Positions 1-64,000 of a DNA stretch of 64,000 bases are shown here, in pieces (the first letter of the stretch is position 1; each line of letters opens with the position of its first letter). The position numbers were made by a program, and so were the translations under genes. The stretch covers positions 7,119,001-7,183,000 of the forward strand of contig NC_007645.1 of NCBI RefSeq assembly GCF_000012985.1, in the 5' to 3' direction. The stretch is from Hahella chejuensis KCTC 2396. Lineage in GTDB: Bacteria > Pseudomonadota > Gammaproteobacteria > Pseudomonadales > Oleiphilaceae. The notes beneath the pieces were generated by a model, which had not been told where the DNA came from, made no database searches, and saw nothing but the letters and a program-made list of their open reading frames with translations.

Positions 1-110
1 CCCCGATCTGCTTTTTAAGTCAGACGCAGAGCCCATTGGTTCCTAGATAACAGACATGACCAATTGCGCGCATATGGGAAAGAAGCGGAAGACTTCAGGA
101 ATGCAAACTA

Positions 111-341
111 ATGCCTAAGCATACACACCCACCAGAATGGATAAAGTCTTCAAAGCCTGACAAGGCTGGACAATACCTTGTTGCCATTGAGTATCCTATG
201 GGCATGGGGATCATAGCTTGTTACTACTACTCTCTTGTTGAGGGGTGGTCGCATCAGGACCCCAATGAGACTATCGTCGCATATATGAGGCTTGATGACG
301 CAATAGACGCTCTGCCCTCGCCCTGGGATGATGAGTCATAG
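111..341 (+). CDS. DUF551-like small protein
   Basis: This 76-residue protein resembles the DUF551 family, short proteins common in phages and prophages, whose role is unknown. What is seen is an N-terminal W-I-K-S-S-K-P-D-K-A-G-Q-Y block, which matches the usual opening of that family (a Trp, then 'P...G.Y' followed by a hydrophobic strand), a Tyr-rich middle and a short acidic C-terminus ending in P-W-D-D-E-S. No clear Shine-Dalgarno sequence precedes the ATG; the nearest purine stretch is 'aggaatg' about 10-15 bases upstream. A hairpin terminator follows the stop. It stands alone, with a convergent HTH remnant downstream, and could be a leftover of a prophage. The family assignment is by pattern only. 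Confidence 0.5.
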   Translation: MPKHTHPPEWIKSSKPDKAGQYLVAIEYPMGMGIIACYYYSLVEGWSHQDPNETIVAYMRLDDAIDALPSPWDDES

Positions 342-370
342 AAAACTAGACACCATCACCGCCAATGAAT

Positions 371-395
371 AACGGGCGTTATCGCCCATTTTCTT
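371..395 (+). terminator. Intrinsic terminator after the DUF551-like gene
   Basis: A GGGCG/CGCCC stem (374-378 with 383-387) with a TTAT loop is followed by ATTTTCTT. It lies 30 bases after the stop at 341 and just before the end of the convergent HTH gene, so it may serve both directions. Confidence 0.65.
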
Positions 396-818
396 ATTCT
401 CTGCCGCCAGCGCTCGGGCGAAAATCATCCACTAGCCTCGCCAGACGCTTAACGAAGCCCACGTCCATTGTCATCAGCATGCGGACCAGGTATTGAAAAT
501 CTCCGTCGCTGTTCCAGCGCGCAAACAGGTCACATCCTGCAGCAACTGCTGCCCCTTGTGCCTGCTCGGCCCCTGGACTCCCGCAAGAAACCAGATCGGC
601 CACTGCTGATAAAGCACGCACAACTTGGTCAGCTCCCCTAAGCCCGGCAGCTCTGACCGCTCCGTCAGCACCCACTTTGCATATTTTGATCGCTGCACAC
701 CAATGGCGTCGGGGACTTGTTGTTGTGTGTATCCATAGTATTCCTGCGCCTGGCGCAGCCTCAGTTTGAACCCCTCCCTGTCGAACTGAACGTCATCATG
801 AAACAGTTCAGGGATCAT
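394..818 (-). pseudogene. Frameshifted helix-turn-helix regulator
   Basis: Read leftwards, the first frame (818 down to about 535) encodes an N-terminal helix-turn-helix domain of XRE type: 'LRQAQEYYGYTQQQVPDAIG' followed by a recognition-helix-like 'VQRSKYAKW', then 'LPGLGELTKLCVLY'. After about residue 95 the frame drifts into low-quality sequence. A second frame over 394-540 carries a convincing C-terminus (LFARWNSDGDFQYLVRMLM, then TMDVGFVKRLARLVDDF). Joining the two near 530-545 gives a protein of about 140 residues that looks coherent end to end. The simplest reading is a single-base indel that broke the gene, or a sequencing error. The role would be DNA-binding transcriptional regulation; the target is unknown. 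Confidence 0.5.
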
Positions 819-900
819 TTTTTTTAACCCAATGTTATAGATCAGTACATTTTCATGGTACGACCACCGGAATTGTTAGGCCACGGAACATCCTCGGGGT

Positions 901-2040
901 TTGCAAAAATTTGAAATACCGTATAACAACGTTTACGAACCAAGGGTCCGAGACGGTCCCTTGACTCTTGATAGGCTGTCGCCAGAAAATCTACCAACTT
1001 TACAGTTCAGTCATGTGTCTGTATCACTTGGTAGAAATGATGCCTGCCGCTGCGGAAGCGGTAAAAGGTACAAAAACTGTTTTCTCAACACATCTAATGA
1101 GCCAGGAATGAAAGAAAAAAGTCAGAATCCCTTCGAGAAGTTACTCGGGTTAAAAGATCTGCCGCCCTTTCAATCCCCAGAGGAATTGCAAAGGCATGTG
1201 GAACGAGCCATTTATGCAAGGAATTCACAACCTTTAGAGGACTTAGCAGGCCTGTCCGCAGCGCAGATGTACGACCTGCTGTACCACCCCTATGATTCGC
1301 CTGAAATCGTCCGCTTTCCGGAAATCCCTGACGCAGACGTCGACGCGCCGATCATCACGCTATTCCTGTTGCTGGCCGAGCAGATCGGGGAACAAGGAAT
1401 AAAGCCTACCGCTAAAGGCAATTTACCTCGCAAACTATGCCAGGAAACAGCGCTGGCTTATTGGGGCGAGGAGCTTTATCTGGAGGACAGGAAGTACGGG
1501 GCCATCAACCAGGAAGAGCAATTTTTTGAGCTGCATCTTACGAAATTGATCGCCGAGCTGGCGGGCCTGATTCGCAAATATAAAGGCAAGTTGATACTGA
1601 GCCGGAAGTGCCGGGATTGGTTGGGCCGGAACAACAAGGGGAAGATTTATCACGAGTTGCTCAGAGCCTATACCGAGAAGTCTAACTGGGCGTACGTAGA
1701 CGGCTATCCAGAGCTTTATATCATCCAGCGGTCATTTGTTTTTACCCTGTACTTACTTAAGAAGTACTCTAATGAAAAAAGGGGGAGTACATTTTATGAA
1801 GACTGCTTCATAAAAGCCTACCCCGACGCCCTGAAAGAATTACCAAATAACCCGATGCTGGGACCGAACCATAGAGACCACACTTTGAGAAGCGCATACA
1901 GTAATCGAGCGTTGTTCCGCTTCGCGCACTTTTTTGGTCTGGTGACTGTTGAGCGCGTCAGTACAGGTTATATGACCAGCGAGCTGCTAATCCAAGGACT
2001 TCCATTGTTGGACAGGGCTGTTCAATTCCCGCCAGGCTAG
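901..2040 (+). CDS. SEC-C metal-binding motif protein
   Basis: This 379-residue protein of unknown function starts at a TTG codon and has no clear ribosome binding site. Residues 45-61 contain a SEC-C zinc motif (R-N-D-A-C-R-C-G-S-G-K-R-Y-K-N-C-F), the Cys-rich module known from the SecA C-terminus and from many unrelated bacterial proteins. The rest is predicted soluble and mostly helical, with no domain I recognise. Because the TTG is weak, the true start could be a nearby codon, but the reading frame is required upstream of the SEC-C motif. Its last four bases overlap the end of the convergent ABC transporter gene. Confidence 0.65.
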   Translation: MQKFEIPYNNVYEPRVRDGPLTLDRLSPENLPTLQFSHVSVSLGRNDACRCGSGKRYKNCFLNTSNEPGMKEKSQNPFEKLLGLKDLPPFQSPEELQRHVERAIYARNSQPLEDLAGLSAAQMYDLLYHPYDSPEIVRFPEIPDADVDAPIITLFLLLAEQIGEQGIKPTAKGNLPRKLCQETALAYWGEELYLEDRKYGAINQEEQFFELHLTKLIAELAGLIRKYKGKLILSRKCRDWLGRNNKGKIYHELLRAYTEKSNWAYVDGYPELYIIQRSFVFTLYLLKKYSNEKRGSTFYEDCFIKAYPDALKELPNNPMLGPNHRDHTLRSAYSNRALFRFAHFFGLVTVERVSTGYMTSELLIQGLPLLDRAVQFPPG

Positions 2041-3884
2041 GTAACGAGTTCACCCTCTTCAATCCCCAAAAACCCGCCGGTCTGATGCGCCCATAACTGG
2101 GCGTAAATTCCGCCGTTATTGATCAAATCCTGGTGTGAGCCCTGTTCGATGATAGCGCCGTCATCAAGCACGATCAGGCGATCCATAGCAGCTATTGTGG
2201 AAAGACGATGCGCAATGGCGATAACGGTTTTACCTTCCATCAGTTCATACAGGCTGCGCTGAATCGCCGCTTCCGCTTCGGAATCCAGCGCGGAAGTGGC
2301 CTCATCCAGAATCAGAATCGGCGCATCTTTCAACAGAACGCGAGCGATGGCGATACGTTGACGCTGTCCGCCTGAGAGTTTCACTCCGCGCTCGCCGACC
2401 TGGGCGTCGTAGCCTCTCCTTCCCTGTGGATCAGACAAAGTCTGAATAAAATCATGCGCCTCCGCCTTTTTCGCGGCGGCGATCATCTCTTCTTCCGTGG
2501 CGTCAGGGCGACCGTAAAGAATGTTATCCCGTACAGACCGGTGCAGCAGCGAGGTATCCTGGGTCACCATACCGATATGCTCACGCAGACTCTCCTGGCT
2601 GACTTCGCTGATATCCTGGCCATCAATGAGAATACGTCCCTGCTCCAGGTCGTAAAAGCGCAGCAGCAGATTCACCAGGGTGGATTTACCGGCGCCGGAA
2701 CGCCCCACCAGGCCGACTTTCTCGCCGGGCTTGATATCCAGGGTTAGTTGTTCGATGACGCCCTCGCCTTTGCCATAGTGAAAGCCGATTTTATCGAACC
2801 TGATATGCCCCTTAGTCGCCTGCAGTCGACGCGCATCGGGTCGGTCCGTCACTTCCTGCGGTTTGGACAAGGTATTGATGCCATCCGCCACGGTGCCGAT
2901 ATTTTCAAACAACGCGCTGACTTCCCACATGATCCACTGCGCCATGCCGTTCAGGCGCAAAGTCAGACTCACGGCGATAGCTATCGCGCCTACCGTGATA
3001 GCGCTCTGCGTCCACAACCAGATCGCCAGCCCCGTTATGACGAAAGTCAGTAGATAATTCAAGGTATGCACACTGACGTTGACGCCCGTCACCAGTCGCA
3101 TTTGCCGTCTGACTGTCTTTAGAAACCCCTCCATACTCTCTTGCGCATAATCCGCTTCCCGCTGGGTATGGGAAAACAGTTTCACAGTAGTGATGTTGGT
3201 GTAACTATCAACGATACGACCCGTCATTGCTGCGCGAGCATCCGCGTTTTTCATCGAGTTACGCTTGAGCTTGGGAACAAAGTAAAGCTGCAGACAGACA
3301 TAAGCGCCCAGCCAAACCATCATGGGAATCAACAAGCGCGAATCCGCATTGCCGATCATCACCAGCATGGTGCTAAAATACACCAGCACATACACCATAA
3401 TGTCCAACAACTTCATCACGGTTTCCCGCACCGCTAGAGAGGTTTGCAGCACCTTGGTGGCGATGCGGCCGGCGAAATCATTCTGATAGAAAGACACGCT
3501 CTGTTTAAGCAAATAACGATGCGCCTTCCAGCGAATCTGCATAGGATAATTCGCCAGCAATGTCTGATGAATCAACAGCGCCCGGAATAAGACGCCAATA
3601 GGCAGGCCCACCAGGACCACCAATGTCATGATCAGTAAACGGCCGCCCTCCTCCTGAAACAACGTCTCAGGATTCTTGTCCACCAGCCAGTCCACCAACT
3701 GCCCCATAAATCCAAACAATGAAACTTCCAATAACGCCAGAAACGCAGACGTCAGCGACATCAGGAATAACGGAACTTCCATCCCCCGCGTGTAATAACG
3801 GCAAAACGCGAACAACCCAGTAGGCGGCTGCTCCGGTTCCTCAGGCGGAAAGGGCTTAATAAACTTTTCAAATAAACTCAGCAT
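2037..3884 (-). CDS. ABC exporter, fused permease and ATPase
   Basis: This is a type IV (MsbA/multidrug-like) ABC half-transporter. It would act as a homodimer in the inner membrane and export a hydrophobic compound or peptide; the substrate cannot be told from sequence. The N-terminal half has six hydrophobic segments. The C-terminal half has Walker A (GRSGAGKST), the signature LSGGQRQRIAIAR, Walker B plus D-loop (ILILDEATSALDSE) and the H-loop (AIAHRLST), so the ATPase is intact. The open frame reaches a TTG at 3911 with ATGs at 3899 and 3884. I chose 3884 (MLSLFEKF) because the preceding residues look like a random leader and related exporters begin with a similar 'F..PFPPEEP' block. No partner gene is adjacent. 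Confidence 0.85.
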   Translation of the reverse strand: MLSLFEKFIKPFPPEEPEQPPTGLFAFCRYYTRGMEVPLFLMSLTSAFLALLEVSLFGFMGQLVDWLVDKNPETLFQEEGGRLLIMTLVVLVGLPIGVLFRALLIHQTLLANYPMQIRWKAHRYLLKQSVSFYQNDFAGRIATKVLQTSLAVRETVMKLLDIMVYVLVYFSTMLVMIGNADSRLLIPMMVWLGAYVCLQLYFVPKLKRNSMKNADARAAMTGRIVDSYTNITTVKLFSHTQREADYAQESMEGFLKTVRRQMRLVTGVNVSVHTLNYLLTFVITGLAIWLWTQSAITVGAIAIAVSLTLRLNGMAQWIMWEVSALFENIGTVADGINTLSKPQEVTDRPDARRLQATKGHIRFDKIGFHYGKGEGVIEQLTLDIKPGEKVGLVGRSGAGKSTLVNLLLRFYDLEQGRILIDGQDISEVSQESLREHIGMVTQDTSLLHRSVRDNILYGRPDATEEEMIAAAKKAEAHDFIQTLSDPQGRRGYDAQVGERGVKLSGGQRQRIAIARVLLKDAPILILDEATSALDSEAEAAIQRSLYELMEGKTVIAIAHRLSTIAAMDRLIVLDDGAIIEQGSHQDLINNGGIYAQLWAHQTGGFLGIEEGELVT

Positions 3885-3911
3885 AGAAACAATCCACATC
3901 CATCGGATCAA

Positions 3912-4209
3912 ACAACAGGGTTAGCAGTGTGCAAAGCAGCGAAGAACAAAGAGCGATCGGCGCAAGCATGGCGCCCGGAAAGCGTGACGTAAAGCCAGAG
4001 ACAAATCAGAGTAACCAAGGATTGAGGGAAATGTAAGGCGGGTTATTGCTTAATGAAATTCTAAATTCAGGCCTTACGGCCGCTGGCCACTTCTCTCAAT
4101 GCTGGGTCTACCTTCACCAGATTGGTAATGAGTTGATTACACGCTATAAAAAGAATAGAAGTAATCGTTATACTCTAGCCTCAATGACACGGACGCAATG
4201 AAGAACTGT
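3912..4209. other. Intergenic region before the tRNA-like gene
   Basis: About 300 bases without a supported gene. A TTATACT element at 4168-4174 could be the -10 box of the downstream tRNA-like gene; no convincing -35 box is seen at the right distance. Nothing else stands out. Confidence 0.4.
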
Positions 4210-4285
4210 TCCGGGGTAGCTCAGTATGGAGAGCGCTCGGCTGAATTCCGAGAGGGCGCTGGTGCAAATCCAGCCCCCGGACCCA
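4210..4285 (+). tRNA. tRNA-Phe(GAA)-like gene, non-canonical
   Basis: The sequence folds as a complete 76-base cloverleaf. The acceptor stem is 4210-4216 with 4275-4281 (7 perfect pairs), the D stem GCTC/GAGC, and the anticodon stem CTCGG/CCGAG with a CTGAATT loop (anticodon GAA at 4243-4245). The T stem is GCTGG/CCAGC, and the CCA end is encoded. Several normally invariant positions are off. The T loop is TGCAAAT instead of TTCnAnT, position 37 is T rather than a purine, and the discriminator is C rather than A. It may therefore be a specialised or degenerate tRNA rather than the main phenylalanine tRNA. It lies 15 bases before the start of a large unknown gene and is probably co-transcribed with it. 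Confidence 0.75.
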
Positions 4286-4300
4286 TCCATAAGACTGGAT

Positions 4301-6655
4301 ATGCCAAGTAATAAAAAGCCTGAAAAAGACAAAATCACCATTGATGCTGCTTACCCTGAATTTCAGCTATCAAAGGCTCTGCAAAATAATCTTAGCAATC
4401 CGTCCCACAGCTCAGGGCAGAAAGTGGCGCGATGGGAGAACATTCTCGCGAGCATGTATTCTGGCGAGTTGAGTATAGGCTCTCGAACTCCCGTCTCCAA
4501 TACGCCTGCATGGGTGACATTGGAAGTTGCGACTGGCGGATTTGCGACTGGGACTTTCTTAGCCGGAGGGCCGTTAACGGAGGACGAGATTGCCTTTGCG
4601 AAAAGGCTAACGCTTCCAATAAATACAGCAACAAGGGCCGCCCTGAACAGTTACTTTTTAAGCGAAGAAGGCGTAAAGCTCCTAAATCAACATATCTCTG
4701 AGGGCCGGTTTTCCATCAGCGTTCCAGAGGAAGGAGCCCTGGCAATTGTTGCTTGGCTGCTTGAACACGGAGATGTGTCAGGCGCTAAATCGATTCTTGC
4801 AGAAATACTTCCTTTTTTCTCCGAACTAAAGTTCTATCCCAATCTTTCCGGTCAGTTTACTGCAAGTAATGGATTTGTATTTCTACAACCTGTCAGATCA
4901 GCCATAGAAAAGCTTAACAACGTCGAAGCAAATAAGCGCATCACCGCACAAGAAGAAGCAATCCGAATTTGGATTCCTTTATATGACCAACTCGTCGGAC
5001 TGCTCATTGAAACCGTGGAAGGTGAATTGCCTTCAGTTAGGGTGAATGATTCAGGAAAGCCAGTACGAGACCACCTCGGCCACTATGACCTAAAAGGTGG
5101 GTTTCCTGGTAAGAGATTTCCCGCGGGTTGGACTGAACGCGCTACATCCTTATCCGGGCGCCATGAACAAATGGCTTCGCAACATACTTTAGGCAGTCGA
5201 AGATTGAAAGCCGGTTCAGTCCATGCGCGAATGCTGGCTTTTCTTAAACAATGTATTGATAGCCCAACAACACTGCATAAACGGGATCGCGGATATGTTC
5301 GTTTACACTTGGCGCGCTATATCGCCAAACGAGGCGCGCCAGGAGAGGATAAGCAACTTGTGTCACGACTCAGGCAGTCTCAGCAGTGTAGACCAGAAAA
5401 GTACCATGAAATTGCAAAAATCCTGGTACAGCGATTAATACCTCTTCCTCAGAATAAAGGACTTGAATATGTCGGGCGCGCCATTGCCCCCATCACTTCG
5501 GATGAATCGACGCACAACGCTCCTGCTGGATCATTGATCCCCCGACATTTAGCCAAGAAAGTGGAACGCACCCAAATCGCCACTATCGACCAGCTTATAC
5601 AGCAAGGCTATATCACCTCTGCGGATGCTATTGCTAACGTATTACCGCAATTGACTGCAAATATAAGAGCTTCCTGCTTTGACGATTCTGGGCTGAAGAA
5701 TATTTACTCAAGTATTTATCAGGCTTTTCGGCAACGCCGCTCTTTGCTGCTTATTAACTTACAAAACCAAGTTCAGCTGACTGAACTTCCGTGGATTTCA
5801 AAGGTAGAAAAGTACCGTAATACCAAACCAAGAAACCAAGAGTTAGCGATAACTATTCTGTCGGATATAGTTATCTTGGCGCTTGTAAATTTTCCTTATT
5901 CTATTCTTCCAAATAAGCTGCTTCAGGAAATTAGAAGCTTGGCTGACCAGGCAAAGCTCAAAGTTCCTATTGTCGATGAAATAGCCGCCGATATTTTCAT
6001 GGGCGAGTTCACTCAGAAGTATGCGAATGCCTGTGAGTACGCCGCCGAACTGCTTCAGGACACACTATATGCAAGGTACTACAACGTAGACGGCCCATCT
6101 TCTATTAAGAAAACGTTGTTTGGCGGCAGAAGCATGACTGCCAAAAACTTTTCCAGCTTATGTTCAAAACGCGCTGGCGCTCCTGGGAAGGGTTGGAGTG
6201 TAGCCAGCAACGCCATCGTTATTGAGCAACAACAGATATTAACCACACAGAACCTGGCGGTACTGTTTCAGGTTTTGGGGTTAAAGACTAAGTTGGGAGA
6301 AAATCTATCACTCATGGTGAAAGACTGTTTCAAGTGGGTATGTAGACGCCAGCAGTTAAAAATGGATAGTAGCCATACTGGGCTTAACATAATGAAAAAA
6401 AGCGCCTATGCGTGGCGACAAATGATTTTTTTCCTAACACAGCTGCCACCGGAAGAGCATCATGATCACGTATCCTGGATGCAATCGCATTTGTCGGAGC
6501 AAGCGCCTGAGTTCAGGAGGCGGTTCGCTCCCGTAATGACAGGTCTTCAGTTAGCTGTGAACGGTCAGCGCCTGCAAAAGACAGATTCAGAGGCAATACA
6601 GTTTTTAGGTTGGGCGGTAGGGAAACATCCTTTAATGCCATCAAACATCCCCTGA
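4301..6655 (+). CDS. Large conserved-looking protein of unknown function downstream of tRNA-like gene
   Basis: This 784-residue protein belongs to no family I can name with confidence. The frame is open further upstream, to an ATG at 4226, but that codon lies inside the tRNA-like gene, so I place the start at 4301 (MPSNKKPEKDK). No Shine-Dalgarno is visible; a small ATCCA/TGGAT hairpin fills the 15-base gap. The N-terminal third has a striking block, 'SRTPVSNTPAWVTLEVATGG' followed by 'FATG', of the kind that marks a conserved family. The middle has basic stretches (residues about 330-380) that could bind nucleic acid. No signal peptide, membrane segment or P-loop is seen. The close tRNA-like gene upstream and the convergent RNA ligase gene downstream suggest, as inference only, a role in RNA or tRNA biology. 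Confidence 0.7.
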   Translation: MPSNKKPEKDKITIDAAYPEFQLSKALQNNLSNPSHSSGQKVARWENILASMYSGELSIGSRTPVSNTPAWVTLEVATGGFATGTFLAGGPLTEDEIAFAKRLTLPINTATRAALNSYFLSEEGVKLLNQHISEGRFSISVPEEGALAIVAWLLEHGDVSGAKSILAEILPFFSELKFYPNLSGQFTASNGFVFLQPVRSAIEKLNNVEANKRITAQEEAIRIWIPLYDQLVGLLIETVEGELPSVRVNDSGKPVRDHLGHYDLKGGFPGKRFPAGWTERATSLSGRHEQMASQHTLGSRRLKAGSVHARMLAFLKQCIDSPTTLHKRDRGYVRLHLARYIAKRGAPGEDKQLVSRLRQSQQCRPEKYHEIAKILVQRLIPLPQNKGLEYVGRAIAPITSDESTHNAPAGSLIPRHLAKKVERTQIATIDQLIQQGYITSADAIANVLPQLTANIRASCFDDSGLKNIYSSIYQAFRQRRSLLLINLQNQVQLTELPWISKVEKYRNTKPRNQELAITILSDIVILALVNFPYSILPNKLLQEIRSLADQAKLKVPIVDEIAADIFMGEFTQKYANACEYAAELLQDTLYARYYNVDGPSSIKKTLFGGRSMTAKNFSSLCSKRAGAPGKGWSVASNAIVIEQQQILTTQNLAVLFQVLGLKTKLGENLSLMVKDCFKWVCRRQQLKMDSSHTGLNIMKKSAYAWRQMIFFLTQLPPEEHHDHVSWMQSHLSEQAPEFRRRFAPVMTGLQLAVNGQRLQKTDSEAIQFLGWAVGKHPLMPSNIP

Positions 6656-6750
6656 CTCGGTTTACTTTCAAGCTTAACAGAGCGGAGGCGGCAGTCTCCC
6701 GATCCGCCTCATCGCCTTTACAGGGCTCAATTCGCACCGTCTCAAAAAAA

Positions 6751-7911
6751 TCAACTAAACTCCGTCCCACCCTTCCGGCACAGGTACGCTGCGCTCACGG
6801 ACTTCAAACACACGCGGCCGAGTTCCGGGTCGCGTCTTTCTTTGGTCGGGGTGATGACGATGCCTTCGCGGATGTGGTCGGCGTCGAGTTTGGTGGCGCC
6901 GTCGGTATGTTCTCTCATGACTTCCTGTGAGAAGGGGCCGCGGTAGAGAATGGGGACGGTTTGGACGCCGAGTTGTTCCGCCATCGCCTGCAGCGCGTCG
7001 AAGTCGTGGTAGCGTTGGGCGCCGCGGTAGCCGCTGGCGAGGGCGAACAGGCGGAAGCCTAGATCTTTGCCATACGCCAGATCCTGAACGCCAGGGCCGA
7101 ATGTCTCGCCCAGAATGAACAAGGGCTCATCCTCCACTCGCAATTCCCCGCTCGCCAACAAAGCGTCGATCACCGCCACCATGCCGGTGGTGGCGCGTAC
7201 GTAGACATTCGCGCTGTTGCCGTCGGTATTCGCAAGCACCAGGCCTTTGGCGCCGAGACCTTTGGAAAAGATCAACACATTGCGTTTAACGCCGAACGCC
7301 TCTTGGTGAGCGTCTTTTTCTGGCAAGATAGCGACGCCGGTAAATGTGCCGTGCAGCTTTTCGGTGAACACGACTTCTTCGCCGTCCTGCAGAATATCCG
7401 GATAGGACTTCCAGTTTTCCACATCAAAATGGACCGTCAAGCGCTGTCCGGCGTTAAAAATGTCGCCCGCCATGGAAGTCGGAATGGGCGGCTCATATTT
7501 TTCTACACCCAACAGTTCAGCGACACATTGCCCTTCTTCCACCGGGCTTGAGCGCATCAGTTCGGAATCCCCGTCGCTGTGTTCAATCACGGCGGTGTCG
7601 CCGTCCATACGCACGGGATAGCAGACGCCCTGGCTCAGTTCACCGCGCAGTTTGATGGCGGTAATGCGATTGCCGTCTTTGCCGTTCAGGCGTCCAACGC
7701 CTTTCTCGGCGTTCCAGAAATTCAGTTTTTTCAATAGCCACTGAGGCAGCAGCGAGGCCTCTGGGATGTAAGCGATCAAGTCCCCGGATTGGAACTCGCC
7801 TTTTTTGACGATAGAGCGATAGCCGTCAATCACGGCGAACTCAATCGCGTCTGCATTCGGATGCGGCTCAATTTGACGTATACGTTTTATAGGTACAGAA
7901 AATTTAGACAT
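6751..7911 (-). CDS. RNA ligase, DRB0094 (Deinococcus Rnl) family
   Basis: This is an ATP-dependent RNA ligase of the Rnl5/DRB0094 type, which seals 3'-OH/5'-phosphate nicks in duplex RNA or RNA-containing strands through a covalent lysyl-AMP. Motif I is E-K-L-H-G-T with the nucleotidyl lysine at residue 185. Later motifs are visible as 'FILGETFG', 'EGIVITPT' and, near the end, 'CLKSVS'. The N-terminal 150 residues form the extra domain typical of this family ('IRQIEPHPNADAIEFAVIDG'). The frame is open further, to 8001, but ATG 7911 (MSKFSVPIKRI) matches the family start. The gene is convergent with the unknown 784-residue gene and divergent from pepQ. About 386 residues is normal for the family. 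Confidence 0.88.
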   Translation of the reverse strand: MSKFSVPIKRIRQIEPHPNADAIEFAVIDGYRSIVKKGEFQSGDLIAYIPEASLLPQWLLKKLNFWNAEKGVGRLNGKDGNRITAIKLRGELSQGVCYPVRMDGDTAVIEHSDGDSELMRSSPVEEGQCVAELLGVEKYEPPIPTSMAGDIFNAGQRLTVHFDVENWKSYPDILQDGEEVVFTEKLHGTFTGVAILPEKDAHQEAFGVKRNVLIFSKGLGAKGLVLANTDGNSANVYVRATTGMVAVIDALLASGELRVEDEPLFILGETFGPGVQDLAYGKDLGFRLFALASGYRGAQRYHDFDALQAMAEQLGVQTVPILYRGPFSQEVMREHTDGATKLDADHIREGIVITPTKERRDPELGRVCLKSVSAAYLCRKGGTEFS

Positions 7912-8179
7912 AAAAAATAAGCGTGCCTGCTTCATTCCCGGCGAACAGCACAAACGGCGGGATACTAAAAATCGAAAAGGGGGTGTGCTTTTGCAGCGCA
8001 ATGTGTAATTGCGCTCAGCATTGTATGCGTTACGCCAGAAATCTTCTAACTAATACTGTGACAGGCTGTTCGATTCCGACAGGAAAATACAACCTGGGCA
8101 AGTCGGACGCCCCACTTTCATGCACGCCGCCAACAGGAGTAGACTTGTTCCTTTTGGGGATCAGGCAGAGGCTTTTTCA

Positions 8180-9496
8180 ATGAGTGATTCGGCATATCAA
8201 AACCATTTATCCATCCTGCGTAAACGCTTTGATCAGGCTCTGCTTGAGACGGACTTCGACGGCGTCATCCTGGCGTCAGGCCGATTGACCTATTATTTCG
8301 GCGACGACCACTCCCACCCTTTTCATCCCTACGCCATGGCGCAGCAGTGGGCCCCGTTCGACTTGATGCCGGATGTGTTTATCCATATTCAGCGTGGCGA
8401 AACGCCGCGGTTATTGTGGCCGGCGAAGCAGGACTTCTGGCATGTGGTCTACCCCATTCCAGAGGGTGGCTGGTGCGATCAGTGGCGCGTAGAGCCGGTA
8501 AGCTCCTTACAGGAATGGCTGCCGCAGATCAGCGGCAAAACCGCCTGGATCGGCCCGGAATATAACGAAGCGCCAGGGCTCAATCCGAATCTGAGCGTCA
8601 ACCCGGAAGCGCTGCTGCACAGACTGAATTATCAGCGCGCCTATAAAACCGAGTTTGAAATAGACTGTTTGTGGCGCGCCAACCAGGCCGGCGCAGCGGG
8701 ACACAAAGCGGCGCAGGCCGCGTTCCTGACGGGGAAAAGCGAGTGCGACGTCTATCGCGACTTTCTCGCCGCCAGCGGCCAGTTGTCCAACCAGGAGCCC
8801 TATCCCGGCATCGTGGCGCTGAATGAAAACGCGGCAGTGCTGCATTACGAGAAGAAAAACCCTCTAAAACCTGACGCCATGCGCACGCTATTGATCGACG
8901 CCGGCGCCGCATATGGCGGCTACGCCAGCGACATCACCCGCACTTACACGGCGGGTAGCGGCTTGTTCGCCGAGCTGATCGAGCGCGTCAACACGCTGCA
9001 ACTGTCCATCGCCGCTCAGGCCGTGCATGGCAAAGCCTTCAGCGAATTGCATCAGGCCACGCTGGCGGGCGTCGCCAATATCCTGCATGAGACTCGCATT
9101 TGTTCTTTAAGCGTTGAAGCGCAGTTGGACAAGCGCATCCCACAGGTGTTTTTCCCTCATGGTCTGGGACATCTGCTGGGATTGCAGGTGCATGACGTGG
9201 GCGGCCATCAGCAGGATAAAACAGGGACTCTGCGCAAGCCGGACGAGTCCGCGCCTTTCCTGCGTCTGACCCGCACATTGGAAAAAGACATGGTGATCAC
9301 CATCGAGCCGGGCCTGTATTTCATTCCCATGCTGCTCGACAACATGGTGAAAAATATCGCCGGCCACGGCTGCGACCTAGATCTGATAGAGACACTGAAG
9401 CCCTATGGCGGCATTCGCATCGAAGACAATGTGGTGGTGCAGGAGGGACGCAGCCGCAACCTGACTCGCGAGGCGTTCTCCGCACTTCTGGCTTAA
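8180..9496 (+). CDS. pepQ: Xaa-Pro dipeptidase (prolidase)
   Basis: This cytoplasmic M24-family metallopeptidase hydrolyses dipeptides with C-terminal proline. The product is 438 residues, close to E. coli PepQ (443). The pita-bread metal ligands are all present: '[20 protein letters not shown]' gives the two Asp, '[19 protein letters not shown]' the His, 'TIEPGLYF' the first Glu and '[11 protein letters not shown]' the second. The frame is open 60 bases upstream, but ATG 8180 (MSDSAYQNH) has an AGAGG element 9 bases before it and matches the family start. The gene is followed by a strong bidirectional hairpin. A single gene, divergent from the RNA ligase. Confidence 0.9.
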
Positions 9497-9505
9497 CGCC
9501 CCATC

Positions 9506-9525
9506 CGCTGACGCATTCGTCAGCG
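9506..9525. terminator. Bidirectional hairpin between pepQ and the methyltransferase gene
   Basis: CGCTGACG and CGTCAGCG form a perfect 8-bp stem around a CATT loop, placed between two convergent stops (9496 and 9527). There is no T-run, so termination may be partial. Confidence 0.55.
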
Positions 9526-9526
9526 C

Positions 9527-10288
9527 TCAACGCGCGTCGGTTTTCTCCCGCTTCGGCAAGGGGAATAACATACCGACGCGCCGCCTGTAATCCAGATAGG
9601 TCCGCCCGAATTCGCGAACCAGATCCCGCTCTTCAAAGTACAGTCCAATCAAGATATAGAGCGTCATGCCGCCGGCGAAAACACAGTGCCCCAGCGTAGC
9701 GACCGAGGTGGACCACATGCCCACCAGGATGCCGCTTTGAATAGGGTGGCGCACCACGCGATAAAACTGGCTGACGCGAAATTCAGTGGGCGGCGTCGAT
9801 TGTCCGCGAAATTTGCGCCAGGGCTGGCGCAGTCCAAACAATTCAAAATGGTCGAGCATAAAGGTGGCGAGAAACATCACGCCCCAACCGGCGAAGGCCA
9901 GAGTCAGGAAAAATACGTTGGCCGGCTCCCCGTCTATCGACCACACGACAGTGGGCAATGGCGCCCAGAAATAGAAAACCGCCGCAAAAACCAGCGTGGT
10001 GGCCAAACAATAAGTCGCGCGCTCAATGGCGGGAGAAATACGACGCGTCAGCCAGCTTTTGAATGACCGCCGCGCCATCAGACTGTGTTGAACTCCAAAC
10101 AGCGCCATCAGACCTATATCAATAAACAGCGCAGTCGGGGTATCCAGCAAGGGACCGTCATTGATCGCTTTCGGAACCGGCAGCCCATTGACGAAGCCGA
10201 TGAAATAGAGCATCGCCCCCACGGCGGCAAGATAGCAAACGGAGGCGTACGCCAGCTCCGCCATGACGATGATGCGAGCGTTTTTCAT
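9527..10288 (-). CDS. Membrane methyltransferase, MddA/NnrU/ICMT-like
   Basis: This 253-residue integral membrane protein with about five to six hydrophobic segments resembles methanethiol S-methyltransferase (MddA), which makes dimethyl sulphide from methanethiol and S-adenosylmethionine, and the wider isoprenylcysteine methyltransferase-like fold. The most diagnostic stretch is the C-terminal 'FYRVVRHPIQSGILVGMW', the conserved 'R-H-P-x-x-x-G' cofactor-binding block, followed by 'YFEERDLVREFGRTYLDYRRRVGML'. Substrate choice within this family cannot be read from sequence, so the MddA reaction is an inference. A purine-rich AGGTCCG precedes the start. It is monocistronic, convergent with pepQ. 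Confidence 0.75.
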   Translation of the reverse strand: MKNARIIVMAELAYASVCYLAAVGAMLYFIGFVNGLPVPKAINDGPLLDTPTALFIDIGLMALFGVQHSLMARRSFKSWLTRRISPAIERATYCLATTLVFAAVFYFWAPLPTVVWSIDGEPANVFFLTLAFAGWGVMFLATFMLDHFELFGLRQPWRKFRGQSTPPTEFRVSQFYRVVRHPIQSGILVGMWSTSVATLGHCVFAGGMTLYILIGLYFEERDLVREFGRTYLDYRRRVGMLFPLPKREKTDAR

Positions 10289-10402
10289 AACGGACCTGGC
10301 TCCCTGGCGCGTTTGGTTTAGATATGTGTGCGCCGACTATTGTGACTGGCGCGAGACGCAGGAAACAGGGCGAGAATTACCGGTAAGCTGACTTCCCCTC
10401 CT

Positions 10403-10554
10403 ACTATTAATCAGGCAGACAAATAGCTTCCTTCTATTTGTCTGCAACGACAGGGCCTGCACATGTCAGGCCCTGTCTCCCGCGGCTTAACGCCGCGCAG
10501 GCGCATCCATGCGCCTGATGATTAACATGCCAATATCATTGCCATGTTAATCAT
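10403..10554. repeat. Multi-hairpin repeat element, copy 1
   Basis: Five successive perfect or near-perfect hairpins make up this element. Stem 1 is 10415-10426/10434-10445 (12 bp), stem 2 is 10450-10459/10467-10476 (10 bp), stem 3 is 10481-10486/10492-10497, stem 4 is 10498-10506/10509-10517 (9 bp) and stem 5 is 10518-10529/10543-10554 (12 bp). An inverted, slightly diverged copy lies at 17652-17803. The last stem contains the stop codon of the adjacent HD-domain gene. It could be a non-autonomous mobile element or a REP/BIME-like terminator. Confidence 0.8.
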
Positions 10555-11077
10555 GCATCAGAGCCGGCGAGTAATACCCTCGCTCCGCCGCTTCCTGCAG
10601 AAACCACGTCAGCGCTTTATTGGCGGTCCAGCCGCCGGGACAATCCACACGATCGGCGATCATGAACAGACACAGCAATTGCATGTTCACCTTCGACGCC
10701 ATCTTCCGCCAGGCTTTGTCGCTGGGCGGCTGTCCTTTGGTTTTGGAAATATACCAGGGCAAATTAATGTCATGGTACTTCACCAGATTCACGAAGCTGT
10801 CTTCAAACTCACCGTAAAAGGCCAGGTTTTTCAGCGACTCCTCCGGATTGGCGGAGCCGTTGATCTTGCCAATATCGTGCACTCTGGCCAGGGCCTCCAG
10901 GATATGTTTCTCCGTCTCCGTGCAGCCATTCAGATCCGCCAGCTGCAAGGCCCGGGACGCCACCATTTCACAGTGGACCAATGCGTTATCCGCCGTATGC
11001 CTTTCAGGATTAAGCGTCACATTGGCCAGTTGTGCGTAGTCTCGCTGGAACGCGTGGGTATTCAACGCCGCAAACAT
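10547..11077 (-). CDS. HD-domain phosphohydrolase
   Basis: This 176-residue cytoplasmic protein carries the HD superfamily metal-binding signature: His in 'ALVHCEMV', the paired 'VHDIGK', His-Asp in 'VKYHDINLPW' and a final Asp in 'MIADRVDCPGG'. Such proteins usually hydrolyse nucleotides, cyclic nucleotides or other phosphate esters; the substrate is unknown here. The start is well supported by AAGAGGAGA about 7 bases upstream. It follows the HAD-like gene by 30 bases in the same direction, so the two are probably an operon. Its stop codon lies inside the terminal stem of the multi-hairpin repeat, which likely also ends the transcript. Confidence 0.75.
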   Translation of the reverse strand: MFAALNTHAFQRDYAQLANVTLNPERHTADNALVHCEMVASRALQLADLNGCTETEKHILEALARVHDIGKINGSANPEESLKNLAFYGEFEDSFVNLVKYHDINLPWYISKTKGQPPSDKAWRKMASKVNMQLLCLFMIADRVDCPGGWTANKALTWFLQEAAERGYYSPALMHD

Positions 11078-11107
11078 TTGATGTCTCCTCTTGTTCTTTT
11101 AAACCAG

Positions 11108-11623
11108 TTAATCCAGTGACTTAGAAATCGCAGAAAGCGCTTCTCGCCAATTCAACGTAGATTCAACCCAATCAGGCGCAGGCTGTGATTTAAGCTGCTC
11201 GCCGAACAGGTACAGATGCGGCGCCAGCCCATGCAGATGTCGCAGGACATCCAGTCGGTCATCCACAAAATGGGTCAGTCCCAGATCCGCGCAATGCCCT
11301 GCTTTTTCATGCCGTTTAAAGCAAAACCGCAAGTGGTGGCCAGGTATGCCGGTTCGTTCAAAAAACTGGTGATGCGCCAACCACAAGCGGGTTTTGTGTT
11401 GTGTGTTCTTACCCGCTTTGGACACCAGCCAGACCCGCCCCTCAAACAGGTCGACCAAACGGGCCAGGTTTTCAATCGCCCCTTCCGCCGGCGGCGTCCG
11501 CAACGCTTGCTCAATGCCTCCCGATAGAAACGCCGTGTCGGACTTCCCATCTTTCACTGGAGAGATAATTACTCGGCCGATATCGACCCCTAATTTGTGT
11601 ATATGTTCTATTCTCGTATTCAT
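11108..11623 (-). CDS. HAD-like hydrolase
   Basis: This 171-residue protein fits the haloacid dehalogenase fold. Motif I is 'LGVDIGRVI' (nucleophile Asp followed by I-G, a variant of D-x-D/G), motif II may be the Ser in 'VWLVSKAG', and motif IV is 'THFVDDRLDVL'. The general acid Asp two residues after the nucleophile is replaced by Gly, as in some phosphatase-like and non-hydrolytic members. It is the first gene of a pair with an HD-domain hydrolase 30 bases downstream. A LysR-type regulator is divergent from it (start 140 bases away), which suggests that this regulator controls the pair. No Shine-Dalgarno is visible. Confidence 0.65.
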   Translation of the reverse strand: MNTRIEHIHKLGVDIGRVIISPVKDGKSDTAFLSGGIEQALRTPPAEGAIENLARLVDLFEGRVWLVSKAGKNTQHKTRLWLAHHQFFERTGIPGHHLRFCFKRHEKAGHCADLGLTHFVDDRLDVLRHLHGLAPHLYLFGEQLKSQPAPDWVESTLNWREALSAISKSLD

Positions 11624-11762
11624 GTGGAAATCATATCGGCGCAGGCTCTAGACAAGAACTATTGTTTATATAGCGACTATAAAAATAAGTTATAGTTAGC
11701 CATTTACTCCAAACCCTAACGCCAGCCACATCAATGAGCGGCGCCCTGCATAAAATGGAACT

Positions 11763-12647
11763 ATGAAAAGCGACTGGATTGAGTCTTTTTTAGTGTTTAG
11801 TGAGTGCATGAACTTCACTCACGCCGCCGAACGTCTGCATATCTCCCAGCCTGCGCTGCATGTGAAAATAAAGAAGTTGTCCGAGCAATTGCAGACGCCG
11901 CTCTATCGCAAGTCCGGCAAGGAGCTGGTGCTGACGGAGGAAGGCAAAAAAGTACAGACCTTCGCCAGAGAAATGCGCGACCGCTCCAGCACTTTCTTCG
12001 AAGAGTTACGCCATGGCGGCTCTGCGCAGCCCGTTGTGCTCGCCGCCGGGGAAGGCGCGTTTCTGTATCTGCTGGGTATGGCTATTCAGGGCTTCAAAAA
12101 TGAAAGTGAACACCCACTACGCCTGATTACTGCGGACAAAGCGGCCACCATCAGCGCTGTAGAGGACGGCTCGGCGCATCTTGGCGTAGCAGCGTTGAGC
12201 GCCATTCCTGAAGGATTGGAGCTGACCTTGTTGACAGAGGTGGAACAATCGCTGGCGGTGCCCACCTCGCACCGACTGGCGAAACGACGCCATCTCAGCC
12301 TCAAGGACCTGAATGGCGAGAAACTGATTCTGCCGCCGCCGGGCATGCCGCAACGCATGGCGGTGGAGCAGGCGCTGATGAGCAACGGCGTCAACTGGAC
12401 GCCATCCGTAGAAGCACGCGGGTGGGAACTGATGCTGCATTTCGTGAAGCTGGGCGTGGGCGTCAGCATCGTCAACGGCTGCTGCAACATCCCCTCCGCC
12501 CTGACCGCCATTACCATCCAGGACTTACCCAAAATCTCCTACTACATCATCGAACGCAAAGGCCGCTGGAAAACCACCGGCGCGCAAGAGTTAAAAAACT
12601 GCCTGTTAAAGCACAAGGGGGACTGGCGGGAGCGGCGTGGGGGTTAG
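11763..12647 (+). CDS. LysR-family transcriptional regulator
   Basis: This 294-residue protein has the standard LysR layout. An N-terminal winged helix-turn-helix is followed by a periplasmic-binding-protein-like effector domain; the key stretch is 'MNFTHAAERLHISQPALHVK', then 'IKKLSEQLQTPLYRKSGKELVLTEEG'. The effector domain contains 'EQSLAVPTSHRLAKRRHLSLKDL', the usual second-strand region. It is divergent from the HAD/HD operon, the classical arrangement in which a LysR protein regulates the neighbouring operon and itself; the shared region (11624-11762) is AT-rich with several TATA-like steps. The ligand is unknown. It overlaps the end of the convergent CPBP gene by 4 bases. Confidence 0.85.
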   Translation: MKSDWIESFLVFSECMNFTHAAERLHISQPALHVKIKKLSEQLQTPLYRKSGKELVLTEEGKKVQTFAREMRDRSSTFFEELRHGGSAQPVVLAAGEGAFLYLLGMAIQGFKNESEHPLRLITADKAATISAVEDGSAHLGVAALSAIPEGLELTLLTEVEQSLAVPTSHRLAKRRHLSLKDLNGEKLILPPPGMPQRMAVEQALMSNGVNWTPSVEARGWELMLHFVKLGVGVSIVNGCCNIPSALTAITIQDLPKISYYIIERKGRWKTTGAQELKNCLLKHKGDWRERRGG

Positions 12648-14959
12648 AGCGTTACCTCATGAACGATTGGTTTTCCTTCACGATAAAGCTGTAACTGCTT
12701 TTCCATATTTTCGAGGACATCTTTCGCATCGGAATTGTCTTCCTTAAGCTTTTCTATAGCCGATTTCTGCAAAGATACCGCCGATTCATAACGTCCATCA
12801 CTGGCATAGGCGGCGGCTAACGTATCAAGCACCGAACTATTTCGCATTTCACTTGGAATACCTTCCGCTATGGCGATCGCCCGCTTTCCATCGCGGATGG
12901 ATGAATTACTCGACGTCGCCAGCAGCCACGCAAGATTATTTCGAATACGCTCATCCCCTCCTTCCAGAGCGCGTTCATACCACGAATAGGACTCTTGAAC
13001 GTTTCTAACAACAAATGTTTCCGTGAGATATAAGTCCGCAACGTAGCCTTGCGCTTCGGCGTCACCTTGCAGCGCGGCAGGTAAACAGCTTAAAAACGCC
13101 TTTTCATGCTGCGCATTCTGCACGCCTTGTTCACATTCCAGCAGCGCCTGAGATTTGACGCCGTTATCAGCAACTACGCCGACAACCAATGTTGTCACAG
13201 CAATAAAATTAACAGCCATATGCATCAGAATTGGCGCATAGAGACCTCCAATGTAGCGATACAAGATCGCAGCGATAAACCCTAAAACAAAGTAATACGG
13301 ATAGAGGCTTTGGTTACTATGCATAGACATAAAAATCGCGGCCTGGATTATGTTGGCGAACCAAAAGCCGACATAACGCTGGGTAGCGTTGAGGATCACT
13401 CCCCGACAAAGAATTTCTTCATATATTGGAACCATGACGCCGAACAGCAGCAGGCTGACGGCTAATCCATAGGCCTCATAAGTGGACTTGATATAGTCGT
13501 CGACATCTGCGATCACGATTAATTTCAGATCAGGAAGACACAGTATCGGCGTCATAAACAACAGCCCTACCGCTAACGCTAAGGGCGTCACAGTTCCAAG
13601 TAAAACGTGGCGATAACTATGGAATATTCCTCTGCGTAAAGTTCTCCCCGTCACACAAATGACACTGACAAACATAACCAGAACAAAGATCACCATATAA
13701 TTCGGGCCATTGCCGCTAGGCGCCTGCATCACATTCTTTTGGCTGGTCGCTCCGGGATAGAAGTGCTCATATAAAACGCTGGAAACCACTAATACCAGTC
13801 CCAGTAAAAACCACGCCTGACCCATGCCCCACCCACTAAATATTGGCTCATTCGGTGAGTTTAGGAACTTGTTCCTGCGCATCCGCCATAGCCCTATGTA
13901 GTGCACTGGTAAGAATATGCACAACGGCGCTAAAGCCAGAGCCATGTAACGACAAAGGCTATATAAAAGTACTTGAGGATTTTCGACGAATAGTTGTGCG
14001 GCCGCCCCAGGATACTTTGTCGCCAGGTCGAACCAATACAGCAAAAAGGGGTCTCTCGAGTAATGGCCGACCGCAAAGGCGCGATAGGCTTTGACAGCAT
14101 TCTCTTCATCGCCGGATTCAAGCTCATAATCGAGCCAAATAGCGCTAAGTTCGGGACTCTTACTGTGGTAGGCGCTATCGAGTTTCTCTTGCATCAACTC
14201 ACGTAACGCGCCACTTTCCTTGAGGTGCGCCAACAATCTGGCGTGCGATAAGGTGTGTAGATTTCCTCGCTTTTCTTCATCAAGAATAGAGAATATTTTC
14301 GCGGCTTCTTCGAGCAAGCCGGCTTTAACGAAAATTTTAATCGCCAATGTTCTTTCTTCTTCAGAAAAGCTCATCGGTATGATTTTTTCCGCAAAAAGCT
14401 TTGCATGCTCTACTTCATTGTTCTTTGCATAATAATCAACGATCACCTCCGCCAGCCGTACAGTGGGCTTTTTTTGAAAGGCGGACACAGCATAAACAAC
14501 TGATTGAGCCTTATATTCCTTGTCATAACGAAGGGAGTACGCCAGTTGCTCATACAGCTTGGCGATATCCGTAGCATCCCAATCTTCAAGCGCAATTCTG
14601 TTTAGCTCCACAGCCTTATCCAATAGAGATTCGCCATACTCGCTTTCCAATAGATACAACTGAGTGACGGGCTCCGAAGAGTATCGAGACGATAGTTCAT
14701 CCAGGCACTTGGAGTAATCTTCCTCCGCGGGCTCAATGTAGAGGTCTTCAAGGTAGGTCGCGTTTTCTATGAACTGGCAAAGCGCAATCAAGTCCTCTGC
14801 GCGCTTAAACGTAGAAGTATCAAGACTGGTTAAAGACGCCACCTCTTTCTGATAAAGACGCGTTACTTCCTTTTCAAAATCTGCAAAGTCGGGAGTCGCG
14901 CCAAAGGCGGAGCCGGCGTAGAAGAACACGCCCAGCAGCAGGGAGAGAACAACTTTCAT
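12644..14959 (-). CDS. CPBP intramembrane metalloprotease-like protein with TPR/Sel1-type repeats
   Basis: This 771-residue envelope protein has a signal peptide (MKVVLSLLLGVFFYAGSAFGA). A helical-repeat region follows at about residues 30-330, which reads like TPR repeats ('EDWDATDIAKLYEQLAYSL'). The membrane domain of about eight segments (about 335-610) carries the CPBP/Abi signature: 'PIYEEILCRGVIL' (EExxxR), 'AIFMSMHS' and 'ILMHMAVNFIAV' (the His motifs). A C-terminal Sel1-like stretch (about 610-750) contains 'LSCLPAALQGDAEAQGYVADL'. Members of this family are CAAX/Rce1-like proteases or bacteriocin self-immunity proteins. The motif residues are intact, so activity is possible. The flanking repeats suggest a protein-binding role, which is inference. 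Confidence 0.75.
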   Translation of the reverse strand: MKVVLSLLLGVFFYAGSAFGATPDFADFEKEVTRLYQKEVASLTSLDTSTFKRAEDLIALCQFIENATYLEDLYIEPAEEDYSKCLDELSSRYSSEPVTQLYLLESEYGESLLDKAVELNRIALEDWDATDIAKLYEQLAYSLRYDKEYKAQSVVYAVSAFQKKPTVRLAEVIVDYYAKNNEVEHAKLFAEKIIPMSFSEEERTLAIKIFVKAGLLEEAAKIFSILDEEKRGNLHTLSHARLLAHLKESGALRELMQEKLDSAYHSKSPELSAIWLDYELESGDEENAVKAYRAFAVGHYSRDPFLLYWFDLATKYPGAAAQLFVENPQVLLYSLCRYMALALAPLCIFLPVHYIGLWRMRRNKFLNSPNEPIFSGWGMGQAWFLLGLVLVVSSVLYEHFYPGATSQKNVMQAPSGNGPNYMVIFVLVMFVSVICVTGRTLRRGIFHSYRHVLLGTVTPLALAVGLLFMTPILCLPDLKLIVIADVDDYIKSTYEAYGLAVSLLLFGVMVPIYEEILCRGVILNATQRYVGFWFANIIQAAIFMSMHSNQSLYPYYFVLGFIAAILYRYIGGLYAPILMHMAVNFIAVTTLVVGVVADNGVKSQALLECEQGVQNAQHEKAFLSCLPAALQGDAEAQGYVADLYLTETFVVRNVQESYSWYERALEGGDERIRNNLAWLLATSSNSSIRDGKRAIAIAEGIPSEMRNSSVLDTLAAAYASDGRYESAVSLQKSAIEKLKEDNSDAKDVLENMEKQLQLYREGKPIVHEVTL

Positions 14960-15030
14960 GGGATAGACTGCGTTGGTTCAAGGAACCGGCAATCTACCCC
15001 AGCGCAGTGAGGGAAACCAGCTTGTTTGTG

Positions 15031-16182
15031 TTACTCGTCCCTGATGACGAAAGCCTGAATCCCGTTTTGATAGAGAATATGCGCGGCGACGTCGTTGCGA
15101 CGGCCGCCTTCCTGCGACAGGTAGTAGATAGCGGACTTATCCAGCCCGGAAATCTTGTCGCGCAAATCCGCCAGGGGCACATGCAGGCACTTGGGTAGAG
15201 GGGAGTGTTCAAACTCCGCGGTGGAGCGAATGTCCAGCAGGGTGGATTTGGAGTCTTCCGCCGCCCGCTTGCGAAACTCGGCCAGAGACACGTAATTCAC
15301 CAGCGGGTCATGCAGCAGGCTTTGAAAAGATTTCTTATCCAGGCGCGCCAATACGCCGTCCTCGCTCATGATAATCGTGGCGGAGCGCACTGTATCGGAG
15401 ACCAGGGCTTCCTCCCCGAAATATGAGCCCTTACTGACGCGGATGGGCTTGCTTTCATCCCCGCCAATGACCACCCGCGCGCTGCCGTCGATGAGCAGGT
15501 AGAAATAATCGCCCTCATCCCCTTCCTCAATAATGACCTGGCCTTTCTTGACCTCTATCCTTTCAAAGCGGGCAAATACTTTCTCCACATTGGCGGGCGG
15601 CAGGTTGAAGAACAAAGGGAATTCCAGCAGGCTGGCCATCCAGTCGAAGTAGGCTTCGTCAAAATCTCCGCTGATCTCTTCAACAACTTCCGCTTCTTCC
15701 TGTAGTTGTTCTCTCGCCGCCTCGTCTTCCTGATCCTGCTTCGCTTCCGCTTCCGTCCATGCCAAAGCGCGGTCTAAAAAGACGCCGTCCACCGCCAGCA
15801 TATGCCCCGGCTCTTGCGCGGTCACCGTCACGCCTTCGGGCATTTTTCCGTTCAAAGGAAACAGGCAATCCGGGTCAGTGCTGTCGATGGTTGTGGAGGA
15901 AAGGATGTTTTTCTTTATCTTCAAAGCGCCTTTGAGCAGGTAATAGGTGTCGGTGCGCTTGGCGGACTTATCGAAGACCACTTCTCCACCGCCAAAGGTC
16001 ATGACCTTGCTGCGTTTGATCACTTGATTCAGGTATTTCCTGGATAGTTGGCTCAACGGAGAGTAACGGGACATCAACTGATCAGTGATGTTCAAACTGG
16101 CGTGTAGCGACATGGGGACTACTCGATTGAAAGGTGAATCTAAGTTGCCTACAGAATTAAAAATAGCATCAATCTCGGACAA
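15031..16182 (-). CDS. Dual cyclic-nucleotide-binding domain protein with C-terminal rhodanese-like domain
   Basis: This 383-residue protein has a diverged cNMP-binding domain (about 50-140), a Glu/Asp-rich linker and a second, well-formed cNMP-binding domain (about 185-300: 'VIIEEGDEGDYFYLLIDGSA', 'GSYFGEEALVSDTVRSATI'). It ends in a rhodanese domain (about 305-383). The rhodanese active-site loop reads 'YYLSQEGGRRND', so the catalytic Cys is replaced by Ser and sulphur transfer is unlikely. No DNA-binding helix-turn-helix is seen, so it is probably a cytoplasmic signalling protein rather than a CRP regulator. It starts at TTG 16182, which is well supported by GGAGGTTAA 7 bases upstream. It is divergent from the next CPBP gene. 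Confidence 0.82.
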   Translation of the reverse strand: MSEIDAIFNSVGNLDSPFNRVVPMSLHASLNITDQLMSRYSPLSQLSRKYLNQVIKRSKVMTFGGGEVVFDKSAKRTDTYYLLKGALKIKKNILSSTTIDSTDPDCLFPLNGKMPEGVTVTAQEPGHMLAVDGVFLDRALAWTEAEAKQDQEDEAAREQLQEEAEVVEEISGDFDEAYFDWMASLLEFPLFFNLPPANVEKVFARFERIEVKKGQVIIEEGDEGDYFYLLIDGSARVVIGGDESKPIRVSKGSYFGEEALVSDTVRSATIIMSEDGVLARLDKKSFQSLLHDPLVNYVSLAEFRKRAAEDSKSTLLDIRSTAEFEHSPLPKCLHVPLADLRDKISGLDKSAIYYLSQEGGRRNDVAAHILYQNGIQAFVIRDE

Positions 16183-16213
16183 CCGTTAACCTCCATTTTT
16201 CGCGCCCCGCCTT

Positions 16214-17119
16214 ATGATGGAGATATTCACCGACATGGTTTCGTTCACCCTGACGCCGGCAGTCATCTGGGTATTCAGCCTCTACGCCCTGGCGTTGATC
16301 GCTTTGATCCTGGCGCGCTCCAGACAGATCCCCGCCTACGCCTGGACGCTTCCCGCGTCCGCGTCGCTGGGAGCTGCGTTTTATTTCGATCTCGCCGCCT
16401 GGATTGCGCTTTTGCCCTTGGCGGCGTTATGGGCTGCAGGGCTCGCCATGGTGAAGCTGTCCGGGTGGAAGAAGGCCCTCGCTTGGCTGGCGACGACAGC
16501 GCTGTCACTCGCATTAGCGCTACACTTGGCGCCGGGATTCACGCATCAGACCGTGATTCCCACTCTTCACCTCGGCGCCGCCACTTTGCCGTTCGCTCTG
16601 AGCGCCAAACTGGACAAAGCGCTGGCCGGACTGCTATTAGTCGCCCTTTTTCTTCCCTATCTCCCCACATTACGACAAACCGGCGCTGACCTGCGTCGCC
16701 ATTGGCCTCTACTGGTCGCTTCACTGGGAGTTATTTTCGGGGTCGGCGCACTACTGGGGGTTGATCTGGACCCCAAGACCGGAAGTTATATCCTGGTCTT
16801 CGCATTCTTTAATCTTTTGGTGACCTGCATCGCCGAAGAGACTTTTTTCAGACTGTTAGTGCAACGCAGTTTTGTCTCCTGCTTTCCCAATCTGAACAAA
16901 GTCGGACTTTGGGGCGTGTGGGTGGCGGGAACGCTGTTTGGGCTGGCCCACTTCCATACAGGCCCGGACGCAGCGCTACGTATGGCGCTGATTACCCTGG
17001 CGGGTTATTGCTACGCCTGGGTTTACTACAAAACTCAAAATTTCTGGCTGTCGGTGTTACTGCACTTCCTGGTGAATGTCATTCACCTCTGTCTGTTCGT
17101 TTACCCAGCGGATTTCTAG
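16214..17119 (+). CDS. CPBP family intramembrane metalloprotease
   Basis: This 301-residue polytopic inner-membrane protein has about eight hydrophobic segments and the CPBP/Abi motifs in its last third: 'CIAEETFFRLLVQRSF' (EExxxR), 'LFGLAHFHTG' and 'LSVLLHFLVNVIH'. Relatives include CAAX prenyl protease-like enzymes and proteins giving immunity to bacteriocins. All predicted metal ligands (Glu-Glu and the two His) are present. Two ATGs in tandem (16214, 16217) leave the exact start open. The lipoprotein gene begins 10 bases after its stop and is probably co-transcribed. It is the second CPBP protein within 5 kb but is not closely similar to the first. Confidence 0.82.
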   Translation: MMEIFTDMVSFTLTPAVIWVFSLYALALIALILARSRQIPAYAWTLPASASLGAAFYFDLAAWIALLPLAALWAAGLAMVKLSGWKKALAWLATTALSLALALHLAPGFTHQTVIPTLHLGAATLPFALSAKLDKALAGLLLVALFLPYLPTLRQTGADLRRHWPLLVASLGVIFGVGALLGVDLDPKTGSYILVFAFFNLLVTCIAEETFFRLLVQRSFVSCFPNLNKVGLWGVWVAGTLFGLAHFHTGPDAALRMALITLAGYCYAWVYYKTQNFWLSVLLHFLVNVIHLCLFVYPADF

Positions 17120-17129
17120 GAGAAACGTT

Positions 17130-17543
17130 ATGTCCCCGCGCCGGTATCCCGTCTTAACGGCTTTGGCTCTCGGATTGTCGGCCTGCGTCGCCGACCCGGG
17201 CATACCCCATCCAGACAGTGGTCTGGTTTTCTCCCACCTGCGCCTGCAGCCGGAAATCACCGACCTGAATGGATTCCGGTGTCAGCCTGTAAATAAGACG
17301 GATTTGAACCACATACTGCAAACTGGCGAATTCGTCAGCCACCGCCAGATTCACGATGAATACTCCATCTCCGGTTGTTCCGTAACGGGGACCCTGAGCA
17401 TCAATGGGAGCGCAACGCCATTCAGCTTTGACTACAGCGGCATTTTCTATTTTGCGGACGGGCGCATACTGGCCTGCGGCGAAGCCTGCTGCGACGCGGG
17501 TTTCGAGCATTGCGGCTGGTATGATCCAGAGGCGCAGGAGTAG
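17130..17543 (+). CDS. Small predicted lipoprotein, Cys-rich C-terminus
   Basis: This 137-residue protein has a lipoprotein signal (MSPRRYPVLTALALGLSAC) whose lipobox L-S-A-C should be acylated, so it is probably membrane-anchored and faces the periplasm. The C-terminal part is rich in Cys (I-L-A-C-G-E-A-C-C-D-A-G-F-E-H-C-G), suggesting disulphides or metal binding. I do not recognise the family. I chose ATG 17130, with AGGAGAAACG ahead of it (an SD with about 7 bases spacing), over an upstream in-frame ATG at 17076 inside the previous gene. It is probably the last gene of the operon with the CPBP protease. Confidence 0.7.
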   Translation: MSPRRYPVLTALALGLSACVADPGIPHPDSGLVFSHLRLQPEITDLNGFRCQPVNKTDLNHILQTGEFVSHRQIHDEYSISGCSVTGTLSINGSATPFSFDYSGIFYFADGRILACGEACCDAGFEHCGWYDPEAQE

Positions 17544-17651
17544 AGATAAGCATTTGGATTTGAAGCAAAAAAACAACAAATTTCCACGCCATAATTCGCC
17601 ATTTTTCTGCCATAATGCGCCCCCTTTCATTTTGAAATGCAGGTTATACTC

Positions 17652-17803
17652 ATTATTAACATGGCAATGATATTGGCCTGTTAATAATCAGGCGCAGGGA
17701 TGCGCCTGCGCGGCGGCTAGCTGCGGAAGACAGGGCCTGACATAGGCGGGACCTGTCGTTGCAGACAAATAGAAGGAAGCTGTTTGTCCGCCTGGTTGAT
17801 AGT
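17652..17803. repeat. Multi-hairpin repeat element, copy 2 (inverted)
   Basis: This is the reverse-orientation copy of 10403-10554. The corresponding stems are 17652-17662/17678-17688, 17689-17696/17701-17708 and 17761-17772/17780-17791. Two middle stems are partly degraded, so this copy is the more decayed. It lies in the roughly 410-base gap between the lipoprotein gene and the alpha-2-macroglobulin gene. The remainder of that gap shows nothing clear beyond a possible promoter region after 17810. Confidence 0.78.
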
Positions 17804-17955
17804 TCATAGGGTCATTTAACGCCTGCAGCTAATATTCCGGCGCTTCATCCGTAGTACGTTTTCAAATCGTCTACGCCTCAATACGACTGAAGGGCTGGGA
17901 GGCTCGGCACACCTAACATTGTCGCTCACGCGTCTTCCGGGGGTTTTACAAGGAC

Positions 17956-20900
17956 ATGACAAGCGCAAGATCCGGTTTCCTATTTCTACTCGCTATTAGC
18001 GGCAGCGGCCTGTCCTGGGCCGGCCAACCCAGCTTCGATTGCGCCAAGGCGTCGCAGCAGGTGGAACATATTATCTGCGACTCGGAGCCCCTGGCCGCTC
18101 AAGACGCCAAGCTCGCCAAGCTGTACGGCAATGTCATGAAAAGCCTGGAGCAGAGCGCCAAAGACAAACTGAAGTCCGAACAAAGGGAGTGGCTAAGAAA
18201 CCGCAACCGGGATTGCGACTTGAATGGCGACGCTGGCGAATCCTGCCTGCTTGGCCGTTATCGCCAGCGCAACGCAGAATTGTCGGCGATGCTGGCTTTT
18301 GACTCGTCCAACCAACCCGAAGACGGCGAACTCCGCATCATGCGCATCACGCCCAGCGGCGCGGATGTGCCCGCCGCGCAGCAACTGGTGTTTCAGTTCG
18401 ACCGCCCAGTGGTTCCCATCGGCCGCATGGAGCGGGACAGCAAAGATATTCCCGTCACCATCACCCCCGCGCTCAAGTGCGAATGGCGTTGGCTCAATAC
18501 CAGCGCGCTGGCCTGCCAACTGCGTAATGAAGACAAAATGCAGCAGGCGACCTACTACGAAATCACCATGCGCCCCGGCATCAAAACCGTTACCGGCGCG
18601 CAGCTGAAACAACCTGTGGAGCACAGCTTCACCACCGCTCGCCCCAAAGTCACCTACGAGCGGTTCGTCAACTGGCTGTCGCCGGGCGCACCGATGATTC
18701 AGGTCACGTTCAACCAGCCGGTCACCAAGTCGTCCGTGGAAAAGACCCTGACCATGAGCGCAGAAAACACCGGCCTGCCGCCCGTTAACGTCATCGCCTA
18801 TCCGGATAACCTTCCCCGCCAACAACCCTGGTGGATGGCGATCGCCAACGACGAAGAGCAGCCCAAGGTCAACGACCAACTCACTCAGTTAGACGGCGAC
18901 GAAGCCCGTTCCGTCTGGGTCATTGAACCGAAAAAAGAATTGCCGCTGGATCAGAACATCACCTTGCAGATCAAGCCTGGCCTGGTTTCCAGCGAAGGTT
19001 CTGAGCCGGGTGCGGAAAACCGAATACTGGAACGGTTCGACACCTATCCGGATTTCCGTTTCGTCGGCATTCGCTGCACCCCCAAGGGCGCGAACGAAGC
19101 AATGGACATAGAACTGGATCTCTTGCTCTCCATGCGAGAAGGCTATGAGGAGTTTATCCAGTGCGCCCCACTGCGCTCAGTGGCGCTGCTGTTCACATCT
19201 CCAGTGACGAATTCCATGGTGCGGGATCAGGTGACTTTCGAGCCGCCTCTGAACGGCGGACGCAAGGACTATGATCCTTGGGAAAATACTCAGGACTGGA
19301 CTCACCTGACCTCTCCCCATCGCAACGGACGTTTTTATCAGGTCTGGTTGCCGGAACTACTCAAGGCGGATCAAAAGTATGCTGTCAATCTGGATATCAA
19401 CGACCTGACCGACGAGTTCGGACGCAAGCTGAAAAACACAGTCAGCTTCAACTTCTTCACCGGTCACCGGGAACCCAGACTGGAAGTCGCCCACGACGTG
19501 GCGGTATTGGAAAAAGGCGTGGAAAGCGACGTGCCTTTGTACGTCACCAACCTTAACAAAATCGACATTGCTTACAATTCCCTGGGCGCTAACCAATCCG
19601 GACGCAATCAGAGAAAAGTGATTTCCGTCGCCCCGGCGGAAGACATTTCCTACGCCACTCCCATGGGCGTCAGGGATCTTCTGGGCGACGCCAGCGGCGT
19701 GTTGTTCGGCTCGCTCACTCCCAGCCCGACGCCGCCAGACTGGTACTACGATCCCAAGATCTTTGCGGAAGTCACCCCTTATCAGGTGCACTTCAAACTC
19801 GGCCACTTCAACTCTATGGCCTGGGTGACTTCGTTCAGCAGCGGCGAGCCAGTGGTTGACGCCAACGTCTCTTTGTGGTTCGGCTCATATGAAAACCTGC
19901 CAGGACTGCGCAACCTGAACATCACCGCCAAAACCGACGCCAGCGGCATGGCGTCAATGCCCGGTCTGGAGCAGATTGACCCGCAACTGGAAAGCATCTA
20001 CGGCGGCAGAAGCGCGGACCGGGAAGGCTTCTTTGTCAAAGTGGAGCAGGCCGGCGATATCGCCATTGTGCCGCTGAACAGTAATTTTTCCGTGTGGGAT
20101 CGGGATCTGTATCCCAGTCTGCAGCGTAAAGGCGGCCACGCTCACGCTTGGGGAACCACGGCCCAGGGCGTTTACAAACTGGGCGACAAAGTGCAGTTCA
20201 AAATCTATGTGCGCGAGCAAAGCAACAAGCACTGGGTTGAGCCTTACGAGTCAAATTACTCCCTGAAAGTGTTCGATCCTCAGAACAAAGTCGTCTACGA
20301 ACGCAACAACATCGGCCTGAACAAGTTTGGCGCCTTTGACGGCGAGTTCACCTTGCCGGAACAGGGCGCCGTCGGCTGGCACCAGTTCCAGCTGACCCTG
20401 AACGCGCCTTCCGGCAGTGAAGTGCAGGAAACGTCCTGGACGCCTGTGACTGTGTTGGTCAGCGACTTTACGCCTTCGCCCTTCAAGGTGAAGACCGAAC
20501 TGAATGGTAATCTGTTCCGCGCCAACGATTCGGTGCAGGTCACGTCATTGGCCACACTGCACTCCGGCGGCCCCTATACGGAAGCGGAAGTGCGTCTGAC
20601 CGCAAAACTGACGCCGAAAGAATTCTCCACCAACAATCCCGTCGCCAAAGGCTTTACATTTGGCGGCGACAATAACGCCGGCGGCGAAAGCAACTTGCTG
20701 GATATTCGTCGTCAGCTGGATGACGCCGGTCAGTATGTGGAAGCCTTCACCCTGCCGGACAGCGGCGTCTTCTACGGCAGCCTGATGGTGGAAGCGGCGG
20801 TGAAGGATGAGCGCGGCAAGTTCGTGGCCTCCTCCACGACGGCGGATTACGCAGGCAGAACCCGCTACGTGGGCCTGCGCAATACCCAGTGGTTGTATAA

Positions 20901-23900
20901 AAAGGGCGAGCCTGCGCGTCTGGAAACCTTAGTGGTGGACCAAAGCGGCGCTTCGATCGCCGGCGAGCCCGTGCGCATCGCCATTAACCATCGCGAGTAC
21001 AAGGCTTCACGGGTGAAAGGCCCCGGCAACGCCTATCTGACGCAAAACATCATGGAATGGGTGGAAGAAACCCAATGCGAGCTGAAGAGCGATAAAACCG
21101 CCGCCACCTGCGAATTCAAACCGCAGAAGCTGGGGTATTATCAGTTCGTCGCCACCGTCAAAGACACGGAGAACCGGGATCACAGCACCACCTTATACGG
21201 CTGGGTGACCGGCAGTGGTTCCGTGGTGTGGGATCAGAGCAATGACGCCACCCTGCAGATTGTTCCCGAGCAGACCAAATTCAAAATCGGCGATACCGCC
21301 CGTTACCTGATCAAAAACCCCTTCCCCGGCGCCCAAGCGCTCATATCAATAGAGCGTTACGGCATTCTCGATAGCTGGGTGCAAACCCTGGACTCCAGCA
21401 CGCCAGTCATCGAAGTGCCAGTGAAGGCGGACTATCTGCCCGGATTTTATCTGTCCGTCGTCGTGGTGTCGCCACGCGTGGAGAAACCACTGGGGCCGGG
21501 CCATGTGGATCTGGGCAAACCCAGCTATCGCATGGGCTACGTCGCCGCCAAGGTAGTAGACCCATTGAAAGAGCTGGATATCAGCGTCGCCACGGATAAA
21601 GAGGTGTATAAGCCTCGTGAGCAGGTGAAGGCGAAAATTCGCATCAACCGCAAGAAAACCGATCCCGCCGAGGGCTACGAAATTGCGGTGGCGGTTATCG
21701 ACGAATCCGTTCTGGCGCTCAACCGCAGCGGCGACAACTATTACGATCCCTATGCCGGGTTTAACCGCCTTGATCAGCCTGATGTGTACAACTACAACCT
21801 GATCAGCCGACTGGTGGGCCGTCAGAAATTCGAGAAAAAAGGCGCCAACCCGGGCGGCGGCGGCGCGGCTTCAGCGCAACTGCGTAACGAATTCAAGTTT
21901 GTGAGTTATTGGAATCCGGCCATTGAGCCTGATGACAACGGCGAAGCGGAAATCGAGTTCAAAGTGCCCGATAACCTCACTGGCTGGCGCATCTTCGCCT
22001 TTGCGGTGACCAAGGAGGATCGCATGGGACTGGGCGACGTCACCTTTAAAGTGAATCGTCCGACGGAGATCCGACCGGTCATGCCTAATCAGGTCATTGA
22101 GGGCGACCGCTTCAAAGCGGGCTTCAACGTGATGAACCGGACCGACAAAGAACGCACCATCAAAATGGATGTGCGCGTCAAAGGCCCTCTGGCGGAAGGC
22201 GCGGAACACGCGTTCACCCGCGAGCTGAAAATCGGTCCGTACAAGCGGGAAAATATCTGGCTGCCCATCGACACCAAAGGCGGCGGCGAGCTGGTTTTCA
22301 TCGCCAAAGGCGGTGATCAGCTGGATACGGATGCGCTGGAGCACAAGACCATCGTCAACAAACGTCGCTCACTGGAAACGGCGGCCACCTATGGAACCAC
22401 CACGGCGGCCAGCGTCAGCGAAAACGTCCAGGTTCCGGAAGGTATTTTTGAAGACGTTGGTTATATCGGCGCCGTCCTGTCGCCCTCCGTCATCGGCAAT
22501 CTCGATGGCGCATTCGCCTATATCAGAGACTACCCCTATATGTGCTGGGAACAGCGGCTGACCAAAGCCGCCGTGGCGCGCTCCTATCTGGAGCTGAAGG
22601 AGTATCTGGCCGAGGACACGCAGTGGCCGGACGCACAGAAAGATATCGACAGCGCCATGAACGCCGCCGCCAACTTCCAGGCGCCGAATGGCGGTATGGC
22701 TTACTGGGTCGCCTCCAATGCTTACGTCAGCCCTTACTTGTCCGCTTACACCGCCATGGCGTTCAACTGGATGCGCGCCAGCGGTCACGAGGCGCCCGCC
22801 GGCGTGGAGCAACGGCTGCATGAGTATCTGTTGACCTTGCTGCGTCAGGACAGTTTCCCCACGTTCTACAGCAAAGGCATGTCTTCTTCCGTGCGGGCAG
22901 TGGCCCTGGCGGCGTTGGCGGAAGCCGGCAAAATCGACCAGAGCGACGTCAGCCGCTACGAGCGTCACACACCGGAAATGGACCTGTTCGGCAAAGCCCA
23001 CTTCCTCCAGGCGGCGGTGCGCACTGAGCATGTTCCGCAAACGGTGATCAGCAAGTCCATGGACGATATTCTCAGTCACGCCAGCCAGAGTGGCGGCAAG
23101 TTCCAGTTCAATGAGGCATGGGACGACAGCTACAGCTATATTCTGGCGACGCCGCTGCGCTCCAATTGCGCGGTCCTGAGCAGCCTGCTGGGAGCGCAAA
23201 CGGAAGCGGGTATGGGATCAACCATCGGCGACATTCCGTTCAAGCTGGTCAGAAGCATCACTCAGAGCCGCGGCTCCAGAGATCACTGGGAAAACACCCA
23301 GGAGAACGTGTTCTGTCTGAACGCGCTGGTCAATTACGCGTCGATTTATGAGAAGGAAGACCCGGCCATGAAAATCTCCGTCAGCTTTGACGGTAAGAAT
23401 CTGGGATCAGCGTCTTTCAATAAGAAGTCGGACCCGATGACGACCGTCAGTCGTCCTCTGACCGCCGCCGATCCGGGCAAAGCCGCCACCCTCACGATTG
23501 AAAAAGAAGGGGAAGGCAGGCTGTACTACTCCGCCCGCATCGCTTACGACCTGAAGGAAGACAACGCCGCGCGCATCAATTCCGGCATCGAAATTCGCCG
23601 AGAATATTCCGTTGAACGCAACGGCAAGTTCGAGCTGCTGAAGAGCCCCATGCAGATCCGCCGGGGTGAGCTGGTGAAAGTGGACCTGTTCGTTTCCCTT
23701 CCCACCGCCCGTCACTTTGTAGTGGTGAATGACCCGATTCCCGGAGGTCTGGAGCCTGTTAACGCCGACCTGGCCACTGCATCGCAAGTGGATGCGGATA
23801 AAGGCGAGTTCAAAGCTGCGGAAGGCTCCTGGTTCTACACCTTCTCAGACTGGTCCTACTACGGGCGCTATTTCTGGAGCTTCTATCACAAAGAGCTGCG

Positions 23901-24078
23901 CCATGACTCGGCCCGCTTCTACGCGGATTACCTGCCGGCGGGCAACTACTTTCTCTCCTACACGGCCCAGGCTATCGCGGAAGGCGAATTCAGCGTCATG
24001 CCCGTGCATGCAGAAGAGATGTACGACCCCGATGTTTACGGCAAGGGGCTGCCGGCCACGTTGAATGTAGGGGAGTAG
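17956..24078 (+). CDS. Alpha-2-macroglobulin-like protein with LprI-type N-terminal domain
   Basis: This 2040-residue exported protein traps or guards against proteases in the envelope and is the partner of PBP1C in many bacteria (E. coli YfhM). After a signal peptide (MTSARSGFLFLLAISGSGLS), residues about 27-95 form an LprI-like domain with paired Cys ('DCAKASQQVEHIICDSEPLA', 'REWLRNRNRDC'). The usual macroglobulin domains follow, with the bait region around residues 1280-1320 and the thioester motif C-W-E-Q at Cys 1530 ('YPYMCWEQRLTKAA'). The thioester is therefore intact. The alpha-alpha toroid and receptor-binding parts follow. It is longer than E. coli YfhM (about 1650) because of the N-terminal domain. 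The start is supported by AAGGA. pbpC begins 9 bases after its stop. Confidence 0.9.
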   Translation: MTSARSGFLFLLAISGSGLSWAGQPSFDCAKASQQVEHIICDSEPLAAQDAKLAKLYGNVMKSLEQSAKDKLKSEQREWLRNRNRDCDLNGDAGESCLLGRYRQRNAELSAMLAFDSSNQPEDGELRIMRITPSGADVPAAQQLVFQFDRPVVPIGRMERDSKDIPVTITPALKCEWRWLNTSALACQLRNEDKMQQATYYEITMRPGIKTVTGAQLKQPVEHSFTTARPKVTYERFVNWLSPGAPMIQVTFNQPVTKSSVEKTLTMSAENTGLPPVNVIAYPDNLPRQQPWWMAIANDEEQPKVNDQLTQLDGDEARSVWVIEPKKELPLDQNITLQIKPGLVSSEGSEPGAENRILERFDTYPDFRFVGIRCTPKGANEAMDIELDLLLSMREGYEEFIQCAPLRSVALLFTSPVTNSMVRDQVTFEPPLNGGRKDYDPWENTQDWTHLTSPHRNGRFYQVWLPELLKADQKYAVNLDINDLTDEFGRKLKNTVSFNFFTGHREPRLEVAHDVAVLEKGVESDVPLYVTNLNKIDIAYNSLGANQSGRNQRKVISVAPAEDISYATPMGVRDLLGDASGVLFGSLTPSPTPPDWYYDPKIFAEVTPYQVHFKLGHFNSMAWVTSFSSGEPVVDANVSLWFGSYENLPGLRNLNITAKTDASGMASMPGLEQIDPQLESIYGGRSADREGFFVKVEQAGDIAIVPLNSNFSVWDRDLYPSLQRKGGHAHAWGTTAQGVYKLGDKVQFKIYVREQSNKHWVEPYESNYSLKVFDPQNKVVYERNNIGLNKFGAFDGEFTLPEQGAVGWHQFQLTLNAPSGSEVQETSWTPVTVLVSDFTPSPFKVKTELNGNLFRANDSVQVTSLATLHSGGPYTEAEVRLTAKLTPKEFSTNNPVAKGFTFGGDNNAGGESNLLDIRRQLDDAGQYVEAFTLPDSGVFYGSLMVEAAVKDERGKFVASSTTADYAGRTRYVGLRNTQWLYKKGEPARLETLVVDQSGASIAGEPVRIAINHREYKASRVKGPGNAYLTQNIMEWVEETQCELKSDKTAATCEFKPQKLGYYQFVATVKDTENRDHSTTLYGWVTGSGSVVWDQSNDATLQIVPEQTKFKIGDTARYLIKNPFPGAQALISIERYGILDSWVQTLDSSTPVIEVPVKADYLPGFYLSVVVVSPRVEKPLGPGHVDLGKPSYRMGYVAAKVVDPLKELDISVATDKEVYKPREQVKAKIRINRKKTDPAEGYEIAVAVIDESVLALNRSGDNYYDPYAGFNRLDQPDVYNYNLISRLVGRQKFEKKGANPGGGGAASAQLRNEFKFVSYWNPAIEPDDNGEAEIEFKVPDNLTGWRIFAFAVTKEDRMGLGDVTFKVNRPTEIRPVMPNQVIEGDRFKAGFNVMNRTDKERTIKMDVRVKGPLAEGAEHAFTRELKIGPYKRENIWLPIDTKGGGELVFIAKGGDQLDTDALEHKTIVNKRRSLETAATYGTTTAASVSENVQVPEGIFEDVGYIGAVLSPSVIGNLDGAFAYIRDYPYMCWEQRLTKAAVARSYLELKEYLAEDTQWPDAQKDIDSAMNAAANFQAPNGGMAYWVASNAYVSPYLSAYTAMAFNWMRASGHEAPAGVEQRLHEYLLTLLRQDSFPTFYSKGMSSSVRAVALAALAEAGKIDQSDVSRYERHTPEMDLFGKAHFLQAAVRTEHVPQTVISKSMDDILSHASQSGGKFQFNEAWDDSYSYILATPLRSNCAVLSSLLGAQTEAGMGSTIGDIPFKLVRSITQSRGSRDHWENTQENVFCLNALVNYASIYEKEDPAMKISVSFDGKNLGSASFNKKSDPMTTVSRPLTAADPGKAATLTIEKEGEGRLYYSARIAYDLKEDNAARINSGIEIRREYSVERNGKFELLKSPMQIRRGELVKVDLFVSLPTARHFVVVNDPIPGGLEPVNADLATASQVDADKGEFKAAEGSWFYTFSDWSYYGRYFWSFYHKELRHDSARFYADYLPAGNYFLSYTAQAIAEGEFSVMPVHAEEMYDPDVYGKGLPATLNVGE

Positions 24079-24087
24079 TTCGCGCCT

Positions 24088-26271
24088 ATGCTGAGAAAAC
24101 TGATGCGCGCCAGGAAAAAGCTGGCGGCCGGCGTCGCAGTGACAGTCACCCTGTCCTGCGCCGCTCTGGCCGGGGCCACCTATTTCGCCATCAAACCTCT
24201 GCCGGAAGATCTTTCCGCCGTTATCTCAAGCGCCAGCAAGAACACCTATCTGGACCGGCGCGGCAAGCGTTTGAACATCACTTACGAGAACGAGTGGAAT
24301 ATCTACGACGTCAACGATTTCCACAATATTCCCGAGTTCCTGCGGCGGGCGTTCATCCTGTCGGAGGACAAGCGCTTTTACTCCCACGGCGGCGTGGACT
24401 GGCTGGCGCGGCTCAACGCTGCCCGCCAGAACGTCATGTCCGGGGGCGTGGTGCGCGGCGCCAGCACCATCAGCGAACAGGTCGTGCGGATGCTGCATCC
24501 GCGTCCGCGCACGCCCTGGTCGCGCTGGATCGAAGGGTTTGAAGCCGCCAATCTGGAAGCTCAATTTTCCAAGGTCGAAATCCTTGAGTTTTACCTGAAC
24601 CAGGTTCCCTACTCCGCTCGCCGCCGCGGCGTCATACAGGCGGCGCAGTATTATTTCGGCCGTGATCTCTCTACTCTTAACTACAAAGAGATGCTGGCGC
24701 TGGCGGTATTGGTCAGGTCACCGCGCTGGCTGGACCCACAGCGGCAGCTGCGCAATTTGAATCGCGCTATCGACAACCTGCTGGACCGGCTGGACCTTGA
24801 CGACGACGAACGCGCCGCCATCGCAGCGCAGACCCTGGAGCTGCAGAAAACGGACATCCATTATGATTTGTCTCACTTCATCCGGTTCGCAGAAAACCGC
24901 CTGAATGCGCAGAATCTGGAAAACGGCGCCGTCTACACCACCATTGATACGGAACTGCAGACCAAGATCCAGCAAACCCTGGACAATCGTCTGGATAATC
25001 TGGCGTCTTACCGGGTGCAAAACGGCGCTGTCCTGGTGATTGATCACGAGAACAACGAGATATTGTCCTGGGTGGTGGGTTACGCCGGTCGCGACGATAA
25101 GCCCTTCAACCGCATCGACGCCATTACTACCCCCCGCCAACCCGGCTCAACGCTAAAGCCCCTGTTGTACGCCAACGCCATCCGCAAAGGCTGGACCGCC
25201 GCCACCATGCTGGACGATTCGCCGTTGCAGGAAAGCGTCGGTCTGGGCATGCACACCTATCACAATTACAGCCGTGGCTACTACGGCCTGATTTCATTGC
25301 GGGAAGCCCTGGGCAACTCCCTCAATATTCCCGCCGTCCTGGCCGTCCAATACGTGGGGCCGGGTGAGTTTCTAAACTTCCTGCACGATCTCGGCGTAGA
25401 CAGCCTGTCCGGACATCCCAATGTTTACGGCGATGGCTTAGCTCTGGGCAATGGAGAAATGACGCTTTACGAGTTGGTGCAGGCGTACTCGGTGATGGCC
25501 CGCATGGGCGACTTCAGACCTTTATCCTTCACCGAGGGCGGTCGCAGCTATCAGGGCCATCGCGTTCTGTCCGAGGATATCTCCAGTCTGGTGGCCGATA
25601 TCATGTCCGACCCGGCGGCGAGAGAAAAAGAGTTTGGCTGGGATTCCGTATTGAATTTCCCTCATCAGACCGCCGTCAAAACCGGCACCTCCAGCGATTA
25701 TCGGGATGCCTGGTCGGTAGGCTTCAACGACAAGTACACTGTAGGCGTCTGGATGGGCAACCTGGATTATGCGGAGATGAACAAAGTCACCGGCTCCATG
25801 GGACCAGCTTATGTATTGCGCTCGGTATTCAATGAGCTGAATAAAAACCGGGAAGTGAAACCCCTTTATCTCAGCAATAATCTGCAGAAGCTGCCTGTCT
25901 GCATCACTACGGGAGAACTGGCCGCTAATGGTTGTGAATCACGGGATGAATGGTTTTTACCCGGAACCGTACCCGGAGGGGCCAGTAAAAGTATAGATGA
26001 AGTAAGGATTCGCAAACCCAGCAAGGGCCTGCTGATGGCGATGGACCCTCGCATACCGGATGAATCCGAATACTTCGAATTCGCACTGACAGAGGCGGAT
26101 AACATCGAAAGCGTGAAGTGGTTCATCAATGGCGCACTGGTCGCCACCACCAATAAACCCACCTACAACTGGAAGCTCTCCAAAGGCGATTTTTCCACCA
26201 GAGCGGAAATCGCCTTTACGGACGGAGCCCAGCCTGTCATCACAGAAGAAATTCAATATCGAGTAAATTAA
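24088..26271 (+). CDS. pbpC: Penicillin-binding protein 1C (bifunctional glycosyltransferase/transpeptidase)
   Basis: This 727-residue inner-membrane enzyme polymerises and may crosslink peptidoglycan. After an N-terminal anchor helix comes a GT51 transglycosylase with 'LSEDKRFYSHGGVDW' (catalytic Glu) and 'ASTISEQVVRMLHPRPRTPW'. The transpeptidase has S-T-L-K ('RQPGSTLKPLLYA'), S-L-N ('GNSLNIPAVLAVQ') and K-T-G-T ('VKTGTSSDYRDAWSVGF'), so all catalytic motifs are present. The C-terminal roughly 90 residues form the BiPBP-C domain typical of PBP1C. It sits in an operon with the alpha-2-macroglobulin gene, as in many Gram-negative bacteria, where the macroglobulin is thought to protect the periplasm when the wall is breached. 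Confidence 0.93.
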   Translation: MLRKLMRARKKLAAGVAVTVTLSCAALAGATYFAIKPLPEDLSAVISSASKNTYLDRRGKRLNITYENEWNIYDVNDFHNIPEFLRRAFILSEDKRFYSHGGVDWLARLNAARQNVMSGGVVRGASTISEQVVRMLHPRPRTPWSRWIEGFEAANLEAQFSKVEILEFYLNQVPYSARRRGVIQAAQYYFGRDLSTLNYKEMLALAVLVRSPRWLDPQRQLRNLNRAIDNLLDRLDLDDDERAAIAAQTLELQKTDIHYDLSHFIRFAENRLNAQNLENGAVYTTIDTELQTKIQQTLDNRLDNLASYRVQNGAVLVIDHENNEILSWVVGYAGRDDKPFNRIDAITTPRQPGSTLKPLLYANAIRKGWTAATMLDDSPLQESVGLGMHTYHNYSRGYYGLISLREALGNSLNIPAVLAVQYVGPGEFLNFLHDLGVDSLSGHPNVYGDGLALGNGEMTLYELVQAYSVMARMGDFRPLSFTEGGRSYQGHRVLSEDISSLVADIMSDPAAREKEFGWDSVLNFPHQTAVKTGTSSDYRDAWSVGFNDKYTVGVWMGNLDYAEMNKVTGSMGPAYVLRSVFNELNKNREVKPLYLSNNLQKLPVCITTGELAANGCESRDEWFLPGTVPGGASKSIDEVRIRKPSKGLLMAMDPRIPDESEYFEFALTEADNIESVKWFINGALVATTNKPTYNWKLSKGDFSTRAEIAFTDGAQPVITEEIQYRVN

Positions 26272-26289
26272 GCGGCGTAGACACGCCGC
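26272..26289. terminator. Hairpin between pbpC and the protease gene
   Basis: GCGGCGT and ACGCCGC form a perfect 7-bp stem around AGAC, immediately after the pbpC stop and just before the convergent protease stop at 26295. A CCTCTT tail follows. It probably serves both genes. Confidence 0.65.
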
Positions 26290-26294
26290 CCTCT

Positions 26295-26936
26295 TCATCC
26301 AACGTGGTGAAACTGTACTTCTTTAAATGTGATATCGATAGCCACGCCACCGGAAGACACGTAGGTGTGGTACTGGGCCGTCAGCTGCTTGAAGAAGTCG
26401 AGGCGCTTGCCTGTCGTACAACGATACTCGCCAGAGTTGGGATCGAAGAACTTCATGCCGTCAGCATCCACGTATAACGCGCAAACGTGGTTTGTGGAAA
26501 TACCCTTGCCGCTCAAAACCATCATGACAATGTGATGACCAGGGTTGTTGCTCAGATGCTGAAGCGCCGAGCCATAGGTATCGTAGTTCTTTTCGATAAC
26601 GACCCCGCCATGACGCATTCCCAAAGACGTCGGCGCCACAGAGGCGATACGGTCGGCATACGAATGATGCTTGGTGTTATTGAAGTAACCGGCGAAATAA
26701 TCTGTATTTTTCCAGGCGATATCCGTGTTCAGGTAATCAATACGATTGGCGGGAGTTTCACCGCGCTGACGCTGATGACGCTGCACCCAGGAAAATGACA
26801 GGCCAGTACAGCCGCCAACCTGAATATTCTTCATCTGCTGCAAAAGCGGACGCGTCATAATCTGGCGACGCTGTTTGAACTTAGCCACACGAAACTGTTT
26901 CAGCGCGGAAATGGTCTTCCAGGAAGTAAAGGACAT
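26295..26936 (-). CDS. YopT-like cysteine protease (peptidase family C58)
   Basis: This 213-residue protein matches the C58 papain-fold family (YopT, AvrPphB). The catalytic Cys is in 'GGCTGLSFSWV' (Cys 43), the His in 'GISTNHVCALYVDADG' (His 150) and the Asp in 'MKFFDPNSGEYRC' (Asp 165); the His-Asp spacing of 15 is normal for the family. YopT cleaves prenylated Rho GTPases. Related bacterial proteins are secreted effectors or toxins, and this one has no signal peptide, so delivery by a specialised secretion system is likely. That is inference; no secretion genes are adjacent. ATG 26936 is preceded by GAGAGAG and preferred over an upstream in-frame start at 26978. Flanked by pbpC and unknown genes. 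Confidence 0.82.
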   Translation of the reverse strand: MSFTSWKTISALKQFRVAKFKQRRQIMTRPLLQQMKNIQVGGCTGLSFSWVQRHQRQRGETPANRIDYLNTDIAWKNTDYFAGYFNNTKHHSYADRIASVAPTSLGMRHGGVVIEKNYDTYGSALQHLSNNPGHHIVMMVLSGKGISTNHVCALYVDADGMKFFDPNSGEYRCTTGKRLDFFKQLTAQYHTYVSSGGVAIDITFKEVQFHHVG

Positions 26937-27097
26937 TGGGACTCTCTCATCAGATAAACAAAAAGCCGGAACGTCCATTTCCGATGAAAGTAAAAAACTA
27001 ACGGGCGTTCTACCCGACGAATCAGGTAAGCGCCGAGCTGATCAAAGCGCCGTCAGCTTTATGTGTAAAGTTTTGTAAAATGGAAGAGAAATTGTGG

Positions 27098-27532
27098 CTA
27101 AATGTAGTCAATTGAGTGGAAATTCAAAGTATTACAGAGTTTTTCCCTGTTGAAGCGGACTGTCTCGATTTCCTCACCCATAGCAGGATTGGACCTTATG
27201 GTTTGAATGATCAGTTCATTGTGTAGGACATCATTCCCTGATGTTCTGAGCACCTCGATGATTCGGTTTTCACCGGCGCTCCAAAATGTCTCCTTTACTT
27301 CCAGCCGTTCTGATCCAGTTTCGTCCGCCACTTGCAAAAGCGTGTGCTCTACTTCCTCTCTGGAATGATCTAAATATTCTTCTGCGTGCATATTATGGGG
27401 AACAGAGTCCACCTCAGGAACTTCTCCTTCTTCTAAATCAAAATATTCAATAACAGATAAATTTTTACAATGCCATTGCGCTTCAGATCTAAGTTTATAT
27501 TGCAGCTGGATTACCAACGTCCGTCGCCTCAT
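27098..27532 (-). CDS. Hypothetical protein
   Basis: This 144-residue acidic protein has no signal peptide, membrane segment or recognisable domain. It has a run of Glu/Asp-rich sequence in the first half ('EYFDLEEGEVPEVDSVPHNM') and a mixed second half. It lies downstream of, and in the same direction as, nothing obviously related. It may be an immunity-like protein for the adjacent protease, but this is only a positional guess. Coding likelihood is moderate. Confidence 0.5.
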   Translation of the reverse strand: MRRRTLVIQLQYKLRSEAQWHCKNLSVIEYFDLEEGEVPEVDSVPHNMHAEEYLDHSREEVEHTLLQVADETGSERLEVKETFWSAGENRIIEVLRTSGNDVLHNELIIQTIRSNPAMGEEIETVRFNREKLCNTLNFHSIDYI

Positions 27533-27606
27533 CTACTGTTAATGGATAGCATTTATTCTATTGACTTACCCGGCGGGAAAATCATTTATCTCTTACGGAG
27601 AGCATA

Positions 27607-27933
27607 TTGAATAGTCTCAGGTTATGGATAGTCCAGTCGAAACAAACCAATCCAAGCGACTTTTATGTGAGGGTAGAGAACTCTGAGTTTTACAGCGCCT
27701 ACTGGATAGCCCGTTCATCCTCGACACAAAGGGCGGAGGCACTGGTTCTGGAGACGGCTGAAGAATTAGCGTTGGGCGATACAGAGATTATTAAAACTCA
27801 ACCCTATGACCCGGAAGCGCTGATTAAGGATGCAATGGTAACGGCAAAGATTAGGAGTATGTCGACGAAACTACGTGGCCAAGAAGACGCCCAATTGGCG
27901 GCCTGGATTTCATCAGAAGGACGGCTTTGGTAG
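27607..27933 (+). CDS. Hypothetical protein starting at TTG
   Basis: This 108-residue soluble protein begins at a TTG codon strongly supported by ACGGAGAG 5-6 bases upstream; no ATG lies near. A short beta-rich N-terminus ('DFYVRVENSEFYSAYWIARS') is followed by helices. I do not recognise a family. It is divergent from the 144-residue gene. The palindromic AAGTATCATACTT repeats follow about 130 bases downstream. Confidence 0.55.
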   Translation: MNSLRLWIVQSKQTNPSDFYVRVENSEFYSAYWIARSSSTQRAEALVLETAEELALGDTEIIKTQPYDPEALIKDAMVTAKIRSMSTKLRGQEDAQLAAWISSEGRLW

Positions 27934-28233
27934 TCATTGATACAACATCCCAAACAAGGACGGCATCATATTAGCCGCCTGAGCCGACCCGGTTTCAGGT
28001 CAGCTCAGATGGCGTTCAGTTAACAACTTTATTACTCCGCCACAGTGACTTGTAGAAACACAAAAAAGTATCATACTTAATAGATTATAACCCATTGATT
28101 CTATTATGGTGACCGTTTAACCAGAATCTAAAAGTATCATACTTAATCGAAGCCCTTTACTTGCAAAGCCAAAATTCCCATACAAAAAAGTATCATACTT
28201 TTCCATTTGCCATTTAAATTCAGCTAGTTATAA
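27934..28233. other. Intergenic region with palindromic motif cluster
   Basis: No gene is seen. The region holds the three AAGTATCATACTT copies described separately and otherwise AT-rich sequence leading into the transposase remnant. Confidence 0.5.
28062..28201. repeat. Three copies of palindrome AAGTATCATACTT
   Basis: The 13-base palindrome (6-bp arms around a central C) occurs at about 28066-28078, 28132-28144 and 28189-28201, each preceded by an A-run. Spacing is 66 and 57 bases. A related but imperfect version occurs near 42075, and the cluster adjoins the ISAs1 remnant. It may be an operator cluster or part of a mobile element end. Confidence 0.7.
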
Positions 28234-28985
28234 CTACTCTCGCGAATCAATAATCAGCCCTGCATTGGAATTATACCTGTACACCTCAGCTACCCAGAGG
28301 CTGTTAGGACGAGTTTTGTCCGCCAAAGCGCCAAGCCCTGAGAACCGATGGGTTACCCGACAATGCAGCTTGTCTATGCGGCCATGCTTATCGCCCTCTT
28401 CGGTGACGCTGTCCGTGAAATCCTCGGTAAAACCTTTCGCTTCCGCTTCAATGTAAAGGTCATGAATGCCTTCGTGTAGCGTGTGCTGATTGTGTTTCAC
28501 GACCAATAAGTAGTCAGCGTTCTTGTCGACAATCTGTTTAGCTATATCACGTTGACGCCCAATGGCGTCAATTGTTACCGGACAATCTTCCAGCGCGAGG
28601 AGCGTGAACAACTTGGGAATGGCGGTGAATTCGTTGGATTTCTCCTCCGTTTTCAGCTGCCCCAGCACCAACTCGTTGGCGGTCGACCAAGCGCTAACCA
28701 TATGGATTGCGGCTTTGGATGAGGCGCGATCATAAGAGCCGCGCAGCGTCTTGCCATCGACTGCGATAATATCGCCAGGGATGCGGGCGGCCAAAGAAGC
28801 CGCCCAAGAGCTGAAGCTTTGCTGAAAAGCTTCCGGATCAATTTTGGCGAAGACATCGTTGAAAGTGTCATGGGAGGGAATGCCATGTGGAAGCTCTAGA
28901 AAAGAATCAAACCATTCCCGTTTGGCGTCGCCAAAACGGGCGACGGCGACGCGGGTCGGGCAGGTCAGTAAAATGATGCTTGAGG
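28234..28985 (-). mobile_element. ISAs1-family transposase remnant, truncated at both ends
   Basis: Read leftwards, the conserved transposase core is in one frame from about 28985 to the stop at 28234. It begins with 'FGDAKREWFDSFLELPHGIP', continues with 'SHDTFNDVFAKIDPEAF' and then 'DIIAVDGKTLRGSYDR', the DDE signature region of the ISAs1/IS1548 group. 'AIGRQRDIAKQIVDKNADY' and 'VKHNQHTL' follow. About 250 residues remain of the usual 370-380: the first 30-60 residues and the last 80-100 are missing, and the frame ends abruptly in 'AGLIIDSRE'. No terminal inverted repeats were found, so the element is dead and marks the left border of the acquired region. Confidence 0.85.
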
Positions 28986-29279
28986 CTTTCCCATTACAGT
29001 CCTTGGAGTGAGAAGAAAGAGTTGCGTAAGCTACCGGCTATCCGTTTAACTTTCAATCAGATAGAGCGATTTCCCTGGACATGTCGGTGTCTAACACTGA
29101 GACCTAGCTCTACACCGATGCGGCCAAACACAACTGGGCAATTACATCATTATTGGTGAGTTTCTTATCAATAAACTCGCAAAAATTTAATAATACAAGT
29201 GGTGGTTATGAAGCCAGCTCCACATCATCTATAGTTAATGCCTGTATGAAATCTATGGAGACTCAGTGCTCCTTTCAAG
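28986..29279. other. Gene-poor stretch between IS remnant and nuclease gene
   Basis: No complete gene is seen. On the minus strand a short open stretch (about 29115-29210) without a start codon encodes a helix-like tail ending 'VIAQLCLAASV', perhaps a remnant of a lost gene. Nothing else is supported. Confidence 0.35.
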
Positions 29280-29981
29280 TCAGAAAAGCCATAAATGACG
29301 CAAGTCGATCATAGGTAATTTTTTTCGCTTATGCCGTGTCAGCGCAACATCCGCCACATTTACACCTAGTGCATCAAACACTTTGCTTGGTTGTTCCTCA
29401 CACCCGACTAGCTCCGCAATGGGAACGCCATCCAAAAGACGACTGAAGTAGCTCTGCAAAGACGAAACAGGACAAGTATTCCTTCTCTCAAAAACATACG
29501 CAATCATGCCTGCATGCGGCATCGCCCAAGCGTACCGGCCATCAAGAAATCTATCTATGCCATCCTTTCTATACCTGTCGAGGTTTCGTTTACCATCTAA
29601 CACCTTGCACTCATAGAACAACGCATCCTGAGTTTCATCAGTCACCACCTCACGAGGATTTGCGGGATAGATCGTGATATCTGGCATCTGGTCGATTGAG
29701 TCGCCGTTGAGTGATTCAACTTTCGAGTCACGCGTCGGCACACTAAAGATTTCAGGTATAAAACGGGCTATGTCGCCGTTCTTACGAACCCGTCTAAGCT
29801 CTTTTAAAAGTTCATTGGTAATTCGATCTTCGTCCTTGGCTTCAATTACCGAATCAGACTGCTCCTTCAAGCGTGTCCATGCCAAGTATATAGCAGCTTC
29901 CGTCGCTTCCAGTAAGGTTCTATGCCATCTTGGATTACACTGCAGGGCTACAGGCGCTTTTCCTAAGCTTGAGAATGCCAC
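29280..29981 (-). CDS. Putative PD-(D/E)XK nuclease partnered with a DNA methyltransferase
   Basis: This 233-residue protein shows the core of a PD-(D/E)XK fold: an early helix Glu ('ITNELLKELRRV'), 'MPDITIYPAN' with the metal-binding Asp (about residue 101) and 'ALFYECKVLDGKRN' with E-x-K (residues 124-126), followed by a helix. It is therefore probably an endonuclease domain. It starts 4 bases after the stop of the large methyltransferase gene and is the last gene of a three-gene leftward operon (HTH, methyltransferase, nuclease), consistent with the cutting half of a restriction-modification system. The specificity is unknown. A non-nucleolytic accessory role cannot be excluded. Confidence 0.62.
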   Translation of the reverse strand: MAFSSLGKAPVALQCNPRWHRTLLEATEAAIYLAWTRLKEQSDSVIEAKDEDRITNELLKELRRVRKNGDIARFIPEIFSVPTRDSKVESLNGDSIDQMPDITIYPANPREVVTDETQDALFYECKVLDGKRNLDRYRKDGIDRFLDGRYAWAMPHAGMIAYVFERRNTCPVSSLQSYFSRLLDGVPIAELVGCEEQPSKVFDALGVNVADVALTRHKRKKLPMIDLRHLWLF

Positions 29982-29984
29982 CCC

Positions 29985-32900
29985 TTAAACCTCCTGTTCT
30001 GCCACTTCGGCGCACTGCCGCAACCACTCTAAAGCCTGAATACGCGCTTCAGTTTTTGTCCAGTACCGCATCTGATCAATTCGGCCCAGAATCTCAATGC
30101 CATCTGCAACGTGGTACCGCAGCTGAGATGCCCAGTAGCTATCACCAGTCACACACAGTCTCTCCAGCTCTTTGAACATCGTAAATAAGTCTTCGCGATT
30201 TTGGTTACCACCAATCTGAATGAATGACCACCCTCGATGCTTGCCAAGCGGCATAGCAACAGCGTGCTCCGAGTTGGAGAATGGACCCGCAATACGATTG
30301 AAGGCATCCGTGAAGGCAATCAGATCCGTTTCAGACACACTTTGGTTTGCAAAGTGCCTTGCCCCCACAAACGGAAGCTCTACACTCAAAGTGTCCTTTA
30401 TCAATTGTTGGTCAGCGTGAGATAGTTCGTAAATATCAGCTACGATTTCGTCTACTTCCTTCCAGCACGGATCTCCAGCGCTGAGTTTCGACGCTACTTT
30501 TCGTACCCGATGATTCATCTCTCTGTCCAGACTTTCCCAGTCCACCAGTGGGAAGTTTTCAAGATCACACTGAAGAGACGAGTCCCGCTCGACACCAAAC
30601 TTGGCGCTTGTTAGCAACTGGTAGTAAATGAGAAGATCACTGTAGGAGAGGATATACAACAGATCCATAAGACTGCGGTACTGAACCTTACCGCGAAATG
30701 ACAATCCAAAGAAGCTCTCGCTAAAGGCTGTCTTAGTCTCACTCACCAGAGCCCCGCGAACCGCCCGGTCAAGCTTAGGAGATTCTCGAAATAACAACAG
30801 TGGCCCTTCATAGATGTCAGGAGTTCGAGGCCATTGCAACGTTTCTATATCAAAAGTTTCAGCAAATCTCTCATCAACACGATAACACATGTTCAAATCT
30901 GCAGTAGGGCAGCCAACAAGATGTTGAGCGCTACGAATCCGATTCTCCACCTTTCCTAACTGATAACCACTTTTGAATTTAAGGTTCAGTTGATCAAGCT
31001 GTGTTTTGACACTGTGGCGATTCTCATGCTGTATTCGAGAGATAAGCTCGAAGCCTAATGGACCACCTTTATAGAGCGCTTTGAAGGCATCGAGATGCTT
31101 GCATGGCACTTGACAGGAAACAGGTATAGCTGCAGATGGATCAACGCGGAACTGTCCCACTGCCGCAAGCTGAGGCTCCTGCCGAGGACTAATGAAATAA
31201 AATCTGTCAGACTGCTTCGGTTGTGAATTTTCAGCCACCAACAGAATGAACTGCGCATCGTTGGTAGGCCATAACCGCTTGTCTTGCCTCAATGCAGCAA
31301 AATTCATTATGCCGGTCACCCGAAGGACACTGAAAACGTGGCGGCGCAGTGCATAGGCATCCTTCTGAAACAAAAACCGGCCATGAAGCGCAAGTGCAAT
31401 CGCACCTTCAGGTTTTGTCCATAACCTGGCAGCCAAGAGGAATGCGATATCTGGAGAACCATAGCGCGCCACCACGCCGTCGGCCTCAGACTTGGCAACT
31501 GTCGTATCGGCCTCATGACGTATAAGCTGCGCCAATGTCTCGTTAAGTGACTTTGCGGCGCCCCCCTTAAAGCCTGTCCAAGGTGGATTACCGACGACTA
31601 TATCGTAGTGGTTCTCAATACCCTGAATTATTGGCTGCGATAGGCTGCCAAGGTCAGTTTTTGTTCCCAGGGACTCATTGTCCACGAGCCGTAGCACAGA
31701 GCCAATAAGCTTCTTAAATTTCAAGTCAGTCAATGGGCTTGGCTTGGGGTCTAACTCAAGTGCCGCCAAATACAGACTTAACGCAGCAATATTGAGTGCG
31801 TCAAGGTTGATGTCAAAGCCCGATAACTGATTTGCCAATACCTGACGAATAACTTGTCGGGTCGGTCTCACACCAGTGTGTAGCCAATGCTCTGCCACAA
31901 GCCGACGTAACGCCAGCACTAAAAACACACCCGCACCGGCGGAAGGATCCAATACCCGAGCTTCATGTGGCAGCGCAGATTTAACAGCACTAAAAGCGCC
32001 CTCAATAACCACCTCTGCAATCTGTCTAGGTGTAAAATGTACACTGGTCTTACGGGCAAGATCCGGGACAAATTGATGCGCAAAGTCTTCATAGACCTGA
32101 CTCAAGACATCCACTGGTACGTGTTGAAACTTGATCCACCCCCAATCTAGTTGAAGTTGACCGTTAGCCGCATGATGTTGAATATTCGAGAGGCTCCAGC
32201 AGACTTTCTCAATGTTATCGTCAATATGGCGAAATATTCGCTGGTAACCATTGTCTTCAAGCGATAACAGATCGCCATTGAAAGTCTTGTCTAACCAAAG
32301 ACAAGTGTCTTCCATGGCTTGAGGTGTGCTGAATAGCTCAGACAGGCTTTCAGCCTTTTGAGAGATCGATGGAAGATCAGTCTCTTTCACGATGTTTCGA
32401 TCTACAAGAAATCGGAAAAACAACGAACGTCCAACGAGAGACAATACTTGCCGGGCAGTGAGATCTGAACATGCAGCCTTGATATCTGTCGCGGCTGCGA
32501 CAAGTAATTTGAAGAGCAGGTTTTCAATCCAGTGATAATTCGCTTTTAACCCGGGACTCGTTTGCCGTGAGAATTCAACTCCACCTAACAGAGACCGCCA
32601 CAGAGCAGCAGGCTCCTCACGATCAGTGATTAGCGGCTGAGGGACGCTGGTAAACACCCCAACAGGATAAACATCAAGGCCACCGTGTTGCACCACCACC
32701 AGAAACCGCGCATCCGAGCGACATCCCAACACACGTATCAATTCAAAAAGTGCCTGCCTGCTTCTACCCTGAGAGCCTCCGAGACGATCTTGTCTAACAA
32801 CATAGACCTGCGGCTGCCCGCCTGACTCGACAACGACATCCGGCCCCATAGCATCAACCTTAGGGCATTCCTTCAGTAGATCAAGATAGCGAAGATGACG

Positions 32901-32987
32901 AGGGGTCGCCTGCTGATCAAGTCGCACAATGCTGGTCTCAGCGACTCCCGCTGATATTAGTTGGCCAACTAAATCGTCCGTATTCAT
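29985..32987 (-). CDS. Large Eco57I-like adenine-specific DNA methyltransferase
   Basis: This 1000-residue protein is an N6-adenine methyltransferase of the Eco57I/type IIG-like class. S-adenosylmethionine-binding motif I is 'VLDPSAGAGVFLVLAL' (Asp 347) and the catalytic motif IV is 'YDIVVGNPPWTGF' (N-P-P-W, residues 467-470). The roughly 120 N-terminal residues contain 'MGPDVVVESGGQPQVYVVRQ', which resembles a restriction-nuclease fold, but no confident E-x-K triad is visible. The C-terminal 500 residues probably hold target recognition. It could modify host DNA at a specific site, with the small PD-(D/E)XK protein 4 bases downstream supplying cleavage. The start overlaps the stop of the upstream HTH gene by one base. 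It differs from PglX-type BREX enzymes in having N-P-P-W and a different length. Confidence 0.8.
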   Translation of the reverse strand: MNTDDLVGQLISAGVAETSIVRLDQQATPRHLRYLDLLKECPKVDAMGPDVVVESGGQPQVYVVRQDRLGGSQGRSRQALFELIRVLGCRSDARFLVVVQHGGLDVYPVGVFTSVPQPLITDREEPAALWRSLLGGVEFSRQTSPGLKANYHWIENLLFKLLVAAATDIKAACSDLTARQVLSLVGRSLFFRFLVDRNIVKETDLPSISQKAESLSELFSTPQAMEDTCLWLDKTFNGDLLSLEDNGYQRIFRHIDDNIEKVCWSLSNIQHHAANGQLQLDWGWIKFQHVPVDVLSQVYEDFAHQFVPDLARKTSVHFTPRQIAEVVIEGAFSAVKSALPHEARVLDPSAGAGVFLVLALRRLVAEHWLHTGVRPTRQVIRQVLANQLSGFDINLDALNIAALSLYLAALELDPKPSPLTDLKFKKLIGSVLRLVDNESLGTKTDLGSLSQPIIQGIENHYDIVVGNPPWTGFKGGAAKSLNETLAQLIRHEADTTVAKSEADGVVARYGSPDIAFLLAARLWTKPEGAIALALHGRFLFQKDAYALRRHVFSVLRVTGIMNFAALRQDKRLWPTNDAQFILLVAENSQPKQSDRFYFISPRQEPQLAAVGQFRVDPSAAIPVSCQVPCKHLDAFKALYKGGPLGFELISRIQHENRHSVKTQLDQLNLKFKSGYQLGKVENRIRSAQHLVGCPTADLNMCYRVDERFAETFDIETLQWPRTPDIYEGPLLLFRESPKLDRAVRGALVSETKTAFSESFFGLSFRGKVQYRSLMDLLYILSYSDLLIYYQLLTSAKFGVERDSSLQCDLENFPLVDWESLDREMNHRVRKVASKLSAGDPCWKEVDEIVADIYELSHADQQLIKDTLSVELPFVGARHFANQSVSETDLIAFTDAFNRIAGPFSNSEHAVAMPLGKHRGWSFIQIGGNQNREDLFTMFKELERLCVTGDSYWASQLRYHVADGIEILGRIDQMRYWTKTEARIQALEWLRQCAEVAEQEV

Positions 32988-33484
32988 CAGCCATCTCCTG
33001 ATGTGCTACTTGGAGCAACCACATGTGACTCTATCGACCTGACGCTATATAGCCTTTGGCGATCAAACGCAAAAAATGAGTGCTGTTTGATATACGAGTC
33101 GATTCGCTCAAAAATGTCGCCTAGAGGCACTATCAACCCTAGAGCAACCTTGACGTTTTCCAATTCACTGAAATAGGTCACAGACTGTGGCTGAATCTGA
33201 AGGTGGAGGCAAGCCCCTTCATCGAGATTCTTTAAGCGAGACAAGCAATTCTGGATGCCATCAGACACTGAGCCGATCACCTTACGGCGTAGTCCGAAGG
33301 ATTCTTCAAGCTCACAACAAATCACTATTACCAGCAACTCTAATGCAGAGTACTCACGCGCAACTCGCGCTTTCTCGACACCACCTCTCAATTTTGGAAG
33401 CTCACGCAAAAGCCCCCGAAGCCTATGCCTAGTAAATCCTGTTATCTCACAAATATCTGCGACGGTAATTGATGACGAAATCAT
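32987..33484 (-). CDS. Helix-turn-helix protein at the head of the methyltransferase operon
   Basis: This 165-residue protein has an N-terminal helix-turn-helix ('VADICEITGFTRHRLRGLLR') of MerR-like appearance. A helical part follows, with 'EYSALELLVIVICCELEESFG', and then an alpha/beta region. It is the first gene of the leftward operon and overlaps the methyltransferase start by one base, so translation is coupled. Its likely job is autoregulation of the operon: a cluster of helically phased GAGT half-sites sits just upstream (33508-33585). It could instead be a specificity or control (C) protein for the restriction module. I do not recognise a named family. Confidence 0.6.
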   Translation of the reverse strand: MISSSITVADICEITGFTRHRLRGLLRELPKLRGGVEKARVAREYSALELLVIVICCELEESFGLRRKVIGSVSDGIQNCLSRLKNLDEGACLHLQIQPQSVTYFSELENVKVALGLIVPLGDIFERIDSYIKQHSFFAFDRQRLYSVRSIESHVVAPSSTSGDG

Positions 33485-33507
33485 ATGTAAATCTTATGTT
33501 CAAATCT

Positions 33508-33585
33508 GAGTCATTTTAAACTTAATTTGAATATAATTCACTCTGTTTTGAGTTAGTTTCACTCTAATCTGCGTCATTGTGACTC
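33508..33585. promoter_or_regulatory. Phased GAGT/ACTC half-site cluster upstream of the HTH gene
   Basis: GAGT (plus) at 33508 and 33550 and ACTC (the reverse complement) at 33540, 33561 and 33582 begin at intervals of 32, 10, 11 and 21 bases, close to multiples of one helical turn. The cluster lies just upstream of the operon start at 33484, in an AT-rich stretch, and is a plausible operator for the HTH protein. Confidence 0.5.
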
Positions 33586-33908
33586 AGACTAATATGACGC
33601 ACTTTCATGACAGCAGCGATGCCCGTAGTAGCGGCCGATAGCGAAAAGGCACTGCAGGCAAATGTTTGGTATGGAGCTGTCGTGGCGTATATAAGCGAGG
33701 AGCACGGCAAGGCACATCAAACGTGCCTCTGGAGGAGTGTCGTTAGCCTAACGAAAGGCTATTCCTGAAGTCCTGCCGGTAAAAGCGTTGGATTTAGCCA
33801 CTTTTGACGGCTAGGCTTCTTCCTGAACGTTGACCAACTGAAACTGAAGAGGCTCAATACAACCATTCGATTCGAGCCAAAGTGGAGAGTAGAGTCCAAT
33901 TTAAAATG
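33586..33908. other. Non-coding gap between the two defence modules
   Basis: No supported gene. The plus-strand open stretch starting at ATG 33607 (54 codons) has no ribosome binding site and no family resemblance. The rest is mixed sequence that may be decayed IS or gene debris. Confidence 0.35.
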
Positions 33909-34136
33909 TTATAGAGTCAGCGCATCCTTGGTTATCTCAAAAGGGGCCTTCAAATCCAACTGCTCTTGTTCCACGCAGCTAACTAAGTCAGTTTCATCTT
34001 TGAGGGCATCTAAAGATTTAACCAGTCCCTTAATATATGGTGAGCTTGCGCCAGCAAGGACGGAGAGTAGTGCTTGTACTGGAGTTTTTTTATAACTGTT
34101 ACTAGACGCAGATTCTGTTGGAGAGCAATAAAGTTG
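33909..34136 (-). pseudogene. C-terminal remnant of a lost gene
   Basis: An open stretch of about 75 codons without any start codon reads convincingly protein-like. It includes 'KKTPVQALLSVLAGASSPYI' and ends with 'KGLVKSLDALKDETDL' and a final 'APFEITKDALTL'. It lies downstream of the 484-residue gene in the same direction, separated from it by a stop and about 40 bases, and in a different frame. It could be the decayed tail of a third gene of that operon, or of an unrelated gene cut by a deletion. Confidence 0.45.
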
Positions 34137-34174
34137 TTAGCTATCTTATGGAAGCCTGCATTAATAGAGAACTG

Positions 34175-35629
34175 CTAGGTGACTCCGCGCCATTTACTGC
34201 CTTTAGCTATCGAAGAAATAGCTCCACAGTCATTTGGTTTATCAAAAGCAGAGCTACCTTTGACATAGTCATTGACCAGTTTTCCAAGCTTCGTAACCAA
34301 CTTTTTGTTCTTTGTTATAAAGCCCAAAGGCATTGTTACCGGTAAGGTTTCTGGTTGAGTGAAATGGTAAATCACAACAGCCACTTCATCCTCAAGGAGA
34401 AGTATCTCAACATTGCCGTCCAAGAAACCTTCCGCAAGTCCTCTTGCATGATCATGAAACTGCCCAAGTTCATGCTTCCACTGCCTAGCTACTCTGAAAT
34501 CCTTATCATCGGATACGGGTACATACAGTATGGGGTCATATAGCTTCTTCTCCTTTGTGCTAGACCTTCGAATGAAATCGCTTAAGCTAGAACTAAAGCG
34601 ACCGTTCTTCGCCCAGTATGGATCCGAAGGCGCAATCCAAATAAATCGGCTGACGCCCGTATCAACTTTGCTTTTAATACGTTTATTGATCAGTGGAGCC
34701 AGAGCCTTCTGCAGCTTCTCCCAATTGCTTTTTGAGTATATCGGGCCAAGGAAAGTCGTTCTTCCGGAATCAGCATGTTCCTCCAAAGCCTGCATATCTT
34801 CTACATACTTCGGATTGATCAGGTTTGTCCTGGAATCAAATAGCTTCAGGGTCTCTTCATCGCTTAACGACACCATGGACTTAAAGATACTCATAGTATT
34901 GTTCGACGTTGTTAACCGAGATAGCTCTATGGCTATTAGTTCATGAACACACTCCGAGCTATTTAGCTCTTCATAGTCTTCACGCTCGACAGCCTTGCCA
35001 TCGTTATCCATCTGAAACTCTGTAGCCAAACGCAACGGCAACTGTCGCAGTTTATTGACAGAGTTCACCGTGTAGACAGTGGGTTGCTCTTTTCCATCTT
35101 GAGCCAGCAACTGAGATAGATAGCCCTTATCCAGAATCTGGTTGAATTGGCGCTGAAAGTGCTTCTCTACCAACCTTTCGCTTTGAGAAGCGTTGTTATC
35201 ATCAATCTTGAGAGATATACCGGTTTTCCACTTATCTTGGACATCCTGGTTGCTGAAACAGCTAAAAGTGGCAAGATCAAATGACAAGTTTACTCCACTA
35301 TCTTGTACTGCAGAAAGCTGTGGGATTTCCCCAATTTGAGAGAAATAACCATTTGATTTTTCAGTCAAGGTCAGGCGACCTTCGGGTGAGAGAGTCAGTT
35401 CACCACGCTGAACCAAGTCTGAAATCGCTTCGTCTGTCTCACGGCGGCTAAGGCCAAAATAGGTCGAAATTTGTGCTTTGCTCATTGGCGCGACATGCAC
35501 AAGCCTCAGCACAAACTCTCTGATAAATGGCAACCCTCTCTGAGAGACATATGAAAACTGAATGTTAAACCTCTGCGCGGGCAGCAGGAAGTCAACCTCG
35601 TGATAAGTTACTTTGTTATCAGACATCAT
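34175..35629 (-). CDS. Winged-helix protein coupled to the NERD-kinase-helicase
   Basis: This 484-residue protein has an N-terminal winged-helix-like region (about 37-90: 'LRLVHVAPMSKAQISTYFGL', 'SRRETDEAISDLVQRGELTL'). A central mixed region follows, then a C-terminal alpha/beta domain with 'GVSRFIWIAPSDPYWAKNGR', 'HELGQFHDHARGLAEG' and 'EILLLEDEVAVVIYHF'. In the Mokosh systems of the literature, a helicase-kinase protein is paired with a phospholipase-D-family nuclease. This protein could hold that position, but no H-x-K-x4-D motif is visible, so the assignment is uncertain. Its ATG overlaps the stop of the large helicase gene by 4 bases (ATGA), showing translational coupling and hence a shared function. 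Confidence 0.6.
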   Translation of the reverse strand: MMSDNKVTYHEVDFLLPAQRFNIQFSYVSQRGLPFIREFVLRLVHVAPMSKAQISTYFGLSRRETDEAISDLVQRGELTLSPEGRLTLTEKSNGYFSQIGEIPQLSAVQDSGVNLSFDLATFSCFSNQDVQDKWKTGISLKIDDNNASQSERLVEKHFQRQFNQILDKGYLSQLLAQDGKEQPTVYTVNSVNKLRQLPLRLATEFQMDNDGKAVEREDYEELNSSECVHELIAIELSRLTTSNNTMSIFKSMVSLSDEETLKLFDSRTNLINPKYVEDMQALEEHADSGRTTFLGPIYSKSNWEKLQKALAPLINKRIKSKVDTGVSRFIWIAPSDPYWAKNGRFSSSLSDFIRRSSTKEKKLYDPILYVPVSDDKDFRVARQWKHELGQFHDHARGLAEGFLDGNVEILLLEDEVAVVIYHFTQPETLPVTMPLGFITKNKKLVTKLGKLVNDYVKGSSAFDKPNDCGAISSIAKGSKWRGVT

Positions 35630-38600
35630 TTCTGTTTCCCATCCTGCTTAGCTGAGATAAATGTGTACCCAGCTTCCTGACCACGCTCAGTCATATAGCG
35701 AACAACGGAGCCTAATGGCAGCTCTTTGTTGTTCCCCTTCCAAATATCCGCATTACCAACAATCAACAAACGATCCATTGCACGAGACATCGCAACGTTG
35801 ATCCGATTTGGCGCTCGCAGGAATCCGGGGCTATGCTGCTTATCAGAACGCGTCAAGGACAAAATGATGATCCTATTTTCTTTACCTTGATAGCTGTCTA
35901 CAGTGTCAATTTTGACAATATCCTTGAAGCCATCACTCCAGATTTCCTGATTGAATTTCTGGCGAAGCAACCGCTTTTGCTCGGCATACATGCAAATCAC
36001 ACCTATTGCAGCTTCATCTTCGCTAGTGAGCTTCGATAGCTCCGCTACAAATTCAGCATCTTCAGACACCTGTTTGAGCACAGATATAATCTGATCGGCT
36101 TCGCTGCGGTTGTAGATACTTCTCCCACGATCTTCCGAGTGATGCGCCCGCTGGCCCAAGCTAGAGGTATCTAGCCAGGTCACCATGCTGCGCAAAGCTC
36201 GCGGGGCATGCTGATAGACGTCCGGAATTGCTCGCTCGCCATTTCGAAGCTTACCTTCATAGAAGGTCTTCGATACCAGATCACCAATAGGCGGGGCCAT
36301 ACGATACTGCGTCAGCAATGCAGCGCTAGCTTGATCACCATAGGTAGAGTTGAATGCGCGAGCAAAGTCACTTCGCAACACTTCATCGATCTCAGTGCGC
36401 GAACTGTGGATACCCAACTTCCTTGCCAAAGCAGCCTTATGCGCATCGGAGTACAACGGAGGAAGCTGCAGGTGGTCTCCCACTAGCAAGACACGACTAG
36501 CAGACTGCATCGCAATGGCTAGTTCACTCGCAATTGAGCGTGCAGCCTCGTCGATGATCACCCAGTCGTAGATGTTCTCCTGAATGCCAATGTGGCCCTG
36601 CCCAATACCGACACATGTTCCAGCCACCAACTGTCTGGAGCGCGCATAAAACTCGTCAACGTTGACCCGCTCTCCAGACAAAGCTTCCTGCATATCCCGC
36701 GATATTTTTGCTAGCGCTTTGACTCGACGTGCCTCATCAGGTCTGACGCCATACTCCCTACATAGCTTGGAAATCAGAATATCTTTTGCTTCTGAGACCC
36801 TCGCTCCTGCATCCAGGCTAATGCCGTACTCTGTGCTTAGCTTGGAACGGATTGAAAGATCCAGTTTTACTGATATCTCTTTCAGCTCCTTTATGTCTTT
36901 CTCATCGCTTAAGTCATTGACTTGATATAGCAATGTCTCAAGGTGATCAATTTGCTTGAACAGCTTAAGCTCGGCCAGCACAACACTGGAAATGAACTCA
37001 GGCTCCAAGCCAATGGCCTCACTCAACGCTTCAACGCGATACTTACTCTCAGCGTTGAAAAGTTCACGCTTCTCCGTTGTGATTGCGTTCGAATAGACAT
37101 CTTTTAGCCCTGGAGAAACAGCCCCTTCGCGGTTACTAAACCTTACGACTTCCAGATCCGTATTTAGTCGAGCACAGTGCTTCCTGATCCGCTCAGCAGC
37201 TGTATTTACAGCCTCATGTGACTGGCTAACCAACAAGATGCGTTTGGTGTTCTGCATCTCAACCAAATAATGCACAAAGGCCGCAATAAACTCAGTTTTA
37301 CCCGTCCCCGGAGGGCCCTGTAGCAAGGAAAGCGGTCCATTGTTGACCAACTTGGCGAACGCCTCTCGCTGCTGTTCATTTAGGCTGATCTTGTTTCCGT
37401 GGTGGTCTTCACGATCATACCTGGCGAAGTCAGCATCACTTAACGAAATGCCATAGTTGAGGGCAGCTTTTTCGCAAGATGGGTCAAAGAGATCCATCAG
37501 TTCTGGCATCACACCTTCTCGATCGAGTAGTCGCTCCAAAGCTCGTTTACGTTTGCGATACGAAGCACGATCCTGTTTGGTGCGGAAGAAGACAATATCA
37601 GTGTCGGTCAACTTGTATGCTGCCGCACGAGATTTGACCAGCCGGATCTCCTTAAGCGCTGACTTCTTAAGTGACACCTCGCCAATAAACCTCTCTACCC
37701 CTTCCTTATCAACCAATAATGCTTCGACTTCATCACTACTGCTGAATCCACCTAGAGGATCTACATCAGCAGAGTAAGGTATCAGAAGCTCTCCATGAGC
37801 GTCTGCTACAGGAATAGTTTCACCACTGACTTCAATATTGGGATACGACTCGGTCTCAGTATCTAGGATTGCCCGCCACAGTTTCGCAGTCGGTATTTCC
37901 AACGTCTTTGCTGAAGCTGGCTCCACAGCCTGCTTATCTAGCCTTGAGAAGGCTTCCTTCAACTGAAGAGTTAGTGTGTCTTCTTCTGGCTTTTCTTCAG
38001 GTGCTGTTGCCAGCTCAATCGCACGTGCAAAAGACTCATCTTCATTGAGCAGCTTAGTCAAAGCAGACATTTCTTGCGTGCGACCAGGAATAACCCGTAT
38101 GCCAATGCCAATTTCAAAATGGCTATCGTCAATATCCTGCTTGCGAATAGATGACCGTGGCCATGGCTTAAAGCCAACAAGCAGAGCTTGCTGCTGTTTG
38201 CAGAACATTGCAGAAAAGCTGCCGCCAATCCCAATGAAGGTTACTTTGACTTCAGTTGGCTCCTTATGGTTCGGCTCAATTTTGACATACAGATGCCCGT
38301 TATCGGGCAGGATAGTGATAGCTTCATCGGCATTGCCTGCCGTAATCTCAATCAGGCTTTGCTCTGATGATGCATTACCGCTATCTATCGCCTTTTTGAA
38401 GCGGCCTAAATCCTTAAACCCAAAATGAGGATCTTCTAACTCAGCTCGAATCGCATCTGCCAAGGCTGGGTAAGTTTCAGACTCATGCCCCCAAGACAAA
38501 CCTAGCAACTCGCAGGACATCTTCATCACTGCAAAGTTGTCACGCTCAAAAGAGGTACAACCATCGATATATTCAGGACTGTAGCTGTGGTTCTTGAGCT

Positions 38601-40590
38601 CCTCCCCTGCCGGTGAAAAGTCTGGGATATCGATTAAGTAAAGAGAGCGACTTTCAGTCTCCAGCATTACATTGCCAGGATGGATATCGCCGTGAGCAAC
38701 GCCAAGGCCGTGTAAGTGCTCTACAGCTGCAACAAACTTACCAATTAGCTCTATTTTCTCATCGTCTGCAATCAGCGCCTTGTCCCAAGTAGCTCCTTGC
38801 ACTTGATCTGTAACCATGTACAGACTCGATGACTTAGAAGCAATACCAAACTCACGGATTTCCGGTAGGTAAGTCGGTTTAACTGAAGAAAGCTTATCTA
38901 GCAGTTTCAGAAACTTAAGAATCTGGAAGTTTGCCGCTGAGTCATCTCCTTGTCCGCCAGCATTCAACCAGGCTTTTACGAGTCTTCCGCCTGAGACATA
39001 GACCTCTTTTTCAGCGGTCTCTACCAGAAAGTCATCATCTTCCCGATACTGACGTGAGTGGTTGATAGCATGCCGGTAAGGATCAAGCTCAGCATCGTCA
39101 AATGTTGGAATAGCCTCGCCTGCAGGTTCGGCTTGCTTCAACGCATCAAAGAACTCTGTAGCAGTGGCGAACTTTGCAGCAACAGCATCCAACAATGCTT
39201 CTGAAAACCATTGACCACTGTTTAACATGTCATCCTGAACTGTTTCCAGGCTCTTAGGAGACATACGCTTCCCGCTAAGCAAGTGCCAGGCAACAAGACC
39301 CAAGGCATGAACATCCTGCTGAAAAGGCGTCAATTCGCCCCCATCTAGCATGTCTTGTGCTTCAACAGCACCCACTGACAGACTCTTGCGATAATCTCCA
39401 ACGGTACCAATAGGTTGATGATAAGCCGAGATAAAGTTTGAAAGCGCGACCTCTTTTGATGGTGAGATCCAAAGACTATGATCAGCGATATCCCTGTGAG
39501 CAATTTTCATCTCGTGTAGGTCGCCAAACTTAGCAATTAGCAGCTTAGTGACATTCAAGCGGTCTAGTTCTGAGAAAGCCTTGCCATACTTTCCGATAAA
39601 CTCGTTAAACCGAACATGGCCAGGAGGAAGTTCGTATACCTCGCTGTACTCTGCTGTCACCTCGTCTTTTTGGAAACTCGTCAGTGACCGCAAGCAGTGG
39701 TTATATAAATCCCGGTTTTGGTGATTAATATGCTGTAACACTTCACGCTCACGGGAAACAATCTCTGCTCTTCCTTCAGGAGTGTATGCCTTGTTACCTT
39801 CGACATTCTTGAACTTCCATACCCGAAGCAAAGCCTCTGTGTTGGTCGAGATCTCTGACTTGGCAATATACTCTTTGTATACTTTCTTCGGGTGTTCGAA
39901 AATCTTATCTTTGGCTTCGTAACCATCTACCCGTAGAGCTTTAGGTCCAGTCTGAGGCCCTATGAACAAGTTATCAAAAATGGGAAAATCTTGGTTCAGA
40001 ACCTGTGCGTTGGGGTGTGGCCTGAAGTGCTTGTTAAAGGTATTGCGATCAGCAAACTTAAGGAAATCGGTTAACGAGATCGTATGGTGAAGCTGATCTT
40101 CAGGCAACTGACTGAAGTCTGCATTTCCAGTCATGACAACGAAGAAGTGAACAAAAGGGGGATAGCCTTTGTTCGTGAAACGTTGAGCCAGCCGCTTTAG
40201 CTTGTTGTCTAGTGTGAATTTTTTGCCGCGAGTTACACTGACTGGAGAGCGCCCCATGTTCTGGTCGCCCTTATACCAGGTGTCGCCACGTGCGGTAACA
40301 GGCTGATGGTTCCAGTCTTTCAATTCAACGATGATAACGTTGCAGTGCGTTACAATGACTAAATCGAATTCGCCTTCTTTTTTTGCCTCAACGAAACGAA
40401 AACCTGCATAGCCTTTCCAAGGGAGCATAACTTTGTTGTTGCCATAACTGCTTTGCAGCTGATCGCGCAGAGATCCTCCACGAACGGGAGCCTTAGGTGC
40501 ATTAACTGAATCTGAAAAGGCAGCCTTTATTTTCTCGATGGCTGCAACTTCCTGTTCTTGTAAGCCTCCATCCCAAATTTCTACTTCCAT
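35626..40590 (-). CDS. NERD + tandem kinase-like + SF1 helicase fusion (putative anti-phage protein)
   Basis: This 1654-residue protein combines four parts. A NERD nuclease-related domain (about 35-150) has 'EFDLVIVTHCNVIIVELKDW' with Asp 75 and E-x-K. A first kinase-like domain (about 250-480) has 'HRDIADHSLW' but no catalytic Lys/Asn pair or DFG, so it is a pseudokinase. A second kinase-like domain (about 525-720) has 'HGDIHPGNVML' and 'YLIDIPDFS', which keeps the Asp/Asn and metal Asp. A UPF1/DNA2-type SF1 helicase (about 1070-1640) has Walker A 'GPPGTGKT' at 1092-1099, 'VIIDEAARS', 'DSYQGKENRIIILSLTRS' and 'RINVAMSRAMDRLLIVGN'. A kinase fused to a COG1112-like helicase is characteristic of type I Mokosh defence proteins. 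The two kinase copies and the NERD domain are unusual. It leads a two-gene leftward operon. Confidence 0.8.
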   Translation of the reverse strand: MEVEIWDGGLQEQEVAAIEKIKAAFSDSVNAPKAPVRGGSLRDQLQSSYGNNKVMLPWKGYAGFRFVEAKKEGEFDLVIVTHCNVIIVELKDWNHQPVTARGDTWYKGDQNMGRSPVSVTRGKKFTLDNKLKRLAQRFTNKGYPPFVHFFVVMTGNADFSQLPEDQLHHTISLTDFLKFADRNTFNKHFRPHPNAQVLNQDFPIFDNLFIGPQTGPKALRVDGYEAKDKIFEHPKKVYKEYIAKSEISTNTEALLRVWKFKNVEGNKAYTPEGRAEIVSREREVLQHINHQNRDLYNHCLRSLTSFQKDEVTAEYSEVYELPPGHVRFNEFIGKYGKAFSELDRLNVTKLLIAKFGDLHEMKIAHRDIADHSLWISPSKEVALSNFISAYHQPIGTVGDYRKSLSVGAVEAQDMLDGGELTPFQQDVHALGLVAWHLLSGKRMSPKSLETVQDDMLNSGQWFSEALLDAVAAKFATATEFFDALKQAEPAGEAIPTFDDAELDPYRHAINHSRQYREDDDFLVETAEKEVYVSGGRLVKAWLNAGGQGDDSAANFQILKFLKLLDKLSSVKPTYLPEIREFGIASKSSSLYMVTDQVQGATWDKALIADDEKIELIGKFVAAVEHLHGLGVAHGDIHPGNVMLETESRSLYLIDIPDFSPAGEELKNHSYSPEYIDGCTSFERDNFAVMKMSCELLGLSWGHESETYPALADAIRAELEDPHFGFKDLGRFKKAIDSGNASSEQSLIEITAGNADEAITILPDNGHLYVKIEPNHKEPTEVKVTFIGIGGSFSAMFCKQQQALLVGFKPWPRSSIRKQDIDDSHFEIGIGIRVIPGRTQEMSALTKLLNEDESFARAIELATAPEEKPEEDTLTLQLKEAFSRLDKQAVEPASAKTLEIPTAKLWRAILDTETESYPNIEVSGETIPVADAHGELLIPYSADVDPLGGFSSSDEVEALLVDKEGVERFIGEVSLKKSALKEIRLVKSRAAAYKLTDTDIVFFRTKQDRASYRKRKRALERLLDREGVMPELMDLFDPSCEKAALNYGISLSDADFARYDREDHHGNKISLNEQQREAFAKLVNNGPLSLLQGPPGTGKTEFIAAFVHYLVEMQNTKRILLVSQSHEAVNTAAERIRKHCARLNTDLEVVRFSNREGAVSPGLKDVYSNAITTEKRELFNAESKYRVEALSEAIGLEPEFISSVVLAELKLFKQIDHLETLLYQVNDLSDEKDIKELKEISVKLDLSIRSKLSTEYGISLDAGARVSEAKDILISKLCREYGVRPDEARRVKALAKISRDMQEALSGERVNVDEFYARSRQLVAGTCVGIGQGHIGIQENIYDWVIIDEAARSIASELAIAMQSASRVLLVGDHLQLPPLYSDAHKAALARKLGIHSSRTEIDEVLRSDFARAFNSTYGDQASAALLTQYRMAPPIGDLVSKTFYEGKLRNGERAIPDVYQHAPRALRSMVTWLDTSSLGQRAHHSEDRGRSIYNRSEADQIISVLKQVSEDAEFVAELSKLTSEDEAAIGVICMYAEQKRLLRQKFNQEIWSDGFKDIVKIDTVDSYQGKENRIIILSLTRSDKQHSPGFLRAPNRINVAMSRAMDRLLIVGNADIWKGNNKELPLGSVVRYMTERGQEAGYTFISAKQDGKQK

Positions 40591-40861
40591 GCTTTCTTCC
40601 TAAATAAGAATTCAATATGTCTGAGGATCAACTCTTTTATAAAGTCCTCTTCAACTCTGGAACCAACTCTTCATATCTATACTTGACACTTGCATTTACC
40701 GGTAACGCCCTTTTTATTAAGCTTACGTTCCGTTTATCATTCGTAATTCATTCTCACATTACTTTTATTATAGTGACCCCAGAATCTCCAACCGCATTTC
40801 AAGCGGAATTTTGATCGATGCGTCGCCCCTTTCCCCCTGCTAAGCTGGCGCTCAATAGGAC
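40591..40861. other. Upstream region of the NERD-kinase-helicase operon
   Basis: This AT-rich region should hold the promoter of the leftward operon. Short TATA-like steps are present (for example near 40675 and 40730), but I cannot fix -35/-10 boxes. No gene is supported. Confidence 0.35.
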
Positions 40862-41160
40862 TTAAAGTTCAAATAACGTAGCATTTGGCGCAAGTTTCTG
40901 GATGTCAGATAGGTTCCACCCGCCATCTACCGGAATAGCAACATGATCTCCCACCAATACAGCATATGCGGTGTTCAAAGAAAAAGTTGGGGCATCAATA
41001 TGTGCTCGACCAGCTTGCTCCATATTAAAAACTTCTTCAGCCAAAACCTGCGGGTTCGCATTGTTCTCAATGGGATAGGGTAAATCAGATTTCTGTGTGT
41101 TCTAACTGCCGACCAAGCTAAGATAAATAGGAGGGCATAGCATACCCTGCGCAAACGCAC
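40862..41160 (-). pseudogene. Frameshifted small exported protein
   Basis: Two frames join into one plausible product. The first (GTG at 41160) encodes a signal-peptide-like start, 'MRLRRVCYALLFILAWSAV'. The second, open from about 41110 to 40862, encodes 'DLPYPIENNANPQVLAEEVF', 'NMEQAGRAHIDAPTFSLNTA' and a tail 'VGDHVAIPVDGGWNLSDIQK'. A one-base shift near the ACACAC stretch at about 41100 would give a protein of about 95 residues. No family is recognised, and the frames could also be chance. Confidence 0.35.
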
Positions 41161-41265
41161 TGAAAACTACACGATCATTTGAAAATGGGTATCAATTGTG
41201 GTGACTGAGGCATGCAAGGTCGTCGAATACCGATACTCACGCCTCATCCGTGATCCGCTTGCGAA

Positions 41266-41703
41266 TTAGTGCTGAACTGGGATAGCCTCAAATAAGCAGA
41301 AATTTACACTATCTGCAGCGATACTGAACATGTTTGTATCGTCGAAATTACTAAACGTATAACCACAAGTGACGACCATCAGGCTACTATCATTCGATAC
41401 TGTCACTAAATCAAGGGGATACACGATCACATAGTCCTCTCCCTTCATAGAAAAGTCACTGGCGGAGAGGGGAATGTCGTAATCTTCCTGCAACGTTCGA
41501 CGCAACTCGTCATGCTTCTTCCTCTCCGTTTCCTTGTAGGGGGCGAATAGGTCATCAGCGCAAGCCCCCTGAAACAGGCCTTCGCTTTGGGCTTGCAATA
41601 TCAACTCCCGCGCTTCTGCACTCTTTAGTGACCGCCGTGAGAAGGCTCCTTCAGGGAAATTGTCCAGCTGAACATGCCAAAAAGATAAAAATAACTTTGT
41701 CAT
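41266..41703 (-). CDS. Hypothetical protein
   Basis: This 145-residue soluble protein has an N-terminal strand (MTKLFLSFWHVQL), a helical middle with 'SAEARELILQAQSEGLFQGA' and an alpha/beta C-terminus ('MKGEDYVIVYPLDLVTVSND'). No signal peptide or known motif is seen. The fold could resemble small viral or immunity proteins, but I cannot assign a family. It stands alone between debris and the left boundary repeat of the dnd module. Confidence 0.55.
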   Translation of the reverse strand: MTKLFLSFWHVQLDNFPEGAFSRRSLKSAEARELILQAQSEGLFQGACADDLFAPYKETERKKHDELRRTLQEDYDIPLSASDFSMKGEDYVIVYPLDLVTVSNDSSLMVVTCGYTFSNFDDTNMFSIAADSVNFCLFEAIPVQH

Positions 41704-41897
41704 GGTTATAGCCTGAGTAAAGCTTTATTGCTTGACCTACGGGAAGGCAAAGAGGCCTTCACAGTATTCTAGCGCCAATTGTTGGAGTTTTCCCACAAAC
41801 CAGACCTAATCTACAGGACAAGGCTAGTTGGGAAAGTAACTTTTAGCCACATACGAAACCTTCCGTTTGCATGCAGGCAAAGAACTCCGAACCGTCA

Positions 41898-42001
41898 GTT
41901 CTAGCCACATCCACGCTCCCTTCGGTTTTATCTTCAACTTCCCTTTGTCCTATAGTGACACGAGTTTCTCCAACCACCTGTTGGAGATTTAGACCACCCT
42001 C
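41898..42001 (+). repeat. Left direct repeat (element A) flanking the dnd/dpt module
   Basis: About 100 bases, clearly similar to 57707-57812 in the same orientation. Both share the stretch around 'TTTTATCTTCAACTTCCCTT' and 'GAGATTTAGACCACCCTC'. A hairpin with arms TCTCCAAC (41967-41974) and GTTGGAGA (41980-41987) is conserved in both copies; the single difference lies in the loop. Confidence 0.8.
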
Positions 42002-42065
42002 AAGGTGCTGCACTTATTGGTTGAATCCAAGACTGATTCGGATTGCTGACAAACGCAACGCCCAG
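41988..42065 (+). mobile_element. IS5-type transposase fragment, left copy
   Basis: A short stretch ending 'RIADKRNAQL' is nearly identical to the start of the longer IS5-type remnant at 56117-56195. Only the beginning is kept, and it runs into a stop. It directly follows repeat A. Confidence 0.65.
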
Positions 42066-42229
42066 CTGTAGAAGAACAAAAAAGAATCATACTTTGTAAC
42101 AATAGATAGCTTTGAAAAGAGAGAGAGATAGATACCCTACCCAACAACCACAGGGCCCTCACGGCACGTCTCCAGCCCTAGAATTGAGAGGCTGACGAGT
42201 GACTCTTAAAACTCTGGACTAAGCACCTA

Positions 42230-42405
42230 TCAAATGGCTAGGCGAGACTTACTCAACAGAGCCATCACCACTCGTAACCCAATAGGGTGCTTTTTGAGCA
42301 GTTTTTCAAGATCACTGTACGTCAGTAAATCAACTTTAGAGGCCTTAGCCGCGCTGCGCACTTTATCGTTGTAGCCTTTTGCGTTGGTGGGGCAATCAAG
42401 TGGTT
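42230..42405 (-). pseudogene. C-terminal remnant of an unknown gene
   Basis: This is an open stretch of 58 codons with no start codon. It reads 'CPTNAKGYNDKVRSAAKASK' and then 'VDLLTYSDLEKLLKKHPIGL' before ending '...LLSKSRLAI'. The composition is protein-like, and a stop precedes the first readable codon. It is probably the decayed end of a lost gene; I cannot name the family. Confidence 0.45.
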
Positions 42406-42627
42406 AAATTTTTTTCAACATTTTTTCTTCGTACAGTAGCTTTGCCCGGTAAACCTACCCCTTTTATGTGCCCGTATAGTCTTTAAAAAATAGCTAGGCC
42501 ATGTAAATCGAAGGCATACATAGGATAAGAGGGATTTACCTTATTTAGCAGGAAAGCTTGCATTTGGTAAAAACAACAAACAAAATACCGCTTGTTCGTA
42601 AAAAATAACGTACAGACATGAGTAATA

Positions 42628-43728
42628 ATGGTTTCATCTCTACTCAACGAATATACCCACAAATTCCCAGCGGTCCGAGGCATGCAAGCAGGCAGGCCAT
42701 GCTACATAGCGATGTGCCCGATGAGGCTTATACCCAAATTATTTGTCTTCGACGAAGATGTTGTACCCCCGGAGCTTCGCGCCCAACGTCGCCTAAACGA
42801 AAGCCGTGTACCCGATATTACTCATTATCTCGTCGAAAATCCTGATTCATATACGCTCTCTGCGATCACGGCATCTATCGACGGCTCCGTTATTTTCGAG
42901 CCTGTGGCGGACACTGGGCCTGCAATTAACTTAGGCATGCTCTCCATTGGTATGGATACCCAGATTCTGGTGAATGATGGTCAGCACCGTCGTAAAGCCA
43001 TCGAGCAAGCTGTAAAGGAAGCCCATGAGTTAGGGCACGATAATATTCCTGTATTGTTCTTCGTTGATGAGGGCCTCACGCGAAGCCAGCAAATGTTTGC
43101 CGACCTTAATAAGCACGCAGTGCGACCTTCAGATTCACTCAGTACGCTCTACGACCATAGAGATGGCGGCTCCAAACTAGCCAGATATGTATTTGAATGC
43201 GTGCCCTGCTTTAAGTCCCTAACCGATCTCGAAAGTAGTAGTCTCTCTAAGCGAAGCAGCAAGCTCTTTACCTTGAGCTCTCTAAAACAGGCCTCAAAAG
43301 CTCTCCTAGGTAAACGCGGGAAAGATCCAATATCAGAACCCGAAATGCAATTAGCCTGTGAGTACTGGGAAGCTGTCTGTAGTAACATGCCCCACTGGCA
43401 TGATGCCCTAGAACGCAATATCTCCACCTCCGATCTTCGAGAACAATACATCCATGCTCACGGGATTGGATTGGGAGCACTGGGAGAAGCCGGATCTGAC
43501 TTGCTGAGACAATTTCCGAATAATTGGAAAGATAAACTCACACACCTATCGGAGATCGACTGGAGTCGCTCAAATATTAAACAGTGGCGAGGCCGAGCCA
43601 TGGACAATCACGGCAAGATCAGTAAGACACGCAGTAGCACCGTACTCACAGCAAATATCATCCGTCATGCACTTGGAGTATCCCTGGGTGCAGAACAACA
43701 ACACATCGAAGACCAGCTGACCTCATGA
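42628..43728 (+). CDS. dndB: DNA sulphur modification protein DndB (regulator)
   Basis: This 366-residue member of the DGQHR family carries the hallmark 'VNDGQHRRKAIEQA'. In Dnd systems DndB binds the dnd promoter region and represses the operon, and its loss changes how fully sites are modified; it is not needed for sulphur insertion itself. The N-terminus ('VRGMQAGRPCYIAMCPMRL') matches the family, so it is full length. ATG 42628 has no clear ribosome binding site, and a second frame starts ten bases upstream, but the family match favours this one. It is the first gene of dndBCDE. The next gene, dndC, starts 4 bases before its stop (ATGA overlap). Confidence 0.92.
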   Translation: MVSSLLNEYTHKFPAVRGMQAGRPCYIAMCPMRLIPKLFVFDEDVVPPELRAQRRLNESRVPDITHYLVENPDSYTLSAITASIDGSVIFEPVADTGPAINLGMLSIGMDTQILVNDGQHRRKAIEQAVKEAHELGHDNIPVLFFVDEGLTRSQQMFADLNKHAVRPSDSLSTLYDHRDGGSKLARYVFECVPCFKSLTDLESSSLSKRSSKLFTLSSLKQASKALLGKRGKDPISEPEMQLACEYWEAVCSNMPHWHDALERNISTSDLREQYIHAHGIGLGALGEAGSDLLRQFPNNWKDKLTHLSEIDWSRSNIKQWRGRAMDNHGKISKTRSSTVLTANIIRHALGVSLGAEQQHIEDQLTS

Positions 43729-45308
43729 GCCAAAGAAAAACACTATACCCCAGCATGGATAAGATGCTGGAGGCGTCTGCATTCGCCGGCCGTCCGGCGC
43801 TCGATCTGATTCTGGAAATACAGAGCCTCTACCTGGAGAATGACAAACCATGGGTTATCGGCTTTAGTGGCGGCAAAGATAGTACAACAGTTTTATCTCT
43901 CATCTATGTAGCTCTTACTGGCCTCCCAGAAGCAAAGCGCCACAAACATATCTATGTGATCTCATCAGACACCCTGGTCGAAACGCCTATGGTCGTCGAT
44001 ATGATCAACGATTCGATTGAGGCCATTAACAGAAATGCGCAGGACAAGAAGCTGCCTATTTCGGCCCACGTTGTTTACCCCGCATGGAACGAAACCTTTT
44101 GGGTAAACCTCTTGGGTAAAGGCTACCCCGCACCGACTCAAAACTTCCGTTGGTGTACTGAGCGGATGAAAATCGATCCAGTCAGCACCTTTATCAAAGA
44201 TAAAATTGCTCGCTTTGGTGAAGTCATCGTTGTCTTAGGCGCTCGTAGTCAAGAAAGCTCTTCCCGCGCTCAGGTCATTGCAAAACATAAGATCGAAGGT
44301 TCTTCACTATCCCGTCACTCATCGTTACCTGGCGCCTTTACCTATATGCCAATTGAGGACTGGACCTTCGATGAAGTTTGGATGTACCTCTTAGGTGCCC
44401 CTGCCCCCTGGGGTGGTGACCACTTCGAACTGTTCGAGCTTTACAAAGACTCAAGTGCGGGTGAGTGCCCCTTGGTGATAGATACCAACACACCCTCCTG
44501 TGGTAACTCCCGGTTTGGCTGCTGGACTTGCACGGTCGTCACAAAAGACAGAGCCATTGAAGGACTTATTGATTCAGGGGAAGTGTGGCTGAAGAAGCTT
44601 AAAAGCTTTCGCAACAAGCTCTTTAAAACTACGCTTCCAGAAAATAAGAACGAGTACCGTAACTTTAAGCGTCGTACCGGACGAATTCAGTATGCACGCG
44701 GCGCAATTGACAATGACAATATCGCCGAAATCAAAACGATTCCTGGGCCTTACCTGCTCGAATACAGAAAGCAATGGCTGAAAGAACTACTTACTATTGA
44801 GAAAAACCTCATAGAGGAAGGGCGAAAAATTCAGCTTATTCACCCAGAAGAGCTTCATGCCATTCGAAAAGAGTGGATGTTCGATCCCAATGAGCCAGAC
44901 TGGTCAGACGAACTGCCCAAAATCTACCACAGTGTCTATGGCGAAGACTTAGACTGGGTCGAGCACGATAGTGGAGCCTTCTCACAGGCAGACGCCGACC
45001 TCATTGCCGAGCTTTCGGCCGAGAATGGTGTACCCGCAGAATTGGTCATGAAGCTTTTAGAGCTTGAGCTCTCCATGGACGGCCTTAGTCGCCGCAAAGG
45101 GTTATTTAACAAGATTGAGAACTTGCTCAAGAACGACTGGGGAAGCAAGGAAGATATTCAAGCGGCCAAAGCAGCAGCGACCCACACGTCAGACTTTAAA
45201 AACAAACTGAAAACTGAGCTCAACACCGAAAGCTCAGATCTACACCTGAAGTCTGTCTATGACGAACAACTCAAAGCTCTGACAAAAGAGTATGAGGCCC
45301 TAAGCTAA
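43725..45308 (+). CDS. dndC: DNA phosphorothioation protein DndC
   Basis: This 527-residue enzyme belongs to the PAPS-reductase-like family. It activates and inserts sulphur in place of a non-bridging oxygen in the DNA backbone. The ATP-pyrophosphatase P-loop is 'VIGFSGGKDSTTVLSLI' (S-G-G-K-D-S). The iron-sulphur cluster cysteines lie in 'CPLVIDTNTPSCGNSRFGC', ending in C-W-T-C, giving four conserved Cys. The R-x-W-C block 'FRWCTERMKIDP' matches family substrate-binding sequence. It overlaps dndB by 4 bases, and dndD starts at the last base of its stop codon (TAATG), so all are translated together. Length is normal. Confidence 0.95.
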   Translation: MSQRKTLYPSMDKMLEASAFAGRPALDLILEIQSLYLENDKPWVIGFSGGKDSTTVLSLIYVALTGLPEAKRHKHIYVISSDTLVETPMVVDMINDSIEAINRNAQDKKLPISAHVVYPAWNETFWVNLLGKGYPAPTQNFRWCTERMKIDPVSTFIKDKIARFGEVIVVLGARSQESSSRAQVIAKHKIEGSSLSRHSSLPGAFTYMPIEDWTFDEVWMYLLGAPAPWGGDHFELFELYKDSSAGECPLVIDTNTPSCGNSRFGCWTCTVVTKDRAIEGLIDSGEVWLKKLKSFRNKLFKTTLPENKNEYRNFKRRTGRIQYARGAIDNDNIAEIKTIPGPYLLEYRKQWLKELLTIEKNLIEEGRKIQLIHPEELHAIRKEWMFDPNEPDWSDELPKIYHSVYGEDLDWVEHDSGAFSQADADLIAELSAENGVPAELVMKLLELELSMDGLSRRKGLFNKIENLLKNDWGSKEDIQAAKAAATHTSDFKNKLKTELNTESSDLHLKSVYDEQLKALTKEYEALS

Positions 45309-47299
45309 TGATTTTGAAAAGCCTCTACTTACAAAATTTTGGTGTTTTCCAAGGCAGTTTTGACGACAACCATGTCGACCTGGAACCACGAGTAAAGTAC
45401 AACCGCAAGCGGCCGATCATTCTTTTCGGTGGCCTGAATGGTGCTGGTAAAACAACAACGCTTACCGCTATAAGACTTGCACTCTATGGCAAGCAGAGTC
45501 TCGGACGTTCAGTGTCTGTTCAGATCTACCACCAATTTTTAGTTGATGCCATCCATAAACCTAAGGGAAAGGTTCTCGCACCTAATACTGCCGGCATAAA
45601 GCTAGACTTCAACTTTGGGCGCCAGGGTGAGGTCATCGACTACACCGTCGAGCGCGTCTGGACAGTGCGCGGCAAGAGCGTTTTTGAAAATGTCGAGATC
45701 TACCAGAACGACGAACACCTCAAAAGTCTTACTGACCATCAAAAGCAGGCCTTCCTCAATGAGCTGATTCCAATTGGTGTGGCAGATCTGTTTTTCTTCG
45801 ATGGAGAGAAGATCGCCGACCTCGCCGAAGATAACAACAACAGTGCATTGGCTGATGCCATCAATCGTCTTTTAGGCTTGGACATAATTGATCGGCTAAA
45901 GGCAGATCTTGGTGTTTACTTGCGTGATCGGAAACGAGATAAGCTACCCTCTGCCATTCAAAAGGAGATGGAAGCCCTCGAGAACAGCTACAAATCTCTT
46001 TACTCCAAATATCAGTCTCAACTAGCCGATATCGAAGCTCTAAGGATTGAATCGACCGAGCTCGAGACGACTAAAGAACGCTTGAACCAAATTATCAATG
46101 ATCTGGGAGGTGCCTGGGCCAGCAATAGACAAGAGGCCGAAACTAAAGAAAAAATGCTGAGAGCCAAGCGGAATGAATTACAAGTGCAAATCAGGAATTT
46201 GATTGCAGATGCGGCTCCTCTAGCATTGGCGACAAATCAAATAGCCGCTCTGCTAAAGCAGCTGACTGACGAACAACAGTCTAAACGCCAACTGGTTCTC
46301 CAGGTTGAGCTACGTAAGCAGCTAAACAAAATTCAGAGCGCACTAATCAAGTCACTCGGAAAAGAGCACAAAAAGGCCATTGAAACCTCTATTGAAGAAA
46401 GCTTACCCGCTGCGACCTCCATTGATACGAACATTATCCACGATATCTCTGATAGCGAATTCAACCGCCTGAATCACCTAATTACCAAAGTTGTGCCAGA
46501 ACAACAAGCCAAAGTGAAGGCGCTCTCTAGTGAACTTGAAGAAGTCGAAGAAGAACTAGCTCATGTTGGCCTCAATATTTCACGCGCTCCAGATGAGCGT
46601 CGGATTTCTAACTTTGTTTCCGAACTGGGCGAAATCGAAAACTCCCTTGGACAGCGCCAAGTTGAAATCAAACAAAGGACTGAAGCAGCCAAAGCCACTC
46701 TGCGCGAGGCCATGGATAGCTTGCGCAAACTTCGAGAAAAAGAGAAGGAGTTCGGTAACGTAACAAATCTGGATCAAGCGGTCACTTTAGCTGACCGTAC
46801 TCGAGGACTATTGGAAAGCTTCTCCAGCAAAAGTCGCGAAACCAGGATCAATACCCTTGAGCAAGAGTTTATTAAATCTTTTGCCAAACTAGCCCGTAAA
46901 GACGATCTGATGATTACCGCTAAAATTGACCCCGAAACCTTCAGCGTCTCGCTAATCGACGGTACAGGTCATATCATCGATAAGAAGAAACTATCCGCAG
47001 GTGAGAAGCAGATCTACGCTATTGCCATGCTGGAAGCCCTTGGACGGACCTCTGGTCGCAACCTGCCAATCATTATTGATACGCCACTGGGCCGACTAGA
47101 CTCCCACCACCGCGAGAATCTGGTTAAAAACTACTTCCCAACCGCAAGTCATCAAGTATTAATCTTATCGACGGATACCGAAGTCGATGAAGACTTCTAT
47201 AAAGAACTGTCGCCAGAGATATCGCACGCTTTCGAGGTCGCTTACGACCCAGAAGCTGGAAGTTCCGTATACTACGAAGGCTACTTCTGGCGTCACTGA
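45308..47299 (+). CDS. dndD: DNA sulphur modification protein DndD (SMC-like ATPase)
   Basis: This 663-residue ATPase of the SMC/RecF class is thought to open or nick-proof DNA for DndC. The Walker A is 'FGGLNGAGKTTTLTAIRLAL', the ABC signature is 'KKLSAGEKQIYAIAMLEAL' and the Walker B/D-loop is 'IIIDTPLGRLDSHHRENLV'. A central coiled coil spans about residues 210-510 ('EMEALENSYKSLYSKYQSQL', 'ELEEVEEELAHVG'). All ATPase motifs are intact. It starts at the last base of the dndC stop codon, and dndE follows 18 bases after its own stop. Confidence 0.95.
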   Translation: MILKSLYLQNFGVFQGSFDDNHVDLEPRVKYNRKRPIILFGGLNGAGKTTTLTAIRLALYGKQSLGRSVSVQIYHQFLVDAIHKPKGKVLAPNTAGIKLDFNFGRQGEVIDYTVERVWTVRGKSVFENVEIYQNDEHLKSLTDHQKQAFLNELIPIGVADLFFFDGEKIADLAEDNNNSALADAINRLLGLDIIDRLKADLGVYLRDRKRDKLPSAIQKEMEALENSYKSLYSKYQSQLADIEALRIESTELETTKERLNQIINDLGGAWASNRQEAETKEKMLRAKRNELQVQIRNLIADAAPLALATNQIAALLKQLTDEQQSKRQLVLQVELRKQLNKIQSALIKSLGKEHKKAIETSIEESLPAATSIDTNIIHDISDSEFNRLNHLITKVVPEQQAKVKALSSELEEVEEELAHVGLNISRAPDERRISNFVSELGEIENSLGQRQVEIKQRTEAAKATLREAMDSLRKLREKEKEFGNVTNLDQAVTLADRTRGLLESFSSKSRETRINTLEQEFIKSFAKLARKDDLMITAKIDPETFSVSLIDGTGHIIDKKKLSAGEKQIYAIAMLEALGRTSGRNLPIIIDTPLGRLDSHHRENLVKNYFPTASHQVLILSTDTEVDEDFYKELSPEISHAFEVAYDPEAGSSVYYEGYFWRH

Positions 47300-47317
47300 G
47301 CCAGAAAAATTCGAGAG

Positions 47318-47686
47318 ATGGGAAAGCAACATAACATTACGAGAAATACCATGCTGCCACAAAAAATGAAAATCTCAGAAAAGGCCTTTACCTCACTACG
47401 CCGGCTGCAGAATAACACAGGTTTAACAGTGAATATCGGTGCTCGCCTGGCGTTCTTTGCTTCGATTGAACGTGGCTTCACATGGAATGGCGATGACATC
47501 CAACTTACGCAACGTGAACTGGATAAGTATAGTTGGCTGGGTGACCACGGCGATATTATTGAGATGCTACTGAAACAGAAATACCCAAACCTTGACAACA
47601 AAGACTACTACAAGGCTTGGGCCATCCATGTGGATGATGGTGCAATAGTGATAGAGAACAAAAGCTCATTAGAGAGCTTGATGTAG
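47318..47686 (+). CDS. dndE: DNA sulphur modification protein DndE
   Basis: This 122-residue small protein matches DndE by its conserved block 'LRRLQNNTGLTVNIGARLAF' followed by 'FASIERGF'. DndE forms a tetramer that binds nicked double-stranded DNA and completes the modification complex with DndC and DndD. It is the last gene of the operon and faces dptH across a gap of 231 bases. ATG 47318 (MGKQHNITRN) and a second in-frame ATG at 47351 are both possible starts; the first gives the longer product. Confidence 0.9.
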   Translation: MGKQHNITRNTMLPQKMKISEKAFTSLRRLQNNTGLTVNIGARLAFFASIERGFTWNGDDIQLTQRELDKYSWLGDHGDIIEMLLKQKYPNLDNKDYYKAWAIHVDDGAIVIENKSSLESLM

Positions 47687-47917
47687 CTAAGTATCTAAAT
47701 AAAATTAATCTGGAATAGTTTCAATTTGATCTGACACTTCTTCTTTAAAAAGAGAGGGTTGAATCGCCCCGGTTTTGATGGAGGTTACTGTCAGATCAGA
47801 TCTGAACTTCTACAAATTACACCATCACACTTTATTCAAGCACATAAATATAAACTCAAATGTCACAACACAAAGACTGTCATCTAGACCTGACAAAAGA
47901 AAAAACGTCTCAAGGTG
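47687..47917. other. Convergent gap between dndE and dptH, IS3-like end
   Basis: No gene. A 9-base inverted pair, GATCTGACA (47728-47736) and TGTCAGATC (47789-47797), encloses 'TTGAATCGCCCCGG', which resembles terminal sequence of IS3-family elements. It may be an IS scar. Otherwise AT-rich. Confidence 0.4.
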
Positions 47918-50900
47918 TTAAGGCAGCTCCCAAAACGCCAAATCCTTAAGTTTGGCCACTTTCTTCTTGCCATCCACAAACAAGCTATAATGTTTCTCGA
48001 GTTTGCGAATCTGTCCCATAAAATACTCTTCATCATTCTTGGTCTGGGTATTGAAGATCGCTTTGATCTCCTGCGACTTGATGTTCGCCACTTGGTGAAT
48101 TACCCACGACAAAATCAGAGTCGAATAGTCGTTATCCCCAGTCTTGAAGTGGGTCAACTCTTGCGTTGACAGAATCGTACCCACCCCGAACTCACGTCCT
48201 TCTTTCAGAATCTTTTTCAAACTCTCGAAATCTTGTGACATAAAATTGTCGGCCTCATCGACCAAAATCATCTTAGAGATCTGGCGGAAATCGCCTTCCA
48301 GCTTCGAGCTGCCCTGCTGATGCATCTGTGTATAAAAGAGGTCTAACGTAAGAGCGACCACCAAATTCTGAATACTTGGGTCGTACCCTGACAGGTTGAT
48401 AACAGTTACACCGTCTACCAAATCATATAATGACTTTGTCTTACTACTGTCAGGTTCAAATATTTCAAAGCTGATAAGGTCATCGAGTGCTGCATATAAC
48501 GAATCCTGCTCGATCTTGTCTTGTGCCTGGAACTCTGCCCAAACATCTGCCAAAGTCGGCGGCAGCCGCCCCCAGGTATTTTTATCGTGAGATCTGATAC
48601 CTGCCGCTTCGTAGGCATCTATAACCAGTGTTCGGACTTTGTTCTGCTGCTTGGTACCTAGCCCGAATGCTTTAGCTGTCGTTGTCTTAAACAAGTTGGC
48701 TGTATGCATCGGCTGCATTGGCCTGTCACCAAAAATAGCCAATGGGTTAAACGGCAAACGGAACAGGTCGAAAACCTTAGCACCCGTTGCTTCGACAAAA
48801 TCTGGTTTTACGTAATCCGCCTTATAATCGAAGATCAGGATACCAATGGGCAAGCCGCCTACATTGTTATGCTGATTACGCACCAATTGAGTGATTATTG
48901 ACTTGGTAAACTGGGTTTTACCGGTTCCCATGGTACCGATAATGCCGGTATTGGTATTAAACAGCTTTTCGGTATTTGTAGGCTCCCATAGTACTGGCTG
49001 AGTAGTGGATATATCAGTACCGAATTGAATGACCAGTGGTTCTATCGGCCCAGGTGGCTCTATTAACGTATTAGGCACGTATTCAGTATGTGTAGCTGGA
49101 GGTTCTGCTACATCACCCAGAATATACTTATCCGGCACGGCTAGTAGGCGACCAGCCAGAAGCTCCTCTTTCAACCTTTCGTATGGCTGATGCACTAAGC
49201 TCGCGAGCTTGCTCATTGGGATATCAACTTCAAGGATCCCGTCGATCTCTTCGTAACGCTCGGTGACACAAGAATCTGTATTCAGATGCGCTACGACTAT
49301 TCCCGCAGGGTAGCTTTTCAGCTGAGCTAATTCGTAAGTGCCTTCTAGCCACTCTTCCCTTGCGGATAACAATGAGTCAAAGTAGCCATCGCTGAATACT
49401 TTATAGAGCTGATACTTCTCCACTTGCAGGAGTACCTGCCGTATAAACAAACCACGATACAACCGGCCTGCTAGGTTTTTCTGTCCGAGCAACCCTTCCA
49501 TATACTCTTTCAGCTCACGAGTCTGGTTTCGGGCTTTTTCAAAGTTCGGGCGTGCACCCGCTTTAGACTCGACCGGCAGCAGGTATAACTTACCGTCTTT
49601 AAAGCCAGCAAACAGAACATCGTCAGAAATCGCGCCCTGTTTAATACCGAAATTATGCCGGGAGAAGTCTGAGTCGCTCATTGCCAGGCCAATATTACCT
49701 GCAACCCGGATCATCTCGGCTACTGACAATGGTGCCCAGCAGATATCGGACTGGGACAGCATCGCAGAAACAGCTTTGTACGAAGCAATAACGCCTTCTT
49801 TACCGAGCTTCTCTTTGTCTAGATCGTTCACCATTTGCAAGAGCCACTCACCGTTGAAGGCGTTGAATTCACGAATCAGGCTCTCACCCGACGCGCCAAG
49901 CACACTGCGATACAGCTGTGATTGCTTAGTTACGGTAATAGCGTCATACCCAGCTGAACTGGTGTATTGATCTGAGTAATGAATCAAGATGACATCTTCT
50001 GTATTAGAGAAGAAGTCCAAGGTCACTTTAGGATCAACGATAGTGACCCACACGGAGCTATCGTACGATTTGTCCAGGAGTCGTTTAACAGAGTCACTAA
50101 CCGCAAGGCTTATGGCTGAGTGCTCGTGAAAGGAATCGCTACTCAAGTGCGAAGGTCGCCACATCGCCCCAAATATCCGCGCAATCTTGAGATGGGGCTT
50201 GTTTGAATAATCAACCCCCTTCAGACCAAACGCGGTAAAGTAAGCATCGTTCTCGCTTCTGGATGATTCACCATTCAACAAGCCCCCACATGCAACGCCA
50301 GAAAGGTGCTCATCGATATTGTTATCACGTGCGTCCACAACCTGATTGTTCTTAAAGAATGTGAGATGTGCGTAGACTTGCTGCTCACTCTTACCATTGG
50401 GAAACTTGCTGAAGGTCAGGCGGGTACGTAGGACGTCGACAATAGTATCGGTATTGCGCTTGGCCTTACCTTTATCGAGATCGTATCTGTCTTTGATATC
50501 GTCATAGGTCGCCATCTCGGCGAAGAGATCGAATTCTGTTTCGATCTCTTCGTCGTCATACAGGTTTACATGAATGTAACGACCTTCTTCCAGGTGCTCC
50601 ATGTAGTAGGCCAGAAGGCCCCGAAATAGCTCGTGATTCTCAGCATTGTTAACAGAATTAATGAGTATCGGCGCTGAAGACACGGTATCGAAAAGTCGCG
50701 AGAAGGTCTCCGTAAACTCTTCGATTTTATGTCGTACTAATTTGCTGATGTAATCAAAGCTACTGTCTTCACGAGGTACTATTTCTAGCCAGAACGCATT
50801 TTCATCAACTGATTGCGTGTAGCTGTATTTCTGCTCTTTATCAAACAGATGCGGGATCAAACCACGAGGGTTAAGCCGTTTGAGAGTCACATCAGGAAGG

Positions 50901-52960
50901 GAGCGGAAGCTGAATTCATCACCGTCGGCCTGTATACTCTCAATGAGGTAGAGATAATAAGACAGTATCAGGGGATGGAACGGAGTCAGATAGTTCTTAA
51001 CTCGATTATCTTCAGTATCACGAATACTCGCAGTCCCCAGCCTCATCACAAACTTAGTACAGGGCGATAAGGTCTTGCCCCGCTCGACTGATTCAAGATA
51101 TGCGAGATAATTCTCCACGTAATTCCTGGCAAGCCCGACAAGCGTGGGGCCCCAGCCTTCGAGTGAAGGCAATGTACGGCGGCTAGCTGCTTTAAAGTGC
51201 TGGAGAAACGCTATGTAGCTCTGGTGCAGATTTTTAAGTTCAGGGAATTCTGTCAATCCAGAAGCTGGTAAACCTTTCTCTTGGGATGCATCCCAGAAAA
51301 CTAATTCTGATGCGATGATTTCCCACTCAGCATCGAGAAGCTGTTTTCTCAAGAATAATTGCATGACCTCCTGATTTTCTACGACAACTATACCTTTCGA
51401 CTCTTTATAGACACCATAGTAACCATCATCGAACATATAACGTGTGCGACTTGTATCCATAAGGAGCGGTAGCGTAAGCGACTCTTTTGCCGATTCTCCT
51501 TCTATTTGTATAGGAAGTTCAGTCTCTCCATTTTTCAGAATGAATCGGACCTCATCAGATTCATCGTAGATCTGCTGATAATCGAGGTTTCCAATTTCAT
51601 TAACATCGATAATTTCATCGTTATCTTTCAATGTAATCGATGTGTCTAAGTTGGGGTTGGTCTCCAATATTTGGACGTCTGACTGAATAATGAGTGATTG
51701 GCCACGACCAGTCGCTTTAATCAGATATTTGTTAATAATATCGTCGAAGCAGAACTTCCCCTCCGGCAGCACAAGGCATTGGAATTTGAACAGCTCGCTG
51801 GAAATCTCTCGCCTTGTCCTTACAGAGAAGAATAACGGTTCCAGGGTCAGCTCACCTGTAATCGTAAGGGTTGTATTGTTACCACGGGGTTTGTGGCTTA
51901 GCTCTAACAGCTTGGCAGCCTTCCTAGGTTGTATCTCGAACTCGCTCTTTTCGGTTCTAGCACCCGTAAACCTAAGATTAATCTGGAAGGTACTTTGATC
52001 TGTAGGAACCTCCAAGAGGATGTTCTGATCACGCTGTCCGGCTGCAGTTTCTTTCTTACTTCGGCGCTGAAGGTTTCCGCTAGCAGTATCAACATCGATA
52101 AATTCTAATGCTTGTTTTTTCTGCTTTTGGATTTCAGTGATAAACTCATCATAGGTTCGATTCTTCCAGTCATCACTGTCTATAAAGTTATCCTTTACGA
52201 ACTTTCCACCAAACTTGCTTAAGCGATCTTCCAACTCGGTTGGATAATGCTCAAGTTCAAATTCGATTTCAGACCTGAGTTTCCTGTTTTCTTCCAATCG
52301 CCGTTCAATCTGTCGCTGATTCGGAGCGGTCGTTGCGCCTCCCCATAAACCCGTGAGGTGTGGGTCGTTAAACAACCCTAACTCATCAAATCGAAGATCT
52401 CCGTCAATGATAGACTCGTAAAGACTGCGATAACCGAAAATACTGGAGCCATCAGACGCGACAATTTTGGCTTGCAAATCGAGCAGACACTTGGACGTTT
52501 GTCTGTTGGTCATGCTGTCGTCAATCAGACCTTCAAGAAGTTCTCTGATCTTAGAAACTGACCAAATGGCTCCTGTTTGTGCCAGGTCGAATGTACTGTT
52601 CGTAATAGTATCGAGCGTACTGTTGTGCACCATGATCAGAGCGCAATCATCATCTACGACACCATCTCTGAGCTTCGCTAAATAATTGTCTGTATAACAA
52701 CCATACTCTACTTTTCTTTCCTCTGCATGCCCAGCGATTAACACCTGGATGCCGTTTACGTTCAGATAACTGAGTGGTGTCTCTTCGTCTTGGACGGAAC
52801 CATCGGAGGCGTCACGCAATGCAGCCAGTAAGCGCACGGTGTTAACTGGGTCTGTTGATCGAAACTGAAAACGATCACCGGGTTTGAGTCTTTCCGCCAA
52901 CCAAGTTTTCAAGTGGTTTACGAGAAAACCTTCAAATTGTTTTTCGGACATATACTGCAT
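47918..52960 (-). CDS. dptH: Phosphorothioation-dependent restriction protein DptH (HerA-like ATPase)
   Basis: This roughly 1680-residue protein is the largest component of the DptFGH restriction complex, which damages DNA lacking phosphorothioate marks. A HerA/FtsK-like ATPase sits near the C-terminus: Walker A 'GIIGTMGTGKTQFTKSIITQ' and Walker B 'ISKMILVDEADNFM', plus an arginine-finger-like tail. The first 1250 residues are the long variable part typical of this family and hold no clear domain. The frame is open to a GTG at 52966; I prefer ATG 52960 (MQYMSEKQFEGF), while 52951 is also possible. It overlaps the end of dptG by about 29 bases, so it is co-translated, and it is the last gene of the leftward dptFGH operon. 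Confidence 0.92.
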   Translation of the reverse strand: MQYMSEKQFEGFLVNHLKTWLAERLKPGDRFQFRSTDPVNTVRLLAALRDASDGSVQDEETPLSYLNVNGIQVLIAGHAEERKVEYGCYTDNYLAKLRDGVVDDDCALIMVHNSTLDTITNSTFDLAQTGAIWSVSKIRELLEGLIDDSMTNRQTSKCLLDLQAKIVASDGSSIFGYRSLYESIIDGDLRFDELGLFNDPHLTGLWGGATTAPNQRQIERRLEENRKLRSEIEFELEHYPTELEDRLSKFGGKFVKDNFIDSDDWKNRTYDEFITEIQKQKKQALEFIDVDTASGNLQRRSKKETAAGQRDQNILLEVPTDQSTFQINLRFTGARTEKSEFEIQPRKAAKLLELSHKPRGNNTTLTITGELTLEPLFFSVRTRREISSELFKFQCLVLPEGKFCFDDIINKYLIKATGRGQSLIIQSDVQILETNPNLDTSITLKDNDEIIDVNEIGNLDYQQIYDESDEVRFILKNGETELPIQIEGESAKESLTLPLLMDTSRTRYMFDDGYYGVYKESKGIVVVENQEVMQLFLRKQLLDAEWEIIASELVFWDASQEKGLPASGLTEFPELKNLHQSYIAFLQHFKAASRRTLPSLEGWGPTLVGLARNYVENYLAYLESVERGKTLSPCTKFVMRLGTASIRDTEDNRVKNYLTPFHPLILSYYLYLIESIQADGDEFSFRSLPDVTLKRLNPRGLIPHLFDKEQKYSYTQSVDENAFWLEIVPREDSSFDYISKLVRHKIEEFTETFSRLFDTVSSAPILINSVNNAENHELFRGLLAYYMEHLEEGRYIHVNLYDDEEIETEFDLFAEMATYDDIKDRYDLDKGKAKRNTDTIVDVLRTRLTFSKFPNGKSEQQVYAHLTFFKNNQVVDARDNNIDEHLSGVACGGLLNGESSRSENDAYFTAFGLKGVDYSNKPHLKIARIFGAMWRPSHLSSDSFHEHSAISLAVSDSVKRLLDKSYDSSVWVTIVDPKVTLDFFSNTEDVILIHYSDQYTSSAGYDAITVTKQSQLYRSVLGASGESLIREFNAFNGEWLLQMVNDLDKEKLGKEGVIASYKAVSAMLSQSDICWAPLSVAEMIRVAGNIGLAMSDSDFSRHNFGIKQGAISDDVLFAGFKDGKLYLLPVESKAGARPNFEKARNQTRELKEYMEGLLGQKNLAGRLYRGLFIRQVLLQVEKYQLYKVFSDGYFDSLLSAREEWLEGTYELAQLKSYPAGIVVAHLNTDSCVTERYEEIDGILEVDIPMSKLASLVHQPYERLKEELLAGRLLAVPDKYILGDVAEPPATHTEYVPNTLIEPPGPIEPLVIQFGTDISTTQPVLWEPTNTEKLFNTNTGIIGTMGTGKTQFTKSIITQLVRNQHNNVGGLPIGILIFDYKADYVKPDFVEATGAKVFDLFRLPFNPLAIFGDRPMQPMHTANLFKTTTAKAFGLGTKQQNKVRTLVIDAYEAAGIRSHDKNTWGRLPPTLADVWAEFQAQDKIEQDSLYAALDDLISFEIFEPDSSKTKSLYDLVDGVTVINLSGYDPSIQNLVVALTLDLFYTQMHQQGSSKLEGDFRQISKMILVDEADNFMSQDFESLKKILKEGREFGVGTILSTQELTHFKTGDNDYSTLILSWVIHQVANIKSQEIKAIFNTQTKNDEEYFMGQIRKLEKHYSLFVDGKKKVAKLKDLAFWELP

Positions 52961-54278
52961 CCCCACTGTCGCTCATCCGCTCGAGATTTCCTACTCGCTC
53001 GTAAAATTCTATTAATGCTTGTTGAGACTGCTGATCAAACCAGACACCTCGGCGCTTAAACTCTTCAATTAACTGCTGATACTGAAGCTTTTCCTTGTTC
53101 CCCACGGCCAAATTTGTCAGTAGTAACAGGTAGTCCTGATTCATAATCAATACTCGTCCGCCACGCTTACGGTTCTGGATAAAATGGCGAGCCACTTCAG
53201 TTTCGAATGAAGCAACTACTTTTCTGTTTACCGTTAATTGACTAGAACGTGCTTGGCTAAATATTTCTGTCGCTGTTGAGACTATGGCCTTGAATACATC
53301 TTCCGGCGTGCTCAGTTCACCACCCCAGGGTTCCCGCCCTCGAGTCGTGCGATAGCTTTCAAGAAAACACTTTAATCCCTGGTGGAGTTCATACTTCTCT
53401 TCATCTGGCAGCTTTTCAATATATTGAAAATGCTTCCATAACGGAAAACGAGTTGCTTCCTTGTTATCCGGTTGATTGAGGTACTCAAGCGCAGACAAAA
53501 CAGGGAAAAGGTCTCCTACGTAACCGAGAAGAGCGTTCAAAGCCTCACGAACGTAGGTGCGCTCGCTACTGGCTCGCTCAGTATCCATGATGAAATATAG
53601 TGGCTTGCTGGTGGGCTCAGTGCGCCAGCTATGAAGATTCATCGCCAATTGGGCGCTATACAGAAAATTGTATAAACCTACAAAAGCCTTCAGATTCTGC
53701 ATCATGTAACCTGGGTAGCTACACAGCAGAGACAAGTCTTCAGCGAAAACTTCGCCCATAAATGGTAGATAGTCTTCCGTTGCATCCGGCGGAGATAGCT
53801 CACTAACACAGGATTGGAACTCGTCGAGTAGCTCGGCTTCAAGAAAGTTCATATTTTCAGAAGAGACAGGTGCTACCTCTGGCCTGGAAAGGAGCATGTT
53901 GCCTAATACAGTACCTACATGCCGGGTATTCCCTGACGATGCACTACCCGCCTTGAACAACATGAACTCGGGCGAAACCTGGAAGAGGCCTTTGGCATCA
54001 TCATCGAAGTACATATGCTGCAACACGCTTTCAAACTCTTCATCTGCGATCTTCTTTGATAATCTCGTCATGCTCGCTTCAGTGAACTTACCAAGTGAGG
54101 TCCCTTTCTTTAACGATTTGCGCCAAGCAATAGAAAGCAACTCACCGGCAACCGCCATAACGTCGGGATCACTAATCTTCTCTCCACGTTGCTGACGAAA
54201 CGTCAGGAAATGATTCACGAAATTTCGGTCTTTAATCTCTACAGAAGCTGCCGCCTGTAAATTTTCCTTCAAACTCAT
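52932..54278 (-). CDS. dptG: Phosphorothioation-dependent restriction protein DptG
   Basis: This 448-residue protein is the middle component of the DptFGH complex. It lacks a P-loop and has no recognisable enzymatic motif, as is usual for DptG, and is mostly helical ('EYLNQPDNKEATRFPLWKHF', 'LLLLTNLAVGNKEKLQYQQL'). Assignment rests mainly on its fixed position between dptF and dptH and on length. Its ATG (54278) lies at the last base of the dptF stop, and its 3' end overlaps dptH. Without a search, an alternative assignment cannot be excluded, but the order F-G-H and all overlaps match known systems. Confidence 0.85.
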   Translation of the reverse strand: MSLKENLQAAASVEIKDRNFVNHFLTFRQQRGEKISDPDVMAVAGELLSIAWRKSLKKGTSLGKFTEASMTRLSKKIADEEFESVLQHMYFDDDAKGLFQVSPEFMLFKAGSASSGNTRHVGTVLGNMLLSRPEVAPVSSENMNFLEAELLDEFQSCVSELSPPDATEDYLPFMGEVFAEDLSLLCSYPGYMMQNLKAFVGLYNFLYSAQLAMNLHSWRTEPTSKPLYFIMDTERASSERTYVREALNALLGYVGDLFPVLSALEYLNQPDNKEATRFPLWKHFQYIEKLPDEEKYELHQGLKCFLESYRTTRGREPWGGELSTPEDVFKAIVSTATEIFSQARSSQLTVNRKVVASFETEVARHFIQNRKRGGRVLIMNQDYLLLLTNLAVGNKEKLQYQQLIEEFKRRGVWFDQQSQQALIEFYERVGNLERMSDSGDAVYVRKTI

Positions 54279-55846
54279 TAGTAGGTCTCCGCTACAAATT
54301 CATCATCTTCAAACTGCAGAGACCAGTCACCGCCATCTTTGTGAAAGTATAAAGCTTTACTTTTTGAAGCGATTTTGGTTATTTTTTCGACGACCTCTTC
54401 AAGAATAACCACTGTATTTTTATCATGCCTATTAGGCCTGTAACCTGCCAAGATTCGTTCAGTCAGCTCCAGAAATGAGACCGTTATAGGAAATGGCTCT
54501 ATAGATTTATCTTCAACTTTGAGAGCAGCTTTAAAACAATGTATCTGACCAGAGTTTGACTCTTCGAGCGCTTTGGAATCCATACCGATACTCACTGTTG
54601 CCGATATCGTTACTCCGTTCCGTTCAGCGAGATAAAGACCATCGCCAACCAGTTTTGGAACTAGCCGGTTCGCAAATTTAGTAAGGCTTGCGATAAGTGT
54701 TTTATTGTAAAACCCTCTTAGCTTTTTCTTGTCCGATAATGAATGATGTAACTGCCAGATATTGATGTAGTCTTCGAAAATAATATTCTCGAAGTCTAAG
54801 GAGAACTTCTGATGATAATTATTTCCTAAATCAATGTACCGAAGAAGATAGAATGCTCTTATCCAACTTCTAGGCGACATTTCTACAGCGCCATAACGCG
54901 CCTGATACTCGATTTTGAAATATTCAAATTCCCTATCACTAATATTGAGCGAACGCTGTACAACAAATTCATCTATTTTCTGGGTACGCCGCAAACACGG
55001 ATCAAGATGGGACAAGCTTTCAGACAGCTCACCAGAGCTGGAAGAAAATAGATTATCAAACAGTATTGAATCGCCAGCAATTAGATTATGAATAAAATCC
55101 ATAATGGCGCGCGCGGAAAAAAATTGGTCGTACTTTAAACGAACATAAAGCAATGTTTTTACTATAAGTTTTTGGACACTCTCTTCCTGAAGTATCCGGT
55201 AGTTCTGATACTCGAGTTTGTGATGATTTTTCTCATCACAAAGGTAAGCGGCGTATAAAGGATTTTCACTGCTACTAGCGGTGACCTTGGCCAGAAGCTT
55301 GGAAATGAAATCTGACCCTACCTTGCCTTCTTCCAAACTGAACTTCGGATAGTCCTCAAAACTCAGAAAACGATAACGGCCCACATCACGATCACCTTTA
55401 ATAAACCTACCTATTGCCTCCTTGATTGCGGCATGACGGTCAGCGCCAGTATTTTGGAAGTTGAACATCATTCCGATATTAATACCTACTATAAGGGGCT
55501 TATTGGAGGCATTGTGTTCATCGAATAGTTGATCAAGTGCTTCTACTGCATTTTGATCCGGTTTAAAGCTGTGTGTTGCATCAAGGTAGAAACGGTTATC
55601 CACGGAGAATTTATCGTAGTGGCGACGTAATATCTCCGATTTTCCATCACCGCTAGAGCCGCATAAAAATAATATTGTACCTATGGGTAAGCGCTGGTTT
55701 AGTGCATCTACAAATCGCGTTTCTATCTCAGTTTTTACATATAGATAGGAGCGTAATGCCTCAATGTCGGGAGAATGTTTTTTGAGCGTGGATACTGCTT
55801 GGGCAGAAGACTTTGCCAGTGTTCCTAAGAGAGCATGAAAATTCAT
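54278..55846 (-). CDS. dptF: Phosphorothioation-dependent restriction protein DptF (P-loop ATPase)
   Basis: This protein of about 522 residues is the first gene of the restriction operon. A P-loop 'ILFLCGSSGDGKSEILRRHY' is near residue 70, followed by a Walker-B-like 'KPLIVGINIGMMFNF', so it is an ATPase of the STAND/AAA type seen in DptF. I chose ATG 55846 (MNFHALLGTLAKSSAQ) because upstream in-frame residues look random; the frame is open to 55876. It overlaps dptG at a shared base. The region upstream (55847-56116) should hold the promoter that drives dptFGH away from the IS5 remnant. Confidence 0.92.
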   Translation of the reverse strand: MNFHALLGTLAKSSAQAVSTLKKHSPDIEALRSYLYVKTEIETRFVDALNQRLPIGTILFLCGSSGDGKSEILRRHYDKFSVDNRFYLDATHSFKPDQNAVEALDQLFDEHNASNKPLIVGINIGMMFNFQNTGADRHAAIKEAIGRFIKGDRDVGRYRFLSFEDYPKFSLEEGKVGSDFISKLLAKVTASSSENPLYAAYLCDEKNHHKLEYQNYRILQEESVQKLIVKTLLYVRLKYDQFFSARAIMDFIHNLIAGDSILFDNLFSSSSGELSESLSHLDPCLRRTQKIDEFVVQRSLNISDREFEYFKIEYQARYGAVEMSPRSWIRAFYLLRYIDLGNNYHQKFSLDFENIIFEDYINIWQLHHSLSDKKKLRGFYNKTLIASLTKFANRLVPKLVGDGLYLAERNGVTISATVSIGMDSKALEESNSGQIHCFKAALKVEDKSIEPFPITVSFLELTERILAGYRPNRHDKNTVVILEEVVEKITKIASKSKALYFHKDGGDWSLQFEDDEFVAETY

Positions 55847-56116
55847 ATAACGTCCATGATGCCGCCATATTGGCATGATAATGTCTTGAAAATGTTCTCT
55901 TTCTAGAGCACAGCTAACGCTGCACCAGGTGTTTTTGCATAATTATCAATCAAAAAATCTTATGGAGCTATATTGAAACGGCTTGTTAATCGCATATCTG
56001 TGTTACCTGAAGCTATATGATTAAGCACACTAACATAACTTTACTCGAGGATGCCCTATATGTCACAGGGGTTCTACCCCTTTATTACGGACTCATCCGC
56101 AAAGAGTCAGTTGGAT
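55847..56116. other. Upstream region of dptF
   Basis: AT-rich sequence without a supported gene. It should contain the dptFGH promoter, but no boxes can be fixed with confidence. Confidence 0.4.
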
Positions 56117-56585
56117 ATTTAGACCCCCCTCAAGGTGCTGCACTTATTGGTTGAGTCAACGACTGATCCAGATTGCTGACAAACGCAACGCCCAGCCAAG
56201 CGCCATGATCCTCGACAACCAGACTTTGCAGTCGACACCAGAGGCGGGGCGCGTGCCGGTTAGCAAGACGCCAAGCGCCGCAAAGGTTCTAAACTGTATC
56301 TGGTGGCCGATTCGCTGGAGCAGTTGCTGGCATTGTAGATCACACCTGCTAACGAGCAAGACTGGGCTCAGGTGGCGGCCCTGGCTGAGCAGGTGCAGAA
56401 AGTGACGGGCGAGTTAGCGGATCAGCATGGCATTCGGTTAGAGGTGGTCAAGCACACCGAGGCGAAGAAGGGCTTTATTTTGCTACTGCGGCGTTGGATG
56501 GTGGAACGCAGCTTTGGCTAAATAGCGCGCTTTCAGCGGTTGAGCCGAGATTATCAGGGGTGTCTATGAATTGAGCGGGTTAATA
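56117..56585 (+). mobile_element. IS5-family transposase remnant, decayed
   Basis: The plus strand carries recognisable IS5-type fragments in shifting frames: 'IADKRNAQPSAMILDNQTLQ' and 'TPANEQDWAQVAALAEQVQ', then 'HGIRLEVVKHTEAKKGF' and 'RRWMVERSFG', which is the conserved end of the DDE domain. At least two in-frame stops and internal deletions disrupt it, so it is dead. Its first 80 bases are shared with the fragment at 41988-42065, on the other side of the dnd/dpt module. Confidence 0.85.
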
Positions 56586-56592
56586 ACAGCCT

Positions 56593-56928
56593 CTAGTCCT
56601 CCCCCAATAAGTTTTTCCAAGGGTCAGCAGACAGGTCTGCGCCATCATTATCGTCTATAGGGCTTCGCGGTTTAGAAAGCTCTTCGTTAACAGCAGATGG
56701 CTCTCTCTCAAGCACAGCCAAAACAGTTTGGAGTTTTTCTTGAGGGATCAGCATAAGTTCGCTATTAAGCCCTTTCGCAATGAGTTCCAGGGTATCCAGT
56801 CTGGGGTTTCCTCTGGACTCTAAGCGCTGATATTGCTGGCGGGAGACGCCTACGCGGAACATCATATCGCCCTGCTTTAGACCGAGCGTCAGTCGCCGCT
56901 TTTTTAACTGTTTGAGTAGTGAGCTCAT
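56593..56928 (-). CDS. XRE-family transcriptional regulator (HipB-like)
   Basis: This is a small DNA-binding protein of about 111 residues with a single helix-turn-helix ('LGLKQGDMMFRVGVSRQQYQ', then 'RLESRGNPRLDTLELIAKGL') and an acidic tail. This is the shape of HipB-type antitoxins and of phage repressors. No HipA-like partner is present, since the IS5 remnant lies directly downstream, so a partner may have been lost. In-frame ATGs exist at 57018, 56967, 56940 and 56928; I favour 56928 (MSSLLKQLKKRR). A perfect 12-bp palindrome AACATATATGTT overlaps the start region and is a likely auto-operator. Confidence 0.7.
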   Translation of the reverse strand: MSSLLKQLKKRRLTLGLKQGDMMFRVGVSRQQYQRLESRGNPRLDTLELIAKGLNSELMLIPQEKLQTVLAVLEREPSAVNEELSKPRSPIDDNDGADLSADPWKNLLGED

Positions 56929-56935
56929 CTTTGTA

Positions 56936-56947
56936 AACATATATGTT
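56936..56947. promoter_or_regulatory. Palindromic operator candidate AACATATATGTT
   Basis: A perfect 12-bp palindrome overlapping the 5' end of the XRE gene, the usual place for an autorepressor site. A related half-site AAACATAT occurs about 30 bases upstream. Confidence 0.45.
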
Positions 56948-57134
56948 GCATTTGAGGTAATAAGAAACATATTAGATGCTTTTTCTATGCGCCAGCAACT
57001 TATGCGTTGCATTCGCATGAATCACAAGAGCAACTATCCCTGTTGGTTGTAGTGCTTCGCCCCCATTTCCAGAAGCTTGGCCATATAGACGATGGTGATA
57101 CCATGAGTCGACTCTATGCATTAGAGGGATTATT

Positions 57135-57348
57135 GTGAGTAAAAAAACAGCAACCTCAGGATGCACCTAATTCGGCGTTCGGACGAGAAAACAAGGAAGC
57201 TGAATACCTTGCTCAGAAGCTGGAATCTCCAATAGGGGCGCAAAAGCTTGGGGATAAAGCCTACGAAACAGCAAAGAACCACTTGGTCAATTCTCCCCTT
57301 GAGCTGCCAAGGTATGAGGCATACACTCTTAAACAGAAGGCTGATTAG
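57135..57348 (+). pseudogene. Small gene broken at an A7 run
   Basis: GTG 57135, preceded by an AGAGGGA ribosome site 6-7 bases upstream, opens the sequence 'MSKK'. It runs into a stop after 11 codons because of seven A residues at 57141-57147. Removing one A gives a 70-residue product (SKKQQPQDAPNSAFGRENKE, then 'EYLAQKLESPIGAQKLGDKA') ending at TAG 57346-57348. The downstream frame is clearly protein-like. The cause is either a real mutation, a sequencing error in a homopolymer, or transcriptional slippage at A7, which is a known slippery context. Confidence 0.55.
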
Positions 57349-57354
57349 CCTTCT
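57335..57354 (+). terminator. Hairpin overlapping the small gene's stop
   Basis: AGAAGGCT and AGCCTTCT form a perfect 8-bp stem around GATT. The stop TAG lies inside the hairpin. A short T-rich tail follows (GAGTTATGATTTT). Confidence 0.55.
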
Positions 57355-57393
57355 GAGTTATGATTTTGTAGTTTGTGGACTAAAGGTTGAAAT

Positions 57394-57570
57394 ATGAAAG
57401 AGACTCTAATCCAGGAACCAAAACCTAGTGACACTGGCGAAACTACAGTGGAGGCGGACTTTTTTGAAATACTTTTTGAGCGTATCAGGTCACCGCAATC
57501 CCGCGCGGCAGCTGACATGTTATTCGTAGTTAGCTCAGAACAGCTAAGGGATACATATCAGCCACAGTGA
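57394..57570 (+). CDS. Small hypothetical protein (58 residues)
   Basis: ATG 57394 is preceded by AAAGGTTGA about 6 bases upstream. The product starts MKETLIQEPKPSDTGETTVE and ends with 'RDTYQPQ'. It is acidic, soluble and of unknown function. The fragment following the hairpin suggests it could belong to the same small operon as the A7-broken gene, with the terminator reducing its expression. Coding status is uncertain because of its short length. Confidence 0.45.
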   Translation: MKETLIQEPKPSDTGETTVEADFFEILFERIRSPQSRAAADMLFVVSSEQLRDTYQPQ

Positions 57571-57889
57571 GTCAGGAAAAGCTGAAGCTGACTGAATCCA
57601 AGCTCGCACCTCGTCTATGACCCGCTTGCAAACCTATTGCGCGAATAGGGCATCGGCGCATACGCGAATACATCCGCTGTATGCGACCAAAAATTCCGAA
57701 ATGTCCGTTCTTAGGCACATCCACCCTCATTTGGGTTTTATCTTCAACTTCCCTTTGCCCTAAGTGACACGAATTTCTCCAACCACCGGTTGGAGATTTA
57801 GACCACCCTCAAAGAGGGGCTGAAAAACAGTCCTCAATTCTTCTGCTGACCAACAGGGCTAGTATTCAGTTCCTGGCCAGCTCTTGCCG
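57571..57889. other. Right boundary of the dnd module
   Basis: No gene is supported. It contains the right copy of the direct repeat (57707-57812) and otherwise sequence with weak resemblance to the region around 41245 (both include a 'CCGCTTGC' stretch). Confidence 0.4.
57707..57812 (+). repeat. Right direct repeat (element A) flanking the dnd/dpt module
   Basis: Same orientation as 41898-42001. The hairpin arms TCTCCAAC (57776-57783) and GTTGGAGA (57789-57796) are identical to the left copy, with a single loop change. The copies lie about 15.8 kb apart and enclose dndBCDE, dptFGH, the IS5 remnant and the small genes. Confidence 0.8.
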
Positions 57890-58504
57890 TCACTCAACAT
57901 CCTCATGTATCTCTATTTTCTCCACCACCAGATTCACGGGGGCAGGATTCATGGCCTGTAGCGCCTCGAGCATTCTCTGGCTGATGACATAGGCTTTGGG
58001 CCATTCCTTTATCCGGAAAATATCCGGCAAATTTGGTTGGTTAAGTTTTTTGCGGCTCAGCACATACCAATCAACGCTTATTACCTTTTCTGAGTCTTCG
58101 TAATAGTCCACACCCGACTTGTTAAGGTCTAGCACATCGTATGCTCCCAGCGGATTGACGTAAAAGTAGTCCTTGGACTCCAAGCGAGACTTATGGTTGT
58201 AGATCCAGAGCGGTAAAAACTCGATCGGGCCCTGGTTGACCTTTTCCATGGTTTTTTTCACGGCCTTACTAACAATTAAACACAGCTCGACATTCGCAAT
58301 AAAGTCAGTCAGAACACGGCCTGGATACTCATTGCTCATCGTGACGCCGATATCTTCAGGGTAGATCTCCTCCATAGGCTCCCCTTTCTTCAGCCTCCAA
58401 GATTGGAGGTGTATTTCCTTCGGCGGAAAATCGATAAAGCAATAGTCCTTGTCTAAGCGTTCATATTCATCAATAAAGTAGTAATCCAAAATAACTTTCC
58501 TCAA
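57890..58504 (-). CDS. Imm11-family (DUF1629) immunity protein
   Basis: This 204-residue protein matches the Imm11/DUF1629 type by its C-terminal 'IFRIKEWPKAYVISQRMLEA' and the preceding 'YFYVNPLGAYDVLDL'. Proteins of this group neutralise toxins from contact-dependent or type VI systems. It lies 14 bases after the AHH toxin gene in the same direction, the normal toxin-then-immunity order, so it probably protects against that toxin. It would act in the cytoplasm, since it has no signal peptide. Family assignment by pattern, not by search. Confidence 0.7.
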   Translation of the reverse strand: MRKVILDYYFIDEYERLDKDYCFIDFPPKEIHLQSWRLKKGEPMEEIYPEDIGVTMSNEYPGRVLTDFIANVELCLIVSKAVKKTMEKVNQGPIEFLPLWIYNHKSRLESKDYFYVNPLGAYDVLDLNKSGVDYYEDSEKVISVDWYVLSRKKLNQPNLPDIFRIKEWPKAYVISQRMLEALQAMNPAPVNLVVEKIEIHEDVE

Positions 58505-58517
58505 TAAATGGTAAAGA

Positions 58518-59468
58518 TCAGGAGCCAGACATCCTTCTATGGGCTTGCTGATCCAAGGGCGAGCCAGGAGTCATACCTAAGATAAGTCTTAACAGTTTCT
58601 CAGACAGCTTTTCAAGTTTCGATTTATCCAGGTTCACATCAGGTATCGGATGCCCATCCGGGTAGTCTTTTACTGGATCGCATAACTCCCGGTACCCATC
58701 CAAAATTTCTCTTAAGCCTTTCTTGGTTTCCCTCACCAGACGATCATATACGGGGTGCGAAGTACACTGTTTACTGACCTCTTGCTGGTCTTCCTCTTTG
58801 AGAACCAAATGCCGGGGCAACCCTAGTATCTGAGCCACCTCCTTGTCCTGCGGCATCAACAGCACATTTTTCTTATGGTGAATATTGTATTTCGCCGTCA
58901 GTAGCGCCTTCTGGATGATATTACTTATTTTGGGCCCTTCATTAAGGATCATGTTCTTGAAGGTGCCTTTGGATATCAGGTGGTGAGCGTTGTTCCAGTA
59001 GGGCCAAGTTTCCCTGGTGAAGTTATGGCCTTTCTTGATCGTTGTGGTCGATCGACCATTATACTTCAGGCGGGTGATATCTCTGTCAGGGCCGCCAACA
59101 TCCCAATCCCCTTTATTGGGGAAGTTCAAGTCTATGCAATAAGCGCCTGGTTTCATTCCTCCGCTATCTGTCTCATACGCGGAGGTGACAATATGTCCCC
59201 GGTCTTTTATGGCTTTGCTGCGCTCATGTTCAATCCCGGTCATGTAACCGTGCAAGGTGTTCTTGATGGCGGTATGGCTTTTCGCTTGCTCATATCCCTG
59301 ATAACGATAATTGCAGGTAAATTTATTCCTGAATTCAATGAAAGTGGCCGAGCCATGGAAAACCAGACAGGCTCCGTTTTCCGTAGTGCCTTGCAAACGT
59401 TCGTGAAGATCATCAAGCAAGGCATCTCCAAAATGCCCTTCTGGTTCATCTTTTTTCTTTTTCGCCAT
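58518..59468 (-). CDS. AHH-domain nuclease toxin (type VI secretion effector)
   Basis: This 316-residue protein has an A-H-H nuclease domain around residues 165-230: 'WNNAHHLISKGTFKNMIL' (the H-H metal/catalytic site) and 'YNIHHKKNVLLMPQDKEVA' with the later His pair and the N-V-x-L-P-like block. Such domains are predicted HNH-like DNases. The first 160 residues are a variable region without a named domain, possibly a delivery or adaptor part. A DUF2169 gene and a type VI accessory block lie upstream in the same operon, and an Imm11-type gene follows by 14 bases. It is therefore best read as an interbacterial toxin delivered by type VI secretion. Cytotoxic activity is inferred. Confidence 0.75.
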   Translation of the reverse strand: MAKKKKDEPEGHFGDALLDDLHERLQGTTENGACLVFHGSATFIEFRNKFTCNYRYQGYEQAKSHTAIKNTLHGYMTGIEHERSKAIKDRGHIVTSAYETDSGGMKPGAYCIDLNFPNKGDWDVGGPDRDITRLKYNGRSTTTIKKGHNFTRETWPYWNNAHHLISKGTFKNMILNEGPKISNIIQKALLTAKYNIHHKKNVLLMPQDKEVAQILGLPRHLVLKEEDQQEVSKQCTSHPVYDRLVRETKKGLREILDGYRELCDPVKDYPDGHPIPDVNLDKSKLEKLSEKLLRLILGMTPGSPLDQQAHRRMSGS

Positions 59469-59498
59469 AATTCTCTCTCCTCGACCAGATTGTTACAG

Positions 59499-60686
59499 TC
59501 AGCGACCCTTACTCACCACCATGGCGCCCACATCCCCATTTTCAGAGATCGAACATATCAACGTGTAAGGACCAGACGCGTACTGACGCGTATAGCTTCT
59601 TGAAGCGATGCAAAGCCCCGCCACTCCAGCTGCTGCGCCAATATCCCCCCAACTGCTCATAGGGACAATCTCATTACTGGCCTCCCAATTTATCCCGGAA
59701 GGACCCGCCAGCCGCGACTTTGCCGTTCCCCAAGCCATAGAGCGCCAATTTTCCCCGTTAACGTCGATAACGACATCGCCATGGAAGGACGAGACGCCAG
59801 CGGAAGCGATGGCTTCCGTGACCGCCTCCGCCAACAACATTCCCATTTCGCCGGCTTTGGTCATACGCCAGACGGCTGGCGTCGTCACTTCTCCTTCCGT
59901 TCCCTCCCCATTCTCGCCTTCAGGCTCAAACTTATTCGGGAACGGTTTAAATGACGCGCCAATGATTTTTAATTCAGGCGAACTTGCGCGCGTTTGAACG
60001 CTTCGACTGGTTTCGACCAACACACAGGCTGCCGCTTCTCCTGGGATCATGCCGGCCGCATTTTCTGCCGTCAGCAAACGCGCCTCTTCATCCAGCTGCG
60101 TCACACACAGATAGTCCAGGTAAGAGTCAACGCCCAACAGAATGGCGCGTTCATAAGGGCTGGTTTCCAGAGAACGCTGAATAATCCTCATTGCATGCGC
60201 CGCCCCCGCATGGCCAATACGAACAAACCCTTGCGCGGGCGTAGACAGAGGCAAGTCCAGGCTTTCGCAGAGCGGCTTCAGGCAGTATTCCCGCAAGAGG
60301 TTGTCTACCTGATCCTCGGGCCAATTAAATCTCTCGTAAGTTATTTCGGGCAGAATCCAGATGAGCGCCGTTTGCCGCCAAAATGCATGGTCCCGGGTTG
60401 GCAGCTTTGCATAGGCGATCAAGTCTTTCATCGCGATGCGCGCCAACCTCAACCATGCCGCGTTTTGGACATATCCCTGCGTTAGGGTATGCGCCGGCGC
60501 CCCCGGAATAGGCGCGCTCATCTCATCGGAATCGTAGGTTGAAAAACCTGGTACGGAACCAAACCTGGAGATTCCGCAGCGCACGGAGGCGCAACTGTTC
60601 TTTACGCCGTACCCCACGCAGGACATCATCCCCAGGCCCGTGACCCAGAGTGGAGCAAGCTGATCGTGATTCTGACTCATTGACAC
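59499..60686 (-). CDS. Ketoacyl-synthase-like protein lacking catalytic residues (type VI accessory)
   Basis: This 395-residue protein has a thiolase/ketoacyl-synthase fold: the N-terminal 'PLWVTGLGMMSCVGYGVKNS' and later 'LLTAENAAGMIPGEAAACVL' are typical. At the usual active-site cysteine the sequence reads 'GFVRIGHAGAAHAMRIIQRS', with no Cys, and the later His region reads 'DVVIDVNGENWRSMAWGTAK', with Asn in place of His. It therefore probably cannot condense acyl groups and likely acts as a scaffold or chaperone. Such degenerate ketoacyl synthases recur next to DUF2169 genes in type VI cargo operons. It lies between the Imm49-like gene and the toxin gene. The start could be Met 1 or Met 3. 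Confidence 0.75.
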   Translation of the reverse strand: MSMSQNHDQLAPLWVTGLGMMSCVGYGVKNSCASVRCGISRFGSVPGFSTYDSDEMSAPIPGAPAHTLTQGYVQNAAWLRLARIAMKDLIAYAKLPTRDHAFWRQTALIWILPEITYERFNWPEDQVDNLLREYCLKPLCESLDLPLSTPAQGFVRIGHAGAAHAMRIIQRSLETSPYERAILLGVDSYLDYLCVTQLDEEARLLTAENAAGMIPGEAAACVLVETSRSVQTRASSPELKIIGASFKPFPNKFEPEGENGEGTEGEVTTPAVWRMTKAGEMGMLLAEAVTEAIASAGVSSFHGDVVIDVNGENWRSMAWGTAKSRLAGPSGINWEASNEIVPMSSWGDIGAAAGVAGLCIASRSYTRQYASGPYTLICSISENGDVGAMVVSKGR

Positions 60687-60704
60687 CTTCTCAGTACCGC
60701 TTTA

Positions 60705-61499
60705 TCAGGTCAGCGACCGGTAACGGGCGACCACTTTCCACTCCTCTTTTTGAGGCAACTCCGCCAAGCGAAGGAGTCTGGCGGTGGACGGAGCCAAGCT
60801 GACTTCTTCCGAAGTCGTCAGCCCCTGCCGCTCAGCCAGGATGAGCCACGCCAGCACTTCGGTAGAGACATGCGCGGTTGTCGCGGCCTCGGCGGATACA
60901 TAGGGATCCATGCTGTCGGCGTCAATCTTCTCTATATCGTCCAGCCGCTTTTGAATGCACTCCTTCAATGCCTCGTCGAAAGCATCCTGATCTTTATCCA
61001 GCAACGCCTGGCATAGTGCATAATGTGGGTCGTAATTATCGTCGCTATAACCAGAAAACTCCTCCAGCCTTTCCTCAATCTTTTTCGGATCAGTCTGCAG
61101 GTAGAAGTGCTCCATCAAAATGCGAGTGTAAAGAAACTCTTCCTCATATTCCTTTCGCGGATTGAGCTTGTTCGTACTCAATTTCGCAATGCGTCGGGCA
61201 CCGTCTTCATATCCACAAGCGATCGCATCGAAAAAGGGCAAGGCTAAGGAAACGGCTTGCTCCTCTTCCGGAGCCCTCTCCAGGAAGTAGATAAAAGCGT
61301 TTGCGCTATGGCAGAGTTGCTTGTAGAAGGGCTTGGGGTTATCGGTAATCAGCAGCTCTCCCGCCGCCAGGCGACGAAATAGCGTACACGTGTATGTGTA
61401 GTACTGCAGCTTGGGCTCTTCCTTGGGGAGATGCGGAACGATATCTTCCAGCGACATCCCCGTATTTTTTATCGCGATGGGAAGGTAGTTTGCTGACAT
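60705..61499 (-). CDS. Imm49-like protein in the type VI cargo operon
   Basis: This 264-residue soluble protein, mostly helical, resembles the Imm49 family ('FYKQLCHSANAFIYFLERAP', 'LPFFDAIACGYEDGARRIAK'). Imm49 members are proposed immunity proteins. Here it lies upstream of the toxin rather than after it, so it may instead be a structural accessory of the operon. It overlaps nothing: 18 bases before the ketoacyl-synthase-like gene and 25 bases after the TIGR02270 gene. The family call is tentative. Confidence 0.5.
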   Translation of the reverse strand: MSANYLPIAIKNTGMSLEDIVPHLPKEEPKLQYYTYTCTLFRRLAAGELLITDNPKPFYKQLCHSANAFIYFLERAPEEEQAVSLALPFFDAIACGYEDGARRIAKLSTNKLNPRKEYEEEFLYTRILMEHFYLQTDPKKIEERLEEFSGYSDDNYDPHYALCQALLDKDQDAFDEALKECIQKRLDDIEKIDADSMDPYVSAEAATTAHVSTEVLAWLILAERQGLTTSEEVSLAPSTARLLRLAELPQKEEWKVVARYRSLT

Positions 61500-61524
61500 G
61501 GCAGGCTTCCTGTTCGTTAAATAT

Positions 61525-62883
61525 TCACGCCCATGTGGGGGCGACTGATTGCTCTCTCACCCACCCGGATAGATCGCGTAGCTGTTTCGATTGACGTAAC
61601 ACGGGGTCATTGATATTGAGCTTATGACGCAAACCAAACTGAATGCCAAGCTCATCCATCAACCACTGTCGCACCTGAGGGGGCGTTCGGCGATGGCAGA
61701 GTCCGCTCCAAACGGCTTGCGCACTATATGGTTGTCCCCCTCGGTATCGCAAAGACGGATCAAACCGGCTTTCATTCTGTACCAGCCATTCGCGCCACTG
61801 GGCCGGATCTTGACATAGCTGATCGACAGTGACGCCGAACTCCCGTCCCTCTGGGTGTTGTGGCGACTTACCTTCTCGAAAAGCCTCAAGCTCGTGTTCA
61901 AATAAGTCTTCTTTCGCGAACTGTTCAGGCACAAACGTTTCCTGATAAAGGGCCGCCCCTAGCATCAACTCCAATGCCAGCGCCGCATCCGGCGCAAAGG
62001 GTTTATCGCCCAGCTCACGTAACAGGAGGTTTACGGAGGTTAAATCACCCGCCAGTCCTAATGCGATCAAGGTAGTGGATGAGACCTGGCCGTCACGAAC
62101 GAGTTGCTGTAACTGGGCCGCCTGTTTCTTCACTCCAGCCAATGCAATAGGAATAGCTAACGCAGCAGTTTTGCCGTTAACGGAAGTCACTGTCTGCCGC
62201 TGCCCTAATCGCAGTAAAGCAATTCCCGCCGCCTCTGCAACCTGATTGTTCTCGTGCTGTAGATAGGACTTTAAAAGCGCTGCATGTCCCGCATCGCCGT
62301 TATCGGCGACAATTCGGATTGCGCGAGGCAAGAGCTCCGGACCGGACGTCGACAGCAAGTTCTCCGCTCCCTGACGAGTAATGCCTCCCGCTTGTGCGAT
62401 GGCGGGCGCCACGATGGGGAATAACTTTTGGTGCTCAGACTCCAGCAAGGCGGCGGCGCGTTGACGCCATGCCATCGGGTAATAAACTCGCAGCGCTTCC
62501 GCGACCGATACAATCTTGTCGATAGCATCCTGGTCCGCTTCGTCTTCCTCCTCTTCCGGAGGATAATCCAGGATATCGATCAACGTGCGCCATAATCCCG
62601 TCAATGCCGCTCCATCCTGGAGTTTGCACAGGTAGCTGGTTAACGCATATAGCTCGCCTACATCGGCTTCTTTTATGCGACTCAGACAGAGCGCCTTCGC
62701 TTCCTCTTCGCCATCAATTAAGGCTTCAATATGCGCATCCAACCGGCTTTCCAGGTCAAGGGTGTCCACCCAGGATAATTCCCGGTCATCTCGCCACGCC
62801 AAACGAGACGAGTACAGAAAGGACGCCTCTTCCAGATGCTCCAGGAACAACTCTCGATGAAAATCAGCTTTCGTCAGACTCAT
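61525..62883 (-). CDS. TIGR02270-family HEAT-like repeat protein (type VI accessory)
   Basis: This 452-residue helical-repeat protein is of the TIGR02270 type, found next to type VI secretion cargo genes. The N-terminal block 'HLEEASFLYSSRLAWRDDRE', 'LDLESRLDAHIEALIDGEEE' and the central HEAT-like stretch 'YLQHENNQVAEAAGIALLRL' match. Its function is unknown; a scaffold or adaptor role in toxin loading is plausible. It starts 5 bases after the stop of the DUF2169 gene (62889) and is followed by the Imm49-like gene, so all are in one leftward operon. Confidence 0.8.
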   Translation of the reverse strand: MSLTKADFHRELFLEHLEEASFLYSSRLAWRDDRELSWVDTLDLESRLDAHIEALIDGEEEAKALCLSRIKEADVGELYALTSYLCKLQDGAALTGLWRTLIDILDYPPEEEEDEADQDAIDKIVSVAEALRVYYPMAWRQRAAALLESEHQKLFPIVAPAIAQAGGITRQGAENLLSTSGPELLPRAIRIVADNGDAGHAALLKSYLQHENNQVAEAAGIALLRLGQRQTVTSVNGKTAALAIPIALAGVKKQAAQLQQLVRDGQVSSTTLIALGLAGDLTSVNLLLRELGDKPFAPDAALALELMLGAALYQETFVPEQFAKEDLFEHELEAFREGKSPQHPEGREFGVTVDQLCQDPAQWREWLVQNESRFDPSLRYRGGQPYSAQAVWSGLCHRRTPPQVRQWLMDELGIQFGLRHKLNINDPVLRQSKQLRDLSGWVREQSVAPTWA

Positions 62884-62888
62884 AGTTA

Positions 62889-63953
62889 TCAGACTTCCCC
62901 TTTTGAGAGCCGTTGACCGGCCAGGACGTCAACCCTGGGCAACCATAGGCTCACTCCAGCGACATGCTGATGCCCCTCGGGGACAACGGCGTAAGCGCGC
63001 CAGATCAAAAACACCTGGTGCTCGTCCGTATTAATAATCAGGGTGTCGAGCCGGCATTCCATTTCCACATGGTTGGCGTCATGGAAGGACAGCTTACAAC
63101 GGGGCGCCGCCAATCCCGGCAACGCAAACCGTAAAGCGCCCCTCTCCGATGCGTTGATCACGACGACGTCTTCGCCGCCACTCAGGTATTCCGCTGCGAC
63201 TAACCCTGGTGAGCCCGCGTTGAAGAAACGGCGATCAAAGTCCGATGGATAAAGCGGCGCTCTGGTTCTCTGCCATTCTTCGTCGTAGGTTCCCGCCAAT
63301 GGCGTACGCGGAAGCCAATGCGGACTAATGAAACCAAACCCCGCTGGCGAAGGCTGATCCCGCCAAGATTGAATCAACTGTCTGGGGTCTTCCAGATTAG
63401 GTAGCGGCATTCCCACCAAACAGTCTTGCCCGGGCGCCATATAGCCTTTTCCGACCGGGTTAGAGGTGCTCATATACTGCGGCTCCCCCTCGGGAACACG
63501 TGGATCCCGCCCACCGAAGGCGTGCTCATAGTTTAAGGGAATGCGTTCTATTGGCTGAGGCGGCGTGGGTTGAAATGTATCCCCCACCTTGTCCCAAAGA
63601 CGATTACCGTACACCTGCACAATCTTACTGACAGGACCGACTTTAACGCCGACTTTTACCGCAGAATCGCCCTCTTTTTCAGGGACGGCATGACCGACCA
63701 GCACGACATCCGTGGTCAACTTTAGAGGGACGGCTTCGGGCTCATACTTATAGCTCGCCGTTTCGGGGGCGCCCCAGTACTCACCCGCTAAACACAGAGG
63801 AGCCTGTTGCTCGCTGAAGCGTAAGTGATGCGTTCCGACAATGTCACAGCTCGCTTTGACTGCGACAGTGACAATGGGGACATTCCGCTCATCGTAGAAA
63901 AACAAGGGCTCTACGACAAATGGGGTGTGATTTACGATGTTTGGCTGCGCCAT
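62889..63953 (-). CDS. DUF2169 family type VI secretion adaptor
   Basis: This 354-residue protein belongs to the DUF2169 family, whose members act as chaperone/adaptors loading PAAR-linked toxins onto the type VI spike (for example Atu3641 of Agrobacterium). Conserved features are 'MAQPNIVNHTPFVVEPLFFY', 'ASYKYEPEAVPLKLTTDVVL' and 'IPLNYEHAFGGRDPR'. An AGGAAG element lies about 9 bases before the ATG. It is the first gene of the operon inside the window; the upstream gene, cut by the window edge, is probably another type VI component. The downstream order (DUF2169, TIGR02270, Imm49-like, ketoacyl-synthase-like, toxin, immunity) is coherent. Confidence 0.85.
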   Translation of the reverse strand: MAQPNIVNHTPFVVEPLFFYDERNVPIVTVAVKASCDIVGTHHLRFSEQQAPLCLAGEYWGAPETASYKYEPEAVPLKLTTDVVLVGHAVPEKEGDSAVKVGVKVGPVSKIVQVYGNRLWDKVGDTFQPTPPQPIERIPLNYEHAFGGRDPRVPEGEPQYMSTSNPVGKGYMAPGQDCLVGMPLPNLEDPRQLIQSWRDQPSPAGFGFISPHWLPRTPLAGTYDEEWQRTRAPLYPSDFDRRFFNAGSPGLVAAEYLSGGEDVVVINASERGALRFALPGLAAPRCKLSFHDANHVEMECRLDTLIINTDEHQVFLIWRAYAVVPEGHQHVAGVSLWLPRVDVLAGQRLSKGEV

Positions 63954-64000
63954 TTACGTCTGCTTCCTGATGATGCGCCAACCCAAGCCTTACAGTGGTT

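Follow-up and report, generated by a model that had tools for sequence, protein, structure and literature searches.

When a gene called as a tRNA stands directly ahead of a long protein gene, is it an ordinary tRNA gene with chance neighbours or one half of an RNA-protein unit? The question arises in Hahella chejuensis KCTC 2396, where we analysed a stretch of 64,000 nucleotides (the window; NC_007645.1, positions 7,119,001 to 7,183,000) in which ARAGORN calls a tRNA-Phe(GAA) at positions 4210-4285. The original prediction, made from the sequence alone, was that a deviant tRNA, a large protein that fits no known family and an RNA ligase encoded beside them (Table 1) could form an RNA-based set, with the tRNA as guide, substrate or sensor.

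Table 1. Features of the locus, with positions counted from the first base of the window
Feature	Position	Strand	Remark
Strain-variable segment containing the whole unit	4053..6749	.	blastn of Hahella G005 against the window
Candidate -10 element TATACT	4169..4174	+	by eye; conserved in three Hahella loci; proposed only
tRNA-like RNA, full cloverleaf, GAA at the anticodon place, G55, U37, C73	4210..4282	+
Encoded CCA end of the tRNA-like RNA	4283..4285	+	CCA also in all 4 gammaproteobacterial loci
P0001, 784-aa protein without assigned family, helix-rich in a low-confidence model	4301..6655	+
DRB0094-like RNA ligase, neighbour, judged outside the unit	6751..7911	-	PF09414, PHA02142 OB fold

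The tRNA-like gene and the protein gene in Hahella

The Rfam tRNA family matched positions 4210-4282 with 57.9 bits and 21 of 21 stem pairs form, in agreement with the perfect fold that had been predicted. The predicted deviations were also present, i.e. a T-loop reading UGCAAAU, with G at position 55, U at position 37 and C at the discriminator (position 73). We compared these with the host tRNAs: the genome has 57 further loci that match the Rfam tRNA family, and these gave 47 distinct sequences, 46 of which were parsed, the one without CCA being set aside. U55 was found in all 46, U37 in one, and C73 likewise in one, a tRNA-His. The gene was therefore rejected as the ordinary tRNA-Phe of the organism, because positions 55, 37 and 73 deviate and a regular tRNA-Phe(GAA) is encoded separately elsewhere in the genome, as the prediction had implied.

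The start of the P0001 reading frame lies 15 bases past the encoded CCA, exactly as predicted. A longer listed ORF starts at 4226, at an ATG within the tRNA-like gene; the gene probably does not begin there, because in Hahella HN01 the matching ATG is directly followed by a TAG stop. A consensus promoter scan of the plus strand from 3900 to 6900 reported no promoter before the protein gene.

The description of the protein as belonging to no known family held up, as searches of Pfam, NCBIfam, PHROGs, PADLOC and PDB sequences gave sub-threshold matches only. No recognisable nuclease or effector domain was found in it, and Pfam and NCBIfam gave neither a synthetase or other tRNA-enzyme domain nor a transferase family; one family member matched ribonuclease D weakly and below threshold (E 0.018). 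There is no histidine among the 61 invariant residues of the family. The N-terminus, predicted to be strongly patterned, is not conserved, its first ~50 residues being (by eye) among the least conserved. A structure model of P0001 made from two near-identical sequences had a mean pLDDT of 35.5. Kinship with TROVE/Ro60 proteins, suspected from an apparent resemblance, gained no support from hhalign (probabilities 0.1% and 0.4%), although profiles of such low depth can overlook remote relatives and a shared fold is possible; both controls, in which the TROVE profile was compared with two remote TROVE proteins and one clade of the present family with the other, gave 100%.

Recurrence of the pair and comparison of the RNA copies

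Searching with the protein alone found a closer clade of relatives (identity down to 30%) at ten loci: three in Hahella, one in another gammaproteobacterium (G207) and six on actinobacterial plasmids. At all ten a tRNA-like gene preceded the protein gene by 1-31 bases in the same orientation; it was absent from all four genomes with a distant clade of the protein. The check proposed with the prediction, under which most homologues lacking an upstream tRNA-like gene would speak against it, thus came out in its favour for the closer clade and against it for the distant one (10 of 14 loci with the gene overall). All six plasmids carrying the protein also carry the tRNA-like gene, and when a plasmid collection was probed with one actinobacterial tRNA-like sequence the six strongest matches were these same plasmids. 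Nine of the ten loci have a single copy; Embleya NBC_00888 has three in tandem, all with their stems intact and each with an anticodon loop of its own, and two of these copies do not adjoin the start codon. Outside the unit no ORF was common to the loci, except to the Hahella loci among themselves and to two Curtobacterium plasmids. Because RNA and protein gene are found side by side again in unrelated bacteria and on plasmids, the results suggest an undescribed RNA-protein system; the pair was not described among the matches listed from the open-licence PMC literature (preprints excluded), as judged from titles and the beginnings of abstracts.

The close spacing would suit a processing leader, in which the tRNA-like RNA is an RNase P/RNase Z signal that fixes the 5' end of an mRNA without a leader. 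Actinobacteria have many leaderless mRNAs, and in four of the six plasmid loci the start codon follows the discriminator by only 1, 2, 3 and 3 bases. However, the remaining six loci have gaps of 11-31 bases, and the changes in the T-loop, the variety of anticodon loops and the tandem copies would be left unexplained; we therefore consider this explanation improbable.

Twelve tRNA-like copies were parsed, four gammaproteobacterial and eight actinobacterial, which gave 11 distinct sequences. All 21 pairs were present in all 12 copies, and the comparison of secondary structure called for with the prediction gave 231 of 231 pair cells formed in the 11 sequences. Much of the two-sided pair change separates the gammaproteobacterial from the actinobacterial group, and one measure of pair change (further pair types) was matched by 117 of 500 shuffles. 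Thermodynamic folding alone gave the cloverleaf in four of six sequences, and the z-scores ranged from -0.8 to -2.2.

The loops depart from those of translating tRNAs. T-loop positions 54-56 are UGC in Hahella and GGC in eight of eight actinobacterial copies; a normal U54-U55-C56 T-loop occurs only in G207, which is the exception to the G55 found in 10 of the 11 distinct sequences and which has an anticodon loop of 6 bases. Seven of the 11 lack the G18-G19 pair (D-loops read by eye). Because of these three features the tRNA-like RNA is apparently unfit for translation. A 7-base anticodon loop with a purine at position 37 was found in seven of the eight actinobacterial copies, compared with U37 in Hahella. 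The triplets at the anticodon place were GAA, GAU, UCC, UCG, CUC, CCG and CUG, with UCG in four of the eight actinobacterial copies, and in these eight the anticodon loop was the most variable part (mean identity 0.70), with the T-loop close behind (0.76). CCA is encoded in all four gammaproteobacterial copies and is correctly placed in only one of the eight actinobacterial ones.

The CCA end in all four gammaproteobacterial loci would be expected of a dedicated aminoacyl carrier, i.e. a charged tRNA-like RNA whose amino acid is used off the ribosome in tRNA-dependent peptide or lipid modification. Nevertheless, the seven different anticodon triplets, the short loop of G207, a gammaproteobacterial C73 seen among the host tRNAs only in tRNA-His, and the lack of a transferase family match in Pfam and NCBIfam make a carrier slightly less probable even than a processing leader.

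The Hahella and G207 tRNA-like sequences are 80.3% identical, a likeness that (by eye) stops at the CCA, and the best identity to any parsed Hahella tRNA was 71.2%. Across the two phyla the tRNA-like sequences are only 57.5-68.8% identical, compared with 67-71% between the Hahella and G207 copies and ordinary Hahella tRNAs, so that they are closer to each other than to host tRNAs only inside each phylum. Because the cross-phylum identity is no higher than that to ordinary tRNAs, a tRNA may have been recruited separately in each phylum, a history with which a processing leader would also be compatible. A covariance model of the unit scored the 12 copies at 74.5-93.7 bits, which is weak evidence because the model was built from the same copies and the best ordinary tRNA reached 71.0.

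Genomic site and neighbouring genes

The unit is patchy in its distribution, being found in 3 of 58 genomes in one search and 2 of 398 in another (the window's own genome counted in both). The strain-variable segment that contains it takes in 157 bases ahead of the tRNA-like gene. At the same site Hahella G005 has no unit and carries instead 2,059 bp in which a methyltransferase gene lies together with a NOV_C/PDC-S36 gene (E 4.4e-94), the latter a candidate phage-defence gene.

Since tRNA genes are common attachment sites, an element could have inserted beside a host tRNA gene, leaving neighbours with no functional link. A Bacillus cereus pathogenicity island has a pseudo-tRNA at its flank (PMC3399842, from the portion available), and the lack of any closer likeness between the tRNA-like sequences of the two phyla is what coincidence would give. 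The same-strand pairing in ten of ten loci speaks strongly against it, however, as do the 80.3% identity of the Hahella and G207 copies (at most 71.2% to parsed Hahella tRNAs), the likeness of the actinobacterial copies, which lie on plasmids together with the protein gene, and the inclusion of upstream DNA in the variable segment. An attachment site was therefore rejected as the main reading and is very improbable.

The RNA ligase gene does converge on the pair, as had been noted. It lies beside the unit in all three unit-bearing Hahella loci, and the draft Hahella genomes G002, G003 and G006 have neither, a distribution that would fit an RNA-repair set in which tRNA-like RNA, protein and ligase act jointly; a Salmonella operon in which RtcB and Rsr are joined by a Y RNA that has a tRNA-like domain offers a precedent (PMC7790460, from the portion available). 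Against this, a ligase 96% identical is present in G005, and no credible ligase match was found in stretches of 14-20 kb at the six plasmid loci and at the G207 locus. Because G005 has the ligase without the unit, the ligase looks like a bystander; it was rejected as a partner in the main reading, and joint action of all three is hardly to be expected. Of the predicted RNA-based set, the tRNA-like gene and the protein gene thus recur as a pair, and the ligase is judged not to be part of it.

We also searched viral sequences. Three protein scans of viral contigs found no relative of the protein, and no phage record matched it; a weak match in G684 (E 8.6e-4, 50 residues), which lies in a short frame that overlaps another gene, was dismissed as chance. 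A DNA pattern of the tRNA-like gene found 11 loci in viral contigs, ten of them ordinary tRNA calls and one (L055) a tRNA-Trp-like fragment, none with the protein inside 1.5-15 kb around; a second such pattern found zero loci.

Possible roles of the tRNA-like RNA

The reading that we prefer, at a probability of roughly 40%, is that the pair is a mobile two-part unit in which the tRNA-like RNA acts in trans as the partner of the protein, its likeliest use being to defend the cell against phages or mobile DNA of other kinds. One promoter would drive the tRNA-like RNA and then, directly, the protein of ~700-800 aa. Host tRNA-processing enzymes would excise and finish the RNA, leaving a nearly leaderless mRNA, and the RNA, no longer a translator, would serve as a dedicated partner that either holds the protein inactive or loads it. 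The RNA, and chiefly its variable anticodon loop, may be a bait or sensor, so that an intruder cutting or displacing it would alter the activity of the protein. We favour mobility and defence because the unit is patchy and plasmid-borne and because its Hahella site is alternatively filled by the PDC-S36 and methyltransferase genes in G005; defence is possible on the strength of this one alternative cassette at one site, with no PADLOC match for P0001.

The position of the RNA would be natural for an operator acting in cis. In E. coli, threonyl-tRNA synthetase represses its own translation at the thrS leader, and operators of this type place a tRNA-like structure, a partial mimic of one tRNA, just ahead of the start codon of a synthetase gene. 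Here the protein would bind tRNA and repress its own translation through a tRNA-mimic leader, for which 1-31 bases from the start codon in ten of ten loci is the expected place. Published examples exist of mRNAs that imitate an anticodon and thereby control the translation of a synthetase (PMC6542539, from the portion available). Compared with thrS-type operators, however, the present RNA is a full cloverleaf of 21 pairs with a changing anticodon ahead of a protein that has no known tRNA-binding domain, and the complete structure, the gammaproteobacterial CCA, the Embleya tandem and the differing anticodon loops exceed the needs of an operator. Action in trans was preferred because the Embleya copies are intact, differ in their loops and include two away from the start codon, and because CCA is encoded in every gammaproteobacterial locus and the likeness of Hahella to G207 ends there. 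We regard the operator as somewhat unlikely.

Action in trans has precedents in the type III toxin-antitoxin system ToxIN and in AbiF, in which an RNA binds and restrains the protein (PMC8860590, PMC12373285; portions available). As in the present unit, a noncoding RNA gene lies directly upstream of one protein gene, and in AbiF, according to the same portions, the two share a promoter. ToxIN has tandem RNA copies; of the present RNA there are three in Embleya NBC_00888 and one in each of the other nine loci. The ToxIN RNA is a pseudoknot repeat, in contrast to the full tRNA cloverleaf found here. Eight members of the protein family had no Pfam match to a ToxN/AbiQ-fold endoribonuclease, and P0001 had none in PADLOC; there was no Pfam match to the Abi_2 domain, and the HEPN R-x4-H motif was not found, no histidine being invariant. 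Only 1-31 bases separate RNA and start codon, and no plus-strand terminator-like site comparable to the ToxIN hairpin lies there in the window. ToxN is, in addition, several times smaller than the present protein.

Two further systems share single features with the unit. Rsr (Ro60) and its YrlA-type Y RNA likewise combine a protein with an adjacent noncoding RNA that has a tRNA-like part, sometimes near an RNA ligase (PMC7790460, in the portion available), but Rsr has a TROVE domain, to which the present proteins gave no match by Pfam or hhalign, and the RNA here is tRNA-like alone. The B. cereus pseudo-tRNA, tRNA-Other, is also tRNA-like, non-translational and located by mobile DNA; it differs in being part of a larger RNA, and the portion of PMC3399842 available describes no pairing with one conserved protein gene.

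A more specific version of the trans reading, which we consider rather unlikely, is an RNA-gated immune module in which a host-matured tRNA decoy restrains a large effector. The anticodon loops, which vary from copy to copy and can form a tandem array, would then select the intruder-made tRNA cutter or displacer that triggers the response. If tRNAs were indeed recruited separately in the two phyla, the effector would require the tRNA shape as such.

A full cloverleaf that accompanies one protein gene in two phyla and is apparently unfit for translation would be a new class of noncoding-RNA partner. As a decoy or sensor, such a dedicated bait would tie a bacterial response to the attack that tRNAs suffer when phages infect, and as an operator it would stand out among gene-controlling tRNA mimics for its completeness; both readings are directly testable with small constructs. 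The locus also shows that tRNA calls made by annotation programs can conceal units of this kind.

The tRNA-like gene and its recurrence

The tRNA-like gene and the gene for a 784-residue protein behind it (together the unit; see table) lie in a genome of 7,215,267 bases on a single contig. As originally predicted, the RNA folds perfectly, with 21/21 stem pairs formed, and is deviant in its T-loop (UGCAAAU), at base 37 (U) and at the discriminator, base 73 (C). The host tRNAs served as comparison. Rfam places 57 tRNA loci elsewhere in the genome, and these gave 47 distinct sequences, 46 of them parsed: U55 was present in all 46, U37 in one and C73 in tRNA-His only, while CCA is encoded in 46 of the 47. 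The RNA is not the organism's ordinary tRNA-Phe, as a separate tRNA-Phe(GAA) was found in the same tRNA set. In this genome tRNA genes also lie clustered (Ser, Ser, Asp, Leu, Trp, Gln), perhaps as part of a mobile element.

Features of the unit, of its relatives and of their surroundings
Feature	Position	Strand	Remark
tRNA-like gene	window 4210-4282	+	followed by encoded CCA; ARAGORN, Rfam
Protein gene of the unit	window 4301-6655	+	behind the tRNA-like gene
RNA ligase gene	window 6751-7911	-	DRB0094-like
SEC-C motif protein	window 901-2040		just under Pfam cut-off
Second RNA_ligase-family gene	genome 7115885-7116463		E 3.8e-33
Third RNA_ligase-family match	genome 4489566-4490024		
tRNA gene cluster	genome 5638816-5639796		Hahella genome
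Three tandem tRNA-like genes	L039:5625-5963		Embleya NBC_00888
Methyltransferase and NOV_C protein	L093:5832-7714		Hahella G005
Methyltransferase	L038:9467-10252		matches PADLOC mad2, E 1.9e-26

Relatives were sought by protein sequence alone, i.e. without RNA information. With the window, the closer clade comprises 10 loci, namely Hahella sp. HN01 (94% identity), Hahella genome G001, another gammaproteobacterium (G207) and six plasmids of Streptomyces, Embleya and Curtobacterium, the proteins being 30-94% identical among themselves; Hahella G004 was left out of the count as apparently HN01 again (same contig place). Every one of the 10 has a same-strand tRNA-like gene ahead of the protein gene, at a distance of 1-31 bases from the start codon. 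ARAGORN made no call in L041-L043, three of the six plasmid loci, nor did it detect the gene-adjacent copy in the Embleya locus (L039); the Rfam model at its cut-off missed the Streptomyces yangpuensis copy (L038) and detected the remainder. The Embleya tandem genes have three different anticodon loops; in the plasmid search, four similar sites turned up in that record. A wider profile added a distant clade of four genomes (G1080, G1243, G1359 and G1107; 22-33% identity to the closer clade), in which neither ARAGORN, Rfam nor the unit's own covariance model found a tRNA-like gene in the ~0.9 to 1.3 kb upstream, and no unlinked copy stood out among 150 first-look candidates scored per genome. 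The RNA is therefore a property of one clade of the protein family, and the proposed coupling of protein to upstream RNA holds throughout the closer clade (10/10) and fails in the distant one (0/4), i.e. stands in 10/14 loci.

Conserved features of the RNA and the protein

The secondary structure proved to be conserved: among 11 distinct tRNA-like sequences all 231 pair cells were standard pairs, with two-sided changes at 11 of the 21 stem pairs, much of this change dividing gammaproteobacterial from actinobacterial copies. The covariation score was 0.469, whereas shuffles gave 0.162 and slid controls did not exceed 0.107; the number of further pair types, though, was equalled in 117 of 500 shuffles. 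The cloverleaf was the best thermodynamic fold in four of the six sequences examined, in two cases with an additional anticodon-loop pair, and folding z-scores were modest. U55 and G18-G19 normally keep the tRNA elbow together; G55 replaces U55 in 10 of the 11 sequences, and by our own reading G18-G19 is broken in seven. The exception, from G207, has a normal T-loop, yet a six-base anticodon loop. The RNAs thus retain the cloverleaf and appear, to judge from their sequences, to have lost translational features.

C32 and U33 are invariant, with variation at places 34-38 and the triplets GAA, GAU, UCC, UCG (in four of the eight actinobacterial copies), CUC, CCG and CUG. The anticodon loop is, slightly, the least conserved region of the actinobacterial copies (0.70 vs 0.76 for the T-loop); in four of the eight (L039, L041, L043) it contains C-UUCG-G, a very stable tetraloop, and in a fifth (L040) C-UCCG-G. 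CCA is encoded in 4/4 gammaproteobacterial copies, with the likeness between Hahella and G207 ending there by eye, and stands at the expected place in one of the eight actinobacterial copies.

The protein had no credible match in Pfam, NCBIfam, PHROGs, PADLOC or PDB sequences. Across 13 sequences 61 residues are invariant, including RRS 479-481, E560, D564, E642, TT 648-649 and RQ 706-707. Its structure model was mostly helical and too poor for use (mean pLDDT 35.5), and profile comparison gave no support to kinship with Ro60/Rsr. The G1107 relative (L099) has a cysteine-rich N-terminal region ahead of the conserved core, with no credible Pfam match.

Distribution, the variable site and the RNA ligase

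The protein family is rare and patchy: in overlapping genome sets that included the query genomes it was found in 3/58 relatives, 2/398 Pseudomonadota searched, 5/390 genomes of the order, 3/369 of the class (one of the three deemed chance), and 1/233 and 1/398 of the family and order of G207. Outside the unit, different loci had ORFs in common only among Hahella and between two Curtobacterium plasmids. In place of window stretch 4053-6749, Hahella G005 has a segment of 2,059 bases that encodes a methyltransferase along with a NOV_C protein matching the PADLOC candidate defence family PDC-S36 (E 4.4e-94), a pair that looks like a small candidate defence cassette. The Hahella site thus exchanges cassettes, at least one being a defence candidate. 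The SEC-C protein sits in a second strain-variable segment, from ~1.2 kb before the window start to 2033, and is missing there in G005. Near the S. yangpuensis unit lie the mad2-like methyltransferase and, upstream, IS21 and IS982 transposase genes.

The convergent RNA ligase had been suggested as a possible member of the set, and this we rejected as the main reading: it is retained at 96% identity in G005, which lacks the unit, and outside Hahella no credible RNA ligase match was found near the unit, in 14-20 kb around the six plasmid loci and G207. Seven Hahella genomes comprised three with unit and ligase, one with ligase alone and three (drafts) with neither. We therefore take the ligase as a neighbour. 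The second RNA_ligase-family gene lies ~3 kb before the window start, less than 10 kb from this ligase.

Proposed working and descent of the unit

A promoter-like TTGNNN-18-TAGCCT pair lies directly ahead of the RNA in two Streptomycetaceae loci (L040, L041; by eye, unscored), and a TATACT ahead of the window RNA is kept among Hahella loci; a consensus promoter scan of the window's + strand near the unit reported nothing. Four of the six plasmid loci have their start codon 1-3 bases past the discriminator, leaving no room for a ribosome-binding site between them, and RNA processing there would yield a leaderless mRNA. This position of the RNA ahead of the gene speaks for a serious alternative, that it is a cis-operator. 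The full cloverleaf, the gammaproteobacterial CCA and the tandem copies lead us to favour instead a trans-acting RNA-protein unit. Defence is the favoured putative use, because the unit appears mobile and shares its site with a defence candidate, and the tRNA-like RNA would serve as bait. ToxIN and AbiF are examples in which an RNA encoded directly ahead of a protein gene can inhibit that protein (PMC8860590, PMC12373285). The bait idea resembles a possibility put forward by the authors of work on a Salmonella repair operon, in which the tRNA-like domain of a Y RNA would be a competitor for an anticodon nuclease (PMC7790460).

No description of such a pair came up in open-licence PMC text, in searches aimed at such pairs and at analogues. 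Since the layout is like that of known RNA-protein pairs but RNA and protein match none of those tested, we call the unit, leaving mechanism aside, an apparently new kind of RNA-protein system.

The window and G207 RNAs are 80.3% identical, and either is at most 71.2% identical to any parsed Hahella tRNA; within Pseudomonadota the RNAs thus form one family. Between phyla identity is 57.5-68.8%, i.e. at the level of ordinary tRNAs. The unit's covariance model gave its copies 74.5-93.7 bits and the best ordinary tRNA of eight genomes 71.0, figures that cannot decide common descent because the model was built from the very copies scored. The alternatives are an old RNA that has since diverged and the recruitment of a tRNA, on two occasions, ahead of the same gene. 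Two recruitments, if true, would be convergence and would speak for a requirement of the tRNA shape.
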